64,000 bases of DNA. Origin: Oscillospiraceae bacterium (GTDB taxonomy: Bacteria; Bacillota; Clostridia; Oscillospirales; Acutalibacteraceae). The stretch lies in the NCBI GenBank assembly GCA_003514385.1, contig DOQR01000005.1, forward strand, positions 62,001 through 126,000, given 5' to 3'. Of the stretch, positions 1 through 64,000 are shown one piece after another (position 1 is the first letter of the stretch; the number at the start of each line of letters is the position of its first letter). The translations under genes were made by a program, and so were the position numbers. The notes below the pieces were generated by a model. It was given only the letters and a program-made list of their open reading frames with translations, made no database searches and was not told the origin of the DNA.

Positions 1-199
1 ATGATGCCGAGCCCCAGTAGGGGAGCGTGTCGTCGATTCCCTCGTCCTCGCCCCAGCCGAAAAGACCGTGGACATATACATAGGGGTATTTGTTGATATC
101 AATCGACCCGATCGCGCTCACTCCCTGTGCGGCGATAGTGAATATGAGCGCCAGAACTGTTATCAGGCTCAGCGTGCGTTTAACAATTTTCGCTTTCAT
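1..199 (-). CDS. Secreted lipase-like protein, N-terminal part only
   Basis: The gene runs off the left edge; about 66 codons are visible. They begin with a basic n-region and a hydrophobic stretch typical of a Sec signal peptide (MKAKIVKRTLSLITVLALIF), probably cleaved around residue 30. After it comes YPYVYVHGLFGWGEDE, which resembles the oxyanion-loop strand (VHG) at the start of secreted bacterial lipases of the alpha/beta-hydrolase fold. An AGGAGG ribosome binding site lies just upstream of the ATG. The catalytic serine, aspartate and histidine would lie outside the window, so lipase activity is inference. Another secreted lipase-like gene occurs near 55 kb. Confidence 0.65.
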   Translation of the reverse strand, partial: MKAKIVKRTLSLITVLALIFTIAAQGVSAIGSIDINKYPYVYVHGLFGWGEDEGIDDTLPYWGSAS

Positions 200-466
200 C
201 AAAGATCCCTCCTGTATCATTACATTTTAAAGTTTATCTTATCAATAAAGCCGGGGATTTTATATTTTGTAAAAATAAGATTGTTTTTCACTCTTTTTGT
301 AAAACGGTTTAAGAATTTTTTAAACAGTGTTGCAAAAATGTCAAACTCCTGTGACAAAAATGACAAGGTTCATAAAAGGAAATATTTTTCTGGTTGTAAA
401 AATCCGATTTACGAGCGAATAAAAACCGACGTTCCGGCGATACTAATCGCAAAAGGAGTGAGAAAA

Positions 467-688
467 ATGATCGACAGAATATCGCTTATTTTAGTAATAA
501 TCGGCGCGCTCAACTGGGGCAGCATAGGCCTGTTCAAATTTGATATCGTCGCGTGGATATGCGGCGGCCAGGGATCGATAGTCGCGAGGATCATATATAC
601 GCTCGTGGCGCTCGCAGGCATCTGGTGCATCTCGCTGTTTTTCAGGGAGAATACGCTCCTCGAGACGAATGACGGAAAAACGAAGTAA
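467..688 (+). CDS. DUF378 family small membrane protein
   Basis: A 73-residue protein with two hydrophobic helices (about residues 5-22 and 38-60) separated by a short loop. The first helix carries the LNWGxxGLF signature typical of the DUF378 family of two-helix bacterial membrane proteins of unknown function. The ATG at 467 is preceded by AAAAGGAG; a longer in-frame reading begins far upstream without a ribosome site, so the short form is preferred. It stands alone between a divergent lipase-like gene and dnaG. Family membership is fairly sure; function is unknown. Confidence 0.75.
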   Translation: MIDRISLILVIIGALNWGSIGLFKFDIVAWICGGQGSIVARIIYTLVALAGIWCISLFFRENTLLETNDGKTK

Positions 689-874
689 ACTTTTCAAAAA
701 AGGAATTGAAAATTGCAGCGGCGGCGGAGAGTGCAAAGGCGCTTTTCGCCGTCGCTTTGTTTAACGCCGACTTATCTGATGCAAAGCCGAGCGCAAAAAT
801 TTTTAAATTTTTTGATAACTTTGTAGGGAAAACAGGATTTTTTGCGTATATATTATTGAAAGGGGTGAGAACGG

Positions 875-2635
875 ATGAGACTCAGCGACAGTTTTCTCGA
901 ACAGCTGCGCGCAAATACGGATATAGAGAGCGTCATTTCTCCCTATGTTAACCTGCGCCGAAGGGGCAAGAACCTTGTCGGACTCTGCCCGTTCCACAAC
1001 GAAAAGACTCCGTCATTTACTGTTTATCCCGAAAACGGTAGCTTCTATTGCTTCGGCTGCGGAGTCGGCGGCGATGTGATAACTTTCGTGCGCCGAATGG
1101 AAAATCTTGACTATATGGAGGCGGTCAAGCAGCTTGCGGACAGAGCGGGAATGGCTCTGCCGGAGGACGGCTATGACGATACCCTCGCCAAAAAGCGCAC
1201 CGCCGTTTTGGCGGCGAACCGCGCGGCGGCGAAGTTTTTTCACTCTCAGCTCTTTACCGACAGAGGCAGACATGCTCTCAACTATTTCCTTGACCGCGGG
1301 CTGACTATGGAGACCATCCGCCACTTCGGCTTGGGCTTTGCTCCGGATGACTGGCGCGCGCTTAAAAATCACCTCAATGAACAGGGCTTTGACGATATTT
1401 TGCTCGAGAGTGCGAATCTCCTGCGCCGCAGCGACAAAAACGGAAAAGTATCTTATTACGACAACTTCCGCAACCGCGTGATGTTTCCGATAATCGACCC
1501 GCGCGGCAATGTCATAGCGTTCGGCGGCAGAGTGCTCGACGACTCGAAGCCGAAATACATAAACACTTCGGACACGCTCGTTTATAAAAAGAGCAACGGC
1601 GTCTTTGCACTGAATTTTGCAAAGAACGGAAACGACGGCAAACTCATTATCGCCGAGGGCTATATGGATGTCATAGCCCTGCATCAGGCGGGTTTCACGA
1701 ATGCCGTCGCCTGCCTCGGTACCGCGCTGACAAAAGAGCAGGCGAATCTGCTCTCACGTTATGCGGATGAGATAATCCTCTCGTATGACGCCGATGAGGC
1801 GGGTCAGAAGGCGACCGCCCGCGCGCTCGGAATATTCGGCACCACGGGAATGGAGATAAAGGTTCTGCGCCTGACCGGCGGCAAGGATCCCGACGAGATA
1901 ATCAAAAAATACGGCGCTCAGCGTTTCCGCGATATCATAAACGGCGCGGCGAACGACACGGAGTACAGACTCCTTCGGGCGCGTCAGGGGATAGACCTGT
2001 CCACCGATGACGGAAAGGTGAAATATCTTTCTGCGGCGACGGAGGTGCTCGCGGGGATACCGAGCCCTGTCGAAGTCGATGTCTACGCCTCGCGCCTTGC
2101 GAATGAGCTCGGCGTGGACAAGCTCGCTATCGAATCGCAGGTGAAATATAAGCGTGAGGGGCTCAGAAAACGCCGCATGGCTCAGCGCGAGCAGGATCAG
2201 AAACGCCTGCTGATAAACGGACAGAACACAAAGAACCCGGAACGCTCCCAGCATCTGCGCGCCGCAAAAGCGGAGGAAACGCTGATAGCCTCGCTCATGC
2301 GGAACCCGGATTTTTATAACAAGCTCAGGGACGAGCTGTCCGCGGATTATTTCGTCACCGCGATCAACAGACGCATCTTTTCGGTCATTCTTTCGCGCCT
2401 TGATGAGGGCGGCAACACCGAGCCGTATTTCCTCTCGTCCGAGTTCACTCCCGATGAGATGGACGAGGTCGAGCGCATATTCCGCTCTGCGGCTCAGCTG
2501 AGCAACACCGTCGAAGAGTGCGCCGACTGTATAAAAATACTCAAAGAGGAAAAAAATAAGCCGGAGAGCATAAAAGCCTCCGAACTGAGCGACGACGATT
2601 TCGCAAAGCTGTTCAGACCCGATAAACAGGATTGA
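875..2635 (+). CDS. dnaG: DNA primase
   Basis: 586-residue primase that makes RNA primers for lagging-strand and replication-restart synthesis. Domains are in canonical order: a CHC2 zinc-binding domain (Cys38, His41, Cys59, Cys62 in CPFH and FYCFGC), the catalytic core, a TOPRIM domain with the acidic residue in AEGYMDV (about 261) and the metal-binding DAD (about 305-307), and a C-terminal helicase-binding region. The length is near that of Clostridia homologues. An AAAGGGGTGAG ribosome site precedes the ATG. It lies 71 bp upstream of rpoD, as in the macromolecular-synthesis operon of Firmicutes, but no rpsU is seen here. Confidence 0.97.
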   Translation: MRLSDSFLEQLRANTDIESVISPYVNLRRRGKNLVGLCPFHNEKTPSFTVYPENGSFYCFGCGVGGDVITFVRRMENLDYMEAVKQLADRAGMALPEDGYDDTLAKKRTAVLAANRAAAKFFHSQLFTDRGRHALNYFLDRGLTMETIRHFGLGFAPDDWRALKNHLNEQGFDDILLESANLLRRSDKNGKVSYYDNFRNRVMFPIIDPRGNVIAFGGRVLDDSKPKYINTSDTLVYKKSNGVFALNFAKNGNDGKLIIAEGYMDVIALHQAGFTNAVACLGTALTKEQANLLSRYADEIILSYDADEAGQKATARALGIFGTTGMEIKVLRLTGGKDPDEIIKKYGAQRFRDIINGAANDTEYRLLRARQGIDLSTDDGKVKYLSAATEVLAGIPSPVEVDVYASRLANELGVDKLAIESQVKYKREGLRKRRMAQREQDQKRLLINGQNTKNPERSQHLRAAKAEETLIASLMRNPDFYNKLRDELSADYFVTAINRRIFSVILSRLDEGGNTEPYFLSSEFTPDEMDEVERIFRSAAQLSNTVEECADCIKILKEEKNKPESIKASELSDDDFAKLFRPDKQD

Positions 2636-2706
2636 TATTCTGTTTTGGGTCATGACATAAAAGACCGACTCAATATGCAACATAAAGAGAAGGAGACAGA
2701 GAAGTA

Positions 2707-3807
2707 ATGGATGGTATCGAAAAAAGACCGGCGGTGAAAGCCCTTATCGAAAAGGGTAAAGCCGCAGGCAAACTGACCACCCAGGAGATCGACACGGTAA
2801 TAGTCGACATGGATCTTGATATCGAGGATCTTGATAAGCTCTATGAGTCTATCGAGGCGCAGAATATCGAGATAATCGACGACCTGTCGATGCTGGATGT
2901 GGATGATGTCAACTTCGATCTGGGCGAGACGCCCAAGTCGACCGCTGACACCGCGGGGGTCACTGATGACAAGAACATCACTATCGACGACCCCGTCAAG
3001 GTCTATCTCAAGGAGATAGGCAAGGTTCCGCTGCTCACCCCCGAGGAGGAGATCGAACTCGCCATCAGAATCGGCGACAACGACCCCGCCGCAAAGCGCA
3101 GACTGACCGAGGCGAACCTCAGACTCGTCGTCAGCATCGCAAAGCGCTATGTCGGCAGAGGCATGCAGTTCCTCGATCTTATTCAGGAGGGCAACCTCGG
3201 ACTTATCAAGGCTGTTGACAAGTTCGATTACACAAAGGGATTCAAGTTCTCGACCTACGCCACATGGTGGATAAGGCAGGCGATAACCCGCGCCATAGCC
3301 GATCAGGCGAGGACGATAAGAATCCCCGTTCACATGGTCGAGACCATAAATAAGGTCAAAAAGACCAACAGCCAGCTGCTGCACAAGAACGGCAGAGACC
3401 CCACGGCGGAGGAAATCGCCGAGGTACTCGATATGCCCGTTGACAAGGTGCGCGAGATAATGCGTGTGGCTCAGGAGCCTGTCTCCCTTGAAACCCCCAT
3501 CGGCGAGGAGGAGGACAGCCATCTCGGCGACTTCATCCCCGACGACGACGCTCCTGCCCCGGCGGACGCAGCCTCCGCGACCCTGCTCAAGGAGGAGCTC
3601 GCCCACGTGCTCAAGACCCTCACTCCCCGTGAGGAGCGCGTGCTCTCTATGCGCTTCGGCCTCACCGACGGCCATCCCCACACCCTTGAAGAGGTCGGCA
3701 AGGAGTTCAATGTCACCCGTGAGCGTATCCGCCAGATAGAGGCGAAGGCTCTGCGCAAGCTCCGTCATCCGACGAGAAGCAAGAAGCTCAGGGACTACGT
3801 GGAATAA
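2707..3807 (+). CDS. rpoD: Principal RNA polymerase sigma factor (sigma-70/SigA)
   Basis: 366-residue housekeeping sigma factor. Visible parts: an acidic region 1.1 (about 1-60), region 1.2 ([19 protein letters not shown], about 97-116), region 2 with the -10-recognising helix [13 protein letters not shown] (about 183-195), region 3, and region 4 ending in the helix-turn-helix that reads the -35 box ([17 protein letters not shown]). The short length compared with E. coli RpoD reflects the absence of the non-conserved insertion, normal in Firmicutes. AAGGAGACAGAGAAGTA precedes the ATG. It is co-directional with dnaG and ends at a stem-loop. Many promoters listed here (TTGACA/TATAAT, 17 bp) match the specificity expected of this factor. 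Confidence 0.97.
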
Positions 3808-3817
3808 TCAAAATCAA

Positions 3818-3857
3818 AAAATCAGTCGTAAGCTTTTAAAAACTTGCGGCTGATTTT
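3818..3857. terminator. Bidirectional terminator between rpoD and the amidohydrolase gene
   Basis: AAATCAGTCGTAAG pairs with CTTGCGGCTGATTT (two G-U pairs) around a short A/T loop. A T-rich run follows on the plus strand, and an A-rich run lies on the other side, so it can serve both convergent genes. Confidence 0.8.
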
Positions 3858-3861
3858 CTTT

Positions 3862-4656
3862 TTATCTTTTGTATTTTGCAAGCAATCCTTCAAGGTTTTT
3901 GTGCAGAATCTTCTCTCTGTCCTCATCGCTCAGCGGCAGAGACATAAATGTTTCAAGCTCCTTTTTGACGTTCCACATCGGGTAGTCCGAGCCGAAGAAA
4001 ATTTTGTCCGTGCCGAAGATATGAATCATTTCCATTATCCGCTCCGGGCTCATCGCGTAGAAGCTGCTCGACGAGTCAACATATACTCCCGCCTCCGAGA
4101 GCTCCTTTGAACCGAAGCCCCACTCGGACCACGCGCCGAAATGCGCCGCGATTATGTCGAGCTTAGGAAATCTTTCGAGCACCTTTATTATTTTAGTCGG
4201 CTTCGAATACTGCGTGCGGTAGTCGCCCGTGTGAAAGAGTATCGGCAGTCTGCCCTCGAGCACCTCGTACATCCGCATGGCCTCGGGCGCGTCTATGTCG
4301 AACTTCTGAAAATCAGGGTGCAGCTTTATGCCGTCGAGTCCGAGACTTATCGCCTCGTCGACTATCTCCGGTATCTCGTCCCCGCAGTCGGGGTGGAGCG
4401 TTGCAAAGCCTATGAAGCGGTCGGGGTGCTCCGATACGCTCTTTGCGATAAATGAGTTTATCGAGCGCACCTGGTGCGGTGTCGTCGCGACCGAGTGAAC
4501 AAGAAATTTGTCAACTCCCGCTTCGTCGCCGACCTTGAGAAGCATGTCGACCGTGCCGTCGAGGTCCATGTCGATGTCGTAGAAATCGCCGATGCTGCGC
4601 GCCGCCTTTCTGGCGAGCTTGTCCGGGTATATATGTGCGTGGCTGTCTATTATCAT
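3862..4656 (-). CDS. Metal-dependent hydrolase, amidohydrolase_2 family
   Basis: 264 residues with the TIM-barrel amidohydrolase pattern: the first-strand metal motif DSHAHIY (His6 and His8), ILFHTGD and IIAAHFG with later histidines, and the C-terminal FGSDYP aspartate. This architecture matches the Amidohydro_2 group (decarboxylases, lactonases and carboxylic-ester hydrolases); the substrate cannot be read from sequence. It is the last gene of a minus-strand operon with the GH95 fucosidase and a HAD phosphatase (25 bp gap to the latter). A role in processing a sugar lactone or related metabolite from fucosides would fit the context but is inference. GGAGATG precedes the ATG. Confidence 0.85.
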   Translation of the reverse strand: MIIDSHAHIYPDKLARKAARSIGDFYDIDMDLDGTVDMLLKVGDEAGVDKFLVHSVATTPHQVRSINSFIAKSVSEHPDRFIGFATLHPDCGDEIPEIVDEAISLGLDGIKLHPDFQKFDIDAPEAMRMYEVLEGRLPILFHTGDYRTQYSKPTKIIKVLERFPKLDIIAAHFGAWSEWGFGSKELSEAGVYVDSSSSFYAMSPERIMEMIHIFGTDKIFFGSDYPMWNVKKELETFMSLPLSDEDREKILHKNLEGLLAKYKR

Positions 4657-4681
4657 TTTTACATCTCCAGTGTGTTGAAAC

Positions 4682-5245
4682 TTATTTTATGCGCGTCAGT
4701 TTACCACTCACTGCGTGATAGTTTATCTCTCCGAGCGCGAATATCGGCGCGTCGCTTTTGAGAGAATCCGAAAACACTTTCTCAAATTTCGCGTCGGGCA
4801 TCGCCTCGTTTATTCTTATAACCTTTTCACCGTCTTTGCAGTTGAGCCCGGTCATTCTGCCCGTGTGCGGGTCAAGGCGCGTGGCGATGAGTGTGTGCAC
4901 CTTGTATTTTTCGCATATCGGGCGCAGCAGGAACTCGGGCGACGCCGAGCATACGACTGCGGGGAGGTCGCGGTTCTCCGGGCGGAAAAACGGATATATC
5001 CGCCTTTCGTTTTTCTCCCAGAATTTTTTAACCATCTTCTCCGTGTTCACAAAGCGCAGGAAGCAGAAGAATCTGCCCTTCATCTTGTCGCCGCCTATCT
5101 TTAAAAAGAAGCAGGCGAGGCAGACGAGCTGATAGGGAAGAATGACTATCAGCCACGGGTGCCTGATAAGGCAGAAGAGATAGAACACGCTCTCCGAGTC
5201 AACGGGGAAAACGGTCTTGTCAAAATCATAGAGGTCGAATTTCAT
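4682..5245 (-). CDS. HAD superfamily phosphatase (subfamily IB-like)
   Basis: 187 residues. Motif I is DFDKTVFPVDS (nucleophile Asp and acid/base Asp), motif II is VVCSASPEF, a lysine follows in CKDGEKV, and the region FSDSLKSDAPIF is the expected position of motif IV. A hydrophobic stretch around residues 22-48 forms the cap or a membrane-associated hairpin, as in the IB group (PSP/PGP-like). The protein is near the short end for this family. It sits 11 bp after the GH95 gene and 25 bp before the amidohydrolase, clearly the same transcript. Substrate unknown. AAGGAG precedes the ATG. Confidence 0.82.
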   Translation of the reverse strand: MKFDLYDFDKTVFPVDSESVFYLFCLIRHPWLIVILPYQLVCLACFFLKIGGDKMKGRFFCFLRFVNTEKMVKKFWEKNERRIYPFFRPENRDLPAVVCSASPEFLLRPICEKYKVHTLIATRLDPHTGRMTGLNCKDGEKVIRINEAMPDAKFEKVFSDSLKSDAPIFALGEINYHAVSGKLTRIK

Positions 5246-5256
5246 TTTACAACTCC

Positions 5257-7554
5257 TTAAAGCCTGACTGTGAGCGTGCTGCCGTCAAGCTCATGGACGG
5301 TCTCCTTGCCGCCGTATACTATATTAGCCTTGCCTTTTCCGGTGAGCGAATATGAAGTCAGCTTGCCGCCGCTCCAGGTCATGTCGACCTTTATGTTGCC
5401 CTTTGCAAGCAGACCGCGGACGCTGCCATCACTCCACTTGTCGGGGAGAGCGGGAAGAAGATATATCTTTCCGTCGAAGCAGTCGAGCAGCATCTCGCAG
5501 ACTCCGCTGACCGCGCCGAAGTTTCCGTCTATCTGGAAGGGCGGGTGCGCGTCGAAGAGATTCTCGTATGTGCCGCCGCCGTGGGAGTAGTTCATGCCGG
5601 TCGAAGCCTTGAATCTCAACTGCTGATCGAAGAGCTTCAATGCGTGGTTGCCGTCGCGCAGGCGCGCCCAGAAGTTTATCTTCCAGCCGAGGCTCCAGCC
5701 CGTGCCGTCATCGCCCCTTATTTCGAGCGAGCGTCTGCAAGCGTCCGCAAGCTCAGGCGTGCCGTCAGAAGTTATCAGATGCGCGGGGTGCAGACCGTAG
5801 AGCATCGAGCAGTGGCGGTGGTGTATCTCCGATTCTTTCTCTTCGTTGTACCACTCGAGAAGCTGACCTTTTTTGCCGATTTTGAACGGTAGCATGCGGT
5901 CGAGTTTGTCTTTGAGAATTTCTGCAAACTCCTTGTCCTCGCCGAGGATATCGGAAGCCTTGATGCAGTTTTCAAACAGCTCGCGGATTATGCTCATCGT
6001 CATTGTCGTCGTCTGCGAAACGGCGCAGTTGCTGCCGTTTAGGACGAAGTTGTTCTCGGGCGAGGTCGAGGGCGCGGCGATGAGATAGCCGTCCTTGTCC
6101 TCAACGAGATAGTCGCAGTAGAATTCCGCGCTCTTTTTCATTATCGGATAGGCGGTCTCGCGCAGATATTTTTCGTCCATGGTGTATTCGTAGTGGGCGA
6201 AAATATGCTCGCAGAACCAGCCGGGCGACATCGGCCAGAATGCCCATACGGCGCATCCGCCGACGGGGGTCGTCATTCTCCAGATGTCAACATTGTGATG
6301 CGCGACAAAGCCGTGCATGCCGTACATCTCTTTTGCCGTGCGCTCGCCCGCGGCGGACAGATCGCGCACCATCTCTATCAGAGGCTCGTTGACCTCCGGC
6401 ATGTCGCAGGGGAGAACGGGCCAGTAGTTCATCTCGGTGTTTATGTTCACCGTATAGTTGGAATGCCACGGCGGGCACAGCTTTTCGTTCCAGATGCCCT
6501 GAAGCGTTGACGGCTGAGAGCCGGGGCGCGACGAGGATATTGCAAGATAGCGTCCGAAGTTGAACAGCAGGGTGTAGAGCGCAATATCGTTCTTGTCTTT
6601 CTTGAAATTGCGCAGGCGCTTGCCGGTCGGTATGTTGTCTTTGCCGTTCGAGCCTATGTCGAGCTCAACTCTCGAATAGAGCGCGCGGTAGTCGGCGATG
6701 TGTGCGGATTTGACCGCTTCGTAATCGAAATCTTTCGAGAGTCTCTCGATGCAGGGCTCGAGATGCGGCTTGCCGTTTGTGAAAGCGTTGTTCTGCCAGC
6801 CGTTGAAGCTCGTCTCTGCGGTGAGATAGAGCGTGACGACCGTCGCGCCGGTTATCTCTATTCCCTTGCCGCTCACGTGCTTTTTGCCGTCGGTATCGGC
6901 TTTCACGGCGCAGGTGAAGAGCATACCGCGCTCGCTGCCGACTTTCGAATAGCTCTGCTTATCCGACTGACCGTTCGTGTTGTGCTCGCTCGGCGCTTCG
7001 CCGCTCATGACGAGCAGACCGCTCTGCGATTTGACTTTGTGATGAAGCTGGCATCTGAGGCTCGCTGTGACGTCAAACTTGCCGTTTTCGCAGATGAGGC
7101 GGACTGCGATAATTTTATCGGGATGCGACGCAAACAGCTCGCGGCGCATGATACGCTTGCCCTGCCTGTAGCTGACCGAGGCGATCGCCGTGTCAAGATC
7201 GAGCGAGCGGATGTAATCAGACTTGCGGTCGGAGCCGTCGAATGTCAGAACGAGGTCGCCCAGGGGCAGATATGCCTGGCTCCATGTGCTCATGAAGTCG
7301 GATTCTATAATATCCTGCGACTCGCGCAGCTTTCCGTCAAGCGCGAGAGCGCGGGCCTTCTGAAAAGCCTCGAGCGAACCGGGGCGTATAGTGTTCTTCG
7401 GGTGTCCCGTCCAAAGCTCGTCGTGGTTTAAAGAGACGGTTTCTTCCTTTACTTTGCCGTATATCATGCCGCCGAGCGTGCCGTTGCCGATGGGCAGCGC
7501 CTGAGTCCAGGCGGAGGCGGGCTTGTCATACCAAAGAAATGATGAATCCTTCAT
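5257..7554 (-). CDS. GH95 alpha-L-fucosidase (glycoside hydrolase family 95)
   Basis: 765 residues covering the whole family: an N-terminal beta-sandwich beginning LWYDKPASAWTQALPIGNG and LNHDELWTGHP, and a C-terminal (alpha/alpha)6 barrel with LQGIWNE, NINTEMNYWP, AAPSTSPEN and HGGGTYENLFDAHPPFQIDG. These are the regions that hold the catalytic Glu, Asn and Asp residues of GH95 enzymes, which invert and usually cleave alpha-1,2-fucosyl linkages on galactose (some members act on L-galactose). There is no signal peptide, so it should act in the cytoplasm on imported oligosaccharides. It leads an operon with a HAD phosphatase and an amidohydrolase, and is divergent from an RpiR regulator. AAGGAGC precedes the ATG. 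Confidence 0.93.
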   Translation of the reverse strand: MKDSSFLWYDKPASAWTQALPIGNGTLGGMIYGKVKEETVSLNHDELWTGHPKNTIRPGSLEAFQKARALALDGKLRESQDIIESDFMSTWSQAYLPLGDLVLTFDGSDRKSDYIRSLDLDTAIASVSYRQGKRIMRRELFASHPDKIIAVRLICENGKFDVTASLRCQLHHKVKSQSGLLVMSGEAPSEHNTNGQSDKQSYSKVGSERGMLFTCAVKADTDGKKHVSGKGIEITGATVVTLYLTAETSFNGWQNNAFTNGKPHLEPCIERLSKDFDYEAVKSAHIADYRALYSRVELDIGSNGKDNIPTGKRLRNFKKDKNDIALYTLLFNFGRYLAISSSRPGSQPSTLQGIWNEKLCPPWHSNYTVNINTEMNYWPVLPCDMPEVNEPLIEMVRDLSAAGERTAKEMYGMHGFVAHHNVDIWRMTTPVGGCAVWAFWPMSPGWFCEHIFAHYEYTMDEKYLRETAYPIMKKSAEFYCDYLVEDKDGYLIAAPSTSPENNFVLNGSNCAVSQTTTMTMSIIRELFENCIKASDILGEDKEFAEILKDKLDRMLPFKIGKKGQLLEWYNEEKESEIHHRHCSMLYGLHPAHLITSDGTPELADACRRSLEIRGDDGTGWSLGWKINFWARLRDGNHALKLFDQQLRFKASTGMNYSHGGGTYENLFDAHPPFQIDGNFGAVSGVCEMLLDCFDGKIYLLPALPDKWSDGSVRGLLAKGNIKVDMTWSGGKLTSYSLTGKGKANIVYGGKETVHELDGSTLTVRL

Positions 7555-7591
7555 TTTTAAGCTCCTTATTTAAGAAGTAATAGACTAATAG

Positions 7592-7620
7592 ATTATAGAA
7601 AAAATCGGGCTTTAAGTCAA
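7592..7620 (-). promoter_or_regulatory. Promoter of the GH95 operon
   Basis: On the minus strand: -35 TTGACT, 17-bp spacer, -10 TATAAT. It is a near-consensus sigma-70 promoter about 38 bp upstream of the GH95 start codon. Confidence 0.8.
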
Positions 7621-7633
7621 TGCTTTTAAGAAA

Positions 7634-7649
7634 ATGCAGGAAACCCTGC
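7634..7649. promoter_or_regulatory. Inverted repeat between the divergent promoters
   Basis: TGCAGG-AAAC-CCTGCA is a perfect 6-bp inverted repeat placed between the GH95 and rpiR promoters. It is a candidate operator for either unit. Symmetry is observed; function is inference. Confidence 0.4.
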
Positions 7650-7667
7650 AATTTTTGCTCTGCCGTC

Positions 7668-7697
7668 TTGCATTTTTGTGTGGCGGTATGCTAAAAT
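7668..7697 (+). promoter_or_regulatory. Promoter of the rpiR-type regulator gene
   Basis: TTGCAT, 18-bp spacer, TAAAAT, ending 39 bp before the ATG at 7737. Confidence 0.6.
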
Positions 7698-7701
7698 CAT
7701 G

Positions 7702-7713
7702 TTACATATGTAA
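7702..7713. promoter_or_regulatory. Palindromic operator candidate at the rpiR start site
   Basis: TTACATATGTAA is a perfect 12-bp palindrome lying where transcription from the rpiR promoter should begin. RpiR-family regulators bind inverted repeats and often repress themselves, so autoregulation is the simplest reading. Confidence 0.5.
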
Positions 7714-7736
7714 ACGGAATAAGGTGAATATCCAAT

Positions 7737-8591
7737 ATGACAAAACAGCTGCTTTCAAAAATAGAGGGCTGTTACTCTTCTATGTCCAAGGGACATAAGC
7801 GGATAGCCGACTACATAACCGAAAACTACGATAAGGCGGCATTCATGACCGCAGCGAAGCTCGGCGACACGGTCGGCGTGAGTGAATCGACTGTCGTCAG
7901 ATTCGCGTCCGAGCTCGGCTTTTCGGGCTATCCTCAGCTTCAGAAGGCCCTGCAGGAGGTAGTCAAGAGCAGGCTGACGAGCGTCCAGCGCATGGAGGCG
8001 GCGGGCGGCGAAGATATGCTCGAACACGCGTTTTCTTCCGATATCGAGACGATAAAGGTGACCCGCGAGAGCATCTCGCGCGAGGCGTTCAATGCGAGCG
8101 TTGAGGCGATAAACCGCGCGAAGCATATCTATGTTCTCGGCGTGCGCAGTGCGGCGTCGCTTGCAAGCTTTGCGGCGTTCTATCTCAATTTTGTCTATGA
8201 CAGCGTGACCCTTATCGAACCCGCCGGAACAGGCGAAGCGTTCGATCAGGCGTTCAGAATCAACAAGGACGATGTCTGTATCGCGATAAGCTTCCCGAGA
8301 TATTCAAAGCAGACGATAAATATGCTGCGCTTTATCTCCGACAGGGGAGCGACGGTTATCTCCGTCACCGACAGCGAAAATTCGCCGATAGCGCAGTTCG
8401 CGACCCATCTTCTCCTCGCGCGCAGCAGCATGGTCTCGTTCGTCGATTCCCTCGTTGCTCCGCTGAGTCTTATCAACGCGCTGATAGCGGCGGCGGCGAG
8501 CGAAAAGAGCGGCGAGGTCTACAGCAATCTCAGCTCGCTCGAAAATATATGGGACGAGTATCAGATATACCAGACCCACGAGGACGAGTAA
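7737..8591 (+). CDS. RpiR/MurR family transcriptional regulator
   Basis: 284 residues with the two-domain layout of the family: an N-terminal helix-turn-helix (about 1-77; VGVSESTVVRFASELGFSGYPQL is characteristic) and a C-terminal SIS phosphosugar-binding domain (about 105-250; VLGVRSAASLA, ISFPRYSKQT). Such regulators sense sugar phosphates and control sugar-catabolic operons. It is divergent from the GH95 fucosidase operon, suggesting control of fucoside use, but it is also followed at 23 bp by a housekeeping-like series (flavoprotein, cmk, plsC, ispH-rpsA), so it may simply head that transcript. The effector is unknown. Confidence 0.9.
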   Translation: MTKQLLSKIEGCYSSMSKGHKRIADYITENYDKAAFMTAAKLGDTVGVSESTVVRFASELGFSGYPQLQKALQEVVKSRLTSVQRMEAAGGEDMLEHAFSSDIETIKVTRESISREAFNASVEAINRAKHIYVLGVRSAASLASFAAFYLNFVYDSVTLIEPAGTGEAFDQAFRINKDDVCIAISFPRYSKQTINMLRFISDRGATVISVTDSENSPIAQFATHLLLARSSMVSFVDSLVAPLSLINALIAAAASEKSGEVYSNLSSLENIWDEYQIYQTHEDE

Positions 8592-8614
8592 ATTTTTTCA
8601 AAAAGAGGTAAATT

Positions 8615-9850
8615 ATGCCTGAAGTGCTTGTAATAGGCGGCGGAGCAGCGGGACTTATGGCGGCCGTCACCGCAGCAAAAAACGGCGGTAAAGTCGTTCT
8701 GCTTGAACGCAACGAAAAAGTCGGCCGCAAAATAATGATAACGGGAAAGGGCAGGTGCAACGTCACGAATGACTGCGCCGATCTCAACGCCCTTATCTCG
8801 GCTGTGCCGGTCAACGGTAGATTTCTTTACAGCGCGTTTTCGCGCTTCATGCCCGCAGATACAATGAATTTCTTTGAATCCCAGCACGTGCCGCTCAAGA
8901 CCGAGCGCGGCAACCGCGTTTTTCCCGAGTCGGACAGAGCTTCCGATATAGTCGACGCGTTCTTCTTCGCGGCGAAGCACGCAGGTGTTGATATAGTGAC
9001 CGGCAGGGCAAAGGAGCTCATAATCGAGTCCGGCAAAGTCCGCGGCGCGATACTTTATTCCGGCGAGCGAATATATGCCGACAGAGTGATAGTCGCCACC
9101 GGCGGCAGGTCTTATCCCCAGACGGGTTCCACCGGCGACGGATACGAACTCGCAAGACAGGCGGGGCACACCGTGACCCCGATAAAGCCGTCGCTTGTTC
9201 CGCTCGAAGCGCACGAGGGCTTCTGCTCGCGGCTTCAAGGGCTGTCGCTGAGAAATGTCTCGATAACCGTTGAGGACACAAAAACGGGAAAGCACATCTA
9301 TTCCGATTTCGGCGAGATGCTGTTTACACATTTCGGCGTGTCGGGCCCGATGATACTCTCCGCGAGCTCGCATATGCGTCAGATGGAGCGGGGGAGATAT
9401 AAAATCGTTATCGACCTCAAGCCCGCGCTTTCGGAGCAGCAGCTCGATGCGCGCGTCCTGCGCGATTTCAGCGAGAACAACAACCGCAATTTCATAAATG
9501 CGCTCAATTTTCTGCTCCCCAAAAAGCTCGTGCCCGTCATAGTCTCTCTCTCGGGCATACCCATGGACACAAAGGTCAATTCCGTCACCCGCGAACAGCG
9601 CGCGAAGCTCGTTTATCTGCTCAAGCATTTCACTGTTACGATAACTGACTTTCGCCCGATCGAAGAGGCGGTTGTCACCTCCGGCGGCGTAAAGATCTCG
9701 GAGATAGACCCGAAAACGATGCAGTCGAAGCTCATAGACGGTCTGTATTTTGCGGGCGAAGTTATAGATGTCGATGCCTACACGGGCGGATTCAATTTGC
9801 AGATAGCGTTCTCGACCGGACATCTTGCCGGAGAGAGTGCGGTTCAATAA
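8615..9850 (+). CDS. BaiN/RdsA-like NAD(P)/FAD-dependent oxidoreductase (HI0933 family)
   Basis: 411-residue flavoprotein. The FAD-binding GGGAAGLMAA motif sits at residues 7-16, followed by GRKIMITGKGRCNVTN, a signature of the HI0933/YhiN family, and the C-terminal FAD-contacting VDAYTGGFNLQIAFSTG. Some family members have been assigned bile-acid dehydratase-reductase roles (BaiN), but most are uncharacterised, so no substrate is proposed. Gaps of 23 and 24 bp to its neighbours place it in a transcript with rpiR and cmk; conservation next to cmk is familiar from other Clostridia. AGAGGT precedes the ATG. Confidence 0.9.
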   Translation: MPEVLVIGGGAAGLMAAVTAAKNGGKVVLLERNEKVGRKIMITGKGRCNVTNDCADLNALISAVPVNGRFLYSAFSRFMPADTMNFFESQHVPLKTERGNRVFPESDRASDIVDAFFFAAKHAGVDIVTGRAKELIIESGKVRGAILYSGERIYADRVIVATGGRSYPQTGSTGDGYELARQAGHTVTPIKPSLVPLEAHEGFCSRLQGLSLRNVSITVEDTKTGKHIYSDFGEMLFTHFGVSGPMILSASSHMRQMERGRYKIVIDLKPALSEQQLDARVLRDFSENNNRNFINALNFLLPKKLVPVIVSLSGIPMDTKVNSVTREQRAKLVYLLKHFTVTITDFRPIEEAVVTSGGVKISEIDPKTMQSKLIDGLYFAGEVIDVDAYTGGFNLQIAFSTGHLAGESAVQ

Positions 9851-9874
9851 AGAAAGCATGAAAGGAAAATCTCT

Positions 9875-10540
9875 ATGTCAATAAATGTTGCAATCGACGG
9901 CCCCGCAGGAGCGGGCAAGAGCACAATATCACGCCGCGCGGCTCAGGCGCTCGATTTTATCTATGTTGATACCGGTGCACTTTACCGCACCGTCGGACTC
10001 AACGCACTGCGCCGCGGAGTCGACCTTGAAAACCCCGAGGCTATTGCCGGGAGCGTCAAGGGTATATCCGTTGAACTCAAATATGAAAACGGCGAGCAGG
10101 CAGTGTTTTTAAACGGCGAGAATGTCTCGGCGTTCATCAGAACTCCCGAAGCGTCGATGGCGGCCTCGAAAGTCTCGGCGGTGCCCGCAGTCCGCGAGTT
10201 CCTTTTTGGTCTCCAGCAGGATATTGCCGCCAAAAACGACTGCGTCATGGACGGGCGCGATATCGGAACTGTCGTTCTGCCCCACGCGCAGGTCAAGATA
10301 TTCCTCACCGCCTCCGCCGAGGAGCGTGCGCGCCGCCGCTATAAAGAGCTTATAGAAAAGGGCGAAAAGGTCGAATACGAAAATGTGCTTGCAGAAATGA
10401 AGCAAAGGGATTATAATGATTCCAATCGGGCTATCGCTCCGCTCAGAGCCGCGCCCGACGCCATAACGGTCGATACGACGGAGCTTTCGCTCGACGAGTC
10501 GATAGAGAAAATAAAAAATGTTATTAAGGAGAATCTTTGA
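9875..10540 (+). CDS. cmk: Cytidylate kinase
   Basis: 221 residues, the usual size. It phosphorylates CMP and dCMP to the diphosphates. The P-loop GPAGAGKST is at about residues 8-16, followed by DTGALYRTVG and the conserved MDGRDIGTVVLP and KRDYNDSNRAIAPL-like segment (here KQRDYNDSNRA) of the NMP-binding and lid regions. AAAGGA precedes the ATG. The TGA stop shares one base with the ATG of plsC, implying translational coupling. Confidence 0.96.
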   Translation: MSINVAIDGPAGAGKSTISRRAAQALDFIYVDTGALYRTVGLNALRRGVDLENPEAIAGSVKGISVELKYENGEQAVFLNGENVSAFIRTPEASMAASKVSAVPAVREFLFGLQQDIAAKNDCVMDGRDIGTVVLPHAQVKIFLTASAEERARRRYKELIEKGEKVEYENVLAEMKQRDYNDSNRAIAPLRAAPDAITVDTTELSLDESIEKIKNVIKENL

Positions 10541-11208
10541 TGGAACCGAAGATTAAAGGTAAAGCGTTTAACTACAACGATACCAGAGACAGAAAATTTT
10601 ATGACGTTTTCGTTTGGATGTTTCATCCGCTCGCAAAGATTGTCTTCAAGACGCAGTATATCGGACGCGAAAACGTGCCGAAAACGGGCAGTCTTATAAT
10701 TGCCTCGAACCATCGCAACTCATACGATCCCGGTCTCATTGCCGCGGCGAGAGTCCGCAAGATCCACTACATGGCGAAGCTCGAGCTGTTCAATCTCAAT
10801 AAGCTCGCTTCGTGGATGCTGCGCCACCTGAATGCGTTCCCGATAAGCCGCGGAACGGGCGACCAGCGCTCGCTCAACTATGCTATCCGCCTTGTCGAAG
10901 AGGGCAAGGTTCTCGGCATATTCCCCGAGGGTACGCGCTCGAAGGATCCCGACGGCAAGATGCTGCCGCCCAAAGCAGGCATCGCGCTTATAGCCAAGGC
11001 CACCCATGCCGATATTCTGCCCGCATGCATTTATTTTGAGGGCAAGAGCAAGTTCCGCAAGAAGATAACCGTCCGCTTCGGCGAGGTCATTCCCTATGAG
11101 GAGCTCGGACTTACGGACGAATCAAATATGAGTGAGATAAAGGACGCTTCCAGACTTGTCATGGGCAAGATAGGGGAGCTGCTTGAAAAGGGCCATGAAA
11201 AAGATTGA
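10540..11208 (+). CDS. plsC: 1-acyl-sn-glycerol-3-phosphate acyltransferase
   Basis: 222 residues with the acyltransferase motifs NHRNSYDP (HX4D, catalytic) and FPEGTRS, plus the PISRG-type motif III (FPISRGTGD). It makes phosphatidic acid from lysophosphatidic acid at the membrane. The ATG at 10540 overlaps the cmk stop (TGATG) and is preceded by AAGGAG; a TTG one codon earlier is also in frame but less likely. The 3' end overlaps the start of ispH-rpsA by 14 bp, so cmk, plsC and ispH-rpsA are tightly coupled. Confidence 0.93.
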   Translation: MEPKIKGKAFNYNDTRDRKFYDVFVWMFHPLAKIVFKTQYIGRENVPKTGSLIIASNHRNSYDPGLIAAARVRKIHYMAKLELFNLNKLASWMLRHLNAFPISRGTGDQRSLNYAIRLVEEGKVLGIFPEGTRSKDPDGKMLPPKAGIALIAKATHADILPACIYFEGKSKFRKKITVRFGEVIPYEELGLTDESNMSEIKDASRLVMGKIGELLEKGHEKD

Positions 11209-13273
11209 GGTTGCAAAAACGGCGGGCTTCTGCTTCGGGGTCAACCGCGCGGTCGAGATGACATATAAGCTCATTGACAGCGGAAAAAAAGTCGCGACTT
11301 TCGGTCCCCTGATACATAACCCGGTCGTTATAGAAGATCTTGAGAAAAAGGGTGTTCGGGTGATAAACTCGCCCATAGAAGCGTCTGCCGATACTACCGT
11401 CGTCGTCCGCACCCACGGAGTCGGCGCGAGTGTCTATCGCAGCCTTGAGGCTACGGGCGCCGATATCTGCGACGCTACCTGCCCGTTCGTCAAGAAAATA
11501 CACAGGATAGTCGGCGAGAATTCATCGCCCGATATCCCTGTGCTCATCGCCGGAGACAGCGGTCATCCCGAGGTCATCGGCATCATGGGTCACTGCTGCG
11601 GCGAGTGCTTCACTTTCCGCAACGTCGAAGAACTCCGTAAAATTTTCGAAAATCATCCGGAATATTCCGGGAAGAAAATAACGGTCGTCTCACAGACCAC
11701 TTTCAGCGTAAAAGAATGGCAGGAATCCCTAAAAATAATAAAAATACTATGTACAAATGCAAATGTTTTTGATACAATATGTAATGCTACGCAGGATAGG
11801 CAGAAAGAGGCATCCGAGCTGTCGCAGCGGGTCGATATGATGATAATCATCGGCGGCTCGCAGAGTTCCAACACGGCAAAGCTCAAGGGAGTGTGCGAAA
11901 AAAACTGCCCGACTTATCTTGTGGAGCGCGCAGCGGATGTTAAAAATATCGATTTCTCCGCCTGCGATGTTGTCGGCGTTACTGCAGGGGCATCAACCCC
12001 TGCGTGCATAATAAAGGAGGTACTTTGTAACATGTCCGAAATTCTTAACGAACAATCCAAAGAGCTTGAGGAAGGCGCAGTCGAGCGTAAGACCGATGTC
12101 GCTGAGGCGGCTGCCGGTGAGCTCGAGGAGAGCGCAGCTTCCGCACAGCCGGCGGAGGAGGTGCCTTCCGAAGAAGCAGACGAGCAGGACTTCTCCAAGG
12201 CTCTTGAGGAGTCTCTCAACAGCATGAACAACGACCAGAAGGTCACCGGTATCGTCATGGGCTTCTCGCCCACAGAGATCCAGGTCGACATCGGCAGAAA
12301 GCATGCCGGCTATGTCCCCATGGACGAGTACAGCGCAGATCCTGCCGCTGACCCGAAGAAGGAGCTCAAGATAGGCGACGAGATCGGCCTTATCATCATG
12401 AAGACCAACGATGCAGAGGGCACCGTTATGCTTTCCAAGCGCCGCTATGACGCTATGCAGGCATGGCGCGATATCGCTGACGCGGCTGAGACCGATAAGG
12501 TCTTCGAAGGCGTTGTCACCGATGTTGTAAAGGGCGGCGTTATCGCTGTTACCGACGGCGTTCGTGTTTTCATCCCCGGTTCTCTTGCAACCGCATCGCG
12601 CAGCGAGTCTCTTGACAGCCTTCTGAGAAAGAACGTCAAGTTCCGCATCATCGAGGTCAACAACTACAAGAGAAGAGCTGTCGGCTCCATCCGTGCCGTC
12701 CTCAAGGAGGAAAGGAAGGCCGCTGAGGAAGCTTTCTGGGCACAGGCTGAGGTCGGTCAGAAGTATACCGGCACCGTCAAGTCTCTTACCAACTACGGCG
12801 CATTCGTCGACATCGGCGGCGTGGACGGAATGGTTCACATCTCCGAGCTTTCCTGGAAGCGCATCAAGCATCCGTCGGATGTCCTGAAGGTCGGCGACGT
12901 TATCGATGTCTACATAAAGGCTCTCGATCCCGAGAAGAAAAAGATTTCTCTGGGCTACAGAAAAGACGAGGACAATCCGTGGGAGATCCTTCGCAAGAAC
13001 TATCCCGAGGGAACCGTTATCGACGCTGAGATAGTCAGCCTTACCGATTTCGGTGCATTCGCAAGAGTTATCCCCGGCATTGACGGTCTTATCCACATTT
13101 CTCAGATAGCGGATCGCCGCATCGAGAAGCCCTCCGATGTTCTCAAGGTCGGCGACAAGGTTCAGGCGAAGATCATCGGCATCGACTTCGACAAGAAGCG
13201 CGTCAGCCTTTCGATCAGAGCTCTGCTCGAGCCCGCCGCAGAGGACGAGGCTGAGGAGACCGAGGCTGAATAA
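11195..13273 (+). CDS. ispH-rpsA: Fused HMBPP reductase (IspH) - ribosomal protein S1
   Basis: 692 residues. Residues 1-279 are IspH, the last enzyme of the MEP isoprenoid pathway; its three [4Fe-4S] ligands are Cys13 (GFCFGV), Cys96 (ATCPFVKK) and Cys196 (CNATQD), at the spacing of the E. coli enzyme. After an acidic linker rich in Glu and Ala (about 280-340) come four S1 RNA-binding repeats, the last two near consensus (YGAFVDIGGVDGMVHISEL and FGAFARVIPGIDGLIHISQI). This fusion is a known feature of many Clostridia. A TTG at 11183 is an alternative start, but the ATG aligns with the family N-terminus. A strong internal ribosome site at the domain junction is listed separately. Confidence 0.95.
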   Translation: MKKIEVAKTAGFCFGVNRAVEMTYKLIDSGKKVATFGPLIHNPVVIEDLEKKGVRVINSPIEASADTTVVVRTHGVGASVYRSLEATGADICDATCPFVKKIHRIVGENSSPDIPVLIAGDSGHPEVIGIMGHCCGECFTFRNVEELRKIFENHPEYSGKKITVVSQTTFSVKEWQESLKIIKILCTNANVFDTICNATQDRQKEASELSQRVDMMIIIGGSQSSNTAKLKGVCEKNCPTYLVERAADVKNIDFSACDVVGVTAGASTPACIIKEVLCNMSEILNEQSKELEEGAVERKTDVAEAAAGELEESAASAQPAEEVPSEEADEQDFSKALEESLNSMNNDQKVTGIVMGFSPTEIQVDIGRKHAGYVPMDEYSADPAADPKKELKIGDEIGLIIMKTNDAEGTVMLSKRRYDAMQAWRDIADAAETDKVFEGVVTDVVKGGVIAVTDGVRVFIPGSLATASRSESLDSLLRKNVKFRIIEVNNYKRRAVGSIRAVLKEERKAAEEAFWAQAEVGQKYTGTVKSLTNYGAFVDIGGVDGMVHISELSWKRIKHPSDVLKVGDVIDVYIKALDPEKKKISLGYRKDEDNPWEILRKNYPEGTVIDAEIVSLTDFGAFARVIPGIDGLIHISQIADRRIEKPSDVLKVGDKVQAKIIGIDFDKKRVSLSIRALLEPAAEDEAEETEAE
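12013..12034 (+). promoter_or_regulatory. Internal Shine-Dalgarno and ATG at the IspH/S1 junction
   Basis: AAAGGAGG lies 11 bases before an in-frame ATG that is codon 280 of the fused gene, exactly where IspH ends and the S1 part starts. It is stronger than the ribosome site at the gene's own start. It may be a relic of separate genes or may direct synthesis of free S1. Confidence 0.6.
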
Positions 13274-13289
13274 TCAGTTCTGATTTCAC

Positions 13290-13330
13290 TATCCGGTTTC
13301 TGCCGTTTGGCAGGAGCCGGATATTTTTAT
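13290..13330 (+). terminator. Terminator after ispH-rpsA
   Basis: TATCCGGTTTCTGCC pairs with GGCAGGAGCCGGATA around GTTT, followed by TTTTT. Confidence 0.85.
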
Positions 13331-13416
13331 CCCCGCGCGTATGCTTTTGCATAAATTTTGCACAAAACGCGCCGCGCGCTGCAATATCTTTTCTATCCGC
13401 GCAGACGGAAAATATA

Positions 13417-13445
13417 TTGTACCGCGGGGCAAAGAGTGGTATAAT
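13417..13445 (+). promoter_or_regulatory. Promoter of the NTPase-oxidoreductase operon
   Basis: TTGTAC, 17-bp spacer, TATAAT, about 29 bp before the ATG at 13475. Confidence 0.75.
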
Positions 13446-13474
13446 TATTTTCATAACCGAAGGGAGGCAGATCG

Positions 13475-14131
13475 ATGAAACGCATAACGCTCGTCTGCGG
13501 TCATTACGGCAGCGGAAAAACAAATTTCGCGCTCAACCTCGCAGTCAATGCAGCAAAGAGCGGCGAGAAGATAACGCTCGTCGATCTCGATATAGTCAAT
13601 CCCTATTTCCGCACCGCGGACTACAAGGACGAGCTTGAAGCGGCGGGAATCAATGTCATTGCCCAGAATCTTGAGGGCACTACCCTTGACGCACCCGCGC
13701 TGACGGCGAGGATGTTCTCGATTTTTGAGGAGAGCATGGGCAGAGTGATAGTCGATGTCGGCGGCGACGATGCGGGCGCTACCGCGCTCGGACGCTTTTC
13801 GCGCCAGCTCAACGAGTCGGGCTATGATATGCTCTGCGTCGTCAACAAATTCCGTAAGTTTATTTCAAGTCCCGATGAGGCAGTTGGGCTGCTTGGTGAG
13901 ATAGAGGCGGCATGCCGTCTGAAAGCGACGGGGTTAGTCAACAACTCGCACTTGGGGGCGCAGACGACTGCGCAGGACATTCTTTCGTCCGTCTCTTATG
14001 CCGAGAAAACGGCTGAGCTCGCGTGTCTGCCGCTGATATATACGACGGCACCGAAGAGTGTCGCGGGCGAGCTCGAGGGGAAGATAGACAATCTCTATCC
14101 TGTCGATGTGCTCGTGAAGCTCCCATGGTAA
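13475..14131 (+). CDS. ParA/MinD-like P-loop NTPase linked to 2-oxoacid oxidoreductase
   Basis: 218 residues. The Walker A motif GHYGSGKTN is at about 9-17, LVDLDIVNPYFRT follows as in ParA/CobQ-type proteins, and a Walker B-like VIVDVGGDDAG lies near residue 90. No DNA-binding domain or partner ParB is present. It is the first gene of the 2-oxoacid:ferredoxin oxidoreductase operon (79 bp before the ferredoxin gene). Proteins of this kind recur at such loci in Clostridia, so a role in cofactor or Fe-S assembly or regulation of the enzyme is plausible but inferred. GGGAGG precedes the ATG. Confidence 0.8.
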   Translation: MKRITLVCGHYGSGKTNFALNLAVNAAKSGEKITLVDLDIVNPYFRTADYKDELEAAGINVIAQNLEGTTLDAPALTARMFSIFEESMGRVIVDVGGDDAGATALGRFSRQLNESGYDMLCVVNKFRKFISSPDEAVGLLGEIEAACRLKATGLVNNSHLGAQTTAQDILSSVSYAEKTAELACLPLIYTTAPKSVAGELEGKIDNLYPVDVLVKLPW

Positions 14132-14209
14132 AAAATTTTTGACCGATACCGCTTCCGAGGCGAAGCGGCGGATATATAAGTTCGGTATTCTTGATTAGGA
14201 GGAACAGAT

Positions 14210-14416
14210 ATGGCAAAAGTCACGATCAATGAAAACACCTGTAAAGGCTGTGAGCTTTGCACGACGGCATGTCCGAAGCATATTATCAGCCTTGCTAAGG
14301 ATAAGCTGAACCTAAAAGGTTATCATCCGGCGTGTGTCACAAATCCCGACGAGTGCATCGGATGTGCGGCGTGCGCTATTATGTGTCCCGATTGTGCAAT
14401 AACTGTTGAGAGATAA
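14210..14416 (+). CDS. 4Fe-4S ferredoxin, delta subunit of 2-oxoacid oxidoreductase
   Basis: 68 residues with two complete cluster motifs, CKGCELCTTACPK and CIGCAACAIMCPD, giving two [4Fe-4S] clusters. It is the electron-transfer (delta) subunit of the complex formed with the next three genes. TAGGAGGAACAGAT precedes the ATG. Confidence 0.93.
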   Translation: MAKVTINENTCKGCELCTTACPKHIISLAKDKLNLKGYHPACVTNPDECIGCAACAIMCPDCAITVER

Positions 14417-14435
14417 GAAAGAAGAGGTGTTGAAA

Positions 14436-15500
14436 GTGTCAGAAAGAGTTCTTATGAAAGGCAACGAAGCTCTGGCAGAAGCCGCTATCCGTGCCGGCTG
14501 CCGCCACTTCTTCGGTTATCCCATCACCCCGCAGACAGAGCTTGCGGCATATATGTCAAAGGTCATGCCTAAAATAGGCGGTACATATCTTCAGGCGGAG
14601 AGCGAAATCGCCGCCGTCAATATGGTTCTCGGTGCGGCATCGGCAGGCGTGCGCGCGATGACTTCCTCGTCCTCGCCCGGAATCAGCCTCAAGACCGAGG
14701 GTATATCCTATATGGCAGGTTCGGATCTTCCGGCGGTCATTATCAACGTTCAGCGCGGCGGCCCCGGACTCGGCGGAATCCAGCCCTCGCAGTCGGATTA
14801 CTGGCAGGCGACAAGAGCGCCCGGCCACGGCGATCTGCATATTCTTGTTTTCGCTCCCAGCTCCGTCCAGGAGATGGTCGATCTCGTCGGCAGAGCCTTC
14901 GATAAGGCGGACGAGTATCGTATGCCCGCGATGATTCTTGCCGACGGTATGCTCGGTCAGATGATGGAGCCCGTCGAAATAGGCGAGGGCAGCGGCGGTT
15001 CGAGCGTCGAGAAGCCCTGGGCGGCATGCGGCCACAACGGCGGACGCAAGCACAATATAGTAAATTCCCTCTATCTCCAGGCGGCAGACCTCGAGCGCCT
15101 CGTCAGAGAGCGTTTCGCAAGATATGCGGTTATCGAGGAAAAAGAGCCCATGAGCGAGAGCTACATGGTCGACGATGCCGATTATGTTGTCGTCGCTTAC
15201 GGCGCATCTGCGCGTGTCGCAAAGGCGGCTGTCCGCGAAGCGAGAGAGCAGGGCATAAAGGCTGGACTTATTCGCCCGATAACCCTCTGGCCGTTCCCGA
15301 AGCAGGCTATGCGCGACGCCGCAGAGCATGCAAAGGCTTTCCTCTGCGTCGAGATGAGCATGGGTCAGATGATTGACGATGTCAAGCTCGCTATCGACTG
15401 CAGCAGACCTGTTGAATTCTTCGGACGCACCGGCGGAATAATCCCGACCCCCGCCGAAGTCCTTGAAAATATCAAAAAACTTGCAGGAGGCGAAAAATAA
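14436..15500 (+). CDS. vorB: 2-oxoacid:ferredoxin oxidoreductase alpha subunit (VorB type)
   Basis: About 354 residues. The opening [29 protein letters not shown] is the pyruvate/ketoacid oxidoreductase domain I signature, and [15 protein letters not shown] and MMEPVEIG are typical of proteins annotated as 3-methyl-2-oxobutanoate dehydrogenase subunit VorB. The complex oxidises a branched-chain or other 2-oxoacid to the acyl-CoA with reduction of ferredoxin, or runs in reverse. The GTG at 14436 is chosen because GAGGTG lies upstream; TTG codons at 14406 and 14430 are in frame. The stop overlaps the next ATG (TAATG). Exact 2-oxoacid is not determinable. Confidence 0.92.
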
Positions 15501-16255
15501 TGGCAATCGTATTTCAGAGACCCAAGGCACTTCTTGATGTGCCTACCCATTATTGCCCCGGCTGCACTCACGGTATAATCCACCGCCTTGTTGCGGAGTG
15601 CATTGACGAGCTCGGTATAGAGGGCAAGACCGTCGGCATCGCGCCCGTCGGATGCGCCGTTATGGCATATAATTATTTCGGCTGCGATATGATCGAGGCT
15701 CCCCACGGACGCGCCCCGGCTGTTGCAACAGGCGTCAAGCGCGCAAAGCCCGAGGATGTCGTTTTCACCTATCAGGGCGACGGCGACCTCGCCGCTATCG
15801 GTACCGCCGAAACCGTTCACTCCGCGACCCGCGGCGAGAACATCACCGTTATCTTCGTCAACAATGCGATTTACGGCATGACAGGCGGCCAGATGGCTCC
15901 CACCTCGCTGCCCGGCCAGGTCACTCAGACCACGCCTTACGGCAGAGATATAAAGACCGCGGGCTATCCCGTCAGAGTCTGCGAGATGCTCTCGACTCTC
16001 GACGGTACTGCCTATGCGGAGCGCGTTTCGGTCGACTGCGTCAAGAACATAAACAGAGCGAAGAAGGCCATTAAAAAGGCTTTCGAGACTCAGCTTGCCG
16101 GCAAGGGTTTCTCTATAGTCGAGGTCATTTCGGCTTGCCCCACCAACTGGGGACTTTCGCCCGTTGACGCGCTCGGCTGGCTCAGAGAGAATATGCTTCC
16201 CTATTATCCGCTCGGCGTTTATAAGGACAAGACAGCAGAGGAGGAAGCAAAATGA
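15500..16255 (+). CDS. 2-oxoacid:ferredoxin oxidoreductase beta subunit (TPP-binding)
   Basis: 251 residues. HYCPGCTHG and the thiamine-diphosphate motif GDGDLAAIG...[15 protein letters not shown] are diagnostic of the beta subunit. It binds TPP and, with the ferredoxin-like subunit, carries out the decarboxylation and electron release. AGGAGG lies just before the ATG, which overlaps the alpha stop; its own stop overlaps the gamma start (ATGA). Together with VorB it most resembles the VOR/KOR group rather than pyruvate oxidoreductase, which is usually one long chain in Clostridia. Confidence 0.92.
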
Positions 16256-16791
16256 AGGATATGAACGCACTTCTCGCCGGATTCGGCGGTCAGGGTATAC
16301 TTTTCATGGGCAAGGTCATCGCCTATGCGGGACTCACCGACGGCAAGGAAGTTTCATGGCTTCCGTCCTACGGCCCCGAGATGCGAGGCGGCACGGCAAA
16401 CTGCAGCGTCTGCATCTCTTCCGACCCCATCTGCTCGCCCCTCGTTGTCACTCCGAACGTGTTCGTTGCGATGAACGGCCCGTCTTATGACAAGTTCATC
16501 GACAGCGTCGTTCCCGGCGGAATAGTTATTCTTGACAGCACGCTCGTCGAGCGCGAGGTCAAGAGAGACGATATCACTGTCTGCCTCGTTCCCGCCACTC
16601 AGATGGCGGAGGAGCACGGACTCAAGGGCCTTGCAAACATCATTCTTATCGGCAAGCTCATGGAGCAGACCGGTTTCTGCAATCTCGACACCATGTCGAA
16701 AGCAATAGCCAAGGTCGTCCCCGCAAGAAAGCAGCATCTTGTTCCCAAGAATGTCGAAGCTATTGAGCTGGGTATGAACTACAAAGGCTAA
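16252..16791 (+). CDS. 2-oxoacid:ferredoxin oxidoreductase gamma subunit
   Basis: 179 residues. [18 protein letters not shown] at the N-terminus and [16 protein letters not shown] are the hallmark motifs of the POR gamma domain, which binds CoA in related enzymes. It is the last gene of the operon, overlapping the beta subunit by four bases and followed by a terminator. All four subunits (alpha, beta, gamma, delta) are therefore present and intact. Confidence 0.93.
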
Positions 16792-16837
16792 CAAGTAGGG
16801 ACTGCCGCATTTAGCGCAGACCAAAGAGCAAAAAGAC

Positions 16838-16886
16838 AAAGGTCATAATTCGCGGATAATAACGCGGATTATGACCTTTATTTTTA
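16838..16886 (+). terminator. Terminator of the oxidoreductase operon
   Basis: AAAGGTCATAAT-CGCG pairs with CGCG-ATTATGACCTTT (one bulge on each side) and is followed by ATTTTTATTT. Confidence 0.85.
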
Positions 16887-16913
16887 TTTATTAAACGCCT
16901 TTTACAGTGTAAA

Positions 16914-16961
16914 TAATCCGCCGCTTCGCCCGGCTTTTATTTCGGACAAGGCGGCGGATTT
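16914..16961 (-). terminator. Terminator of fucO
   Basis: AATCCGCCGC and GCGGCGGATT form a 10-bp perfect stem 13 bases beyond the fucO stop, with A/T-rich flanks. It faces the previous terminator, as expected for convergent units. Confidence 0.65.
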
Positions 16962-16973
16962 ATTTATTTCTTT

Positions 16974-18122
16974 TTACATCAGCGATCTGTAGAGCTCTGC
17001 AAGCTCCGCAACGCTCGTGTCGCGCGGGTTGCCGGGGCGGCAGGCGTCGTCATATGCGGACTGCGCAAGGAACTCGACATCCTCGGGTTTGACGATTTCC
17101 TTGAGGTCGGCGGGGATTCCGACATCCTTTGCAAGCTGTCTGACTGCGTCAACAGCCGCCTTGCGGTATTCGTCAACGCTCATATTCTCCGTGCCCTCAA
17201 CGCCCATAGCCTTCGCTATGTCGCGGTATTTCTCGCCGGTCGCGGGTGCGTTGTATTCCATGACGGTCGGCAGTATTATAGCGTTTGCCACGCCGTGAGG
17301 GGTGTCATAGAGCGCGCCGAGCGGGTGAGCCATCGAGTGTACTATGCCAAGACCGACATTCGAGAAGCCCATGCCTGCGACATACTGACCGAGAGCCATG
17401 CCCTCGCGTCCCTCGGGAGTGTTTTCAACGGCACCGCGAAGCGACTTCGAGATTATCTCGATTGCCTTGAGGTGGAACATATCGCTCATTGCCCATGCGC
17501 CCTTGGTGATGTAGCCCTCGATAGCGTGGGTCAGAGCGTCCATGCCTGTTGCGGCGGTCAGTCCTTTGGGCATGGAGGACATCATGTCGGGATCGACAAC
17601 GGCGACCACCGGAATGTCGTGAACATCTACGCAGACCATCTTGCGGTTCTTTTCGGCGTCGGTGATAACATAGTTTATCGTGACTTCTGCTGCAGTTCCC
17701 GCCGTGGTCGGGACGGCGATTATCGGAACGCACTTGTTCTTTGTCGGCGCAACGCCCTCAAGGCTTCTGACATCGGCGAACTCGGGGTTCTTGATGATTA
17801 TGCCGATAGCCTTCGCGGTGTCCATCGAGGAGCCGCCGCCGATAGCTACGATGCAGTCTGCGCCGCTCGCCTTGAATGCCTCAACGCCGGACTGAACATT
17901 CTGAATGGTCGGGTTGGGCTTGATCTCGCTGAACATCTCGTATGCGATGCCAGCGTCGTCCAGAACATCTGTGACTTTCTTCGATACGCCGAACTTGATG
18001 AGGTCGGGGTCGGATGCGACGAAAGCTTTCTTGAAGCCTCTTGCGGTTATCTCTTCGGCAACCGCCTTGACTGCGCCCGCGCCGTGATATGAAGTTTCAT
18101 TGAGAACGAATCTGTTGTACAT
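16974..18122 (-). CDS. fucO: Lactaldehyde reductase (iron-containing alcohol dehydrogenase)
   Basis: 382 residues, the exact length of E. coli FucO, with long identical stretches such as NNPEFADVRSLEG-like, PTTAGTAAEVTINYVITD and GQYVAGMGFSNVGLG. The NAD-binding loop is AIGGGSSMDTAKAIG (about 95-109) and the iron ligands lie in MDALTHAIEGY and MAHPLGALYDTPHG. It reduces L-lactaldehyde from fucose or rhamnose breakdown to 1,2-propanediol, regenerating NAD+ in anaerobic growth. No fucose isomerase, kinase or aldolase is in the window, so the rest of the pathway must be elsewhere. A GGGAGGG ribosome site precedes the ATG. Confidence 0.92.
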   Translation of the reverse strand: MYNRFVLNETSYHGAGAVKAVAEEITARGFKKAFVASDPDLIKFGVSKKVTDVLDDAGIAYEMFSEIKPNPTIQNVQSGVEAFKASGADCIVAIGGGSSMDTAKAIGIIIKNPEFADVRSLEGVAPTKNKCVPIIAVPTTAGTAAEVTINYVITDAEKNRKMVCVDVHDIPVVAVVDPDMMSSMPKGLTAATGMDALTHAIEGYITKGAWAMSDMFHLKAIEIISKSLRGAVENTPEGREGMALGQYVAGMGFSNVGLGIVHSMAHPLGALYDTPHGVANAIILPTVMEYNAPATGEKYRDIAKAMGVEGTENMSVDEYRKAAVDAVRQLAKDVGIPADLKEIVKPEDVEFLAQSAYDDACRPGNPRDTSVAELAELYRSLM

Positions 18123-18269
18123 GATTTTTACCCTCCCGGATATTTTTGATAAAGCTGTATTGATAAAACTTTATCTTTTTCTTAATCCTATCATTAATTT
18201 TTAAACGCATTTTAAAGCTCGTTTAAATAAATTGTGAACACGGGAACCATCCGGGAGCAAAGTGTTGAT

Positions 18270-18491
18270 TTAAACCGTGCCGTTGTCCTGATAATCATGC
18301 AGAAGCTTCAGCAGCTCGGCGGCGTGCCGACCCTCGTCAACCGCATATTTTTGAAACATTTCTGCGGCTGTTTTGTCGTCCGAAGTTTCTTTCGCGTAGT
18401 TTTCGAAGTCGCGCACAAGCTCCGTCGAGTTCTGCCACGCCCTGAGAACTCTGTCGCGCGTGGTTATAACTATCTTTTTATCCTTGCTCAT
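18270..18491 (-). CDS. Small helical protein, rubrerythrin/coat-like
   Basis: A 73-residue, largely helical, charged protein. The C-terminal half (EMFQKYAVDEGRHAAELLKLL) looks like one helix pair of a ferritin-like bundle with an E..RHA pattern, but the protein is too short to build a full diiron site alone. AAAGGGC lies before the ATG; longer in-frame readings lack a ribosome site. It is divergent from the CotF-like gene, which has similar composition, so the two may belong to the same spore or stress function. Function unknown. Confidence 0.6.
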   Translation of the reverse strand: MSKDKKIVITTRDRVLRAWQNSTELVRDFENYAKETSDDKTAAEMFQKYAVDEGRHAAELLKLLHDYQDNGTV

Positions 18492-18620
18492 TTTGTCAGC
18501 CCTTTCGTTTTTTGTTATTATGCCCGATACGCCGCGGAAAAATATCGGCGGAGAGTGTATAAAATTTGCCCTGCCGCCGAAAACTAATCTCCGAAGCCAA
18601 AATTGAAAGGAGAAGCATAT

Positions 18621-19076
18621 ATGCAGCTTACACAGAAAGAAAAGGAATTGCTCAAGGATCTCAAGGGACAGGAGAAGCTCTGCGTCGAGAAATATTCTCA
18701 GCATGCCGCGGCGGCAAATGATGAACAGCTCAGCCAGCTTCTGAACTACCTCGGCGGTGTTGAGCAGAGGCACTTAGATATTATCACAAAAATCGACAGC
18801 GGCGAGATTCCTCAGCCCGTAGCAGGGGAGGCGGCTCCGAAAAATGATTTCAAGCAGACCTATTCGGTCAGCGAAACGCAGGAAAAGAAGAACGACTGCT
18901 ATATCTGTTCCGACCTGCTCGCCACCGAAAAGCACGCCTCCGCGCTCTATGACACGTGCATCTTCGAGTTCAAGAACGAACAGCTCAGAACGGTTCTCAA
19001 CTCCATTCAGCGCGAGGAGCAGGAGCACGGCAAGAAAATATATGACTATATGTCCGCGAACAATATGTATTCGTGA
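18621..19076 (+). CDS. Spore coat protein CotF-like, ferritin-like fold
   Basis: 151 residues, four predicted helices: two with LTQKEKELLKDLKGQEKLCVEKY and QLLNYLGGVEQRHLDII, a middle linker, and a second pair with CSDLLATEKHASALYDTCIFEF and LRTVLNSIQREEQEHGKKI. This repeat of E-x-Y and E-x-x-H patterns is characteristic of the CotF/ferritin-like spore coat family of Clostridia. The ATG at 18621 has AAAGGAG upstream. A terminator follows directly. It is the only hint of sporulation in the window. Confidence 0.75.
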   Translation: MQLTQKEKELLKDLKGQEKLCVEKYSQHAAAANDEQLSQLLNYLGGVEQRHLDIITKIDSGEIPQPVAGEAAPKNDFKQTYSVSETQEKKNDCYICSDLLATEKHASALYDTCIFEFKNEQLRTVLNSIQREEQEHGKKIYDYMSANNMYS

Positions 19077-19080
19077 TGCA

Positions 19081-19108
19081 AAAGGCCGTCCCTCGGGGCG
19101 GTCTTTTA
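19081..19108 (+). terminator. Terminator after the CotF-like gene
   Basis: AAAGGCCGTCCC pairs with GGGGCGGTCTTT (G-U pairs allowed) over a TC loop, then TTA. Confidence 0.75.
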
Positions 19109-19117
19109 CATAAGCCC

Positions 19118-19146
19118 TTGACCGTCGGGCGCGATTGTGATATCCT
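19118..19146 (+). promoter_or_regulatory. Promoter of the acyltransferase-like gene
   Basis: TTGACC, 17-bp spacer, TATCCT, 38 bp before the ATG at 19184. Confidence 0.65.
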
Positions 19147-19183
19147 TGCAGTGTGAAAAATATGATTTGACGGAGTGAAGGAA

Positions 19184-20080
19184 ATGACAGTCAGCGCAAA
19201 CGAAAGCAGAAAAATAATGGAGCGTATCGGCTTCCCGCAGGAGGCTGTAGACACTATCGGCGATTGCACCGAAAGAGTGTCCGAAAACGCGGATTTCAAC
19301 GCCCTTGTCGATGAGTTCATCGCCCATCCCGAGAACCTCGACAGCGTGCTCGAAAGACTCAAGGCGCTCAGCGAACAGCTCGGCGAAAATGAGTATACAA
19401 TGAATATGTGCCTGCTCCTCGGCGCGTGCCCCGCGCTGCGCGAGCGCTATGCCGAGAAGGGTATCGACGAGGCGATATTCTGGAAGAGCATTGAGGATAT
19501 GCGCTGGAAGCTTCGCGAGTGCATGGACTGCGAAGAGGTCTGGGGCACTTTCGTCCCGCATTGGTACAGGGGCTTTTTTGAGATGACCCGCTTCGGACTC
19601 GGCAGATTCCAGTTCGAGGAGGCGGACTTTGACGCCGATTACTATGAGAAGTGCGGTAACACCCTCAAACGTGGTGACACGGTCATAAACTTCCATATCC
19701 CCTCGGCAGGACCGTTGACCGATGAGAAGAGACTTGATTCATATAAGCAGGCATATAAGTTCTTCGGCGGCAAGGACGGCGAGCCCATGGCGTTCGTGTG
19801 CGGCTCGTGGCTGCTCTATGAGGGGCACAGGGAGTTCCTGCCCGAAAACAGCAACATACTTCGCTTCATGGACGATTTTGATATAATCAGAAGCGCCGAC
19901 AGAGAGAAGTTCAGCGACGGCTGGCGCGTGTTCGGAAAATACAGCAACGGACCCGTTGATGACCTGCCCGAGGATACTTCTATAAGGCGCGCATTCAAGC
20001 AGAGACTTCAGCAGGGCAAGCCCACCGGCTACGGCTACGGCGTGTTCTTCTTCGACGGCGAAAAGATACTCGGCAAATAA
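19184..20080 (+). CDS. Acyltransferase-domain protein (GNAT-C/DUF5596-like)
   Basis: 298 residues, soluble and acidic. The N-terminal half is helical; the C-terminal half is mixed and includes GDTVINFHIPSAGPLT followed by AFVCGSWLLY and GYGYGVFFFDG. This resembles the widespread Clostridia family annotated as acyltransferase domain-containing protein (helical N-terminus plus GNAT-like C-terminus). No experimentally known substrate is recalled. The ATG at 19184 is used because GGAG lies 8 bases upstream; the GTG at 19175 would overlap that ribosome site. It is monocistronic with its own promoter, before the tRNA genes. Confidence 0.65.
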   Translation: MTVSANESRKIMERIGFPQEAVDTIGDCTERVSENADFNALVDEFIAHPENLDSVLERLKALSEQLGENEYTMNMCLLLGACPALRERYAEKGIDEAIFWKSIEDMRWKLRECMDCEEVWGTFVPHWYRGFFEMTRFGLGRFQFEEADFDADYYEKCGNTLKRGDTVINFHIPSAGPLTDEKRLDSYKQAYKFFGGKDGEPMAFVCGSWLLYEGHREFLPENSNILRFMDDFDIIRSADREKFSDGWRVFGKYSNGPVDDLPEDTSIRRAFKQRLQQGKPTGYGYGVFFFDGEKILGK

Positions 20081-20100
20081 CGAAAAATTTAAAAAAATTG

Positions 20101-20129
20101 TTGACAACCGGCTCGTTTTTTGATATCAT
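20101..20129 (+). promoter_or_regulatory. Promoter of the tRNA pair
   Basis: TTGACA, 17-bp spacer, TATCAT, 31 bp before the first tRNA. Confidence 0.8.
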
Positions 20130-20160
20130 AGCTGTTGTCGCACGGGAGTGCGACACATAA

Positions 20161-20237
20161 GGGCCACTAGCTCAGTTGGTTAGAGCACTCGGCTCATAAC
20201 CGAATGGTCCGGGGTTCGAGTCCCTGGTGGCCCACCA
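20161..20237 (+). tRNA. tRNA-Met (anticodon CAT)
   Basis: Cloverleaf is complete: acceptor GGGCCAC/GTGGCCC, D arm GCTC...GAGC, anticodon loop CTCATAA, T arm with TTCGAGT, and encoded CCA. The outer anticodon-stem pair is a C-A mismatch. It lacks the unpaired first acceptor base and GGG/CCC anticodon stem of an initiator, so it is elongator Met, or possibly Ile2 if the C is converted to lysidine; sequence alone does not settle this. Confidence 0.93.
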
Positions 20238-20238
20238 A

Positions 20239-20261
20239 GAAGCGCCGATTTTCGGCGCTTC
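20239..20261 (+). other. Perfect hairpin between the two tRNAs
   Basis: GAAGCGCCGA-TTT-TCGGCGCTTC, a 10-bp perfect stem without a following T run. It probably helps processing or attenuates read-through between the two tRNAs rather than terminating. Confidence 0.55.
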
Positions 20262-20269
20262 ACAAATAT

Positions 20270-20345
20270 AGGGGTATAGCTCAGTTGGTAGAGCAGCGGT
20301 CTCCAAAACCGCGTGCCGAGGGTTCAAGTCCTTCTGCCCCTGCCA
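20270..20345 (+). tRNA. tRNA-Trp (anticodon CCA)
   Basis: Acceptor AGGGGTA/TGCCCCT, D arm GCTC...GAGC, anticodon stem GCGGT/ACCGC with loop CTCCAAA, T arm GAGGG/CCTTC, discriminator G and encoded CCA. The discriminator G is the expected Trp identity base. Its last 21 bases are repeated 171 bp downstream. Confidence 0.95.
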
Positions 20346-20348
20346 AAA
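20325..20348 (+). repeat. tRNA-Trp 3'-end repeat, copy 1
   Basis: A 24-bp segment starting CAAGTCCTTCTGCCCC and running through the CCA end into AAA, identical to 20496-20519. Copy 1 is within the functional tRNA. Confidence 0.9.
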
Positions 20349-20382
20349 CAAAAAGACACCTGCGGGTGTCTTTTTGTTTTGG
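20343..20382 (+). terminator. Terminator after tRNA-Trp, 18-bp perfect stem
   Basis: CCAAAACAAAAAGACACC pairs without mismatch to its complement across the loop TGCG. The stem begins with the CCA end of the tRNA itself, so terminator and mature 3' end compete for the same bases. Confidence 0.88.
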
Positions 20383-20495
20383 CTCGGATTGAATAATTTG
20401 AACACTCGGCACGCGGAGCGTGTCGAGGGGTGCGGGTCTCCGGTGGAGACCTCTGCACGAAGTGCAGAAGCACCGACCGAGCCGGCAGGCGAGAC
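20383..20495. other. Palindrome-rich non-coding spacer
   Basis: No gene. It holds several close hairpins: CTCGGCACGC/GCGTGTCGAG, GGTCTCC/GGAGACC and CTGCACG/GTGCAG. The cluster separates the two tRNA-Trp 3'-end copies. It may be a structured repeat family or a remnant of an integrated element. Confidence 0.6.
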
Positions 20496-20519
20496 CAAGT
20501 CCTTCTGCCCCTGCCAAAA
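20496..20519 (+). repeat. tRNA-Trp 3'-end repeat, copy 2 (att-like)
   Basis: Identical over 24 bp to 20325-20348 but without the rest of the tRNA. Duplication of a tRNA 3' end is the usual footprint of site-specific integration; here the interval is only about 150 bp. Confidence 0.85.
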
Positions 20520-20555
20520 AGAAACAGTCACCATTTTGGTGACTGTTTCTTTTTT
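20516..20555 (+). terminator. Second terminator, 17-bp perfect stem
   Basis: AAAAAGAAACAGTCACC pairs with its perfect complement over ATTTT and ends in T6. It follows repeat copy 2 in the same way that the first terminator follows copy 1, but the stem sequence is different. Confidence 0.85.
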
Positions 20556-20715
20556 GTTAGACAAAACTTGTCCGAGGCACGCGCGTGCCGGGCTTCGTCG
20601 CCGAGCGCTGCCGGTGGCAGATGCAGCGAGGCGAGGATGGCGCAGCGGTCAAAATTTATTGCCGCTCCAAGGCGGAATAAATTTTGGGAATCGCTTAATT
20701 ACTCTTGAAGAAGCA
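20556..20715. other. Non-coding stretch with palindromes
   Basis: No supported gene. It contains GGCACGC/GCGTGCC, CTGCC-GGT-GGCAG and a long stem AAAATTTATTGCCGC/GGCGGAATAAATTTT (one mismatch). Base composition drops sharply to AT-rich immediately after, at the start of the orphan fragment. Confidence 0.55.
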
Positions 20716-20991
20716 ATGATTTATGGTAGAAGCGGTGATATTGAAAAGGCAAGTGAGCTGTTTAACAAATACTATCAAAATGCACTTAACGAATATAACG
20801 TGGATGTTGAAAATGGAATAGAGACTTATTTGCATAAGGGTGAGAGAATGGTCTACCGTAATACAAAAACAGGAAAAACAGAAACAATCATAGCAGACAA
20901 AGACGGGTATGTTGTTACTTATTGTGCGAATCGCTGCCATATCGATTACCTTGAAACTTTAGCAACACAACTTGGAATAGCATTGAAATAA
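20716..20991 (+). pseudogene. AT-rich orphan fragment, possibly acquired
   Basis: The open frame from ATG 20716 gives 91 residues (MIYGRSGDIEKASELFNKYY... ending QLGIALK), and the frame extends upstream through palindromes without a real start. The middle reads RMVYRNTKTGKTETIIADKDGYVVTY, a beta-rich segment like those at the ends of polymorphic or contact-dependent toxin proteins and some phage proteins. GC is clearly lower than that of its neighbours. There is no good ribosome site. I read it as the 3' remnant of an acquired gene next to the tRNA-Trp repeat; identity is not established. Confidence 0.4.
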
Positions 20992-21376
20992 TATAAAGGA
21001 GTGGCTGATTCGATTTCTGATGCTAAAGTGCAGTAAAAAGTGAGTAAATTTAAAATTGCACGGCTGAATTCAATAACGGTAACACACTGAGCTGACAAGA
21101 TGAAACGCCCTCTTGATATATTTCTAATAATAAAAATAATGCGAGGGTTCAAAAACATACAGCAAATTTGAAAGAATATCTTTTTTATAACCCATTCACA
21201 AAACTCCTGTGCGTCAGCTCGGGAGTTTTACTTTGTTATGTTAACTACACGATAGTTTCGCCACCTCCAACGCATATTGACTTTTACCCATGAATATGCT
21301 ATTGTAAATATTAGATAAAAATTTATTTAATATTTTGCGATATAATGTATATATTGCGGGAATTGGGAGGCGCGCT
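20992..21376. other. AT-rich non-coding stretch
   Basis: No gene seen. It continues the low-GC tract of the orphan fragment. One terminator-like hairpin (21200-21229) is listed separately. A TATAAT at 21341-21346 lies 31 bp before the next start codon but has no clear -35. Confidence 0.6.
21200..21229 (+). terminator. Hairpin in the AT-rich tract
   Basis: AAAACTCC pairs with GGAGTTTT over a 14-base loop. The T run is short; weak terminator. Confidence 0.5.
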
Positions 21377-22221
21377 ATGTCAAAAATCTTGTCTTTTATC
21401 ATGTCCGCCGTTATGATATTCTACTATCTTCTCGGCTTCGGCTCGATAAAAACCGACGGCGATTATACAGTCGTGCGAACCGATAAGCTCAATTCCGTGC
21501 TGTCACTCTATGCCACGGCTATGACGGCGAGAATTTCTACTGCTCCGACGCGATAACTGCGGTGAATTTCACGGGGCTCTCGAAGTTCGACAATGAAATG
21601 AACTGCCTGAAGGTCAGGACGAATGCCGTGCCGAAAGAGTTCATCGAGAAGTACGGCAGCAATCACATCGGCGGCATCGACTGCGCCAACGGCTATATAT
21701 ACGCGCCTGTCGAGGGCAAGGTTGACGGAAAGCATCTATATAATTTCATCCTGCTCTATGACTGCAAAACGCTCAAATATACCGGGATATATTATGATAT
21801 GTCGAGCGAGTATCTGACCGACGGCATCCCGTGGTGCGCGATAGACAGGGAAAACGGATATCTCTACACCTCGCAGTTCCACAATGTCGGCGAGATACTT
21901 CAATATGACCTCGAAACAATGACTTTCCTGCGCGCGATACCGCTCGAAGAGAAGCTCGACAGAATACAGGGCGGCTCGGTCTATAATGGCATGCTTTATC
22001 TCTCCTATGACGCGGCGAACAGCACTCAGGAGCAGATAATCGCGGTCGATCCGAACACCGGCTCGGTTCGCGTGGAGTTCACAAGATATTGCCCGAACTA
22101 TGACAACGAGGCGGAGGATGTCTGCGTTTATCCCATGGAGGACGGCTCGCTGTTCCATGTTGTCGATTACGATAAGCTCATCAACGCGAATGTGAGCCAC
22201 TATAAGCCCGCAGAGGGCTGA
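21377..22221 (+). pseudogene. Frameshifted membrane-anchored repeat protein
   Basis: The start is good: GGGAGG then ATG, and MSKILSFIMSAVMIFYYLLG gives a signal anchor. The first frame runs to a stop at 21556, but from about 21510 the sense continues in another frame (GYDGENFYCSDAITAVNFTG, starting near 21520) and runs on to 22221. A single-base indel near 21505-21515 explains this. The second part has repeated short units such as GGIDCANGYIYAPVEG, CAIDRENGYLYTSQF and GGSVYNGMLYLSYD, suggesting a beta-propeller-like fold. It may be a pseudogene or a sequencing error; function unknown. Confidence 0.65.
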
Positions 22222-22268
22222 ATTTCCGAAGCTATTTTTATTCAAATATAAAGGAAGAGGTGGAGTTT

Positions 22269-23864
22269 ATGGCAACATTACTTAAAAACTGCAGGATCTA
22301 CGATGGAACGGGCAGCGACGCCGTGAACGGCAGCGTTCTGTTCGAGGGAGACAGAATAATTGAAGTGGGCGATGTTGACGAGAGACGTGCCGACCGCGTT
22401 ATCGACCTCGAGGGCAGGTCGCTCGCCTCCGGCTTTATCGATCCCCATTCCCACAATGACTGGTTCGCCATAAAGACGGAACCGCTCAAATATTTTGAGC
22501 CGTTTATCCGCCAGGGCATAACCACATTCGTGACCGGAAACTGCGGCCTTTCCGCCATCGGCTTTGACGATGATACGCCCTATAAAGACAAGATAGGCGG
22601 CGGCCTTTTCTTCTTCAACGGCACTACCGGGAAATACGGCTCTATAAAAGAATTCAACGCCGCTATAGACAGAAATATGCCCTGCAATATCGCAACGCTC
22701 GTGGGTCATTGCTCGGCGCGTGCATCTGTTTCCGGATATGAAAACAGAAAGCTCTCGGCGCAGGAGGAGGAGAAAATGCTCGGCATCCTCGAAGATAACC
22801 TGCGCGACGGCGCGGCGGGCGTCTCGCTCGGTCTGATGTATGAGCCGGGGCTCTACGCCGACACAGAGGAGCTCAAAAAAGTTGTCAAGCTCTGCTGTAA
22901 GTATAATAAGCCGCTCACCGTCCATCCGAGGGCGGAGAGCAAAGTCTCAATGTCCTATGATTCGCTTTTCGGACGTTCGCATCTGCTCAGAGCCGAGGAT
23001 GAGCTCGTTGAAATATCAAAGGGTACGAACCTCAAGCTCCAGCATTCGCACGCGATATTTGTCGGCCGCCAGTCGTTCGGCGACAAGGATGAGTTCGTCG
23101 CCATTCAGAATAGTCTGCGCGAAAACGGCGTCGATGCGATGTTCGATATATATAACGAAACTCTGGGCGTGTCCGTCATAACGGTCGTGCTCCCCGTGTG
23201 GTATCAGGGAATGAGCAAAGAGGAGCGCAAAAAGCCGCTCAACAAGCTCAAACTCAGCGTGCTCATCAAGGCGACGAGCATACTTCTCGGATTCGGCTTC
23301 AAAGATATTCAGATAGCGTATATCGGTCCGGGATATGAGAAATACGAGGGCAAGACCGTCCACGAGATAGCAAAGGAGAACGGAAAATCGGATCTCGATA
23401 TGTATCTCCAGCTCTGCGAGGAGAGCGACTTCAAGGGCAGGGTCAATATGGGACCGTACAGCACTCCAGAGATAATCCGCGAGTTCGAGCATAACCCCAA
23501 CTGCCTCTACATGACTGATGCGTGGGTCGAGGATTTCGGCGTTCAGAACCCGGCTATCTATGACTGCTATCCGAAGTTCCTGCGCGATTCTCTCAGAGGT
23601 ACGGGCGACACTCTGCCCAACACCGTCCGCCGCATGACCGGCGCGACCGCCGACAGATTCATGCTCAAAGACCGCGGATATGTAAAACCCGGCTATTTCG
23701 CCGATTTCACCGTGTTCGATGAGGACGAGACGAAGAACGCAACGCCCGATCAGACGAAGTCTTTCGGCATAAAGAAAGTGTTTATCAACGGCGAGCTCGT
23801 GCTCGATAACGATGAACTCAACAAGTCCGCGCTCAAAACCACAGGCCGTGCGCTGACAGTGTGA
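22269..23864 (+). CDS. N-acyl-D-amino-acid deacylase family amidohydrolase
   Basis: 531 residues. It has the amidohydrolase_3/D-aminoacylase layout: an N-terminal beta-sandwich strand, first metal motif DPHSHNDW, the FVTGNCG strand (a usual metal-cysteine position), VTLVGH-like ATLVGHCSARA, HPRAES, LQHSHAIFVGR and a C-terminal FADFTVFD return of the small domain. Enzymes of this family release free D-amino acids or cleave N-acyl or dipeptide-like substrates in the cytoplasm. ATG 22269 has GGAAGAGG 8 bases upstream; the GTG at 22260 overlaps it. A HEAT protein gene follows after 23 bp. Confidence 0.87.
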   Translation: MATLLKNCRIYDGTGSDAVNGSVLFEGDRIIEVGDVDERRADRVIDLEGRSLASGFIDPHSHNDWFAIKTEPLKYFEPFIRQGITTFVTGNCGLSAIGFDDDTPYKDKIGGGLFFFNGTTGKYGSIKEFNAAIDRNMPCNIATLVGHCSARASVSGYENRKLSAQEEEKMLGILEDNLRDGAAGVSLGLMYEPGLYADTEELKKVVKLCCKYNKPLTVHPRAESKVSMSYDSLFGRSHLLRAEDELVEISKGTNLKLQHSHAIFVGRQSFGDKDEFVAIQNSLRENGVDAMFDIYNETLGVSVITVVLPVWYQGMSKEERKKPLNKLKLSVLIKATSILLGFGFKDIQIAYIGPGYEKYEGKTVHEIAKENGKSDLDMYLQLCEESDFKGRVNMGPYSTPEIIREFEHNPNCLYMTDAWVEDFGVQNPAIYDCYPKFLRDSLRGTGDTLPNTVRRMTGATADRFMLKDRGYVKPGYFADFTVFDEDETKNATPDQTKSFGIKKVFINGELVLDNDELNKSALKTTGRALTV

Positions 23865-23887
23865 AATATTATAAGGAACTCTAAACC

Positions 23888-24547
23888 ATGCAAACCGCAA
23901 CCGACAAAAAGATAGATTTTCTAAACGACCTTGAGGGTACAAATATCGACAGCTCCGTATATCCCGAACTTGAAAGGCTCTCGCGTGACCGTGATCCCGA
24001 GATTCGCAACAGGGTCGCGCAGGTGCTGGGCGGTGCGCGCGGCGAATATACAGATATTTTGCTGCGCCTTCTGAATGACCGGGATGAGCTCGTGAGGGTC
24101 AATGCCTGCGATTCTCTGAGCGGAACCGACAGCCGCGAGGCGATAAACGGACTTGAAAAGCATATCGCCGACAGCTCGGAACTTGTCCGCGGATATGTGT
24201 ATTCGTCACTGTACGATACCGCGTCAATGAATCCGGCGGCTTATAAGAGCGAGGTGCGCGCTCTGCTTCTGTCTGCTTGTAAAGACGAAAAATCAGATCG
24301 GGCGGGAGCTATATTGGCTTGTTCGCTGTATGCATTGGGTGAAGCCGATGCGGCGAATAAAATAAAATCATACATATCCTCCGAGGACTGTTATGTGAGA
24401 AACGCCGCCGTTCAACAGCTTCACGCCATTTGCGGCGATGCGGATATTTCTTGCTTCCGCAAAGACCTGCAGGCGCAGTATCACAAGGAGTCGGTCGGGT
24501 TTGTAAAAGATGCGCTTGAGAGTCTTTTGGAAGATATCCCGGCATAG
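23888..24547 (+). CDS. HEAT-repeat protein
   Basis: 219 residues made of about five helical HEAT-like repeats, for example SRDRDPEIRNRVAQVLGG, LNDRDELVRVNACDSLSG and SSELVRGYVYSSLYD, each about 30 residues. Such proteins act as scaffolds or adaptors; no enzyme motif is visible. It is likely co-transcribed with the D-aminoacylase-type gene upstream and followed by a clear terminator. Specific role unknown. Confidence 0.75.
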   Translation: MQTATDKKIDFLNDLEGTNIDSSVYPELERLSRDRDPEIRNRVAQVLGGARGEYTDILLRLLNDRDELVRVNACDSLSGTDSREAINGLEKHIADSSELVRGYVYSSLYDTASMNPAAYKSEVRALLLSACKDEKSDRAGAILACSLYALGEADAANKIKSYISSEDCYVRNAAVQQLHAICGDADISCFRKDLQAQYHKESVGFVKDALESLLEDIPA

Positions 24548-24564
24548 CACAGTGAAATTGCATC

Positions 24565-24600
24565 AAAGAGCGTTCTCCGAAAAGAGGACGCTCTTTCGTC
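24565..24600 (+). terminator. Terminator after the HEAT gene
   Basis: AAAGAGCGTTCTC pairs with GAGGACGCTCTTT over CGAAAA, followed by a CGTCTTT tail. Confidence 0.8.
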
Positions 24601-24608
24601 TTTCCGTC

Positions 24609-24638
24609 TTGCTTCTTAGCCGTGCAATCTGATAGAAT
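24609..24638 (+). promoter_or_regulatory. Promoter of the broken glycosidase gene
   Basis: TTGCTT, 18-bp spacer, TAGAAT, 34 bp before the ATG at 24673. Confidence 0.5.
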
Positions 24639-24672
24639 AGACTCATTAGCAGTGAATTTTTGGAGGACAACT

Positions 24673-25085
24673 ATGAAAATATTTAACGCCGCCGATTTCG
24701 GCATAGTCCCGAATGAGGATATTTCGGAGAAGCTCGCAGAGTTTATCTCGGCATTGAAAGCTGAGGACGGGGAGAAGACCGCTGTGTTCGACAGCGGCAC
24801 TTATCATATCACAGTCGACCCGAAGCTTTTTATGCCGGCTGTTACGCCGTATCTCGCGGCGTGTCGGATCTTGTTTTTGACGGCGGAGATTCGATTTTTG
24901 TTATCGACGGCAAGGTGACTAACATAGCCGTTGAAGATTGCCGGAATATAACTCTGCGCAATCTCGAGATACGCCACGCTCACCCGGATATGCATGAGTT
25001 TTTGGTCGTTAGAAAAAGTGCATTCAGCGTGGATTTCAAAATCGACAGCGACAGCAGCTTTTCGGTCTATGCACTATTATGCTAA
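24673..25085 (+). pseudogene. Broken beta-helix glycosidase (GH110-like), patched and truncated
   Basis: A normal start (TGGAGGACA then ATG) leads into MKIFNAADFGIVPNEDISEK and AVFDSGTYHI, the usual opening of large right-handed beta-helix proteins related to GH110 alpha-galactosidases. After GTYHI the next bases are the 62-bp segment also found in the ABC permease at 28180, and the frame then breaks. From about 24862 another frame resumes the family (GVSDLVFDGGDSIFVIDGK, ITLRNLEIRHAHPDMHEF). About 40 residues of the family appear to be missing between. The reading stops at 25085, three bases before the next promoter, so most of the gene (normally several hundred residues) is lost. Confidence 0.75.
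24800..24861 (+). repeat. 62-bp repeat shared with the ABC permease gene, copy A
   Basis: Matches 28180-28241 at 61 of 62 positions (only 24831 T versus 28211 C differs). Here it lies at the junction where the glycosidase frame breaks. Same orientation as copy B, offset 3,380 bp. Confidence 0.95.
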
Positions 25086-25087
25086 AT

Positions 25088-25116
25088 TTGACAAATGTAT
25101 TTTCTCGGTGTATAAT
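25088..25116 (+). promoter_or_regulatory. Promoter of the lipoprotein gene at 25220
   Basis: TTGACA, 17-bp spacer, TATAAT: near-perfect consensus, starting three bases after the end of the broken glycosidase. The leader is about 97 bp long. Confidence 0.85.
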
Positions 25117-25219
25117 ATAAAATGTCAAGACTTCCCAAAAGCTATTTTCGCCGGGATTTTTCGCCCGAATTTTATCCTGTTAAAAGCCGCTTTCGGCGGC
25201 GGGAAAGGGGATATTTTTT

Positions 25220-26275
25220 GTGAAAAAATCTGCTTTGATTTTTCTTGCTTTTTCTATATTGCTGCTTGCGGCATGCCAAAAAACGCCCGAGTCTGTCATG
25301 GACGGAAATGTCCTGCGCGCAAAAAGCTCGAACGATTTGCTCGTCGAGTCCCTCGTGAGCGCACCCGCCGATAACGACAATCAGGGCGGTACGACGCCCG
25401 TTCTCTCAAAAACCGAGCATCTCAAGCGCGACATTTCATCCGGAGGCATAACCGTGCATATCGACGCCGATATAAAAGTGCCGAAGATAACCGGAGATAT
25501 ACGGACATATTCCGCGCAGTACCGCTTCTTCGACCTGCTCGAGCTTGAAGACCTGTTCTTCTCCGGCGACGATCCGATGTTCAATCCCGGCTCGGAGAAA
25601 ACGGCGGAGGACGATCCGTCTGCCGGGCTGCTCCCGGGCGGATTTTATTTCGGCGTGTCCGAAGTTCTGAGCGCGTCAAACCATCCGACTGCTTTGAAAC
25701 CCGGCTGGGCAAAGGGCTGCAATATCTCTCCCGACGATGCGCGCCGCCTGTCGGATAAGCTTCTCGGCCGCCTCGGAATGACCGATTTTGAGCTCGTCTC
25801 TTCGCAGGTCGTTGAACCTCTGACCGAGCGAGGCAACCGTGCCAAACGCGGCAGATATGAATATAAATATGTCCAGGTTGCCGACGGAATACCGCTTTCG
25901 AGCGGCGAGCCGGACAGCACAGGATGCACCGTCGCAATAGACGACAGGGGTGTTGTCGAAGCAAGGCTCACAAGGCTTGAGCTTGGCGAGTCGAAAATCG
26001 TAAACAGCAAGGTTATGACGCTCGACGGCGTTCTCGCAGTTTTGCAGAAGAAGCTTGCCGCCGCAGGACTTGTCAAAGACTCGATCGTAAAAGAGATAAG
26101 CTTTGAATATATGTCGGTCGAAGATCCCGAAACATATAATTCGACCGTGTTCCCGTGCTGGCATTTTTGTATAGCTACTATCGCAACGCTGGAGCAATAC
26201 GGCGAATATGAAAATGATATTATAATCAATGCCGTAACCGGTGAATTTTACGCCGTTACGAATAGATACGAATAA
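25220..26275 (+). CDS. Lipoprotein, DUF6034-like
   Basis: 351 residues. GTG start with AAAGGGG upstream. A lipoprotein signal peptide ends in the lipobox LLAAC (Cys about 19). The mature part begins QKTPES and is otherwise charged and beta-rich, with CTVAIDDRGVVEARLTRLEL and a C-terminal IIINAVTGEFYAV that resembles PepSY/DUF6034-type folds in Clostridia lipoproteins. It should be anchored on the outer face of the membrane. The gene has a strong own promoter and probably starts the transcript that includes the M23-like lipoprotein (19 bp later) and the ABC transporter. Function unknown. Confidence 0.6.
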   Translation: MKKSALIFLAFSILLLAACQKTPESVMDGNVLRAKSSNDLLVESLVSAPADNDNQGGTTPVLSKTEHLKRDISSGGITVHIDADIKVPKITGDIRTYSAQYRFFDLLELEDLFFSGDDPMFNPGSEKTAEDDPSAGLLPGGFYFGVSEVLSASNHPTALKPGWAKGCNISPDDARRLSDKLLGRLGMTDFELVSSQVVEPLTERGNRAKRGRYEYKYVQVADGIPLSSGEPDSTGCTVAIDDRGVVEARLTRLELGESKIVNSKVMTLDGVLAVLQKKLAAAGLVKDSIVKEISFEYMSVEDPETYNSTVFPCWHFCIATIATLEQYGEYENDIIINAVTGEFYAVTNRYE

Positions 26276-26294
26276 CTAAAAGGAGGAAAACAAA

Positions 26295-26948
26295 ATGTTG
26301 AAACGCACAAAAGGATTCGTATCGCTCGCTGCCGCAATCGCACTCATGCTGGGACTCTGTTCCTGCAGCGGCAAACCCGAAACAGACCCGAGCACAACTG
26401 CCGACCCGACCGGAATAGGGGCGCAGGCAGAGACCGGGGAGAACAACACGGCGAAGGATATTGCTCCCGAAAGCGGCGCACCGGAAACCGCTGCAGAGGA
26501 AGCAAACACTGCCAAAGAAGCAGGCACCGCCGCGCAGACGGAAAAGGCAACAAAGAAAACAGATGCTTCAAATGCAAATGTCAGCGCCGCCGGATTCATT
26601 TGGCCCGTGCCCGGCTATACACAGCTTTCCTCTCCGTACAGCACTCAGTATAAGCGCATAAGCATCAAGGCTGATTTCGGCGCAAAGGTTGTTGCCTGCG
26701 CCACCGGAAAAATTACGAAGATATATAACAAAGATGATGAAAGCAAAACTCCGTGTGCCGTGCTGACCTGCGCCAACGGCTATGTCATTGAATACAGCGC
26801 GGCAAATTTCTCCGTTAAGGAGGGCGATGTTGTCGCCCGCGGCGACAGTATCGGCTTCGTCGGCAGATACGGAACCGGTCCTCACCTGAATATTTCAGCC
26901 ACGAAGGACGGCGCAAGTATTGATCCCGCAACGATCATAAAGCCCTGA
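26295..26948 (+). CDS. Lipoprotein with degenerate M23 (LytM) peptidase domain
   Basis: 217 residues. The lipobox is LGLCSC; a Thr/Ala/Glu-rich linker (about 25-95) follows, then an M23-like fold (FIWPVPGYTQLSSPY to GPHLNISATKDG). Active M23 enzymes have a zinc-binding HxxxD and a final HxH; here the first site reads KRISIKADFG and the last GPHLNIS, so at least two of the metal/catalytic histidines are replaced. It is therefore likely a non-catalytic LytM factor that binds or activates, such as an EnvC-like regulator. It lies between another lipoprotein and an ABC permease. AAAAGGAGG precedes the ATG. Confidence 0.78.
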   Translation: MLKRTKGFVSLAAAIALMLGLCSCSGKPETDPSTTADPTGIGAQAETGENNTAKDIAPESGAPETAAEEANTAKEAGTAAQTEKATKKTDASNANVSAAGFIWPVPGYTQLSSPYSTQYKRISIKADFGAKVVACATGKITKIYNKDDESKTPCAVLTCANGYVIEYSAANFSVKEGDVVARGDSIGFVGRYGTGPHLNISATKDGASIDPATIIKP

Positions 26949-26961
26949 GCGGGGTGATCCT

Positions 26962-27729
26962 ATGCTCAGAAAGGATGTAAAAAGTCAGCTTTTTTCAACC
27001 GGGATGTTGATATCCCTGCTGCTCGGACTTGTTCTGCTTGTCGAGCCGCAGTATCAGTATTTTCTGTATTTTGCGCGGTGGGATAACAAGGCAGATTATA
27101 TCAATTTCTTCTTCTCGTCCCTCGCGCTCGGCGGATATCTTATCTTTACGCCGATAATAACCGTTATGCCCGGCGTGTTCCGTTTCTGTGATGAGTATAA
27201 CAGCGGATACCTGCGCTTTATGCTTGTGCGCTCGAAGAGCCGCAGAAAATATATTTTCTCAAGACTTTTTTCAAACGCTGTCTGCGGCGGCGCGGCAAAC
27301 GCTCTGCCGCTTGCGGTGTTTGCGCTCATAATGCTCATTTTCTGCGACCCGTATGTCCCGAACGGACATTCGAAGACTCCGCTTGACGGAAGCATATTGC
27401 AGCCGTTTGAAAACGTCGCGGGCGGGCTCGGCCTGGTCGGAGTGATAATCCTGCTCGCGTTCCTCTTCGGCGTCGTGTGGGGAGTTATCGGTACGGCTCT
27501 GTCCGCCGCGGTGCCCAACAGATATGTGGCTTTCTGCGGTCCGTTCGTGCTGTTCTTCCTGATGCACCTCGTCGCGAGCGCGCTGCAAAAAGAAAAGTTC
27601 AGCCCGACCAATACTATCCTGCCCGATATTCTGCCGTCGTTCGGCTTTCTGTTTTTGTATCAGGCGGTGCTTCTGGTGCTCGGCTGCGCGGTGTTCATTT
27701 TCTTCGCGCGAAGGAGGCTGCTGCAATGA
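26962..27729 (+). CDS. ABC-2 type permease, subunit 1
   Basis: 255 residues with about six transmembrane helices (for example 14-31, 50-72, 103-126, 150-180 and the C-terminal FLYQAVLLVLGCAVFIFFA). FCDEYNSGYLRFMLVRSKSRRKY is the typical cytoplasmic amphipathic segment that couples ABC-2 permeases to the ATPase. The stop overlaps the next start (ATGA). Three permease genes in a row share one ATPase, so the transporter is probably a heteromeric exporter; the substrate is unknown. Confidence 0.8.
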   Translation: MLRKDVKSQLFSTGMLISLLLGLVLLVEPQYQYFLYFARWDNKADYINFFFSSLALGGYLIFTPIITVMPGVFRFCDEYNSGYLRFMLVRSKSRRKYIFSRLFSNAVCGGAANALPLAVFALIMLIFCDPYVPNGHSKTPLDGSILQPFENVAGGLGLVGVIILLAFLFGVVWGVIGTALSAAVPNRYVAFCGPFVLFFLMHLVASALQKEKFSPTNTILPDILPSFGFLFLYQAVLLVLGCAVFIFFARRRLLQ

Positions 27730-28559
27730 AACAGTGTCTCTCTGTGATGCGCTGGCAGTTCGGCACATGGCTCGGCAGCGCGCGGACTATTACGGCTTTT
27801 CTCGTCTGCGCCGCCGCTTCGCTGCTCGATTCCGTGAATCTTATGCAGTTCGCCCGGGCGAGCGGAGATCCGCTTAACATATTTGAGCCGTTTATATATA
27901 ACAGCTCAACGCTCCATATCGCGACATTGATGTTCCTCGGGCTTATGCTCCTGTTCGCCGACGCGCCTTTTACCGAGCAGAGCGCGATGTATTCGCTCGT
28001 GCGCTGTTCGCGGGTGCAGTGGATAGTCGGAAAGCTCATGTATATCCTGCTCTCCTGCGCCGTGTATTATATATTTTCGCTCGCGGTGACCGTGCTATTC
28101 TTTTCGCCCAACGCCTTTGCCGGTAATGTGTGGAGCGCGCCGTTTTATGAGCTCGTCATGCGCGATGCGGCGACTTCGTCTTATCATATCACAGTCGACC
28201 CGAAGCTTTTCATGCCGGCTGTTACGCCGTATCTCGCGGCGGCCTATGCCTTGGCGCTGAATCTCGGCTACGGCTTTTTCTGCGGCTCGCTTCTGTTTTT
28301 GATAAATCTAAGCGGCAGCCGCGTGCTGGGATTCGCCGTGCTCTCGGCTCAGCATATCATTTCATATCTGATACGGTTTAAGTACCTCCCGTTTTTTATC
28401 TCCGTATTTTCGAATCACGGCTTCTCAGAGGATGCCGGTCTGCCGTCGGTCGGCTTTTCGTGCGCGTATTTCTGCATGCTCGCGGCGATTATCGTTGCGT
28501 GTATTCTTCGCGCCGTTCGGCATGTCGATCTCAAAATAACAGTGGGGACTCGAATATGA
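27726..28559 (+). CDS. ABC permease, subunit 2
   Basis: 277 residues, hydrophobic, with about six helices (for instance LHIATLMFLGLMLLFADAPF and IVGKLMYILLSCAVYYIFSL). ERS-like coupling region: DAPFTEQSAMYSLVRCSR. The ATG at 27726 overlaps the previous stop; its own stop overlaps the next ATG by the same arrangement. Residues about 152-172 are encoded by the 62-bp repeat shared with the broken glycosidase; here the frame is intact through it, so this gene is the likely source. Confidence 0.8.
   Translation: MKQCLSVMRWQFGTWLGSARTITAFLVCAAASLLDSVNLMQFARASGDPLNIFEPFIYNSSTLHIATLMFLGLMLLFADAPFTEQSAMYSLVRCSRVQWIVGKLMYILLSCAVYYIFSLAVTVLFFSPNAFAGNVWSAPFYELVMRDAATSSYHITVDPKLFMPAVTPYLAAAYALALNLGYGFFCGSLLFLINLSGSRVLGFAVLSAQHIISYLIRFKYLPFFISVFSNHGFSEDAGLPSVGFSCAYFCMLAAIIVACILRAVRHVDLKITVGTRI
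28180..28241 (+). repeat. 62-bp repeat, copy B, inside the permease gene
   Basis: Same segment as 24800-24861 with one difference. It encodes SYHITVDPKLFMPAVTPYLAA in frame, leading into a transmembrane helix. Confidence 0.95.
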
Positions 28560-29290
28560 AGATAACTTTTTTTGCGGGATTGCGGCATCGGCTTTTCAAT
28601 ATGCTGCCGTATCTCGCTGTGTCTCTGCTCATATGGACGGTCTGCGTGCTCTCGTCTTTCGGCGGCGAGCGGGAAACATTTTTCTTCGTTTTCACTGAAG
28701 CCGTCGGCGGCGTTGAACACAGCGGACAGTTTGATCTCTTCGGCTTCTTCCGCTATTTCGGAACATTTTTTGCGGGACTCTTTCTCGGTATGGCGGGCTC
28801 GGTCCTCGATTCCGAGGCGATGCCGTATTTCGTCCTGCCGCGCTCGAAGAGCTTTTTCAAATGGTGGATAAAAACCGTTTCGCCCGCTCTTCTCTGGTGC
28901 GTGCTCTATTGCCTTATCGGCATAGCTGTCTGCGCAGCGGCGGCGGAAAAAGTCGGAACGCTTTCCGCCTTTGAGCTTATGCGCATGGCGGCATATCCGC
29001 TCGCGCTCGGTGCGTCAATGTGTGCGCTGTGCTTTCTGCGTTTTCTTCTCGGGCAGAAGCCTGCGGCGGCGATTGTCATCGCGGTTGTCGGCACAACGGG
29101 GCTAATATGCGGGAAGCTGAAAAGCTTCGGCTTCGCCATGCTCGGCGCATACGGCATGGCAAAACAGCTGACCGATGCCAAAACGGCTGCGGCGGTACTC
29201 TTTGCAGACGCGGCGGTGATAATCCTTGTCTTTTTCTGCTCCGGCGCAGTGAAGAGAAGGGCTTTGAAAGGAGGACATTATTTTGACTGA
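28556..29290 (+). CDS. ABC permease, subunit 3
   Basis: 244 residues with about six membrane helices (N-terminal LPYLAVSLLIWTVCVLSSF; C-terminal AAAVLFADAAVIILVFFCSG). VLPRSKSFFKWWIKT is the probable coupling segment, parallel to the LVRSKSRRKY of subunit 1. The start overlaps subunit 2, and the stop overlaps the ATPase gene by 8 bases. The basic tail VKRRALKGG supports a cytoplasmic C-terminus. Confidence 0.78.
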   Translation: MKITFFAGLRHRLFNMLPYLAVSLLIWTVCVLSSFGGERETFFFVFTEAVGGVEHSGQFDLFGFFRYFGTFFAGLFLGMAGSVLDSEAMPYFVLPRSKSFFKWWIKTVSPALLWCVLYCLIGIAVCAAAAEKVGTLSAFELMRMAAYPLALGASMCALCFLRFLLGQKPAAAIVIAVVGTTGLICGKLKSFGFAMLGAYGMAKQLTDAKTAAAVLFADAAVIILVFFCSGAVKRRALKGGHYFD

Positions 29291-29930
29291 TGTTATAGTT
29301 ATAGATAAGCTGACAAAAAGCTTCAAAGGGAAAACGGTTCTCGAAGATGTCAATATGCGGCTGCAAGAGGGCAGGATATATGGCATCGTCGGCGACAACG
29401 GCAGCGGCAAGACCGTACTTTTAAAGCTTATTTGCGGATTCATGAAGCCCGGCAGCGGAACGGTCACCGTCAACGGCAAGGTGATAGGCAAAGACGCTGA
29501 CTTCCCGGAGAACACGGGAATTATAATCGAAGCGCCCGGATTCCTGCCCAATTACAGCGGCATGAAAAATCTTGAATACCTCGCCTCGATACGCGGCAAA
29601 ATCGGCAAAGAGCAGATAGAGGCCGCCATGAAAACGGTCGGTCTTGACCCGTCGTCAAAGCTGCGGGTCGACAAATATTCGCTCGGCATGAAACAGCGCC
29701 TCGGCATAGCGCAGGCGATAATGGAGGATCAGCAATTATTGATTCTCGACGAGCCGATGAACGCGCTCGACAAGGACGCAGTCGAGGAGATGCGAAAGCT
29801 CTTCCTGAGCTTTAAAGCGAGCGGAAAAACTATGCTCATAGTCTCGCATAACGAGGGCGATATCTCGACCCTCTGCGACGAGGTTTATGAATTTGACGGC
29901 GCGCGGATAAAGCGGCGCGGAAATGTCTGA
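29283..29930 (+). CDS. ABC transporter ATP-binding protein
   Basis: 215 residues, a complete nucleotide-binding domain: Walker A GDNGSGKT (about 38-45), Q-loop region, signature YSLGMKQRLGIAQA, Walker B QLLILDEPMNALD and the switch histidine in LIVSHNE. It starts at TTG 29283, with AAAGGAGG 8 bases upstream, inside the end of permease 3. The close overlap with three permeases shows one exporter complex. The signature with MKQR rather than GGQ places it with ABC-2 exporters (drug, bacteriocin or lipid type). Confidence 0.93.
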   Translation: MTDVIVIDKLTKSFKGKTVLEDVNMRLQEGRIYGIVGDNGSGKTVLLKLICGFMKPGSGTVTVNGKVIGKDADFPENTGIIIEAPGFLPNYSGMKNLEYLASIRGKIGKEQIEAAMKTVGLDPSSKLRVDKYSLGMKQRLGIAQAIMEDQQLLILDEPMNALDKDAVEEMRKLFLSFKASGKTMLIVSHNEGDISTLCDEVYEFDGARIKRRGNV

Positions 29931-29955
29931 AATATACTCACGGAGCTGAAAAATA

Positions 29956-30444
29956 ATGAAATCAAACAGAAAAATTATCGTGTCCGCCTTAGCCCTTCTT
30001 CTTGCGGCAATCTCGCTTGCCGGGTGCGCTAAAGTGGCGCGCGAGCCGGAAACGACGACTGCACCCGAAACTACGACCGAGGAGCAAACGACGGAGCCGA
30101 CCACCGAGCCGACAACGCAGGCGGAAACAACAAAGGCGACCTCCGCACGCGGCGCGGAAACGACCCGCCGGGCTTCCGGTTCTTCAAATACCGCGTCAAA
30201 GACTACGGAATTTCAGGTCGATTTTGACGCGATAAGAATGCTCGGGGTTCCGAAATTTCGCGCGTATGCCGACCTGGGTGATGGCTTTTCATCAACAGGC
30301 AAGACCGCGACCGTGAACGGAGTCAAGTGCAAGACCTATAAAATAACTTTTGAAGGCAGCGACGATGTCCTGCTCGCATACGATGAGCAGAACAAGGTGC
30401 TGTATGAGTACGACAACGAAACAAAAGATTGGATAGAATTATAA
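29956..30444 (+). CDS. Lipoprotein with Thr-rich linker
   Basis: 162 residues. Signal peptide with lipobox SLAGC (Cys about 24), then a long Thr/Glu/Pro-rich linker (about 30-80, TTEPTTEPTTQAETT), and a small C-terminal beta domain (KTYKITFEGSDDVLLAYDE). The linker would hold the domain away from the membrane across the wall. It is the last gene of the ABC-lipoprotein run, 25 bp after the ATPase, and a terminator follows. Likely an accessory of the transporter or an envelope sensor; no known motif. Confidence 0.7.
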   Translation: MKSNRKIIVSALALLLAAISLAGCAKVAREPETTTAPETTTEEQTTEPTTEPTTQAETTKATSARGAETTRRASGSSNTASKTTEFQVDFDAIRMLGVPKFRAYADLGDGFSSTGKTATVNGVKCKTYKITFEGSDDVLLAYDEQNKVLYEYDNETKDWIEL

Positions 30445-30448
30445 AAAA

Positions 30449-30493
30449 ACAGGCGCTTTACGGTTTTGCCGCAGAACGCCTGTTCTTTTTTTG
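30449..30493. terminator. Bidirectional terminator
   Basis: AACAGGCG and CGCCTGTT close a 36-base hairpin, with A7 on the left and T7 on the right. It serves the lipoprotein gene (plus) and the HAD gene (minus). Confidence 0.85.
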
Positions 30494-30496
30494 TGT

Positions 30497-31306
30497 TTAT
30501 ATGTGCAGTGCTTTGAGTATCGCGTCGGTGCCCTCGAAGTGCGGGATTATCATATCGGCGCCCGCCGACATGAGCCTTGCCCGTTTCTTTTCGTCTATTC
30601 CGTCGCCGGTCTTTTCGTTTGTCGCCACGCCGACTGCGTATCCGCCGAGTTTTGCCGTGAGCTCTATCTCAACAAATCCGTCGCCGAAAGTGACAAGCTC
30701 CTCCGGATCTAGCTTCTGCTCTTCAATCATGTTCTTTATAACCGCCTCTTTTGAGCAGTCGAGCAGAGCGTCCTTCGCGCCGTGTATTCCGCCGTCGAAG
30801 AGATCTTTGACTCCGATTAAGGACGCCTCATATATGACATCCTCTTCGTCCGTTCCGCTCGCGAGGAAGCATCTTATCCCGGCGTTCCTCAGCGCTTTTA
30901 TGAACTCGACTGACCCTCTGACCGCGAGATCGGCGGGGGAGAGACAGCCGCTTTCGAGTCCCTTTTTTCTGTCGGCTATCCGCGTTTCGAGTCTGCGCAG
31001 ATATTCTTTTTTGTATTCGCCCGGGTCAACGTGCTCTCCGCCGCGGCGAACAACTGCCTCGTTGAGCGCGATGCATTGGAATATCGTCTGCTTGCCGGTC
31101 AGTCGGTCGACGAATTCCGTGACCTCTTCGCATATTCCGCCTTTATTTTCATTTGTGCCGAGAGCTTCGATGACCTCGCAGAAATACGGAATCATCACTT
31201 TCTGCCAGCCCTCGCGTATAAGGCTTATCGTGCCGTCAAAATCGAACAGCGCGCATTTGAAGCCCCTGCCGCTGTATTCTTTTATCGTTTCGATTGAAAA
31301 ACTCAT
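30497..31306 (-). CDS. HAD superfamily phosphatase (PGP-like)
   Basis: 269 residues. Motif I FDFDGTIS (about 21-27), motif II CFLASGTDEE, motif III lysine within the region GAKDALLDC, and motif IV TFGDGFVEIE. A helical cap lies between motifs I and II, as in phosphoglycolate phosphatase-type enzymes. It is the third gene of a minus-strand operon with a PfkB-type kinase (24 bp gap) and a DHS-like protein. A phosphatase paired with an HldE-like kinase recalls the GmhB step of heptose activation, but the sequence does not establish the substrate. Confidence 0.85.
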   Translation of the reverse strand: MSFSIETIKEYSGRGFKCALFDFDGTISLIREGWQKVMIPYFCEVIEALGTNENKGGICEEVTEFVDRLTGKQTIFQCIALNEAVVRRGGEHVDPGEYKKEYLRRLETRIADRKKGLESGCLSPADLAVRGSVEFIKALRNAGIRCFLASGTDEEDVIYEASLIGVKDLFDGGIHGAKDALLDCSKEAVIKNMIEEQKLDPEELVTFGDGFVEIELTAKLGGYAVGVATNEKTGDGIDEKKRARLMSAGADMIIPHFEGTDAILKALHI

Positions 31307-31330
31307 TCCTGTGCCTCTTAGTTTTATTTT

Positions 31331-32338
31331 TTACTGTGCGAGCGCTTCTATTTCCTCGGGCGATGCCGTGCCCGTGACGCCGATTTTCCTGACCGTCACG
31401 CCGGACGCGAGCCCCGCAAACTGAGCTGCCGTTTTGAGCTCGGTCTTTGCGGCGATCGCCGCAGAAAATGCGGAGAGCGAGGTGTCGCCCGCGCCGCAGA
31501 TGTCAACTTCGCCGTCGAACAGCACCGCATCGGCTTTCTCCGTCCTGTCGCCGTCGGTGACTATCGAGCCGCGCTTTCCGAGCGTGCAGAACACGGTCGA
31601 GCGGTTCTTTTTTGCAAGCAGCTTCGCCGCTTCGATGAACTCGTCATATCCCGCGTCTATGTAGCCATCGTTGTTATACACTGCGCGCCAGCATTCGACC
31701 TCGTTGGGCTTCAATATGCAGTCAGTGTATTTGCCGATGTTGTATCGGCTGTCCGCAATGACGGTGAGTCCCGATTTTGCAAGTGCAATTATCTCATCGC
31801 GCACGCACTTTGTGATTATGCCGAATCTGAACTGATCCGCAACGCACAGCACATCGATATTTCCGGAGATTTTTCTGAGATTTTCAATCACTTTGTCCTC
31901 GGTCTCTTTTGATATCGGCTCGTAGTTGTCGAAGTCGAGACGCGGATCTTCGTATTCAAGCTCCGATATGCCCTTTCGCATCGGCTTGCAGTAGGCGTTG
32001 GTGAAGCGGCCGGGTACTTTGATGACAAAATCCCTGTTCATGCCGCTCTTTTCGAATATATCTTCCATGAGCATGCCGCGCCAGTCGCCGCCGATAAGGG
32101 ATATCGGAATAAGCTCTTTTGGGGAGAGTGCCGCAAGGTTCGACGCAACATTTCCGCCCGCGCCGAGATAGACTCTCTCACCGACTATCGGCAGGGGATA
32201 GTGCGGAGTCTCGCGCGAGAGCTCGGATTTCGTCATGTCCGCGTGCCAGTAGATATCAACGCAGAAGTCGCCGATTATGCCTATGCGCGCGTTTTTTATG
32301 CCGGCGCATATTTTTTTGACCTGTTCTTTTGAAAGCAT
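31331..32338 (-). CDS. PfkB family sugar kinase, HldE/RfaE kinase-like
   Basis: 335 residues. It shows the ribokinase fold marks: GDFCVDIYW in the first strand, the GAGGNVASNLAAL motif near residue 60, and the catalytic DICGAGDTSLSAF (anion hole and base Asp, about 280-292). These variants are closest to the D-glycero-D-manno-heptose-7-phosphate kinase half of HldE, not to fructokinase. No nucleotidyltransferase half is fused. It lies in the middle of the DHS-like/kinase/HAD operon (gaps 13 and 24 bp). The substrate is a sugar or sugar phosphate; which one is unknown. Confidence 0.85.
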   Translation of the reverse strand: MLSKEQVKKICAGIKNARIGIIGDFCVDIYWHADMTKSELSRETPHYPLPIVGERVYLGAGGNVASNLAALSPKELIPISLIGGDWRGMLMEDIFEKSGMNRDFVIKVPGRFTNAYCKPMRKGISELEYEDPRLDFDNYEPISKETEDKVIENLRKISGNIDVLCVADQFRFGIITKCVRDEIIALAKSGLTVIADSRYNIGKYTDCILKPNEVECWRAVYNNDGYIDAGYDEFIEAAKLLAKKNRSTVFCTLGKRGSIVTDGDRTEKADAVLFDGEVDICGAGDTSLSAFSAAIAAKTELKTAAQFAGLASGVTVRKIGVTGTASPEEIEALAQ

Positions 32339-32351
32339 ATCTTACCTCAAA

Positions 32352-33317
32352 TCAAAGCTGCTCTTTGAGCTTGTCGTAGAGCGTGGGTATGGTTATCTGA
32401 TGGTCGCCCTCAAAGTGCCAGCCCCAACCGCCGCGGCAGGTCGGACGGTTGACGATATTCTTGCGGGGGCGGTAATAATAGTTCGGATCTTCGTAGCCTA
32501 TCTTGCAGCGGAAGTTGCCCAGGCGCACGAGGTCGAAGTTCGCCGTGGTTATGTTGAACGTGGGATAGCCGAGGTTGCGCGCTATTGAAAGAGTCTTGAG
32601 GAACACCTCGGGACCGATAACGGCAGAGCCGAAGTTGAGAAAAACGCCGCCGTCAAGCTGCGACACGCTGTAAGCCATCTTCTTGAAATCAATGCCCGAG
32701 CATTTGCCGATAGCCTCCATGTCGCAGGTGGGGTGCTGGTGGATGATATCCGTGCCGAGCGCTATGTGATAGGTTGCGGGAATGTCTAACTTATATGCGT
32801 TCCAGAGTATGCAGTCCTCGCGGTTCGGGAACTTCTCGGGGTGCATGTCTATATATTCGCCGAGCGCCTCGCCGTATCCGATGTTGAGCTTCGCGCCGCG
32901 TTGAATAGCCTCGTTCATCCATGCTCCCGTCTGTTCCCACATTCCGAATGAGCCGTCCTCTATGGCGGTCGGCACATCCTCGGAGGTGCCGCCGAGATAC
33001 GCAAGCTCAAAGTCGTGTATGCTCGTCGCACCGTTTGCGGCAATGTGCGTGATAACGCCCATTTTCATCAGCTCGATGACATAGCGGGAAAGGCGGTTTT
33101 TGACAACGTGCGCGCCCATGCTCCATATGACGGGACGCCCGTTCTTGCGCGCCTTGACTATCCTCTCAACAAGCTCATCAAAGCCTTCGTATTTGTATTC
33201 CTCGTGCGGGGTGACGCCGGGCGTCATCATGTTGTCTATGGTGACGAGATTGTGGCGATCCTCGGCTGAATATGTCTTTATTCCGGAAAAATCAAGCTGC
33301 ATCTGTCTGCGAAGCAT
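32352..33317 (-). CDS. Conserved protein, deoxyhypusine-synthase-like Rossmann fold
   Basis: 321 residues. Conserved-looking blocks are WSMGAHVVKNRLSRYVIELM, THIAANGATSIHDFELAYLG, TSEDVPTAIEDGSFGMWEQT, HIALGTDIIHQHPTCD and VFLNFGSAVIGPEVFLK. This pattern recalls bacterial proteins distantly similar to deoxyhypusine synthase (NAD-binding), which recur beside HldE-like kinases. Bacteria lack the eIF5A pathway, so the real role is unknown. It is the first gene of the operon with the kinase and the HAD phosphatase, with AAGGAGAG before the ATG. A NAD-dependent step on the same sugar or polyol is one inference. Confidence 0.5.
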   Translation of the reverse strand: MLRRQMQLDFSGIKTYSAEDRHNLVTIDNMMTPGVTPHEEYKYEGFDELVERIVKARKNGRPVIWSMGAHVVKNRLSRYVIELMKMGVITHIAANGATSIHDFELAYLGGTSEDVPTAIEDGSFGMWEQTGAWMNEAIQRGAKLNIGYGEALGEYIDMHPEKFPNREDCILWNAYKLDIPATYHIALGTDIIHQHPTCDMEAIGKCSGIDFKKMAYSVSQLDGGVFLNFGSAVIGPEVFLKTLSIARNLGYPTFNITTANFDLVRLGNFRCKIGYEDPNYYYRPRKNIVNRPTCRGGWGWHFEGDHQITIPTLYDKLKEQL

Positions 33318-33421
33318 AATACCCTCTCCTTAAATCATCGTTCTTATCGGATTTTAACATATTGCTGCGGAATTTACCACAGTTTTACTAAAAATTGTTG
33401 CAAATTCCCACAAAAAGCGAT

Positions 33422-33446
33422 ACGCCCGCAGAATAACTGCGGGCGT
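33422..33446 (-). terminator. Terminator after the zinc-ribbon gene
   Basis: ACGCCCGCAG-AATAA-CTGCGGGCGT, a 10-bp perfect stem. On the minus strand it is followed by ATCGCTTTTTG. Confidence 0.8.
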
Positions 33447-33459
33447 GCCTGCTTTAGGT

Positions 33460-33711
33460 TTATTTTTCGCTTGAATCCTTTTCGTTTTTCTCTTTTTCTT
33501 CTCTCGCGGCTCTCTTTTTCTTGATGAATGCGGGAGTTATCTTGTCGAGGGTCGTTTCGAGCTTCTGCCATTCGGCTTCGGCTTTTATCGAGTCCTCTTC
33601 GAGGCGTTTGTCCATGTCGTAGTACATGATGCTGCATCCGCAGTGGGGACAGTTGGGCTTTAAGTCGAATATTCCGAGCTTACCGCCGCATTTCGGGCAT
33701 TTGCGTTCCAT
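33460..33711 (-). CDS. Small zinc-ribbon protein
   Basis: 83 residues. CPKC and CPHC (residues 4-7 and 20-23) form a four-cysteine zinc ribbon; the rest is helical and ends in a highly charged Lys/Glu tail with KKKRAAREEKEKNEK. It starts one base after the stop of the symporter gene, so it is co-transcribed with the transporter and the alpha/beta hydrolase. Such proteins may be adaptors or nucleic-acid binders; no specific role can be assigned. Confidence 0.7.
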   Translation of the reverse strand: MERKCPKCGGKLGIFDLKPNCPHCGCSIMYYDMDKRLEEDSIKAEAEWQKLETTLDKITPAFIKKKRAAREEKEKNEKDSSEK

Positions 33712-35184
33712 TTATATCTCTCCTTCCGACTTGGATATCGTCTTCGAGTTAAGCTCGCGGCGGGCGATCATCTCTTCCTGAATGTCCTTGAGCTTCTTGC
33801 CCTCGAGGTCATAGAATTTGTAGGGTATGAGCGAGATGAGCGACGCCACGGGCGGGAGTATGGTGACCAGAGCCCAGAGCCAGAAACGGGTGTTTATCTG
33901 CGGGTTTTCAACAAGCTGAAGCGAGTTGTCCGCGAGCTGAACGGTGACAAGGCCGATGACCGGGATTATGGCCGTTGCGATAGCCGTGCAGAGCGAGCCC
34001 GTGAGCTTGCTGATGAAGGTCAGCAGCGAGAACGCCATGCCCTCGTTCCTTTCGCCCGTCTTCCACTCCATGTAGTCGACAGTGTCGCCTATCATCTTTG
34101 TGGGGACGACCATGTTTATGCTCGTCAGCGAGCTGAAGATGAAGCCCTGAATCATAAGCAGCGGGACAATGACCGCCGGGTTGCGATAGAATTTCATGCC
34201 GATTAGGAAGGTGGTCGTACCGACGAGTGCCTTGAGAATAGTTGTGCGAACGACTATCTGCTTCGACGTCCATCTTCTCTCGAGAGCGGGCAGCAGCAGA
34301 TAAGTCAAAAATCCTGAAATAACTCCGGGGATGCCGATTATCGTGCCCCAGCTCGCCGCGCCGAGGGAGAATATGTAAAAATACTGCGCGAATGTGTCGG
34401 TAACTCCGCCGACGGTTGCGAGAATGTTGGAGCAGACTATGAGAAGCAGGGGCTTGTTCTTGAAAAGGAATCTGAAGCAGTCGAGAACCTTCGGCTCGTC
34501 GGAATTCTGAACCACGCGCTCGCGGCAGAAGATGCCGGAGAGCGAGAAGAGTCCCATGCCGACAGTGCCAGCGACAATACCCATGACAAGGAAGAGCTGG
34601 CGCATATTGATTCCGATAACGCCCTTGTTGCTCAGGTCGATGAGCAGGGATATAACGGGCGTAGAAAGTCCGCCGATTATGCCGGAGAGGAAGCGCGCCG
34701 AGGTTATGGCGTTCGATCTGTCAACGGGGTTCGGGGATATCGCGGCGGACAGACCCCAGAACGGGATGTCGCCTATTGTGTAGAAGAACTCCCAGATGAA
34801 ATATGTGACGCACATATAGACTATCTTGAGCGTCGTTGACTGAACTCCCGCGAGGAATTCCGCGCCGCCGAAGAACACGACAGTCGCTATGCCGAGCGGT
34901 ATCGGGACGAAGAGCAGATAGGGACGCAGTTTTCCGAGATTCGTGCGGGTCTTGTCAACTATCGTTCCCATCATCGGGTCGTTGAGTGCATCCCAGATGC
35001 CCATGACGGTTATCATCGTTGCGACCGCTGTGCTCGGTATGCCGAACACGGTCACAAGGAAGAACGTCAGCTGCATACGGACCATGTTGTAGCCGATGAC
35101 CTGACCGCCGTTTGCCACGCCGTAGATAACCGTTTCTTTTACTCCGACGTATCGTTTTTCTTTCAGCCTTTCGTTGTTAGCCAA
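33712..35184 (-). CDS. GPH family (MelB-like) sugar:cation symporter
   Basis: 490 residues with about 12 membrane helices. The family marks are GIWDALNDPMMGTIVDKTRT in the first cytoplasmic loop (the D-x-x-x-D-P-x-x-G-x-x-x-D motif of MelB-type symporters) and DYMEWKTGERNEGMAF near residue 400. These carriers import glycosides, pentosides or hexuronides with Na+ or H+. It overlaps the alpha/beta hydrolase gene by 8 bases and is followed directly by the zinc-ribbon gene. Confidence 0.9.
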   Translation of the reverse strand: MANNERLKEKRYVGVKETVIYGVANGGQVIGYNMVRMQLTFFLVTVFGIPSTAVATMITVMGIWDALNDPMMGTIVDKTRTNLGKLRPYLLFVPIPLGIATVVFFGGAEFLAGVQSTTLKIVYMCVTYFIWEFFYTIGDIPFWGLSAAISPNPVDRSNAITSARFLSGIIGGLSTPVISLLIDLSNKGVIGINMRQLFLVMGIVAGTVGMGLFSLSGIFCRERVVQNSDEPKVLDCFRFLFKNKPLLLIVCSNILATVGGVTDTFAQYFYIFSLGAASWGTIIGIPGVISGFLTYLLLPALERRWTSKQIVVRTTILKALVGTTTFLIGMKFYRNPAVIVPLLMIQGFIFSSLTSINMVVPTKMIGDTVDYMEWKTGERNEGMAFSLLTFISKLTGSLCTAIATAIIPVIGLVTVQLADNSLQLVENPQINTRFWLWALVTILPPVASLISLIPYKFYDLEGKKLKDIQEEMIARRELNSKTISKSEGEI

Positions 35185-36163
35185 TTTGTTTTCCTCCTCC
35201 GGGCGCGGAAAGCGCAGATGTATTTTCAGTGTTTTCGCATTCGTTTATGAATTTTTCCGCCGCCGCCTCATAAGCGCGCGGGTCGGTATAGTAGCTCTGC
35301 GCGTGAACCGCATTTTCGACCGTCAGCATTTCTTTTTGGGTCGGGCACGCGTCAAACAGCTCTTTCTGCATCTTTACGGGCACGAGCGCGTCTTTTGCGC
35401 CGTGAATAAAAAGTATCGGCACTTTCGCGCTGCGAACGGATTTTATCGGCGATGCGTCGCGCAGGCTGTATTTGCAGATTATGCGGCAATACAGATCGAA
35501 TATATATAGCAGGGGGAACGCCGGGAGCCCGAACGGATTTTTGAGCTGATAGGCGAATTCATCCCATGCGCTCGTGTAGGAGCAGTCCGCGATGATTCCC
35601 TTGACCGCCGGGTCGGTTATTTTGTCGCTCATCATTAGAACCGTCGCGCCGCCCATCGACACGCCGAGTAGGAATATGTCAAGCTCCGGGAATCGTTTGC
35701 GGGCGCAGTCTATCCAAAGAAAAGTGTCCTTTGATTCGTGCGTGCCGTAGCCTAAGAATTTTCCCTCGCTCTCGCCGCAGCCGCGGTGCTCCGGCATCAG
35801 AATTGTATAACCCATGCGGTGAAAGTACGGTGCGGAAAAGCAGAATTCGCATATCCCTGAGCTGTGCGCCCCGTGGCAGGCGATTATCATGCGCCCGTTG
35901 CTCTTCTCGGGCAGGAGCAGGCGCGCATATATCTTTTCGCCGTTCGATGCCGTAAGCGTGAGCTTTTCGAACGGCATTTTCCCGAACTCTTCTTCGGCTT
36001 TTCTGTGATCTTTTGCAAAGTCATCCTCAACCTCGCCTTTTGCGGCGGGCAGCTTTATCGGCTTATACCATATTACCTGATTGAACAGGAAGCCGCATAT
36101 CGCGAACAGCAGCACAACGGCTATCGCGAGCACAACAAGCAGAATTATTATCACGGTGTTCAT
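35177..36163 (-). CDS. Alpha/beta hydrolase with N-terminal membrane anchor
   Basis: 328 residues. A single hydrophobic helix (about 4-26) anchors it. The core has the oxyanion motif CHGAHSSG, the nucleophile elbow GVSMGG (Ser about 171), the acid GAKDALVP and the histidine VHAQSYY, so the catalytic triad is complete. It is of the BAAT/dienelactone-type group (like YqkD or Bem46). It leads the operon with the GPH symporter; an esterase that removes acyl groups from imported sugars is an attractive inference. A promoter lies 44 bp upstream. Confidence 0.85.
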   Translation of the reverse strand: MNTVIIILLVVLAIAVVLLFAICGFLFNQVIWYKPIKLPAAKGEVEDDFAKDHRKAEEEFGKMPFEKLTLTASNGEKIYARLLLPEKSNGRMIIACHGAHSSGICEFCFSAPYFHRMGYTILMPEHRGCGESEGKFLGYGTHESKDTFLWIDCARKRFPELDIFLLGVSMGGATVLMMSDKITDPAVKGIIADCSYTSAWDEFAYQLKNPFGLPAFPLLYIFDLYCRIICKYSLRDASPIKSVRSAKVPILFIHGAKDALVPVKMQKELFDACPTQKEMLTVENAVHAQSYYTDPRAYEAAAEKFINECENTENTSALSAPGGGKQIG

Positions 36164-36206
36164 AATTCGGCACCTTTCAGATATTCTGTCGTATCAGACA
36201 AGCTCC

Positions 36207-36235
36207 ATTATACTGAAATAAAACCCAAAAAGCAA
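36207..36235 (-). promoter_or_regulatory. Promoter of the hydrolase-symporter operon
   Basis: Minus strand: TTGCTT, 17-bp spacer, TATAAT, about 43 bp before the ATG. The rest of the 372-bp gap to the GH30 start is AT-rich with no gene. Confidence 0.75.
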
Positions 36236-36433
36236 TACAAATTCAACATAAAGATAAAAATTTATATACATAATTATATGAAACTTTTACAAAAAATTAC
36301 AGACGGCAGGTAAAAAACACATTTTTCGGAAAAATAGCGTCAAACTCAGCTTGAATATAAAATAATTTTCACCGCTTCGGCTGTATTGATTTTTCGTTGC
36401 TTTCGTCGCCAACTTGAAAACACATATAAAAAG

Positions 36434-36486
36434 TACTCTTTTTTCGGTAAAAAATACCTTTACTCCGTGAAAAGCTATGATATACT
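36434..36486 (+). promoter_or_regulatory. GH30 promoter with AraC-type elements
   Basis: -35 TTTACT (36459-36464), 16-bp spacer, -10 TATACT (36481-36486). TACTCTTTT (36434-36442) and TTTACTC (36459-36465) also occur at the promoter of the transporter at 38832, which has the same -10. They may bind the AraC regulator encoded between the two units. Confidence 0.6.
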
Positions 36487-36535
36487 TTAGAATAAGATGA
36501 AAAATATATGCACTTTTCACATGGGGGCATTGAAA

Positions 36536-37903
36536 TTGAAGCTGAATATAAATGAAGAGAAGCGATATCAGACTATAGAAGGCTTCGGCGCGAGCAGCGC
36601 ATGGTGGGCGCAGATAGTCGGAAACTGGACTCATGAGGATCCGATAAGCGGCAAACCGGTCAGAGACAGAATCAGCGAGCTGCTTTTCAGCAAGATCGAG
36701 GGCATCGGTCTTGGCATCTACCGCTACAATATCGGCGGCGGTTCGAAGCACAGCGGACGCGGCACATTCAGCGAACCCGCGCGGGCGACCGAGTGCTTTG
36801 AGACCGCTCCCGGCGAATACGACTGGTCGCGCGATGCTGCGGCGGTCTATATGATGCGCCGTGCCGTCAGCGACGGTGCGAACGAGGTTATTTTCTTCGT
36901 CAATTCTCCGATAGAACGCCTGACGAATAACCACAAGACGCATCTCGACAAGCATCAGATATTCAGAGAGAATATAAAAAAGAAGAACTATCCTGCGTTT
37001 GCCAAATACTGTGCCGATGTTGCCGAGCATTTTATCGGCGAGGGCATACCCGTAAAATATATCTCGCCCGTCAATGAGCCGTTCTGGGTCTGGAACGGCG
37101 GGCAGGAGGGCTGCCACTACAGACCCTCGAGCTGCCGCAAGGTGCTCCGCGCGTTCGTCAAAGAGCTTGACGGTAGGAAAACTCTCGACGGCGTTCGGCT
37201 CTCCGGCTGCGAAAACGGAGATATCCGCTGGTTCAACAAGAGCTATTCGCGCGCCGTTTTGGGCGATCCGCTCGTCCGCACTCGCCTCGGCGCTCTCGAT
37301 ATCCATTCCTATTGCCTGCATATGCCAATCCCGTTTTTTAACAATCGCATGAGCTTCCTCAAACGGTTCGCGAAGTGGATGAGCAAAAAATATCCGGATG
37401 TCCCTGTCAATATGAGCGAATGGACTCATATGCAGGGCGGACGCGACAAGGGCATGGACTCGGCACTCGTCACGGCGAATGTTATGTATGAAGATCTGTC
37501 CGTGCTCAATGTTATCTCGTGGCAGCATTGGATAGCTGTGTCCGAGGTCAACTATTGCGACGGGCTAATATACATAAATCTTGGCGATAAAACTTTTGAG
37601 ATGACCAAACGCTACTATGTTACGGGTAACTTCTCGAAATATATTCCCGCAGGTTCCGTTCGCGTTGATGCCGCCTGCGATGATCCCGAGCTGCGCCTGC
37701 TCGCGTTCAAGTATGACGGCGGCTGTGCGGTTATAGTGATAAACAGCACCGAAAAAGAAAAAGAGCTGAGCCTGCCGGAGCAGTACTCAGCCGTAAAATC
37801 AGCGGTCACGGACGATAACAACGATCTTCGCGAATATGACATCGCCGCCCCCGAACATATAAAAATCACGCCGAGATCGGTGACGACAATTATTCTGCGC
37901 TGA
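36536..37903 (+). CDS. GH30 family glycoside hydrolase
   Basis: About 455 residues from TTG 36536 (an ATG at 36497 would add 13). The start TTG has GGGGG 8 bases upstream; the ATG lies only about 10 bases after the -10 box, too near the expected transcription start. Family marks: YQTIEGFGASSAWW, SPVNEPFWVW (acid/base Glu) and NMSEWTHMQGG (nucleophile Glu), then a C-terminal beta-sandwich ending ITPRSVTTIIL. GH30 enzymes are beta-1,6-galactanases, -glucanases, -xylosidases or fucosidases; the subtype is uncertain. No signal peptide. Its end overlaps the convergent AraC gene by 14 bp. Confidence 0.88.
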   Translation: MKLNINEEKRYQTIEGFGASSAWWAQIVGNWTHEDPISGKPVRDRISELLFSKIEGIGLGIYRYNIGGGSKHSGRGTFSEPARATECFETAPGEYDWSRDAAAVYMMRRAVSDGANEVIFFVNSPIERLTNNHKTHLDKHQIFRENIKKKNYPAFAKYCADVAEHFIGEGIPVKYISPVNEPFWVWNGGQEGCHYRPSSCRKVLRAFVKELDGRKTLDGVRLSGCENGDIRWFNKSYSRAVLGDPLVRTRLGALDIHSYCLHMPIPFFNNRMSFLKRFAKWMSKKYPDVPVNMSEWTHMQGGRDKGMDSALVTANVMYEDLSVLNVISWQHWIAVSEVNYCDGLIYINLGDKTFEMTKRYYVTGNFSKYIPAGSVRVDAACDDPELRLLAFKYDGGCAVIVINSTEKEKELSLPEQYSAVKSAVTDDNNDLREYDIAAPEHIKITPRSVTTIILR

Positions 37904-38750
37904 GGTCGGATTTGAGCTTCTTTCTGTATTGATTCGGCGACATGCCGTATGCTTTCATAAACGCCTTTCTGAAATGGCTGCGGTCGCAAAAGCCGATAAG
38001 CGAGCTTATGGCGTCTATCGTCAAATCGGTACTTTTGAGAAAATATTCGGCGGAAGAGAGCTTGCACTGCATGTGATACTGCGATGTCGATATGCCGTAT
38101 TTTCTGATGAACAGGTCGTTCATCGTGTTCTGTGAGATGCCGAATTTCAGCGACAGATCTTTGTTCGTCAGCCGCTCGTTGCATTGCTTCTCGATGTATT
38201 TCTTTATGTCAAGAACGACGTTGTCGGCGGTCTTGATATACGGCGCGTCCTCGCGGCTCCGGCTGTTCGCGGGGGTAGCCATCGCCATTTCGAATATGAT
38301 TCCGTGGACGAGGAGCATCAGCTTCTTGTCGTTGTCGAGCATATCCCTGCCGAGCGCGGTCTGCTTTATCTGGCTGTAATATGACGTGATGTCAAGGTGC
38401 TTTATATACACCTGCTGATCTATATTGTAAAAATCGAGCCACCTGTCTATGAGACTCCCGTATACCGTTACCCAGACTTTTGAATATGGCTTTTTGTCGT
38501 CGGAGTAGTAGGAGTAGCCGCTGCCTTTCTTTATTATATAGCAGTCGCCTTTTTCAACTGTGGTGACCGTTCCGTTGTGCTCGATATACCCGACCCCGTC
38601 GGTCACGCATTCGATTATTGTGTTTGAGTTGTCTTTTAGCGAGATTATGTAGTCGGTGTCGGGAAAGAGCCTGCCGAAAGAATGAAGATGAAAAAGATCG
38701 CTGTTCTGATTCTTGTCGTATAAGTACATCTCTTCGTTGAATATCGGCAT
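37890..38750 (-). CDS. AraC family transcriptional regulator
   Basis: 286 residues. An N-terminal cupin-like sensor domain (about 10-150, with VEKGDCYIIKKGSGYSYYSDDKKPYSKVWVTVYG) and a C-terminal double helix-turn-helix (about 185-283; LSLKFGISQNTMNDLF and ISSLIGFCDRSHFRKAFMKAYGMSPNQYRK). It is divergent from the 772-residue symporter and convergent with GH30, so it likely activates both in response to their sugar. Candidate direct repeats 21 bp apart lie in the 81-bp gap before the symporter. AAAGGTGATG precedes the ATG. Confidence 0.9.
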   Translation of the reverse strand: MPIFNEEMYLYDKNQNSDLFHLHSFGRLFPDTDYIISLKDNSNTIIECVTDGVGYIEHNGTVTTVEKGDCYIIKKGSGYSYYSDDKKPYSKVWVTVYGSLIDRWLDFYNIDQQVYIKHLDITSYYSQIKQTALGRDMLDNDKKLMLLVHGIIFEMAMATPANSRSREDAPYIKTADNVVLDIKKYIEKQCNERLTNKDLSLKFGISQNTMNDLFIRKYGISTSQYHMQCKLSSAEYFLKSTDLTIDAISSLIGFCDRSHFRKAFMKAYGMSPNQYRKKLKSDLSAE

Positions 38751-38762
38751 AGCATCACCTTT

Positions 38763-38799
38763 TTTACTCGTAGCATTTGATATTTTACTCTTTTATACT
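38763..38799 (+). promoter_or_regulatory. AraC-type direct repeats and -10 of the symporter gene
   Basis: TTTTACTC occurs twice, with the cores TTTACTC at 38763 and 38784, exactly 21 bp (two helical turns) apart. TATACT follows at 38794-38799. No good -35 exists at 17 bp, consistent with activator dependence. Part of the second copy (TACTCTTTT, 38786-38794) is also present upstream of GH30. Confidence 0.6.
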
Positions 38800-38831
38800 A
38801 ACACATTGAACTCATCTTAACAAGGGGGAAT

Positions 38832-41150
38832 ATGACTGTGAAAATCGCCGGAAAAATCAAATCCGTTGTTTCTTCGGTCAAAACGCACTGGAACAAGCCG
38901 CCGAAAGAGCGGTATATGAGCTATAAGGAGATAGCCTCGCTCTCTGTTGGCGGCATAGGCGTCAGATTTATAGTCTACTGCGTGTCGAATATGATAATCG
39001 CCGTCGGCAATACGCTAATAGGCAACACTATCGGTATCGACCCCGGCGCGCTCTATGTAATATATATACTCAGCATTCTCTCGGGCTTCCCGCTGACTGC
39101 ACTGCGCGCGAAGATGATTGACAATACGCGCAGCATGAAGGGCAAGTACCGCCCGTATATCCTGACCATGGGTATCCCGACTGTAATTCTCGGCATCGGC
39201 TTCGTGTGGATGCCGTATGAGCATATGTCGCTGACAATGAAGTGCATAGTCGTCTTGCTGTTCAATGTCGGCTTCCAGTTCTTCTATAATTTCATGGTCG
39301 ATGCCTACGAGAGCCTTATAAATGTCCTTTCGCCCAACACGATAGAGCGCTCGGATGTCCTCTCGATAAGATGCGTTGTCGAGAATCTTTCGCCGTCGAT
39401 AGCGGGCATATTCCTGCCGATAGCGGCGCGGCTTATAACAAACGACAACACCCTCTACGATATGCGAATATACAGGGTGCTCTATCCGCCGATGCTGCTC
39501 GTCGGATTTTTGATATCCCTGCTCGTCTATGTCAATGTCGAGGAGAAGATAGTCCAGGCAAAGACCCATGTTATCCGTATAAAATTTATCGACGCGCTCA
39601 AGGCGATAGCGCAGAATAAATATTTCTGGATAATCTCGCTCGCCGGTTGGATAGGCTTCCTTGAAAGCTCGTTCAACAGTATTCTCGGATGGATGTATAA
39701 CTATCAGGGCGCGTGCTCACCGGGCCAGTATTCGCTGATAATCGCGATATCCGGCAACGCCTCGTTCTGGCCGAATCTCGTCGCGCCGTTCCTTATCAGA
39801 AAGTACGGCAAAAAGAAGATACTCGTTGTAACGAATCTTTTCAATATCGGCTTTATTGCGCTGATGCTCCCGATAGTCCGCCGAACGGGCGACCCGGGAA
39901 TAATATGGATGCTGCTCATATGCATCTTCGTCAACCAGTTCATAACTTCGCTTGGTCATCTTCTCAACCCGAGCATTCAGGCGGATATAAGAGACTATCA
40001 GCAGTATAAAACGGGCGAGCGAATAGACGGAATGTTCACCGCGGTCGGGCTTATAGGCAGTGTCATAACGCTCGCCACAGGCTCCGTTCTTCCGGCAATA
40101 TACGAGGGCGCGGGACTCAATCGCAGTGTCGCCTTGTCGCTCGGCTACGACGGCTCGAATGTCTATGACGTTCTCTATAACCATGACTATTTTGTTCGCA
40201 TAAGCAGCGTTCTCGTTATCGCGTCCGTTGTCGGTGCGGTGCTCAATGTCATTCCGCTCTTTTTCTATGATTTCACCGAGGTCAAGCAGAAGGCGATAGT
40301 CAAGGTGCTAAAAATAAGGGCACTTTTCGAGGACTACGGAAACAATGTCCTCGCAGACGATGCGCTTGTCGAGACGGTCGATATTATAAAAGAAGCCGAA
40401 GAATATTCCGGCCGCGAAATGAATGTCCTCTCAAAGGACGGAATAAAACAGGCGAAAAAGTTCGGTGACAAGGCACTTGTAAAGGCAGCCAAGAAAGAGT
40501 ATAATCTTAAAGCTCAGGAAAACGAGAAGATAGAGATATCCCGTTTTGTCCTCGCGGAGCTCGACCGATTTAACACACCGGAGGGCATGGAGGATCTTGA
40601 GATTGCGAAGAAGATAAGCGCGGCGGGGCTCAGCGACTTCATGTCCGCAATAGAACTCAAAAAGAGCGATGTCAAGCGTATGCCCAAGGCGACCGCGCAG
40701 CAGAAAGAGCGCAGAAAAGATATGTTAAGACTCGTCGGCGATATCAAAACAGCGCGCAAGACCGCCGCGAAATATTATCCCAACGGCATCGAACCGTTTG
40801 ACAGCTCTGTTTTCGCGGGGCTCTTCAAGCGTGAGGACGAGGCGGAAGTCAATATGAAGCGCGTCACGGACAGCATGAAGCTCGCCAAAGAGTCAAAAGA
40901 TAAAGCATCTATTGCAGAGCTCAAAGCAGAGCTTCGGCAGGTGCGCGCCGAAAAACAGCGCGTTCAGCTTGAGATAAAGAAAGCGACCGACGAAAACTCG
41001 CTCTATTACAGAGCCGCAAAGCCGTATCTCGACGCAGTGAGAACGATAGCGCAGAGCGAGAATTACAGCCGATGCGAAGATATATTTGCCCTCTATGACG
41101 GGGCAAAGGAGCGCATCGCGCAGCACGAAAGCGCAGAGGCGGCGGTCTGA
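38832..41150 (+). CDS. GPH-type symporter with long C-terminal coiled-coil extension
   Basis: 772 residues. The first about 480 form a 12-helix GPH/MelB-like symporter, with DYQQYKTGERIDGMF matching the family's cytoplasmic loop. After the last helix (LNVIPLFFYDFTE) come about 280 soluble residues, largely helical and Lys/Glu-rich, including ELRQVRAEKQRVQLEIKKA, which looks like coiled coil. Standard GPH carriers have no such tail; IIA-like tails occur in some (LacS) but no PTS domain is visible. It is divergent from the AraC gene and followed at 26 bp by a broken glycosidase. The tail may regulate or dock enzymes. Confidence 0.85.
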   Translation: MTVKIAGKIKSVVSSVKTHWNKPPKERYMSYKEIASLSVGGIGVRFIVYCVSNMIIAVGNTLIGNTIGIDPGALYVIYILSILSGFPLTALRAKMIDNTRSMKGKYRPYILTMGIPTVILGIGFVWMPYEHMSLTMKCIVVLLFNVGFQFFYNFMVDAYESLINVLSPNTIERSDVLSIRCVVENLSPSIAGIFLPIAARLITNDNTLYDMRIYRVLYPPMLLVGFLISLLVYVNVEEKIVQAKTHVIRIKFIDALKAIAQNKYFWIISLAGWIGFLESSFNSILGWMYNYQGACSPGQYSLIIAISGNASFWPNLVAPFLIRKYGKKKILVVTNLFNIGFIALMLPIVRRTGDPGIIWMLLICIFVNQFITSLGHLLNPSIQADIRDYQQYKTGERIDGMFTAVGLIGSVITLATGSVLPAIYEGAGLNRSVALSLGYDGSNVYDVLYNHDYFVRISSVLVIASVVGAVLNVIPLFFYDFTEVKQKAIVKVLKIRALFEDYGNNVLADDALVETVDIIKEAEEYSGREMNVLSKDGIKQAKKFGDKALVKAAKKEYNLKAQENEKIEISRFVLAELDRFNTPEGMEDLEIAKKISAAGLSDFMSAIELKKSDVKRMPKATAQQKERRKDMLRLVGDIKTARKTAAKYYPNGIEPFDSSVFAGLFKREDEAEVNMKRVTDSMKLAKESKDKASIAELKAELRQVRAEKQRVQLEIKKATDENSLYYRAAKPYLDAVRTIAQSENYSRCEDIFALYDGAKERIAQHESAEAAV

Positions 41151-41176
41151 TAATACGCTCAAACAGGAGAAGAAAA

Positions 41177-42079
41177 ATGGACGACAAACTCAAAAACGCT
41201 CTTTATGAGCGCTATACGAGGTCGTGCAGACCGCAGTATTTCGCCTCGTGGGCGAAGCCGAAAGCCTCGGAGCTGAACATACTCCGCCACAGGCATCTCG
41301 GTGGGAATCAAGAGGTGATATGAGATATCGCTAAAGACAGCGGAAAGGCAGCCGACCATATCGAAATGGCGGGCTTTTATGCCTCCGCGATAATCAGCTA
41401 CGGCAAGAACAAAAACGGCGAGCTGAAGCTGATGAAGCATCTGACGGTGCCGACCCTGCGCTTCAAGCCCGATCTGACCGAGTCGTCGTTTAGCCATAAT
41501 TTTAACGGCTGTGCCGCAGTGATAAAGCAAAACGGCATGGCGCTCACAGAATATCCTGAGACCGTCTCCGTCAAGGGCGATTTGTCTATATCTTCGCGAG
41601 CAGGCGACGGAACCGAGATTATACGCAGGTTCACTCCCGCCGTTGATCAGCCCGCGCTTATCGAGACTGTTACGGTTTTCAACCGCTCCGATAAAACACA
41701 GAAATATGAAGTGTTCGGCGCATATTACAGCGAGTCGGTGAACGCTTTATGGTGCGTTGGGGACAAAAATATAACCGCCGAAAGTTCGGCAGTGTTCGGC
41801 GATATTTTCGAGCCGACCGCTCAGCGGAGCCGCGAATATGAAATCGCTCCCGGCGATTGCTTCACTTTTTACTGTGTCTATTATGCCTATCAGACCGAGA
41901 TGCTTTCAGCATTTTCAATACATGACGAGATAGCAAAGCGCGATAAGTTTATATTAAATATGTTCGGTTCGCTCAGACTCGAATCCGGTATCCCGGAGCT
42001 TGACGCGCAGTTTGCCCACTGCATTTTGCGCGGCAGCGGTGCGTCGAGTCGCCGCACCCTACAAGGTGCTTATCAATAA
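41177..42079 (+). pseudogene. Truncated glycosidase-like gene with in-frame TGA
   Basis: An ATG with AGGAGAAG upstream starts MDDKLKNALYERYTRSCRPQ; after 48 codons a TGA (41321-41323) interrupts, and the same frame goes on with DIAKDSGKAADHIEMAGFYA and a beta-sandwich region (SSFSHNFNGCAAVIKQNG, VFNRSDKTQKYEVFGAYY). It ends at 42079 in LRGSGASSRRTLQGAYQ just as the expected helical barrel (ELDAQFAHCILRGS) begins, so most of the catalytic domain is missing. The style is that of an uncharacterised six-hairpin glycosidase family. Position after the symporter suggests it once worked on the imported sugar. Confidence 0.65.
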
Positions 42080-42222
42080 AATTGTGCAAACTCCGTGGGC
42101 GGATGATATCTGTTCTTACATCATTGTGACAATTCGCAATATTAATACGACTGTCTATATCCTATACCCACACTCGCGCCCTCCAACTTATAAACACATC
42201 CCTATCTCATGTCGAAATGAAA

Positions 42223-42255
42223 AAATCCTACCCACGAAAGCCGTGGATAGGATTT
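42223..42255 (-). terminator. Terminator of the WYL gene
   Basis: AAATCCTACCCACG pairs with CGTGGATAGGATTT (one C-A mismatch) over GAAAGC, with A-rich sequence on the left giving T on the minus strand. Confidence 0.75.
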
Positions 42256-42274
42256 GCTGTTTTACTCGTTCTGT

Positions 42275-43261
42275 TTATTTATACTGCGCGAGCACATCAG
42301 ATGCGAGGGCTGTGAGTTCGTCTTTTACACTCTCGGGAGAGAGAATTGCGACATCCGCGCCGAAGTTCATTATCCATGTCAGGAACACAGGGCTCACGAA
42401 CACTTTTACGCGCATGTCAAAGTGCGTGTCGGTGATATTTGAAAACGCAGTGTCGAATCCGAATTTGTCTATCATGACATTTGCAAGCTTGTTTTCGCAG
42501 CGGAGTGTGACCGTCTCCTCGCGTCCGCCGTACATTCCGAAGGTCTGCTTTGAATAGAGCGCCATATCGAAATCGGCGAAGAACTCCGCGCCGTCGCGCT
42601 TTTCTTCGGTCGGCTGAATTTTTGTCATTTTGTCGACCCGGTAGTGCTTTATCTTGTTCTCGTCCGAGTCGTAGCCTATCATGTAATAATTTTCATCATC
42701 CCAGGTCAGCGCCCACGGGCTGATGCGATATATTTTGCCGTCGTGGCGCAGCTTCTTCTGCTTGTGCTCGTCCCAGGTGAAATATTGAAACGCTATCTTC
42801 GCGTCGCGGTTTATCGCGTCGTGTATGTAGTCGACGGCGTAGTAGATGCTCTCGTTCATTGCCTTGATGCGGTTCGAGACAAAGACCTGCCTCTGCAGTT
42901 CCTGCGCCTCATATCGGCTCGCAAAGCCCTCGATTTTCTTTATCAGCTCGTTGCTCTTTTTGTGCGTGATGAAGCGTGAGGACTGAACCGCGTCGACAAG
43001 AAGCTTCAGCTCCGGCAGCTCGAATTCACGGCTGATGACATGATAAGTCACGCTTTTGCCTTTTCTCTTGTCGATGTCGAGCCCGAACAGGCAGAGCACT
43101 TCAATGTCGTTGTAGAGCGTCTTGCGCTCCGCGTCGATGCCGTATTCGCCCAGCGCGTCCGATATCTCGGCGAGCGTCATTCCGTGCTCGTCGTCCGTGT
43201 TTTCGAGCAGGATCTTCATCAGATAGAGCAGTTTTATTTTCTGGTTTGATTTTTTAGCCAT
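42275..43261 (-). CDS. WYL-domain transcriptional regulator
   Basis: 328 residues: an N-terminal winged helix-turn-helix (about 5-65; MTLAEISDALGEYGIDAERKT), a central WYL domain (about 145-225; ISPWALTWDDENYYMIGYD with the W-Y-L-type triad) and a C-terminal WCX region. WYL regulators bind small ligands or nucleic acids and control stress, DNA damage and defence genes. It is divergent from a small membrane protein gene, with a promoter and a perfect 9-bp inverted repeat between. GGAGGAT precedes the ATG. Confidence 0.9.
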   Translation of the reverse strand: MAKKSNQKIKLLYLMKILLENTDDEHGMTLAEISDALGEYGIDAERKTLYNDIEVLCLFGLDIDKRKGKSVTYHVISREFELPELKLLVDAVQSSRFITHKKSNELIKKIEGFASRYEAQELQRQVFVSNRIKAMNESIYYAVDYIHDAINRDAKIAFQYFTWDEHKQKKLRHDGKIYRISPWALTWDDENYYMIGYDSDENKIKHYRVDKMTKIQPTEEKRDGAEFFADFDMALYSKQTFGMYGGREETVTLRCENKLANVMIDKFGFDTAFSNITDTHFDMRVKVFVSPVFLTWIMNFGADVAILSPESVKDELTALASDVLAQYK

Positions 43262-43336
43262 TTTTATATCCTCCGATTTGATTTACGGATATATTATAAA
43301 ATATTTCGTGCACCAAAAAACGGACTCTGCAAAGTT

Positions 43337-43377
43337 ATTATACGGCATATTGCCAAATTTTGCAATGAGCAATATGC
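43337..43377 (-). promoter_or_regulatory. WYL gene promoter and overlapping operator
   Basis: Minus strand: TTGCAA, 17-bp spacer, TATAAT (43337-43365). GCATATTGC (43345-43353) and GCAATATGC (43369-43377) form a perfect 9-bp inverted repeat flanking the -35, the usual place for an autorepressor site. Confidence 0.7.
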
Positions 43378-43416
43378 TATTTTTTGTCAAAATAAAGTTC
43401 GCTATTGAAAAAGCGC

Positions 43417-43443
43417 TTGACAAAAAACGGAACATGATAAAAT
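43417..43443 (+). promoter_or_regulatory. Promoter of the small membrane protein gene
   Basis: TTGACA then TAAAAT with 15 bp between (short), 31 bp before the ATG at 43475. Confidence 0.55.
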
Positions 43444-43474
43444 GAAATAAAAATTACAGCAAAAGGAGAAAATT

Positions 43475-43696
43475 ATGGATCTTGTTATCGGCATTATTTT
43501 TGATGTTATCGCAACTGCGGCTTTGGTGTACCTGTTTATCTTCGGATATAACAGCGAGTATGAGGCGGCGGCGACTGTTATCGCTCCGGTGCTCATTTAT
43601 ATCATATGGAGCAGACGCGCTCAGATGATAAAGACACGCAAATGGCGTGAGTCGATTGAAAAGCAGATGAAAAACAAAGACGAAAAAGAGTCATAA
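43475..43696 (+). CDS. Small membrane protein, function unknown
   Basis: 73 residues. Two hydrophobic helices (about 3-24 and 30-46), then a basic cytoplasmic tail (RRAQMIKTRKWRESIEKQMKNKDEKES). AAAGGAG before the ATG and its own promoter support expression. It is divergent from the WYL regulator, so it may be under its control. Not recognised as a known family. Confidence 0.7.
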   Translation: MDLVIGIIFDVIATAALVYLFIFGYNSEYEAAATVIAPVLIYIIWSRRAQMIKTRKWRESIEKQMKNKDEKES

Positions 43697-43702
43697 CCAA
43701 AC

Positions 43703-43744
43703 AAAAAGCGGCGGCAAACCACTCAAGGCTTGCCGCCGCTTTTT
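43703..43744. terminator. Bidirectional terminator
   Basis: AAAAAGCGGCGGCAA and TTGCCGCCGCTTTTT form a 15-bp perfect stem between the small membrane protein gene and the convergent PHP gene. Confidence 0.9.
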
Positions 43745-43750
43745 ATTAAC

Positions 43751-45175
43751 TTACTTTGCGAATGCGTCGTTGTGGGTCAGCGCGAACCAGATTTTGCAGA
43801 ACAGCTCGCTCTTTCCGCATACGTAGAGAATCGTATCGGCGAAAAGCTTGACTACATTGCCCCAGTCGAAGAAGAACTTGTTCTCCGCCTCCGGTGCGCC
43901 GTCGTAGTCGAGGGTGAACGCCTGGGTGTAGAGGATACCGCCCTCACCGAAAACCTCGGCGCGGACATAGCTGCCTATCTCGTCCGAGTAGTCGTCGAGG
44001 TCTATCTCGGAGCCGACATGAATGACCTTGCCGTCCGCTATCCAGTGAATCGTCAGATAGTTCTCTGCGGTTATCGCTATCGTGTCCTCCTTGTCGTCAA
44101 CGGCGATGTTTGTTATCACCGGCTGAACAAGGTCGGGCGATGCGTACCACTGGCCGTTCTCGTCCGCGACATTATAGCCTACTTCCTTGCTGAACTGTTC
44201 GAGCTCGGGGGTGTTCTTTATATATCTGCTTCCCGCGAAGAACGCGCCCTGCTTCATGCATTCCTTGAGGTTATCTACCGTGTTCGAGGGCATGAGCATT
44301 ATCGTCCAGCCGTTGTCCATGGCGGAGAGGCGATGTGCGTCGGAGCTTGCAAAAGCAAAGACGTTGCGCCCGGAGGGTACGACCTTCTGGAGCAGGATAT
44401 CCCAGAGCTTGCGGTCGTGGCGGGTGCGGTAGTCGCCCTTGGAGTTGACATCGATGCCGAGGCAGGAGGGATACATCTTGAGCAGACGGGCGAACTTGTT
44501 TATGTCATAGTCGTAGTCTTCGTTATAAGCCTTGTCGAAATCCTTTTCGTTGCGCGCGCCCGTGTATTCGCCGGGGTGGTTGATGACCGAAAGACCGCCG
44601 AGCTCTTCAACATTCTTTATCGGCGTCTCGTAGTCGCTCGTGCCGCCAAGGACACCGTTGCCGTAGTCAACGAACCAGGAGTTGACATGCGAGTTGTTGA
44701 ACGAAGTCGGGTTGTTCTCGATGCCGTAGGGGACGCGGAGCATTCCGCGGCCGCCTCTGTCGCTGCCGGAGGTTATCTGATTGTAGCGCCCCTGAGTCAG
44801 TCCCGTCGGCTTCTCGAAGCCGTTCTCGCGTCTGAATCCGAGCGCGAGCTGGAGCGCGGGAACATAGTTCGGCTCTGTCCAGCCTCTGTCAACGGTGCCG
44901 TGATCGGTTATCGCGAGAATGTCGTAGCCCATTGAATAATAGGTCTCGATGACATATCTGAAATCATTGTCGCCGTCTGAAACTATGCTGTGATTGTGCA
45001 GGCTCGCCTTGTATTGACCGTAGTTTTTCCAGTCAACCGTGGCGTAGGGGTTTGTTATCGCGTAGTCAACGTCCTTCGTGTCCGCGTCCTGCGCGAAGAC
45101 TGCGGGAAGCATCCCGAAGAGCATCACTGCGGCGAGGAAGAACGAGAGAATACGCTTGAAACTGTTTTTTTTCAT
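43751..45175 (-). CDS. Secreted PHP-domain protein
   Basis: 474 residues. Signal peptide MKKNSFKRILSFFLAAVMLF, with probable cleavage after AVFA. The PHP metal motif is LHNHSIVSDG (about 60-69) and AITDHGTVD follows near residue 90, so at least the first two metal-binding histidine groups are present; later motifs include VINHPGEY and AFASSDAHRL. PHP domains are metal-dependent phosphoesterases. The C-terminal 100 residues form a beta domain (ITNIAVDDKEDTIAITAEN), perhaps a binding module. ATG 45175 has AAAGGAG upstream; the longer reading to 45265 has none. Substrate unknown; export is clear. Confidence 0.82.
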   Translation of the reverse strand: MKKNSFKRILSFFLAAVMLFGMLPAVFAQDADTKDVDYAITNPYATVDWKNYGQYKASLHNHSIVSDGDNDFRYVIETYYSMGYDILAITDHGTVDRGWTEPNYVPALQLALGFRRENGFEKPTGLTQGRYNQITSGSDRGGRGMLRVPYGIENNPTSFNNSHVNSWFVDYGNGVLGGTSDYETPIKNVEELGGLSVINHPGEYTGARNEKDFDKAYNEDYDYDINKFARLLKMYPSCLGIDVNSKGDYRTRHDRKLWDILLQKVVPSGRNVFAFASSDAHRLSAMDNGWTIMLMPSNTVDNLKECMKQGAFFAGSRYIKNTPELEQFSKEVGYNVADENGQWYASPDLVQPVITNIAVDDKEDTIAITAENYLTIHWIADGKVIHVGSEIDLDDYSDEIGSYVRAEVFGEGGILYTQAFTLDYDGAPEAENKFFFDWGNVVKLFADTILYVCGKSELFCKIWFALTHNDAFAK

Positions 45176-45345
45176 CTCATGACTCCTTTCATTTTGCGTA
45201 TGCGAGAAAAATGTTGAAATCATTATACAATATTGCACTGCAAAAGTCAAAAATTTTATGCGCATTTACCTAATTTTTGGTCTTGGATATGGAAAAAGCG
45301 TGTTATATATGTTAAAATCATATAAGTATCTCAACGGAGGACGAC

Positions 45346-46032
45346 ATGGATATAAGAGAAGAGCTCGAACAGCTCAGAGATGAAAAGTACAGGGAGTTCG
45401 GCTTGTCGCTCCTGCCGAATGTCGACAAGAGCAAGATAATCGGCGTTCGCCTGCCGCAGCTGAGAGCAGTCGCGGCGCGGATAAAAAAAGAAAGCCCCAA
45501 GGGCGTTATGCCCGATCTCCCGCAGGGCGATATGCTTGAAGAAAAGCTTGTGCGCGGATTCGTTATTGCAAGTGCCGATCTGCCGTTCGAAGAGCATCTG
45601 AAAGCGGCGGCGGATTTTGTGCCGGAGATAGATAATTGGTCTGTCTGCGACAGCTTCGTGAACAGCCTCAAGTTTTTCAAAAAAGGCAGGGAGCGGGTCT
45701 GGGAGTTTTTGCAGCCGTATTTCGATTCCGATAAGCCCTATGATATCCGCTTTGCGGTCGTCGCGGCGCTCAATTATTTCTCTGATGATGAGTACGCCGC
45801 CCGTGCTTTCGGGAAGTTTGATAAGATAACCAACGATGACTACTATGTGAAAATGGCGGTCGCGTGGGCGGTCTCCGTGTTCTTCGTCCATGCGCCGGAA
45901 AAGACATGGCAGTATCTCGAAGATAATTGTCTCGACGATTTCACTTTCAACAAGTCGCTTCAGAAGATAACCGAATCTTATCGCGTCACGCCGCAGGACA
46001 AGGCGAAGATACGCGCAATGAAACGCAAATAA
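45346..46032 (+). CDS. DNA alkylation repair protein, AlkD-like
   Basis: 228 residues of helical HEAT-like repeats, as in AlkC/AlkD DNA glycosylases that remove N3- and N7-alkylpurines. The pattern YREFGLSLLPNVDKSKIIGVR, VCDSFVNSLKFF, IRFAVVAALNYF and VKMAVAWAVSVFFVHAPEKT is that of AlkD proteins of Firmicutes. The DSFV region holds the usual catalytic aspartate neighbourhood. CGGAGGACGAC precedes the ATG. It precedes GH3 by 22 bp, without obvious functional link. Confidence 0.88.
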   Translation: MDIREELEQLRDEKYREFGLSLLPNVDKSKIIGVRLPQLRAVAARIKKESPKGVMPDLPQGDMLEEKLVRGFVIASADLPFEEHLKAAADFVPEIDNWSVCDSFVNSLKFFKKGRERVWEFLQPYFDSDKPYDIRFAVVAALNYFSDDEYAARAFGKFDKITNDDYYVKMAVAWAVSVFFVHAPEKTWQYLEDNCLDDFTFNKSLQKITESYRVTPQDKAKIRAMKRK

Positions 46033-46054
46033 CAGCCGAACAGGAGATAATACA

Positions 46055-48547
46055 ATGAGCAACAAAGTACGCAGAATTTTTTCAAAAGCAGTCAATTTGA
46101 TTACTTCCGCAACCGCGCAGGGCCTGAGTAAAGGCGAGCTCGGTTCGCCCGATACTCCGGAGGAGATGAAGTCGATTGCAAGAATTGCAGCCGAAGAGGG
46201 CATAGTCATGCTCAAAAATAACGGCGTGCTGCCGATAAAAAATGACGAGAATGTCTGCATCTTCGGCAGAATTCAGAGGGACTATTTCTTCGTCGGCTAC
46301 GGTTCCGGAGGCGATGTCAATAAGCCCTATTGCGTCGATCTTGTGGACGGCATGAAAAACGCCGGAATAAAAGTCGACGAACAGATTGAAAAGATATACT
46401 CGGATTGGATAAAGAAGAACCCGGCGGACGACGGCTTCTGGGGCGCATGGCCGCGCTATCACGATGAGATGAAGATAGACGAAAAGACCGTCGCCGATGC
46501 GGCAAAGCGCAGCAGCTGCGCCGTCGTAGTTATAGGTCGCTCCGCGGGTGAGGACAGGGAAAACACGCTCAAAAAGGGCAGCTATTATCTGACCGACGAT
46601 GAAACAGCGCTGCTCGACAAAGTGACCGCGAATTTCAAAAACACCGTCGTGCTGATAAACAGCGGCAATATTATAGATATGTCGTGGATGAATAAATACG
46701 GCGACAAGCTCGGCGCGGTGCTCTATGTCTGGCAGGGCGGAATGGAGAGCGGAAACGCCATTGGTGAGGTCCTTTCCGGCAAAGCTTCGCCGAGCGGCAA
46801 GCTGCCAGATACCATTGCCGATTGCTACGAGAGCTATCCGGCGGCGAAGAACTTTGGCAAAAAGACATACAACAACTACGCCGAGGATATCTTCGTCGGC
46901 TACAGATATTTTGAAACCTTCGCGCCCGAAAAGGTCATGTTCCCGTTCGGCTTTGGTCTTAGCTACACTTCGTTCGAGCTGTCCGACAAGACCGTCATGG
47001 AGGCTGACGACAGAATAATAGTCTCCGTAAAAGTCAGGAATGTCGGCAGTGCCGCGGGCAAAGAGGTTATTGAGGTCTACTACGGCGCGCCGCAGGGCGA
47101 GCTCGGCAAGGCGGCAAAGAGCCTTGCCGCATATGAAAAAACGCACACTCTTCTGCCCGGTGAGGAGCAGAGGGTGGTCGTGTCGTTCCCGTGCGCCAAT
47201 ATGGCGTCGTTCGACGACTCCGGCAAATCCGGCGCGGCGTTCTGCTATGTGCTCGAAGCTGGGGACTATCCCATCTATGCCGGCACCGATGTGCGCTCCT
47301 GCGAGCAGATAGGCGTTCACACAGAGCCGGAGCTTCGTGTCACCGAGCGCCTTGCGAGCCGTGCGGACTGCGCACCGAAAGAGGCGTTCGACCGCCTTGT
47401 CGCCGCGACCGACGAACAGGGAAAAACAGAAAAAGCATATGAATCTGTTCCGCTGAGCACCGTTTCGCGCCGCGAGGAGATAGAGAAGAATCTGCCCGAA
47501 GCTCCCGATTTCACGGGCGACAAGGGCATAAAACTCGAAGATGTCGCCAATAACAGAGCGACCCTTGCGGGCTTCACGGCTCAGCTCGAGGATGTTGAGC
47601 TTGAGGCTCTCTGCCGTGGCGATTATGTCATGAACAGCAAGCTCGGCACTCCCGGCAACGCCGCAGTTTACGGCGGAATACTTAAATCTCTGCGCAAAAA
47701 AGGCGTGCCGCCCGTCAGCGCAACGGACGGCCCCTCCGGCATCAGACTCCATTGCTATGCCTCGCTCCTGCCTATCGGCACGCTGCTCGCGAGCACATGG
47801 AATCAGCAGCTCGTCCGCGAGCTGTATGCTCTCGAGGGTGCCGAGATGGCGCGCAAGGGCTCCGATGTCCTGCTCGCCCCGGGCATGAATATCCACAGAG
47901 ATCCGCTCTGCGGCAGAAACTTTGAATATTTCTCCGAGGATCCGCTGCTCGCCGGCACCATGGGCGCGGCGGTCGTGCGCGGCATCCAGTCGCAGGGAGT
48001 CTCCGCCTGCCCGAAGCACTTCGCCTGCAACAATCAGGAGACCATGCGTATCTATAACGATTCGCGTGTGTCCGAGCGCGCTCTGCGCGAGATATATCTC
48101 AAGGGCTTTGAAATATGCGTCAAAACCGCGCACCCGTTCAATATCATGACTTCTTATAATAAGATAAACGGCGTCTGGGGACACTATCATTACGGTACCT
48201 GCACGCAGATACTGCGCGGCGAATGGGAATATGACGGCTGCGTCATGACCGACTGGTGGATGCGCGCGAGCAAAGACCCGGATTTCCCGCTGCTTCGCAA
48301 CAACGCTTACCGCGTGCGCGGACAGGTGGATGTGCTCATGCCCGGCGCGGGAGCGGGCTCGCGCAAGGCAAAATATGACCCGTCTCTGCTCGAGAGCCTC
48401 GGCAAGCCGGACGGCATCACCCGCGCGGAGATATTCCGCAGCGCGATGAATACCCTGCGCTTCGTCCTGCGTTCGCATCCGTTCTGCGCCGAGCACGGAC
48501 TGGATAACGGCTACCGCCCGGGTCCCGATTGGTTCGAGTGTCGGTAA
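46055..48547 (+). CDS. GH3 beta-glucosidase-type enzyme with swapped domain order
   Basis: 830 residues. The order of domains is reversed from classical GH3. Residues 40-260 hold the (alpha/beta)6 part (AAEEGIVMLKNNGVLPI), then the fibronectin-like part (about 300-420), while the TIM barrel comes last (about 530-820: TDGPSGIRLH, GRNFEYFSEDPLL and CPKHFACNNQE), with the nucleophile Asp in CVMTDWW at about 731. Such permuted GH3s are known in Ruminococcus-like Clostridia (R. albus beta-glucosidase). No signal peptide. Likely acts on imported cello- or other beta-oligosaccharides. Confidence 0.9.
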   Translation: MSNKVRRIFSKAVNLITSATAQGLSKGELGSPDTPEEMKSIARIAAEEGIVMLKNNGVLPIKNDENVCIFGRIQRDYFFVGYGSGGDVNKPYCVDLVDGMKNAGIKVDEQIEKIYSDWIKKNPADDGFWGAWPRYHDEMKIDEKTVADAAKRSSCAVVVIGRSAGEDRENTLKKGSYYLTDDETALLDKVTANFKNTVVLINSGNIIDMSWMNKYGDKLGAVLYVWQGGMESGNAIGEVLSGKASPSGKLPDTIADCYESYPAAKNFGKKTYNNYAEDIFVGYRYFETFAPEKVMFPFGFGLSYTSFELSDKTVMEADDRIIVSVKVRNVGSAAGKEVIEVYYGAPQGELGKAAKSLAAYEKTHTLLPGEEQRVVVSFPCANMASFDDSGKSGAAFCYVLEAGDYPIYAGTDVRSCEQIGVHTEPELRVTERLASRADCAPKEAFDRLVAATDEQGKTEKAYESVPLSTVSRREEIEKNLPEAPDFTGDKGIKLEDVANNRATLAGFTAQLEDVELEALCRGDYVMNSKLGTPGNAAVYGGILKSLRKKGVPPVSATDGPSGIRLHCYASLLPIGTLLASTWNQQLVRELYALEGAEMARKGSDVLLAPGMNIHRDPLCGRNFEYFSEDPLLAGTMGAAVVRGIQSQGVSACPKHFACNNQETMRIYNDSRVSERALREIYLKGFEICVKTAHPFNIMTSYNKINGVWGHYHYGTCTQILRGEWEYDGCVMTDWWMRASKDPDFPLLRNNAYRVRGQVDVLMPGAGAGSRKAKYDPSLLESLGKPDGITRAEIFRSAMNTLRFVLRSHPFCAEHGLDNGYRPGPDWFECR

Positions 48548-48624
48548 TTTTTAGGATTCATTTATAAATTATCAAAAATATTTGCAGAAAAGCCGCAAAA
48601 AATGTATGTTGATACGGAATATTG

Positions 48625-48653
48625 TTGACGCCCGGTTTTTGCTGTGATAGACT
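48625..48653 (+). promoter_or_regulatory. Promoter of the lipoprotein gene at 48703
   Basis: TTGACG, 17-bp spacer, TAGACT, 49 bp before the ATG. Confidence 0.65.
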
Positions 48654-48702
48654 TCTCTTTAGCTTCCGATAATTTGATCGGTTATATAGGAGTAGTTGAA
48701 TA

Positions 48703-49350
48703 ATGGTTAAGAGGATCTCCGCGCTTGCGGCGGTTCTGCTGTGCGTATTCATGCTGTGCTCGTGTACGGCGTCGCGCTCGCAGATCGGCGCATATGTCCG
48801 CGGCACGCTCGACTCTGTCTATCTCAACGAGAACAGCGACGAGTATCTGGATTTGGTCGGCGGCACTGCCGAAGAATGCGAAACCCAGTATCAGCAGTAT
48901 ATCCAGGACGAGGTCGAATATTTCAAAATGTGTATGGATATCGACGCGGTGTCCGATGCGAATTATCAGCGCATGGTGAAGATATTCGAAACGCTCTATG
49001 CCCATTGTAAGTATGAGGTCGGCGAGGTAACGCGAAGCTCCGACAGATTCCTTGTCAGCGTGACCGTCTATCCGATAGATGTCATATCAAAAGCGGAGGA
49101 AAACGGTATCGACGATTTCGAGAAGTCCTATGGCGAGCGTGCGAGAAAAGGGGAGTTCGATAAGCTCTCTGACTCCGAGCGCGAGGAGCTCTGGGCGGAC
49201 GGAATAATCACCGAGGTTGAAAAGAATCTTGATAATATCGGCTATCTCGACCCCGTCACGATATCGCTCCAGGTGATTATCGAGGACGACGGATATTCAA
49301 TTGTGGATGATGACCTCGTCCGCATGGATGAACTTGTTATCAGCTATTGA
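48703..49350 (+). CDS. Lipoprotein of unknown function
   Basis: 215 residues. Signal peptide with lipobox MLCSC (Cys 20-21). The mature part is acidic and helical, beginning ASRSQIGAYVRGTLDSVYLN, then a beta-rich middle SSDRFLVSVTVYPID and VTISLQVIIEDDGYSIVDDDL. It resembles short Clostridia lipoproteins sometimes labelled DUF5105, but I do not rely on that. ATAGGAG precedes the ATG; own promoter and terminator make it monocistronic. Confidence 0.7.
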   Translation: MVKRISALAAVLLCVFMLCSCTASRSQIGAYVRGTLDSVYLNENSDEYLDLVGGTAEECETQYQQYIQDEVEYFKMCMDIDAVSDANYQRMVKIFETLYAHCKYEVGEVTRSSDRFLVSVTVYPIDVISKAEENGIDDFEKSYGERARKGEFDKLSDSEREELWADGIITEVEKNLDNIGYLDPVTISLQVIIEDDGYSIVDDDLVRMDELVISY

Positions 49351-49360
49351 CAGACAAAGC

Positions 49361-49393
49361 AAAACCGTTCCGAATTATTCGGAACGGTTTTTT
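49361..49393 (+). terminator. Terminator after the lipoprotein gene
   Basis: AAAACCGTTCCGAA-TTA-TTCGGAACGGTTTT, a 14-bp perfect stem followed by T's. Confidence 0.92.
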
Positions 49394-49433
49394 TAACGGA
49401 AATATATAACGGTCATTATCTGCGACATTTGTC

Positions 49434-49462
49434 TTGACATTTTATTGCCTTGCATATAAAAT
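49434..49462 (+). promoter_or_regulatory. Promoter of the AMP-forming synthetase gene
   Basis: TTGACA, 17-bp spacer, TAAAAT. It overlaps the in-frame ATG at 49450, which is therefore upstream of the transcript start. Confidence 0.75.
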
Positions 49463-49488
49463 GTATTGTGGGAGATGAGAAAATAAAT

Positions 49489-51159
49489 ATGATACCAACC
49501 GAAAGCTACAACTGCTACGAGTATTTCAAGAACAACACTGCAGCGTTCGGCGACTATGATGCCGCGATTCATTTCGGTCACAGGATTAAGCGTTCCGCTC
49601 TGCTTTCCGATATCGACCGTCTCGCGGCGTATTTCAAGAGCGCGGGGCTTCGGCGCGGTGATGTGTACACCGTGTTCCTGCCGACCTGCGTGCAGAGCTT
49701 CGTCGCCTTTTATGCGCTCAATAAAATAGGCGTTATCGCGAATATCGTGCATCCGCTGACCCCGCCCGAGCTTCTCAAGGAGACTATGGACGCGGTCGGC
49801 TCAAAGGGCGTTATGCTCATGGATCTGCTCGCAAAGCCCTATGTTGATATGCTCAATTTCCACAATGTCCCGTGCGTTGTGTGCTCGAATTCCGATTATG
49901 TTTCGCCTGCGGCTCATCCGGCTTTCCGCGGCTATGAGTTGTTCGCGGCGCACGCGTCGTCGGGCATAAAAAATGCGCTGAGCTACCGCGCGGCGATCCA
50001 TCGCTGCCCGCCCTCGGACGGAGTCCACGATAACGGCTCGGATATTGCCGTCTATCTTCACGGCGGCGGAACGACGGGAAAGAGCAAGACCATAAAGCTC
50101 TCTTCAAAGGCGCTCAACGAGCTTGCCTATAAGACGGGAAAGGTCGAGCATCACAACACCCCCGGCGTCGAGTGCTCGATGATAGTCCTGCCGCTCTTCC
50201 ATGCGTTCGGTCTTGGCGTGTCGATGCATTTCAGCATGTGCGAAGGCTTTTGCTGTATCCCTGTCGCACGCTTCAAGCCGCGCAAGGCAAACGAGCTTAT
50301 GCGCGAATATAAAGTTTCGTTCATAGTCGGCGTGCCGAATATGTATAAGAAGATGTTCGAGCAGAAGAACTTCGAGGGCAAGCATCTGCGGAATCTCGAG
50401 CTGCTCTTCAGCGGCGGCGATATCGTGACCGAGCAGTTCCTTGATATGTTTAACTCGACTATAGCCAAATGGGGCGGCAAGGGCAGACTCTTCCGCGGCT
50501 ACGGACTTACCGAAGTCAGCTCCGTCTGCTGCGCGAATACATATGCCGATTTCAAGCGCAATTCCGTCGGCAAGCCGTTTTATGATATGCGCGTCGAGAT
50601 ATGGGATAAGGACAAAAAACGCCTGCCTGCAAACACCGTCGGCGAGATAGCCGTCTCCGGCTCGACTCTTATGGAGGGCTACCTTAACGAGCCGACAAGC
50701 GGAGTCTATACCGACGACAGCGGCGTGCGCTGGGTGCTCACGGGCGACCTCGGCTATATCGATGAGGACGGTTTCCTGTTCTTCACCGGCCGCAAAAAGA
50801 GACTTATTATCATCTCGGGCTATAACGTCTATCCGTCCGATATCGAGGAAAAGGTCATCGGCGTCGCCGGGATAACCGAGGCTTGCGCCGTTCAGGGTTA
50901 TATCGAGGCGAAGCCGATAGTCAAGCTCTATGTCGCGCTCGACAGCGAGCCGGAGAACAAGAAGAAAAAGATTGAAGAAATAAATGAATTCTGCAGCGAA
51001 AATCTGCCGCGCTTCTCGCGCCCGACAAAGATCATCATTCTTGACGCTCTGCCGCGCACCCGGATGGGCAAGGTCGATTTCATGAAGCTCTGCGACCCCG
51101 CGCCGACCGAAAAACGCCGCGAGCGCGAAAAGGCTGAAAAGCAGGAAGCGAAGCAGTAA
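49489..51159 (+). CDS. AMP-binding acyl-CoA/acyl synthetase family protein
   Basis: 556 residues, class I adenylate-forming enzyme. Motifs in order: the phosphate loop YLHGGGTTGKSKTIKLS (about 190-206), LFRGYGLTEVSSV (about 338-350), the hinge-region TGDLGYIDEDGFLFFTG, RKKRLIIISGYNVYPSDIE and the C-terminal PRTRMGKVDF with the catalytic lysine. It activates a carboxylate as an acyl-AMP and usually transfers it to CoA; the acid is unknown. No carrier domain. The ATG at 49489 is used because the upstream candidates lie within the promoter. Confidence 0.88.
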   Translation: MIPTESYNCYEYFKNNTAAFGDYDAAIHFGHRIKRSALLSDIDRLAAYFKSAGLRRGDVYTVFLPTCVQSFVAFYALNKIGVIANIVHPLTPPELLKETMDAVGSKGVMLMDLLAKPYVDMLNFHNVPCVVCSNSDYVSPAAHPAFRGYELFAAHASSGIKNALSYRAAIHRCPPSDGVHDNGSDIAVYLHGGGTTGKSKTIKLSSKALNELAYKTGKVEHHNTPGVECSMIVLPLFHAFGLGVSMHFSMCEGFCCIPVARFKPRKANELMREYKVSFIVGVPNMYKKMFEQKNFEGKHLRNLELLFSGGDIVTEQFLDMFNSTIAKWGGKGRLFRGYGLTEVSSVCCANTYADFKRNSVGKPFYDMRVEIWDKDKKRLPANTVGEIAVSGSTLMEGYLNEPTSGVYTDDSGVRWVLTGDLGYIDEDGFLFFTGRKKRLIIISGYNVYPSDIEEKVIGVAGITEACAVQGYIEAKPIVKLYVALDSEPENKKKKIEEINEFCSENLPRFSRPTKIIILDALPRTRMGKVDFMKLCDPAPTEKRREREKAEKQEAKQ

Positions 51160-51181
51160 ACCGCACGAAAAAACATATACT

Positions 51182-51220
51182 AAAGACCGATCTGTATGCC
51201 TTGCAGAACGGTCTTTTTTT
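51182..51220 (+). terminator. Terminator after the synthetase gene
   Basis: AAAGACCG and CGGTCTTT plus inner TCTG/CAGA, followed by TTTTTC. Confidence 0.85.
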
Positions 51221-51238
51221 CTTTTTACGATAGCGGAT

Positions 51239-51267
51239 TTGACTTTTGGCGGCGTTTTGCATATAAT
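51239..51267 (+). promoter_or_regulatory. Promoter of glmS
   Basis: TTGACT, 17-bp spacer, TATAAT. The transcript would start near 51275, giving a leader of about 270 bases that includes the ribozyme. Confidence 0.85.
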
Positions 51268-51355
51268 AAGACTGCATTTGCGTTTCAGTGCCGTTTGTGT
51301 AATATTGAGAAAGGAAATTTGTCAAACCGTTTTAAAATTTTTCGGTTATAAAAAT

Positions 51356-51510
51356 AGCGCCGGGTCTGCAAGCACTGAAGGCTGCGAGCCTTTGCAGATG
51401 ACGAGGAAGAAGTCATCGAAATTTTCGGCGGATGCTTCTTGCCCCATAAGTGCGGGGGACACAGGCTCTCTTATGAAACAGCGCGGCGACGCGCAGACAG
51501 AGGGGAGAGC
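51356..51510 (+). ncRNA. glmS ribozyme (glucosamine-6-phosphate riboswitch)
   Basis: The core matches the family: AGCGCC at the cleavage end (cut between A51356 and G51357), GACGAGGAAGAAGTCATCG, AATTTTCGGCGGATGCTTC, and the 3' P4 helix GCTCTC...GAGAGC (ending at about 51510). Glucosamine-6-phosphate acts as cofactor for self-cleavage of the glmS mRNA, which then is degraded, giving feedback on amino-sugar synthesis. It lies directly upstream of glmS. The remaining 35 bases to the ATG hold the AAAGG ribosome site. Confidence 0.95.
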
Positions 51511-51545
51511 AATGCACAAATATTTTTGTAAAGGAAAAACAGAAT

Positions 51546-53372
51546 ATGTGTGGAATTGTTGGTTACGTTGGAGATAACAGTGCGTCTCCGATATTGATCG
51601 ATGGTTTGAAGAAGCTGGAGTACAGGGGTTACGATTCGGCGGGCATCGCCGTATGCCGAAACGGGAAGATAACCACTGTCAAGACGAAGGGCAGGATAAG
51701 CGACCTTCAGCAGAAGCTCGACGAAGTCGGCACCCCGCAGGGGAGCGTCGGCATAGGTCATACCCGCTGGGCGACCCATGGCGCGCCGACCGATGCAAAC
51801 GCCCATCCTCATTCGGGTTCGAGCGGGCGCGTCACCCTCGTCCATAACGGCATCATCGAAAACTATCTTGAACTCAAAGCCGAGCTTGAAAAGCAGGGCA
51901 GGCAGTTCAAGTCGCAGACCGACACGGAGGTTCTCGCTCAGCTTTTCGACAGCCTCTATGACGGAAATCCGCTTGAGACCATGCTGAAAGTTATAAAGCG
52001 CGTTCGCGGCTCTTATGCCGTCGCGGTGCTGATGAGCGATCATCCGGATGAGATACTTGCCGCCAAAAAAGACAGCCCGCTGATAGTCGGCATCGGCAGC
52101 GGGGAGAACTATCTCGCTTCCGATATTCCGGCTCTGCTCAAATATACACGCGACTGCGCCGTCATGCAGGACGGCGAGATTGCAATAGTCGGCAAAACTT
52201 CGGTTGGATTTTTCGATTCCGACGGCAAGCCGATAGACAAAAAATTAATGCATATAACCTGGGATGCGGACAGCGCCGAAAAGGGCGGCTACAAGCATTT
52301 CATGAAAAAAGAAATAGCCGAGCAGCCGAAAGCAGTGCGCGACACGCTCGGCGGCAGAATAGTTGATGGAAGAGTCAATCTTCCGGAGCTCACCCTCAGC
52401 GACGAGCAGATAAAAAATATCGGCGTCGTTCATATCGTCGCCTGCGGCAGCGCGTGGCATGTCGGAATGACCGCCAAATATCTGATAGAGCGCTCGGCGG
52501 GGATACTCTGCGAGTGCGACCTCGCGAGCGAATTCCGCTACAGACACCCCGTTGTCCGAGATAACGATCTTTGTGTTGTTATCAGCCAGTCGGGCGAAAC
52601 GGCGGACACCTTGGCGGCGCTCCGCGAAGCGAAGAACAGGGGCGCGCACACTGTTTCAATAGTCAATGTCGTCGAGAGCACGATTGCCAGAGAGAGCGAC
52701 GATGTTATATACACCATGGCGGGGCCCGAGATAGCCGTCGCCACAACAAAGGCGTTTTCGGCTCAGCTCGCCGCCGTCTATCTGCTTGCCCTGCGTCTTT
52801 CAAGGGCGGTCGGCAGGCTCGATGAATCGGAAGAAAAGCGGCATTGCGAAGCGCTGCTCCGCCTGCCCGAGCAGATTGAACAGATACTCAAAAATGAAGA
52901 GCTGTTCAAGCCCGTCGCAGAGCGGTTCTCAAAGGCTTCGAGCATATTTTTCATCGGGCGCGGGCTTGATTATTCAATTTCGCTCGAGGGCTCATTGAAG
53001 CTCAAGGAGATATCCTATATCAAGTCCGAGGCATACGCCGCCGGCGAACTCAAGCATGGCACGATATCGCTTATCGAGCCGGGAACTCCCGTGTTCGCCG
53101 TTGCAACCCAGCCCGATCTCTTTGAAAAGACCCTCGGCAATATCCGTGAGGTCAAGAGCCGCGGCGCATATGTTGCGGCGCTCGTCGGTGAGGACTGCGA
53201 GAATGCAGGCGAGTTTTCGGATGTCGCCATAAAGGTGCCGATGACTCTGCCCGAATATATGCCCTCGCTCAATGTCGTTCCGCTCCAGCTCATAGCCTAT
53301 TTCACGGCGGTCGGGCGTGGATGCGATGTCGATAAACCGCGAAATCTTGCGAAGAGCGTAACAGTCGAATAA
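51546..53372 (+). CDS. glmS: Glutamine-fructose-6-phosphate aminotransferase (isomerizing)
   Basis: 608 residues, standard length. The N-terminal glutaminase starts MCGIVGYVGD, so Cys2 becomes the nucleophile after Met removal; HTRWATHGAPTDANAHPH and HNGIIENY are glutaminase motifs. Two SIS domains (about 285-430 and 455-600) bind the sugar, with CGSAWHVGM and SQSGETADTLAAL in the first, and the C-terminus ends in LAKSVTVE as expected. It makes glucosamine-6-phosphate for peptidoglycan, and is controlled by the ribozyme upstream. Confidence 0.98.
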   Translation: MCGIVGYVGDNSASPILIDGLKKLEYRGYDSAGIAVCRNGKITTVKTKGRISDLQQKLDEVGTPQGSVGIGHTRWATHGAPTDANAHPHSGSSGRVTLVHNGIIENYLELKAELEKQGRQFKSQTDTEVLAQLFDSLYDGNPLETMLKVIKRVRGSYAVAVLMSDHPDEILAAKKDSPLIVGIGSGENYLASDIPALLKYTRDCAVMQDGEIAIVGKTSVGFFDSDGKPIDKKLMHITWDADSAEKGGYKHFMKKEIAEQPKAVRDTLGGRIVDGRVNLPELTLSDEQIKNIGVVHIVACGSAWHVGMTAKYLIERSAGILCECDLASEFRYRHPVVRDNDLCVVISQSGETADTLAALREAKNRGAHTVSIVNVVESTIARESDDVIYTMAGPEIAVATTKAFSAQLAAVYLLALRLSRAVGRLDESEEKRHCEALLRLPEQIEQILKNEELFKPVAERFSKASSIFFIGRGLDYSISLEGSLKLKEISYIKSEAYAAGELKHGTISLIEPGTPVFAVATQPDLFEKTLGNIREVKSRGAYVAALVGEDCENAGEFSDVAIKVPMTLPEYMPSLNVVPLQLIAYFTAVGRGCDVDKPRNLAKSVTVE

Positions 53373-53376
53373 ATAT

Positions 53377-53416
53377 AAAAATCCGCAGCGAAGAAAAATT
53401 TGCTGCGGATTTTTTG
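53377..53416 (+). terminator. Terminator of glmS
   Basis: AAAAATCCGCAGC and GCTGCGGATTTTT, a 13-bp perfect stem with a 12-base loop. Confidence 0.92.
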
Positions 53417-53428
53417 CCTTATAAGTTT

Positions 53429-53442
53429 ACTTCGCGCGAAGT
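53429..53442. promoter_or_regulatory. Operator-like palindrome upstream of GH29
   Basis: ACTTCGCGCGAAGT is a perfect 14-bp palindrome with a central CG, as in LacI-family operators. A second inverted repeat, ATACAT-C-ATGTAT, follows at 53458-53470, 24 bp before the start codon. No regulator gene is adjacent. Confidence 0.55.
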
Positions 53443-53494
53443 TTATGTTATCTTTATATACATCATGTATCATATATCCGAAAGGAAAGCAGAT

Positions 53495-54916
53495 ATGAAG
53501 AAGAATGACGATTACATAAAGCGCGCGGCGGCGGTCGTGCCGAGCGAGCGCCAGCTCAAGTGGCATGAGCTCGAGTTCTACGCCTTTATTCACTTCGGCA
53601 TGAACACATTCACAAACTCCGAATGGGGCAACGGCAACGACGACCCGGTGCTCTTCAATCCCGAGAAGCTCAACGCGAATCAGTGGGCGGCGGCAGTCCG
53701 TGCGGCGGGCATGAAAGCGATTATCCTGACCTGCAAGCACCATGACGGCTTCTGCCTGTGGCCGAGCGAGTATACGGATTACAGCGTCAAAAAGAGCAAA
53801 TGGAAAGACGGACAGGGCGATGTCGTGCGCGAATGTGCCGAAGCGTGCAAAAAATTCGGTCTCAAGTTCGGCGTCTATCTTTCACCGTGGGACAGGCACG
53901 ATCCCCGCTACGGCGAGGGCGAGGCGTATAATAAATATTTCAAGAATCAGCTGCGCGAGCTGCTGACTAACTACGGCGATATATTCTGCGTCTGGTTTGA
54001 CGGCGCGTGCGGTGAGGGCAAGAACGGACGCAAGCAGGAGTATGACTGGCAGGGCTACTACGAGCTTATCCGCGAGTGTCAGCCCGAGGCGGTCATTTCC
54101 GTCACGGGTCCAGATGTCCGCTGGTGCGGAAACGAGGCGGGAGTCTGCCGCAAGAGCGAGTGGAATGTCGTGCCGTATTATTACAGCAATCAGGAGCTGA
54201 TAGCTGCCGCGTCTCAGCAGACCGCGGAGAAGCCGCCGAAGAGGATAAGCGCTACCACGCTCGACCTCGGCAGCCGCAAGGCTATAAAAAATGTGTCGAA
54301 GCTCATCTGGTATCCCGCAGAGGTCGATGTCTCGATAAGAAAAGGCTGGTTCTATCATCTCAACGAGGACTATGAGGTAAAGCCCCTGTCGAAGCTTATG
54401 GAGATTTATTATAACTCTGTCGGCGCGAATGCGAGCTTGCTGCTCAATATCCCGCCGAACAAGGACGGTCTGTTTGCCCAGCGCGATGTCGAGACCCTGC
54501 TCGCCATGGGCGCGCAGCTTCAGATAGACTTCAACGAGGATCTGGCGGACGATTCGATAATGACCGATTCCTGCCACCTCGATGAGGAGCACCGCGGTCA
54601 GATGGCTCTGACACACACCACCGACGAGTATTGGCACTCGGGCTTCGATCCCGACCATGCTACCCTGACGCTCGACCTCGGCGACGATTACGATATCGAC
54701 AAGATTGTGCTCTCCGAGCATATCGCGACAGGTCAGCAGATAGAAAAATTCTCGCTCTACGGTCAGATAAACGGCAAGTGGAAAAAGATATTTGCCGGCA
54801 CCGTTATCGGCTCGAAGCGCATCTGCCGCTTTGCAGAAACGAGAATGCAGTATATAAAGCTCGTTATCGAAGAGACCCGCTGCTTTGCGACTATCGCAAG
54901 ATTCGAGGCATATTAA
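53495..54916 (+). CDS. GH29 alpha-L-fucosidase
   Basis: 473 residues. The family motifs are FGMNTFTNSEWGNGNDD, KHHDGFCLWPS and the nucleophile Asp169 in IFCVWFDGACGEG. The last about 110 residues form a beta-sandwich like an F5/8-type C (discoidin) module (LTLDLGDDYDIDKIVL, MQYIKLVIEETRCF). GH29 enzymes retain and release alpha-1,3/1,4/1,6-fucose, complementary to the inverting GH95 enzyme at 5.3-7.6 kb. No signal peptide, so cytoplasmic. ATG 53495 has GAAAGGAAAG upstream; it is monocistronic. Confidence 0.92.
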   Translation: MKKNDDYIKRAAAVVPSERQLKWHELEFYAFIHFGMNTFTNSEWGNGNDDPVLFNPEKLNANQWAAAVRAAGMKAIILTCKHHDGFCLWPSEYTDYSVKKSKWKDGQGDVVRECAEACKKFGLKFGVYLSPWDRHDPRYGEGEAYNKYFKNQLRELLTNYGDIFCVWFDGACGEGKNGRKQEYDWQGYYELIRECQPEAVISVTGPDVRWCGNEAGVCRKSEWNVVPYYYSNQELIAAASQQTAEKPPKRISATTLDLGSRKAIKNVSKLIWYPAEVDVSIRKGWFYHLNEDYEVKPLSKLMEIYYNSVGANASLLLNIPPNKDGLFAQRDVETLLAMGAQLQIDFNEDLADDSIMTDSCHLDEEHRGQMALTHTTDEYWHSGFDPDHATLTLDLGDDYDIDKIVLSEHIATGQQIEKFSLYGQINGKWKKIFAGTVIGSKRICRFAETRMQYIKLVIEETRCFATIARFEAY

Positions 54917-54929
54917 AAGACATAACAAA

Positions 54930-54968
54930 ACCGTCCCGCGGCAAAAGCTTCGGGACGGTCGATTTTTT
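54930..54968 (+). terminator. Terminator of GH29
   Basis: ACCGTCCCG and CGGGACGGT over a 12-base loop, then CGATTTTTTT. Confidence 0.85.
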
Positions 54969-54972
54969 TATC

Positions 54973-56490
54973 TTACTTTTTGTTTGATTCGATCAGCTCT
55001 TTTATGAGCTTGTATGTGTTCTCGCCGAGTCTGATTATGCTAGGTCTTGTGTCGGCTTCGGGGAGCGCTCTCGCGGGGACAAGAACTTTGTGCCCGTCGC
55101 AAGCCATGAACTGCGGAAACGCCGCGTTCGATGTGACTGTCGGCTGTCCGTCAAAGGTCAGCAGATAATATACGAAGTCGTTGTAGGCGTCGCAGAAATC
55201 GTTGTGATCCTGATATCTGACGAACCATGTCGAATCCGGGAAAGCGCAGGTGTAAGCGTCAACGAGCAGATCGCCCGAAAGATATTTGTTTGCACTGTCC
55301 GCCTTGAGAGTCTCGCCTATGGGTGCGCAAGTCGCGCCGAGCGAGCCGAACTTCGTGTCGATGAGCATATCGGTCTGGTCAACGCAGTTGTCATATACCG
55401 GGATGGGTGCTATCGCGTATCCCATGCTCACGCAGACTGCAAGACCGTTCTGCTGCTCCGCTTTGAGCCTGTCGCCGAGCCCGACCTGAACATTGTAGTG
55501 GTAGTTGTCGGTGAGCTTTGTCAGAGCCGAATATTTGTCTCCGGTGTCGGAATAGAGAGCTTTCTTCGCATTTTCATAGTATGCGTCGGGCACGAAGCTC
55601 CAGACGCCGGGCATCGTGGTTATTATCTCTGTCAGGCAGTCGTCATAGAGCGCGTCAAGATCCTCTTCAAGGATGTTGTTGACAAGGCACAGCAGCATAT
55701 CGACTATGAACGCGTCCTTGAGCACGGAGAAGAGACTGCTGACGAAATCGCCCGTCGTGTCTCCGCCGAGGAAGGTTTCTATGAACAGCTCAAATGCGTC
55801 TGCCTTGCCTTTGACGTCGAGATTCTTCGTGAAAAGATTGCCTACGAGCGTTATTCCCTGGAACGCGCCGCTCAGGAAAACGACTTTCTCTATGTTCTTT
55901 GAGCCGTAGAGCGAAATGTACGACGCCGCGACGCAGGTACCTTCGCTGTGTGCGCAGAGCACGACTTTGTCGTGGCGGGTGACTGCCTTTACTTCTTCGA
56001 TATATTTTTCAAGCTCGCGTGCGCTTTCAACGGGGTCGAGTCTCCAGTCGTAGCCGAAGATGTAGCGCCCGCCGTCATTTTCGCCCTGATACTGACCGTG
56101 GATATCCCTCTTGTGAATATCCGTGTCGGTCGGCGTCTGATAGGATCTTGCCGATATCTTCGCCGTGCCGTCCGTGTTGCACATCATGTTTCCCATGAGC
56201 TTGAACATAGCCCTTGAGAGCAGCGTGCGGAACAGCTCATGCTCGCCTGCGGCAAGAGCCGCGAATGCGCCGGCAAGGCTCGGAATGGCGCTGACTATCT
56301 CAACGGCGCCCATCGGGAAAACAGCGCTCTGTGTGCCGTCGCCGTTGTCGTGATAGAGCTCGGTGCCGAAGCCGTTGACCATAACGACGGGCGGCGTGTC
56401 GCAGCTGCACTGTGCGCTGTCCGCAAATGCGCCTGCGGGCAGCATGATGAGCATAATTGCCGCAAGAATGAATGATACCGCTTTTTTCAT
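54973..56490 (-). CDS. Secreted LCAT-like lipase/acyltransferase
   Basis: 505 residues with a signal peptide (MKKAVSFILAAIMLIMLPAG, cleavage near AFA). PVVMVNGFGTELYHD is the oxyanion-side strand, and FGYDWRLDP is typical of the lecithin:cholesterol acyltransferase-like family. The nucleophile elbow is CAHSEGT (Ser in HSEG, about 183); the later GDLLVDAY and CDGHKVLVP are the probable acid and histidine sites. It should act outside the cell on lipids. It is the third gene of a minus operon after the Nudix and multidrug-type genes (26 bp gap), an odd company. A second lipase-like gene lies at the start of the window. Confidence 0.82.
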   Translation of the reverse strand: MKKAVSFILAAIMLIMLPAGAFADSAQCSCDTPPVVMVNGFGTELYHDNGDGTQSAVFPMGAVEIVSAIPSLAGAFAALAAGEHELFRTLLSRAMFKLMGNMMCNTDGTAKISARSYQTPTDTDIHKRDIHGQYQGENDGGRYIFGYDWRLDPVESARELEKYIEEVKAVTRHDKVVLCAHSEGTCVAASYISLYGSKNIEKVVFLSGAFQGITLVGNLFTKNLDVKGKADAFELFIETFLGGDTTGDFVSSLFSVLKDAFIVDMLLCLVNNILEEDLDALYDDCLTEIITTMPGVWSFVPDAYYENAKKALYSDTGDKYSALTKLTDNYHYNVQVGLGDRLKAEQQNGLAVCVSMGYAIAPIPVYDNCVDQTDMLIDTKFGSLGATCAPIGETLKADSANKYLSGDLLVDAYTCAFPDSTWFVRYQDHNDFCDAYNDFVYYLLTFDGQPTVTSNAAFPQFMACDGHKVLVPARALPEADTRPSIIRLGENTYKLIKELIESNKK

Positions 56491-56516
56491 GTTTGCTCCT
56501 CCTTATATGCCGAACA

Positions 56517-57020
56517 TTAAAATCCGAAGAAAGAGGGCACAAGGTAGGTGATGACGGACATGATTATTCCCGCAATAAGAATGCCGAGGGCGATTATCGG
56601 GAAGGATTTCTTTATCCTCATGTCGGTCAGGGCAGCTATCAGTGCTCCGGTCCAACCGCCCGTTCCGGGCAGGGGAATGGCAACGAATAAAAGCAGACCC
56701 CAGTCGCGCCAGCGTTTGACTTTTTCGCTGTTGCGCATTGAGCGTATCTCAAGCTTTTCGATGATCTTTGAAAAGACCGGCTTGTCGCGCAGAAATTGGA
56801 ATATCTTGCGTATGAAAAGCAGGATGAACGGGATCGGCAGGATGTTGCCGAGATAGCATATGGCGAACGCACGCCAAAAATCAACGTGCAGCAGCTTCGC
56901 CGCTATCATGCCGCCGCGCAGCTCGAGAACCGGTAGCAGCGATACGATAAAGATTATCAGTTCGTTAGGAATCTTGTTCTGAAAAAAGTCGACGAGACCC
57001 TGAGCGAATTCTTGAGTCAT
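56517..57020 (-). CDS. Small multidrug export-type membrane protein (COG2426)
   Basis: 167 residues with about four membrane helices. LPVLELRGGMIAAKLL and LLLFVAIPLPGTGGWTGALIAAL are the diagnostic blocks of the small multidrug export family (PF06695), related to DedA. Its real substrate is unclear in most species. AAAGGAAAAG precedes the ATG; 26 bp separate it from the lipase, 35 bp from the Nudix gene. It likely belongs to the same transcript as both. Confidence 0.87.
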   Translation of the reverse strand: MTQEFAQGLVDFFQNKIPNELIIFIVSLLPVLELRGGMIAAKLLHVDFWRAFAICYLGNILPIPFILLFIRKIFQFLRDKPVFSKIIEKLEIRSMRNSEKVKRWRDWGLLLFVAIPLPGTGGWTGALIAALTDMRIKKSFPIIALGILIAGIIMSVITYLVPSFFGF

Positions 57021-57055
57021 GTTCTTTTCCTTTCTTTTTCGGCGTTTTTGCGCCG

Positions 57056-57802
57056 TCAGTCATCTGTTTCAAAAATTCCGTGCTTGTCCATAAAACGACG
57101 TGCGCTCTTCAAAATTGCCTTGTCGTTTTCAAATTTCAGCGTTTCGAGCGCTTTGTCGAAGCCGAGCCAGATATAGTCGTCTATCTCTTCGCGCTGAATT
57201 ATCGTCTCTGTGTCTTCGGTCTTTGCCAAAAAGATGGTTACGCTCTTTTCGACCTTGCCCTGAATCGTGTAGTCGGATTTTGCGGTGAAGTCCGGAATGA
57301 TGTCGATGTGTATCCCGGTCTCTTCAAGAACCTCGCGCCGTGCAGTCTGCTCGGGCGTTTCGCCGCGCTCCATGTGACCTTTGGGAAATCCCCAGTGGGC
57401 ACTGCGGCTGTTCTTGATAAGAAGAAGTCTAATCTCGCCGTTTATTCTGCGGCATACGACGGCTCCGCAAGAGCGCTCATAGAGACACTCGAGGCGGTAT
57501 GTGCCCTCGGGCTCCGCAAAGGCGAGCGCATCGGCTATCTGATAGCCGATAAAACGCATGTTTTTCGGCGCAACGACAAGTATGCCCTTGCGCTCTCCCT
57601 CTCTGTATAACACGGCAATTGCGCGCCCGTCAAAGTGCCTGACGGGATGATGAACGCCCATGATATAGGCGCCTGCGAAGCGGTTGTCAAACTGCCGCCT
57701 GCCTTCAAGAGAGCCGAAATTGAGAGAGTATCTGTATCCGTACTGACGGTTCAGGGAGCCGACCGGGTTTGTTATTCTGACTCTGACAAATTTACCTAAC
57801 AA
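57056..57802 (-). CDS. Nudix hydrolase with PPase-like N-terminal domain
   Basis: 248 residues. The C-terminal half has the perfect Nudix box GHMERGETPEQTARREVLEE (about 152-171) preceded by HWGFPKG. The N-terminal about 105 residues (FVRVRITNPVGSLNR, AYIMGVHHPVRHFDGRAIAVLY, GILVVAPKNMRFIG) resemble a divergent inorganic pyrophosphatase domain found in Clostridia. A Nudix enzyme that releases PPi or Pi fused to a PPase-like domain may pull its reaction forward, or the domain may be only structural. The start is TTG with GGAGGG upstream. Confidence 0.82.
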   Translation of the reverse strand: MLGKFVRVRITNPVGSLNRQYGYRYSLNFGSLEGRRQFDNRFAGAYIMGVHHPVRHFDGRAIAVLYREGERKGILVVAPKNMRFIGYQIADALAFAEPEGTYRLECLYERSCGAVVCRRINGEIRLLLIKNSRSAHWGFPKGHMERGETPEQTARREVLEETGIHIDIIPDFTAKSDYTIQGKVEKSVTIFLAKTEDTETIIQREEIDDYIWLGFDKALETLKFENDKAILKSARRFMDKHGIFETDD

Positions 57803-57875
57803 AGGTCATGCCCTCCCTATATTCGGCGAGAATTGCACGGTTTGCAAACTCCCCGATTTTGAATTTATGTTATCT

Positions 57876-57904
57876 ATTATACTTATTCTGCCGCCCAATT
57901 GCAA
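57876..57904 (-). promoter_or_regulatory. Promoter of the Nudix-export-lipase operon
   Basis: Minus strand: TTGCAA, 17-bp spacer, TATAAT, about 73 bp before the TTG start. Confidence 0.75.
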
Positions 57905-57954
57905 TAGCGTCGATATAATTTTGGAAAATAGCGCCCCCTCGCTGTGCTGACACC

Positions 57955-57983
57955 TTGTTAAATTTGTCGATATGTGATAAAAT
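57955..57983 (+). promoter_or_regulatory. Promoter of the two-component operon
   Basis: TTGTTA, 17-bp spacer, TAAAAT, 64 bp before the response-regulator start. Confidence 0.7.
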
Positions 57984-58046
57984 CAGTAATAATTGATTTT
58001 TTGTCCCGGGCGCGCAGAGATGCATGACCCGGAAGGAGGGTAACTT

Positions 58047-58718
58047 TTGCAGAAGATACTTATCGCGGACGATGAGGCGAAGATACGCCGCATTATCAGG
58101 GATTTCCTCACCGCCAAGGGCTTTGAAACGGTCGAGGCGGAGGACGGTGAGCAGGCTCTGCGCGTTTTTGCGGAAAACAGCGATATAGCCCTGGCTGTGC
58201 TCGATATAATGATGCCGGAGATGAACGGCTGGGAGGTCTGCCGCAAGATTCGCGAAACCTCCGATGTCCCGGTCATTTTCCTGACTGCGCGCGGCGAAGA
58301 GTTCGACGAGCTCGAATGTTTTGAGTGCGGCGCAGACGATTTCATAACAAAGCCGTTCAGCCCCACCGTGCTTGTCAAGCGCATTGAAGCGCGCTTAAAG
58401 CGCACTGCGGACAGCCCCACCGATAAGATAGTTATAGACGGTCTTGTTATCGATGTTGTGGCTCATTCCGTCGTCTGCGACGGTCACGAAATCGAGCTGA
58501 CCCATAAAGAATACGGCATTCTTCATAAGCTCGCTTCAAACCGCGAGCGGGTGTTTTCACGCGAGCAGCTGCTCGACGATATCTGGGGCTTTGACTTCCT
58601 CGGCGATTCGAGAACGGTCGATTCCCATGTCGCGCGCCTTCGCACGAAGCTCGGTGATTGGGGCAGCCGCCATCTGCGCACGGTCTACGGCGCAGGATAT
58701 AAGATAGAGGTGAACTGA
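58047..58718 (+). CDS. OmpR/PhoB-family response regulator
   Basis: 223 residues. Receiver domain (1-115) with acidic pocket DDE (8-10), phosphoacceptor Asp53 in VLDIMMPEMNG, and the switch lysine in FITKPF. The C-terminal winged helix (about 130-222) ends DSRTVDSHVARLRTKLGD and VYGAGYKIE. TTG start with GGAAGGAGGG six bases upstream. The histidine kinase follows two bases after the stop, so they form one pair. Target genes are unknown; the DUF5696 lipoprotein gene downstream is a candidate. Confidence 0.95.
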   Translation: MQKILIADDEAKIRRIIRDFLTAKGFETVEAEDGEQALRVFAENSDIALAVLDIMMPEMNGWEVCRKIRETSDVPVIFLTARGEEFDELECFECGADDFITKPFSPTVLVKRIEARLKRTADSPTDKIVIDGLVIDVVAHSVVCDGHEIELTHKEYGILHKLASNRERVFSREQLLDDIWGFDFLGDSRTVDSHVARLRTKLGDWGSRHLRTVYGAGYKIEVN

Positions 58719-58720
58719 GT

Positions 58721-60226
58721 TTGAGCCGTCGGTCGGCAAGAAAAAATGACAGAATCAGAAAATCGGGACGGCGCATGGCTTTTGAGCTTATCACCGTCCT
58801 GATAGTGCTTGCCGCAATACTTGTCGCACTGCGCCCCGGCGTGCTGCTCAACTCCGTCTATGCCTTTGCGGAGATAATGAATATGCAGAGCATCCGCGAA
58901 TCGCTCGACAACGAGGATCCGGCGTCTTACGAATACTATCAGCAGCTCGCCTATGTCTCCGACAACAATTATTATATGATCGAGGTCTTTGACCCCGACG
59001 GCAACACCGTATATTCAAACCGCGAAAAGTTTTTATATTCCGGCGACGGGGACAGCGTCTATTACCGAACCGCCGAAAGCATGTATGCTATCGGACGCAG
59101 CGTGCGCGTGTTCGATCTTTTCGATGACAGTGTGAGTTTTGACGAATATGAATATCAGGACAGCGAGGCGAGCGGATATTACAGATACCGCGTCGAGCTC
59201 AAAAACGGTGATACCCTGCGTCTGTGGCTGCCTTATTATCAGGTCGAGCGAAACGCCCATACGGCGTCGTTTCTTCTGACTGCTTTTGCGCTGATATCAG
59301 CCGCCGTGGCATGCGCAATTATACTCTATTCAAATCTGCGTTTCTCGCGCCCCGTTGCGGCGATGGCGGAGATAACGGAGTCCATGGCAAAGCTTGATTT
59401 CTCCAAGAAATGCGTCAGCTATCCGCAGACGGATGTTCAGAACCTCGGACAGAATATCAATATACTCTCCGAATCCCTGAGCGAAACGCTCGACGAATTG
59501 CAGGACAAAAACGAAAAACTGACCGAAGAACTTGAACACAGCGCGCTTGTCGACGAGTCGCGGAAGAGTTTCATCGCCAATGTTTCGCATGAACTCAAGA
59601 CTCCTATAGCCATTATTCAAGGCTACGCCGAGGGACTCAAACTCGGCATAAACAGCAACCCCGAGGGCAGCGAGGAATACTGCGACATAATCCTAGAAGA
59701 GACCGGCAAGATGAACCGCATAGTCATGGAGCTGCTTAATCTTGAAAAGCTCGAGAGTGGCTCATATGTCCCGACGCGCGAAAAGCTCGATCTGAGCGCG
59801 ATGATAAAAGGTCAGCTTGCGGCGTTCTCAATGATGTTCAACGAAAACGAGATAAAGCTCATCGACCGTATTCCGGACGGATTGACCGTCCACAGCGATG
59901 AGCGGACTATCCTGCTCGTGCTCCAGAACTTTCTGTCAAACGCCGTGTCGAATATCGGCGGCAAGAAGATAGTTCAGTTGACGGTTGAAGATAATCTGAA
60001 CACATACAGAGTCAGCGTCTATAACTCCGGCGACCCGATAGACGAGGACGAGCTTGACAAAATATGGTACAGCTTCTACAAATCTTCAAAGAAGCGCAAG
60101 AACGAGGATTTCCATTTCGGACTCGGTCTGCCGATAGTCAAAGCCATTCAAAAGCGGCTCGGCAGGGAGTGCGGCGTTGTCAACGAACACGGCGGCGTGC
60201 GCTTCTGGTTCGATGTGGATAAGTGA
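58721..60226 (+). CDS. Sensor histidine kinase
   Basis: 501 residues. Two membrane helices (about 20-40 and 188-208) enclose an extracellular sensor of about 145 residues rich in Tyr/Asp/Glu. A HAMP region follows, then HisKA with the phosphorylated His290 in ANVSHELKTP, and an HATPase_c with NFLSNAVSN (N box) and HFGLGLPIVKAI (G2). The G1 box has the NSGDPI form seen in related clostridial kinases rather than DxGxG. TTG start after AGAGGTG. It should phosphorylate the adjacent regulator on an unknown envelope cue. Confidence 0.92.
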   Translation: MSRRSARKNDRIRKSGRRMAFELITVLIVLAAILVALRPGVLLNSVYAFAEIMNMQSIRESLDNEDPASYEYYQQLAYVSDNNYYMIEVFDPDGNTVYSNREKFLYSGDGDSVYYRTAESMYAIGRSVRVFDLFDDSVSFDEYEYQDSEASGYYRYRVELKNGDTLRLWLPYYQVERNAHTASFLLTAFALISAAVACAIILYSNLRFSRPVAAMAEITESMAKLDFSKKCVSYPQTDVQNLGQNINILSESLSETLDELQDKNEKLTEELEHSALVDESRKSFIANVSHELKTPIAIIQGYAEGLKLGINSNPEGSEEYCDIILEETGKMNRIVMELLNLEKLESGSYVPTREKLDLSAMIKGQLAAFSMMFNENEIKLIDRIPDGLTVHSDERTILLVLQNFLSNAVSNIGGKKIVQLTVEDNLNTYRVSVYNSGDPIDEDELDKIWYSFYKSSKKRKNEDFHFGLGLPIVKAIQKRLGRECGVVNEHGGVRFWFDVDK

Positions 60227-60315
60227 GCGAGGTTGAATAAACGGCTCAAAGATGATATAATCAAATGAAGAGTTCAACGCAAAGCGGCGATTTTATAGAT
60301 ATGGGAGATCTTGTT

Positions 60316-62580
60316 ATGGCTATTAAAAACAGGAAAAAAAGAATAACGGCGAGGATATCGGCTCTGCTGCTTTCTGCGGCAATGCTCTGCTCCCTGAGCG
60401 CGTGCTCCGACCCTGTTGCCGTGACGAAAATAAAAGGCACGCCCACCGAGGCGGGCGCGGCGGAATCGACTCTGCTCCATTCCGTCGGCGATAAAGCCAA
60501 CCTTCAGCAGGTCGGCAAATCCGGACTTATCGAGCTGCTCTTTGACGAGAGCACATATTCCGTCTGCGTCGCCGATCTTTCCCATGACGACAGCGAAAAG
60601 CTCTGGTCTGCGCTCCCGACTCAGGAGAATTCGGGTGCCGCAACGGCGACTCTTGAAATCGTCAGCGGAGACACACTCTATAAGCTCAATACTCAGGATA
60701 ACAGCGTGTCGTTCCAGAATGCCCAGTGCAGCTTTGCCGACGACGCTCTGAGTGTTACTTATATTCTAACTCCCGACACCGCAACTGCACACAAAGAAAA
60801 ATATGAAAAAGGCGATATAGCTTTCAAGCTTGTCGTCAATTATCAGATAAAAGACGGCAGCGTCTATGTCAGCGCGAAATATGAAAATCTCGTTGCGGAT
60901 TCCGACGCAAAGCTCACGAAACTCAGCCTTCTCAACTTCTTCGGCGCTTATTCCGAGCCCCAGCAGGGCGATTATATCTTTGTCCCCGACGGCAGCGGCG
61001 CGCTCATAAAGACCGACACGAGAGACGATTCATTTGACAGCGAACTGAGCTTCCCGGTTTATGGCGGCGACGCGGCATCCGGCCACGCAAACAGCGGCAC
61101 CGCAAATGCTCTTATTCCCGCATATGGTATGAAGCAGGGGAACAACGCCTTTGTCACAATAATCAACAGCGGCGATGCGATAGCTACCGTCAGCGCGGAC
61201 AGAGTCAGGGGCGGCAACGATTTTTATGAAGCCGGCGTGTCGTTTGATATCACACCCTGCACTGAATCAAAAGGAAAGTTTTATATGAGCTCCGAGTCCT
61301 ATGACGGCGATATCGGGCTTTGCATACGCTTCCTCGGCGGCTCGAATGCAGATTATACGGGCATGGCAGCTGCGGCGCGTGAACAGCTGATAAGGGAGCG
61401 AATACTCTCGACAAGAACGGCCGAAGAGCAGGAGTACCTGCCTCTTGATCTGACCGTTATCGGCGTTTCGGACGACACCCTGTTCTCGTTCAAGCGACTG
61501 AATCTCAGAAAAGAAAAGACCTTTACCGACTTCGAGCAGGCTCTCGATATGCTCACGCGAATGAAGTCGAAGGGCATAAACTCAATAAAACTGCGCTACA
61601 AGGGCGCACTGACCGGTGGAACGGATCAGTCGAGCATAATGACGGCGTCTCTGCTTGCCCGTCTCGGCACTCGCTCCGACCTGAAAGATCTTGTCGAATA
61701 TGTCAACGCGCAGAACATGGAGATGTATCTCGATGTCAATCTGCTCTCCGCGGCAAAGGGGGATTCGTTCTCTTCGAGCAAGACCGCCGGTAGCATCTTC
61801 AGCAAAAAGGCAGAGTACAATGCAATAAACAAGAGTCCGCTCGGAAAAGACAAATACGCAAAACGTCTACTCGGCATGAAGTATGTTGAAAGATCGATAA
61901 TCGAGATACTCAGAGATACGAGATTCTCACAGTTTACCGGCTTCTGTCTCAACGATGTCGGCAGTCTGCTCTATTCCGATTATAAGAACGGCTTCAATCG
62001 TCAGAAGAGTGCGGAAATGATATCCGAACAGCTTCCGTCGCTAACCGCTAATATGAAGCTTATGACCGACACCGGCAATTTCCGCGTCATAAAGAATGTC
62101 AGCTTTATTTCGCATCTGCCGACCTCTGCGTCACAGAGCCGCTCGGCATATGTCAGTGTGCCGTTTTTGCAGCTCGTTCTTCACGGAATAGTCGGTTATT
62201 CCGGAGAGCCGCTCAACTTCAGTGAAAACGCCAAAACTTCGTTCCTGCGCTGCGTCGAATACGGTGCAAGTCCCGCTTATGAGTGGACATATTCTGGTAC
62301 CTATGCGGACAAAAAGAATAAGTCCGGCGAAGACAGTACAGAGGCCTCCGGAGTCTATTACGAAAATTGGATAGCTTCAGCGTCAGAGTTCTATGAGCGT
62401 GCCGATGCGGCTCTCAAGGATCTCCAGGCTTCGCGCATGACCTCGCACAGCGAGATAATGGGCGGCGTGTTCTGCACGGAGTACGACACAGGAGCAAAAA
62501 TCTATGTCAACTATACCGAATCCGATGTGACCGTCAGCGGTATAACTGTCCCGGCAGGGGACTTCATCAGAATTAACTGA
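60316..62580 (+). CDS. DUF5696 family lipoprotein
   Basis: 754 residues. ATG 60316 has GGGAG 8 bases upstream; earlier ATGs are less well placed. Signal peptide with lipobox SLSAC. The body matches the long DUF5696 proteins of Clostridia: GDYIFVPDGSGALIKTDT, FPVYGGDAASGHANSG and later barrel-like stretches (INSIKLRYKGALTGG, FTGFCLNDVGSLLYSDYKNG, VPFLQLVLHGIVGYSGEPLN). Some relatives sit near carbohydrate genes, so a surface glycan-binding or -hydrolysing role is plausible but unproven. It follows the kinase by 89 bp. Confidence 0.82.
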   Translation: MAIKNRKKRITARISALLLSAAMLCSLSACSDPVAVTKIKGTPTEAGAAESTLLHSVGDKANLQQVGKSGLIELLFDESTYSVCVADLSHDDSEKLWSALPTQENSGAATATLEIVSGDTLYKLNTQDNSVSFQNAQCSFADDALSVTYILTPDTATAHKEKYEKGDIAFKLVVNYQIKDGSVYVSAKYENLVADSDAKLTKLSLLNFFGAYSEPQQGDYIFVPDGSGALIKTDTRDDSFDSELSFPVYGGDAASGHANSGTANALIPAYGMKQGNNAFVTIINSGDAIATVSADRVRGGNDFYEAGVSFDITPCTESKGKFYMSSESYDGDIGLCIRFLGGSNADYTGMAAAAREQLIRERILSTRTAEEQEYLPLDLTVIGVSDDTLFSFKRLNLRKEKTFTDFEQALDMLTRMKSKGINSIKLRYKGALTGGTDQSSIMTASLLARLGTRSDLKDLVEYVNAQNMEMYLDVNLLSAAKGDSFSSSKTAGSIFSKKAEYNAINKSPLGKDKYAKRLLGMKYVERSIIEILRDTRFSQFTGFCLNDVGSLLYSDYKNGFNRQKSAEMISEQLPSLTANMKLMTDTGNFRVIKNVSFISHLPTSASQSRSAYVSVPFLQLVLHGIVGYSGEPLNFSENAKTSFLRCVEYGASPAYEWTYSGTYADKKNKSGEDSTEASGVYYENWIASASEFYERADAALKDLQASRMTSHSEIMGGVFCTEYDTGAKIYVNYTESDVTVSGITVPAGDFIRIN

Positions 62581-62601
62581 TAACAGAAAAGGAGTATAAC
62601 C

Positions 62602-62946
62602 ATGCCCTATATCAGCACGAAAACAAATATCGAACTTGCAAAAGAAAAGCGAGATGCACTCGCCGCAAAATACGGCAAGATAATCTCTCTCGTTCCGGGA
62701 AAGACCGAGCGCTGGCTCATGCTTTCGTTTGACGATAAAGCGACAATGTATTTCGGCGGCAAAAGTGATGAGCCCATGGCTTATATCGAACTGAGCCTTT
62801 TCGGCGGTGCGTCGGATGCGGTCTATGATAAGCTGACTGCGGCTATCTGTGACGCAGTGTCCGCAGAGACAGGAATAGCTCCCGCCAATATCTATGTCAA
62901 ATACGAAGAGGCGGAGCATTGGGGCTGGAACAGCTCTAATTTCTGA
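62602..62946 (+). CDS. MIF/phenylpyruvate tautomerase-like protein
   Basis: 114 residues, the length of mammalian MIF. MPYISTKTNI puts the catalytic proline at position 2 (position 1 after Met removal); FGGKSDEPMAYIEL and NIYVKYEEAEHWGWN are family patterns. Such proteins tautomerise phenylpyruvate or dihydroxyphenylpyruvate in vitro; the bacterial role is unclear. It follows the DUF5696 gene by 21 bp with AAAGGAG upstream. Cytoplasmic; no signal peptide. Confidence 0.85.
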   Translation: MPYISTKTNIELAKEKRDALAAKYGKIISLVPGKTERWLMLSFDDKATMYFGGKSDEPMAYIELSLFGGASDAVYDKLTAAICDAVSAETGIAPANIYVKYEEAEHWGWNSSNF

Positions 62947-62993
62947 TGCTTTATTGTAATACAAATTAAGACCTTTTTGGTGGATGAGTTAAA

Positions 62994-64000
62994 ATGATAA
63001 AAAGTGTACTGATAGTTGTGCCGCATCCTGATGACGAAATAAATGTTGCAGGAACAGTAATAGATCAGTTGAAAAAGGGCAATGCGGAAATATATGTGCT
63101 CATGTGTACATACGGTGATTATTATCCGAAGGTGACTCAGAAGAGGTTTGCAGAAATGAAGAGAGCCGCCGCTTTGCTGGGCATACCATTCAAAAATTAT
63201 ATTTTTCTCGGCTTCGGTGACGGATGGAAGGGCGAATGTCTGTATTTTGCTGCCGACAGAGCTTGTTCACATGCCGGAAAAATGGAGACATATGCGCTTA
63301 ATGAAGAAGCGGTTGATTTTTCGTATATAAAAAACGGCTATCATGTGCCGTATAACAGGGATTCGTATAAAAAAAGTGTTATGTCGGTTATTGCGGATAT
63401 AAAACCGGATTTGATAATCGGCGTTGATGTTGATGACCATGATGATCATAAAATCTGTTCTCTGATGCTTGATGAAGCAATAGGTGAGATTATTAAATGC
63501 GATCCGGAATACAGACCGTTGGTACTTAAAAAATTTGCGTATATGTCCGTGTGGAACGGCAAAAATGATTACTTTTCTGCAATCCCCGTTGAGTCGCTGG
63601 GATCGGGAAATACGCAGAATGACTCGGTCTGTTATCCGTATCTGTGGGATGACCGCATGTGTGTGAAAGTTTCTGAAAATCTGTTAGGATTGGATTATTG
63701 GAATAATTCGGTGTACAAAGCATTGAATTCATATAAGACTCAGGAAGGAAAAATATTCTTTCAAAAGGTAGTCAATTCCGACGCTACATATTGGTACAGA
63801 AGCGTTAACTCGCTGTCATACAAAGCAAAGGTGCGTGTCTCGTCTGGAGAAGCATGTGTACTTAATGATTTTTGTATCGCAGATGTCAATATATGCGGCA
63901 GACCTTCACAAAAATCGTGGAAACCTTTAGATAGTACTCCTTGGATACAGTATAATTGGGACGAAATTGTATCTGCGGAAAAAATATATATTTATCTCAA
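62994..64000 (+). CDS. PIG-L family deacetylase, incomplete at the window edge
   Basis: About 335 codons are visible without a stop. VVPHPDDEINVAG (residues 8-20) is the zinc-binding motif, and DVDDHDDHKICS the later metal/catalytic site of PIG-L/MshB-type N-acetylglucosamine deacetylases. After about residue 235 a second part begins with a beta-rich stretch and DSTPWIQYNWDEIVSAEKIYI, like the start of a discoidin module. GC is clearly lower than in the genes before it. Likely acts on N-acetylated sugars of the surface or imported glycans; the full length is outside the window. Confidence 0.8.
   Translation, partial: MIKSVLIVVPHPDDEINVAGTVIDQLKKGNAEIYVLMCTYGDYYPKVTQKRFAEMKRAAALLGIPFKNYIFLGFGDGWKGECLYFAADRACSHAGKMETYALNEEAVDFSYIKNGYHVPYNRDSYKKSVMSVIADIKPDLIIGVDVDDHDDHKICSLMLDEAIGEIIKCDPEYRPLVLKKFAYMSVWNGKNDYFSAIPVESLGSGNTQNDSVCYPYLWDDRMCVKVSENLLGLDYWNNSVYKALNSYKTQEGKIFFQKVVNSDATYWYRSVNSLSYKAKVRVSSGEACVLNDFCIADVNICGRPSQKSWKPLDSTPWIQYNWDEIVSAEKIYIYL

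What the first reader, a model, noticed from the sequence alone, without database searches (positions are those of the whole stretch)
24800..24861. 62-bp segment of an ABC permease gene found inside a broken glycosidase gene
24800-24861 and 28180-28241 are identical except for one base. In the permease the segment is in frame and leads into a membrane helix. In the glycosidase it comes right after GTYHI, the frame is lost at its right border, and the family resumes in another frame (GVSDLVFDGG). About 40 family residues seem to be replaced. Both genes share the 11-bp CTTATCATATC at the left end, so ectopic recombination through microhomology, with the permease as donor, is the simplest account. 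An assembly error is the main rival.
Basis: partly seen in the sequence, partly recalled or inferred. Interest (0 to 1): 0.75.

Follow-up and report, generated by a model that had tools for sequence, protein, structure and literature searches.

The report
Transporter-gene snippet inside a dead sugar-cutting gene
In an uncultured, probably gut-type bacterium a 62-base piece of a nearby membrane-transporter gene was copied into the remains of a sugar-cutting enzyme gene, a real but ordinary kind of DNA copying accident that seems to set up further deletions in related strains.

Summary
The repeat is real: 24800-24861 matches 28180-28241 at 61 of 62 bases, and it is the only repeat joining two genes clearly above chance in the window. 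The permease copy is native: five more distant permeases align through it without a gap. The copy in the glycosidase is foreign: the best-sampled relatives of the same relic (P0049, P0066) have 36 ordinary GH110 residues there. So the permease is donor, and a GH110 relic already truncated at its 3' end is recipient.

An assembly error is unlikely: 9 of 83 related proteins carry the segment between the GH110 halves, on separate contigs up to 263 kb, with point differences of their own. Five of 83 are GH110-permease fusions, as deletion between the copies would give; 0 of 83 are the full reciprocal fusion.

Mechanism: microhomology template switching out and back, or tandem duplication then deletion. 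Other alleles share the right joint but have different left partners, leaning towards an older right joint. A clear natural case of a known process; modest interest.

The parts
24673..24810 (+). GH110-like N-terminal remnant (ATG at 24673, ...DSGTYHI)
   Evidence: ORF; family by P0049 to GH110 alpha-galactosidases 8yk3 (E 9.5e-5) and 7jw4 (E 0.0045) and by alignment to 539-553 aa open frames in three other genomes
24800..24861 (+). copied permease segment (recipient copy); left joint inside CTTATCATATC, right joint at GCGGCG
   Evidence: 61/62 identical to 28180-28241; absent from unpatched relatives P0049, P0066, P0043
24861..25085 (+). GH110-like remnant after the patch, in another frame, truncated (...SFSVYALLC)
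   Evidence: ORF; same truncated end in unpatched P0049 and P0066; longer relatives continue past this point (P0068; L097, L111, L112)
27726..28559 (+). ABC-exporter permease-like membrane protein, 277 aa (donor gene)
   Evidence: 22 homologues; no Pfam or NCBIfam hit of its own; function inferred from neighbours
28180..28241 (+). donor copy, native to the permease
   Evidence: no gap across the segment in P0003 (87%), P0008 and P0009 (59%), P0017 (39%), P0018 (41%)
25220..26275 (+). lipoprotein-like gene, between the two copies
   Evidence: weak DUF6034 match, E 7.3e-7, 28.9 bits vs cut-off 27; lipoprotein attachment site only at E 0.083
26295..26948 (+). M23 peptidase-like protein, between the two copies
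   Evidence: Peptidase_M23 E 1e-12
26962..27729 (+). ABC-2 type permease, between the two copies
   Evidence: ABC2_membrane_2 E 1.8e-6, 27.9 bits vs cut-off 27.2
29283..29930 (+). ABC transporter ATPase of the same cluster
   Evidence: ABC_tran E 4.7e-31; best NCBIfam TIGR03740 170 bits, below its cut-off 309.75

Best explanation
A short stretch of the permease gene, 3.38 kb downstream in the same orientation, was copied into an already decaying GH110 glycosidase relic through two joints at short shared sequences. The left joint lies within CTTATCATATC and the right one at GCGGCG; about 108-115 nt of native sequence were replaced by 45-51 nt. The most likely machinery is replication template switching (slippage or microhomology-mediated repair), with the strand leaving the relic for the permease and returning. 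Shown: donor, recipient, extent, and presence in many separate contigs. Inferred: the exact joints in the pre-patch allele, the polymerase-switch mechanism and whether both joints arose in one episode. My split is about 0.45 for one episode, 0.35 for a tandem-duplication joint (permease to GH110) first and a deletion later, and the rest for other routes. Once present, the direct repeat probably serves as substrate for 3.4-kb deletions that fuse the relic to the permease. No function is proposed for the patch.
For: 61/62 identity. Donor native: 5 more distant permeases align through the segment. Recipient native state known: P0049 (623 member sequences) and P0066 (612) have GH110 residues there, aligned without a gap to GH110-like open frames from three other genomes and matching PDB 8yk3. 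Patch alleles in 9 of 83 proteins (P0023, 24, 26, 27, 28, 30, 31, 40, 42), with longest contigs of 262,894 bp (P0028) and 41,681 bp (P0027), from sources printed as ena and lgn. Five of 83 are GH110N-permeaseC fusions (P0014, 15, 22, 25, 61; 199 member sequences, 195 of them P0015), 0 of 83 the full reciprocal. A direct duplication with a deletion between the repeats, read as two direct template switches, is described in E. coli (PMC3161906, passages).
Against: No DNA of a related strain was available, so joints in relatives are inferred from proteins, partly by joint back-translation of two reading frames. Those gave 0 conflicts for the right joint and for the left joint taken singly, but 4 conflicts when P0062's frame was added to the former. 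P0083 joins a non-permease start to a permease stretch reaching further left than the 62-mer (GGFVLSYHSR, as in the permease allele P0011) and then to the same right joint. P0078/P0080/P0082 join another stretch to the last ~16 nt of the segment and the same right joint. A simple one-episode patch does not predict these. P0031 has a different right joint. No fold feature at the joints stands out (z-scores 0.26, 0.77, -0.89, -0.82).
Confidence: 0.83

Rival explanations
1. Two ordinary steps: a tandem duplication of the 3.4-kb block with its joint at GCGGCG (permease end joined to GH110 C part), then a deletion at the shared sequence inside CTTATCATATC in the first copy, leaving only 62 bp of permease.
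For: The same right joint occurs with at least two other left partners (P0083; P0078/80/82), and P0083 holds more permease sequence on the left than the window allele (compare permease allele P0011). Other internal deletions occur in the same relic (P0036, P0063, P0065).
Against: The intermediate (permease N part running into GH110 C part) is in 0 of 83 proteins, though such duplications are expected to be unstable. P0083 (3 member sequences) could instead come from recombination inside the 62-bp identity or be a chimera.
Confidence: 0.35
2. [quoted passage not shown] This overlaps with the one-episode version of the best explanation; only the source of the strand differs.
For: Product looks the same: a short heterologous segment of intragenomic origin. 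SPDIR is named, citing Harms et al. 2016, in PMC7192050 (passage); the primary paper is not held.
Against: Predicts nothing tested here that separates it from template switching; competence genes of this organism were not examined.
Confidence: 0.2
3. A relic-permease deletion fusion arose first (left joint), and its DNA then recombined into an unpatched relic with homology on the left and microhomology at GCGGCG on the right (homology-facilitated illegitimate recombination).
For: Fusion alleles exist and one is well sampled (P0015, 195 member sequences).
Against: Does not by itself explain P0083 or P0078/80/82, which share the right joint.
Confidence: 0.1
4. Assembly error across a short shared sequence.
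For: No genome is held for the window, so it may be metagenome DNA, and adapter-like or chimera-like rows do occur in the protein collection (P0010, P0019).
Against: Same structure on separate contigs with their own differences (P0023, 24, 26, 27, 28, 30); one mismatch between the copies; no full reciprocal chimera in 83 proteins.
Confidence: 0.03
5. The segment is native in both genes (shared motif or homology).
For: None found.
Against: Unpatched GH110 relics and longer GH110 frames have unrelated residues there; the likeness is at DNA level.
Confidence: 0.01

Closest known systems
[quoted passage not shown] Harms et al. 2016)
   Same: Short heterologous segment of intragenomic origin replaces a native stretch (title seen in reference lists, name in a passage of PMC7192050; microhomology at the ends and the Acinetobacter baylyi details are recalled)
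   Different: Seen here in natural sequences, with a donor only 3.4 kb away in direct orientation; single-strand origin and competence untested
Microhomology-mediated template switching / MMBIR in starving E. coli (PMC3161906)
   Same: Microhomology at junctions; complex events, among them a direct duplication with a deletion between the repeats, read as two direct switches (passages)
   Different: In the passages seen, the events span up to tens of kilobases or more, mostly around a selected lac region on an F' plasmid; here the net product is a 62-bp patch in a dead gene
Deletion between short direct repeats
   Same: GH110N-permeaseC fusions fit a 3,380-bp deletion between the two 62-bp copies
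   Different: Here the repeat was itself made by an earlier copying event

Membership tests
Short-patch double illegitimate recombination | short non-homologous segment substituted, donor elsewhere in the genome | tested here: met
Short-patch double illegitimate recombination | microhomology at both boundaries | tested here: inconclusive
   right joint GCGGCG shared (back-translation, 0 conflicts); left joint 8 of 9 bases shared in the Tyr allele, up to 11 in a His allele but not fixed at DNA level
Short-patch double illegitimate recombination | single event with a single-stranded donor | tested here: inconclusive
   alleles with the same right joint and other left partners (P0083, P0078/80/82); donor strandedness cannot be tested here
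Template switching / MMBIR | nearby template copied and donor kept | tested here: met
   donor permease ORF intact 3.38 kb away
Template switching / MMBIR | dependence on replication and repair functions | not testable with these tools
   needs experiments
Glycoside hydrolase family 110 | sequence relation to GH110 enzymes | tested here: met
   8yk3 E 9.5e-5 and 7jw4 E 0.0045 with P0049; Pfam only a sub-threshold pectate-lyase-like match, E 0.038
Glycoside hydrolase family 110 | full-length catalytic domain, i.e. a working enzyme | tested here: not met
   relic ends at 25085, about 137 codons after 24673, with the frame lost inside; three relatives have 539-553 aa open frames. It is a relic of the family, not a member enzyme
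ABC-2 type export permease (donor) | match to a curated permease model | tested here: not met
   no Pfam or NCBIfam hit; role inferred from the adjacent ABC2_membrane_2 permease and ABC_tran ATPase

The most novel reading that the evidence does not exclude
The two copies keep exchanging sequence, so this locus is a recurrent patch-and-delete hot spot in which the exporter block can be lost and remade. In support, two polymorphisms appear on both sides: Ala/Val in permeases (P0002, P0012 Val) and in patches (P0023, P0028 Val), and the C/T at 28211/24831, with T implied by reading frame in permease P0011 and C implied in P0040, P0042 and P0083 (frames compared by hand). Recurrent transitions would explain these as well.
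Probability: 0.12. Interest if true: 0.5.

Novelty: new member of a known kind. Interest (0 to 1): 0.3.

Why it matters
It is a clean natural example, outside laboratory models, of a short ectopic patch from a known donor with a known pre-event state, and of how such a patch may then seed larger deletions. The many alleles of this one relic in public data would let the order of such joints be worked out once their DNA is read. It does not reveal a new system.

Tried and rejected
Finding the same species. Genome-contig scans: with permease P0003 (41 stretches, none a relative) and with the neighbouring deacylase (best 80 kept of 113, best 74%). Local tblastn of those 80 loci at E<=0.01 found the ATPase family (27 hits) but no relic and no donor permease. 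The genome search with DnaG: 14 of 14, 32 of 34, 66 of 398 at E<=1e-200 (best 64%), 1 of 394 at E<=1e-225, the centre itself. Permease P0002: 22 of 300 genomes, best row 32%. Relic P0066: 1 of 2, 10 of 18, 6 of 396 at E<=1e-20, best row 37%. None is the species; the larger searches were draws from larger groups, so it may still be held.

Mobile or viral origin: no relatives of P0049 or P0002 in viral contigs; no match for a 121-base stretch around the patch in plasmids or around the donor in phages (the other two combinations were not run); only two tRNAs in Rfam for 20000-31000. Hairpin-driven switching: folds not clearly better than shuffles.

I first read P0040 and P0011 as evidence of a second donor allele; by hand comparison of reading frames both fit the known segment, so that was dropped. 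A first joint back-translation of P0082 with P0078 failed (15 conflicts); with P0080 it gave 0.

Rows in the 83 that support nothing: P0010 (contains what I recall as a translated adapter) and P0019 (probable chimera).

Full report
Observation. The two stretches 24800-24861 and 28180-28241 are identical at 61 of 62 positions, differing at 24831/28211. Self-BLAST of the whole window lists 11 pairs; this one has E 1.8e-25. Four more lie below E 0.09 (three self-paired inverted repeats and a tRNA 3' end copy), and the remaining six have E of 0.097 or more. The segment is not a chance match.

Which copy is native. The permease ORF (27726-28559, 277 aa) had 22 homologues in the large protein collection. 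Aligned, P0003 (87% identical), P0008 and P0009 (59%), P0017 (39%) and P0018 (41%) run through the segment without a gap. The segment is therefore native to the permease. The permease itself has no Pfam or NCBIfam hit; its role is inferred from the adjacent ABC2_membrane_2 permease and ABC ATPase.

The recipient. Two searches with the relic (44 proteins of 46 candidates; 50 of 78) returned its alleles. The best-sampled, P0049 (623 member sequences) and P0066 (612), have 36 residues between GTYxI and GGVSDL where the window has the permease segment, and they end in the same truncated SFSVYALLC. P0049 matches GH110 alpha-galactosidases of known structure (8yk3 E 9.5e-5 over residues 32-144; 7jw4 E 0.0045 over 69-142). 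The same list of 10 also holds ribosomal protein S2 at E 0.017, which I take as chance. Open frames of 539-553 aa from three other genomes align across the 36 residues without a gap relative to P0066 and continue far past the relic's end (three further loci in that call were misread and are not used). So the recipient is a GH110 relic, already truncated, and the patch came on top.

Prevalence and the assembly rival. together gave 83 distinct proteins, P0001-P0083. By simple pattern rules: 9 carry the segment between two GH110 parts; 18 have both GH110 parts without it (three of these, P0036, P0063 and P0065, have lost most of the interval by deletion); 5 are GH110N-permeaseC fusions; 16 have only the GH110 start, with native or other tails; 9 have only the GH110 C part, one of them (P0083) with the segment; 19 are permeases or permease pieces; 7 fit no rule (GH110-like, more distant). 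None has both a permease N part and a GH110 C part. Listed member sequences add up to 102, 1,458 and 199 for the first three groups. Patched alleles have longest contigs of 262,894, 41,681, 33,514 and 32,962 bp (P0028, P0027, P0026, P0030) and differ among themselves (MPAV, MSVV, IADP, YYI). An error of one assembly does not give this. The lack of full reciprocal fusions argues that the fusions are true deletions between the repeats rather than chimeras, which should come in both forms; a reciprocal of about 186 aa would have been within the length range. This is an argument from a protein list, not from reads.

Joints. Two alleles read in different frames fix the unpatched DNA around the right joint with 0 conflicts; adding a third allele, P0062, gave 4 conflicts without changing the letters at the joint. 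Relic and permease share GCGGCG there. On the left, two frames fix the Tyr allele, which matches the permease at 8 of 9 bases of TATCATATC (0 conflicts); an allele with His (P0066) could share up to the full CTTATCATATC, but that is not fixed at DNA level. P0024 and P0061 keep Tyr next to the permease segment, which places their left joint near its end. About 115 nt were replaced by 51, net -64, hence the lost frame. Some patched alleles (P0031, P0042, P0040) read on in frame, but all three end in the same truncation, so no working enzyme results.

Mechanism. One episode of template switching out and back explains the window allele. Three facts complicate it. P0083 has an unrelated start (methyltransferase-like by eye, not searched beyond the window), then a permease stretch reaching further left than the 62-mer (GGFVLSYHSR, as in the frameshifted permease allele P0011), then the same right joint. 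P0078, P0080 and P0082 have another stretch, then only the last ~16 nt of the segment, then the same right joint. P0020 and P0021 join that same stretch to the permease C part. By eye it resembles the GH29-like tail of P0039 and P0046, but its own query had no significant match in the window. The simplest reading of P0083 is that the right joint (permease to GH110) is older than the window's left joint, as in a tandem duplication followed by deletions with different left ends. P0083 rests on one cluster of 3 member sequences, however, and could also come from recombination inside the 62-bp identity. I put one episode at about 0.45 and two steps at about 0.35.

Known parallels. In starving E. 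coli, complex events with junction microhomology, including a direct duplication with a deletion between the repeats, are interpreted as template switches; insertion of nearby sequence at junctions is stated there for human events, with similar complexity reported for E. coli (PMC3161906, passages only). SPDIR is named among illegitimate recombination routes in natural transformation (PMC7192050, passage; the primary Harms 2016 paper is not held, and its details are recalled). The literature searches were made; none named this organism, so I claim nothing about prior reports of this locus.

Organism. No genome is held for the window. The nearest DnaG found is 64% identical, and one GH110 relative is labelled 'Acutalibacteraceae bacterium' (P0068). 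The window is probably from an uncultured member of that part of the Clostridia; this is an inference, and so is a gut origin.

Verdict. Observation confirmed, interpretation supported and sharpened; a new natural example of a known process.

Noticed in passing
20325-20348 and 20496-20519: The 3' end of tRNA-Trp (20270-20345) has an exact 24-nt copy 171 nt downstream, followed by its own terminator-like hairpin; possibly an old attachment site or a decayed tRNA copy.
   Followed up: partly
P0039, P0046, P0053; window 53414-54916: Other alleles of the relic run from the GH110 N part into a tail (GTTVGYKK...AGIRVY) that weakly resembles the C-terminal end of the window's GH29 fucosidase (28% over 46 residues, E 0.001), suggesting further rearrangements at this locus.
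   Followed up: partly
P0005, P0013, P0022: Permease and fusion alleles that leave the permease after VLGFAVLS (or VLSFAVLS) into an unrelated tail (GYENNNLRAGKERQPL...); no significant match in the window.
   Followed up: partly
P0004, P0006, P0007, P0011, P0012: Permease alleles with internal deletions or frameshifts: the donor gene seems to be decaying in some strains too.
   Followed up: no
P0010: Contains SYTHLDVYKRQ, which I recall as a translated sequencing adapter; a contaminated assembly in the protein collection.
   Followed up: no
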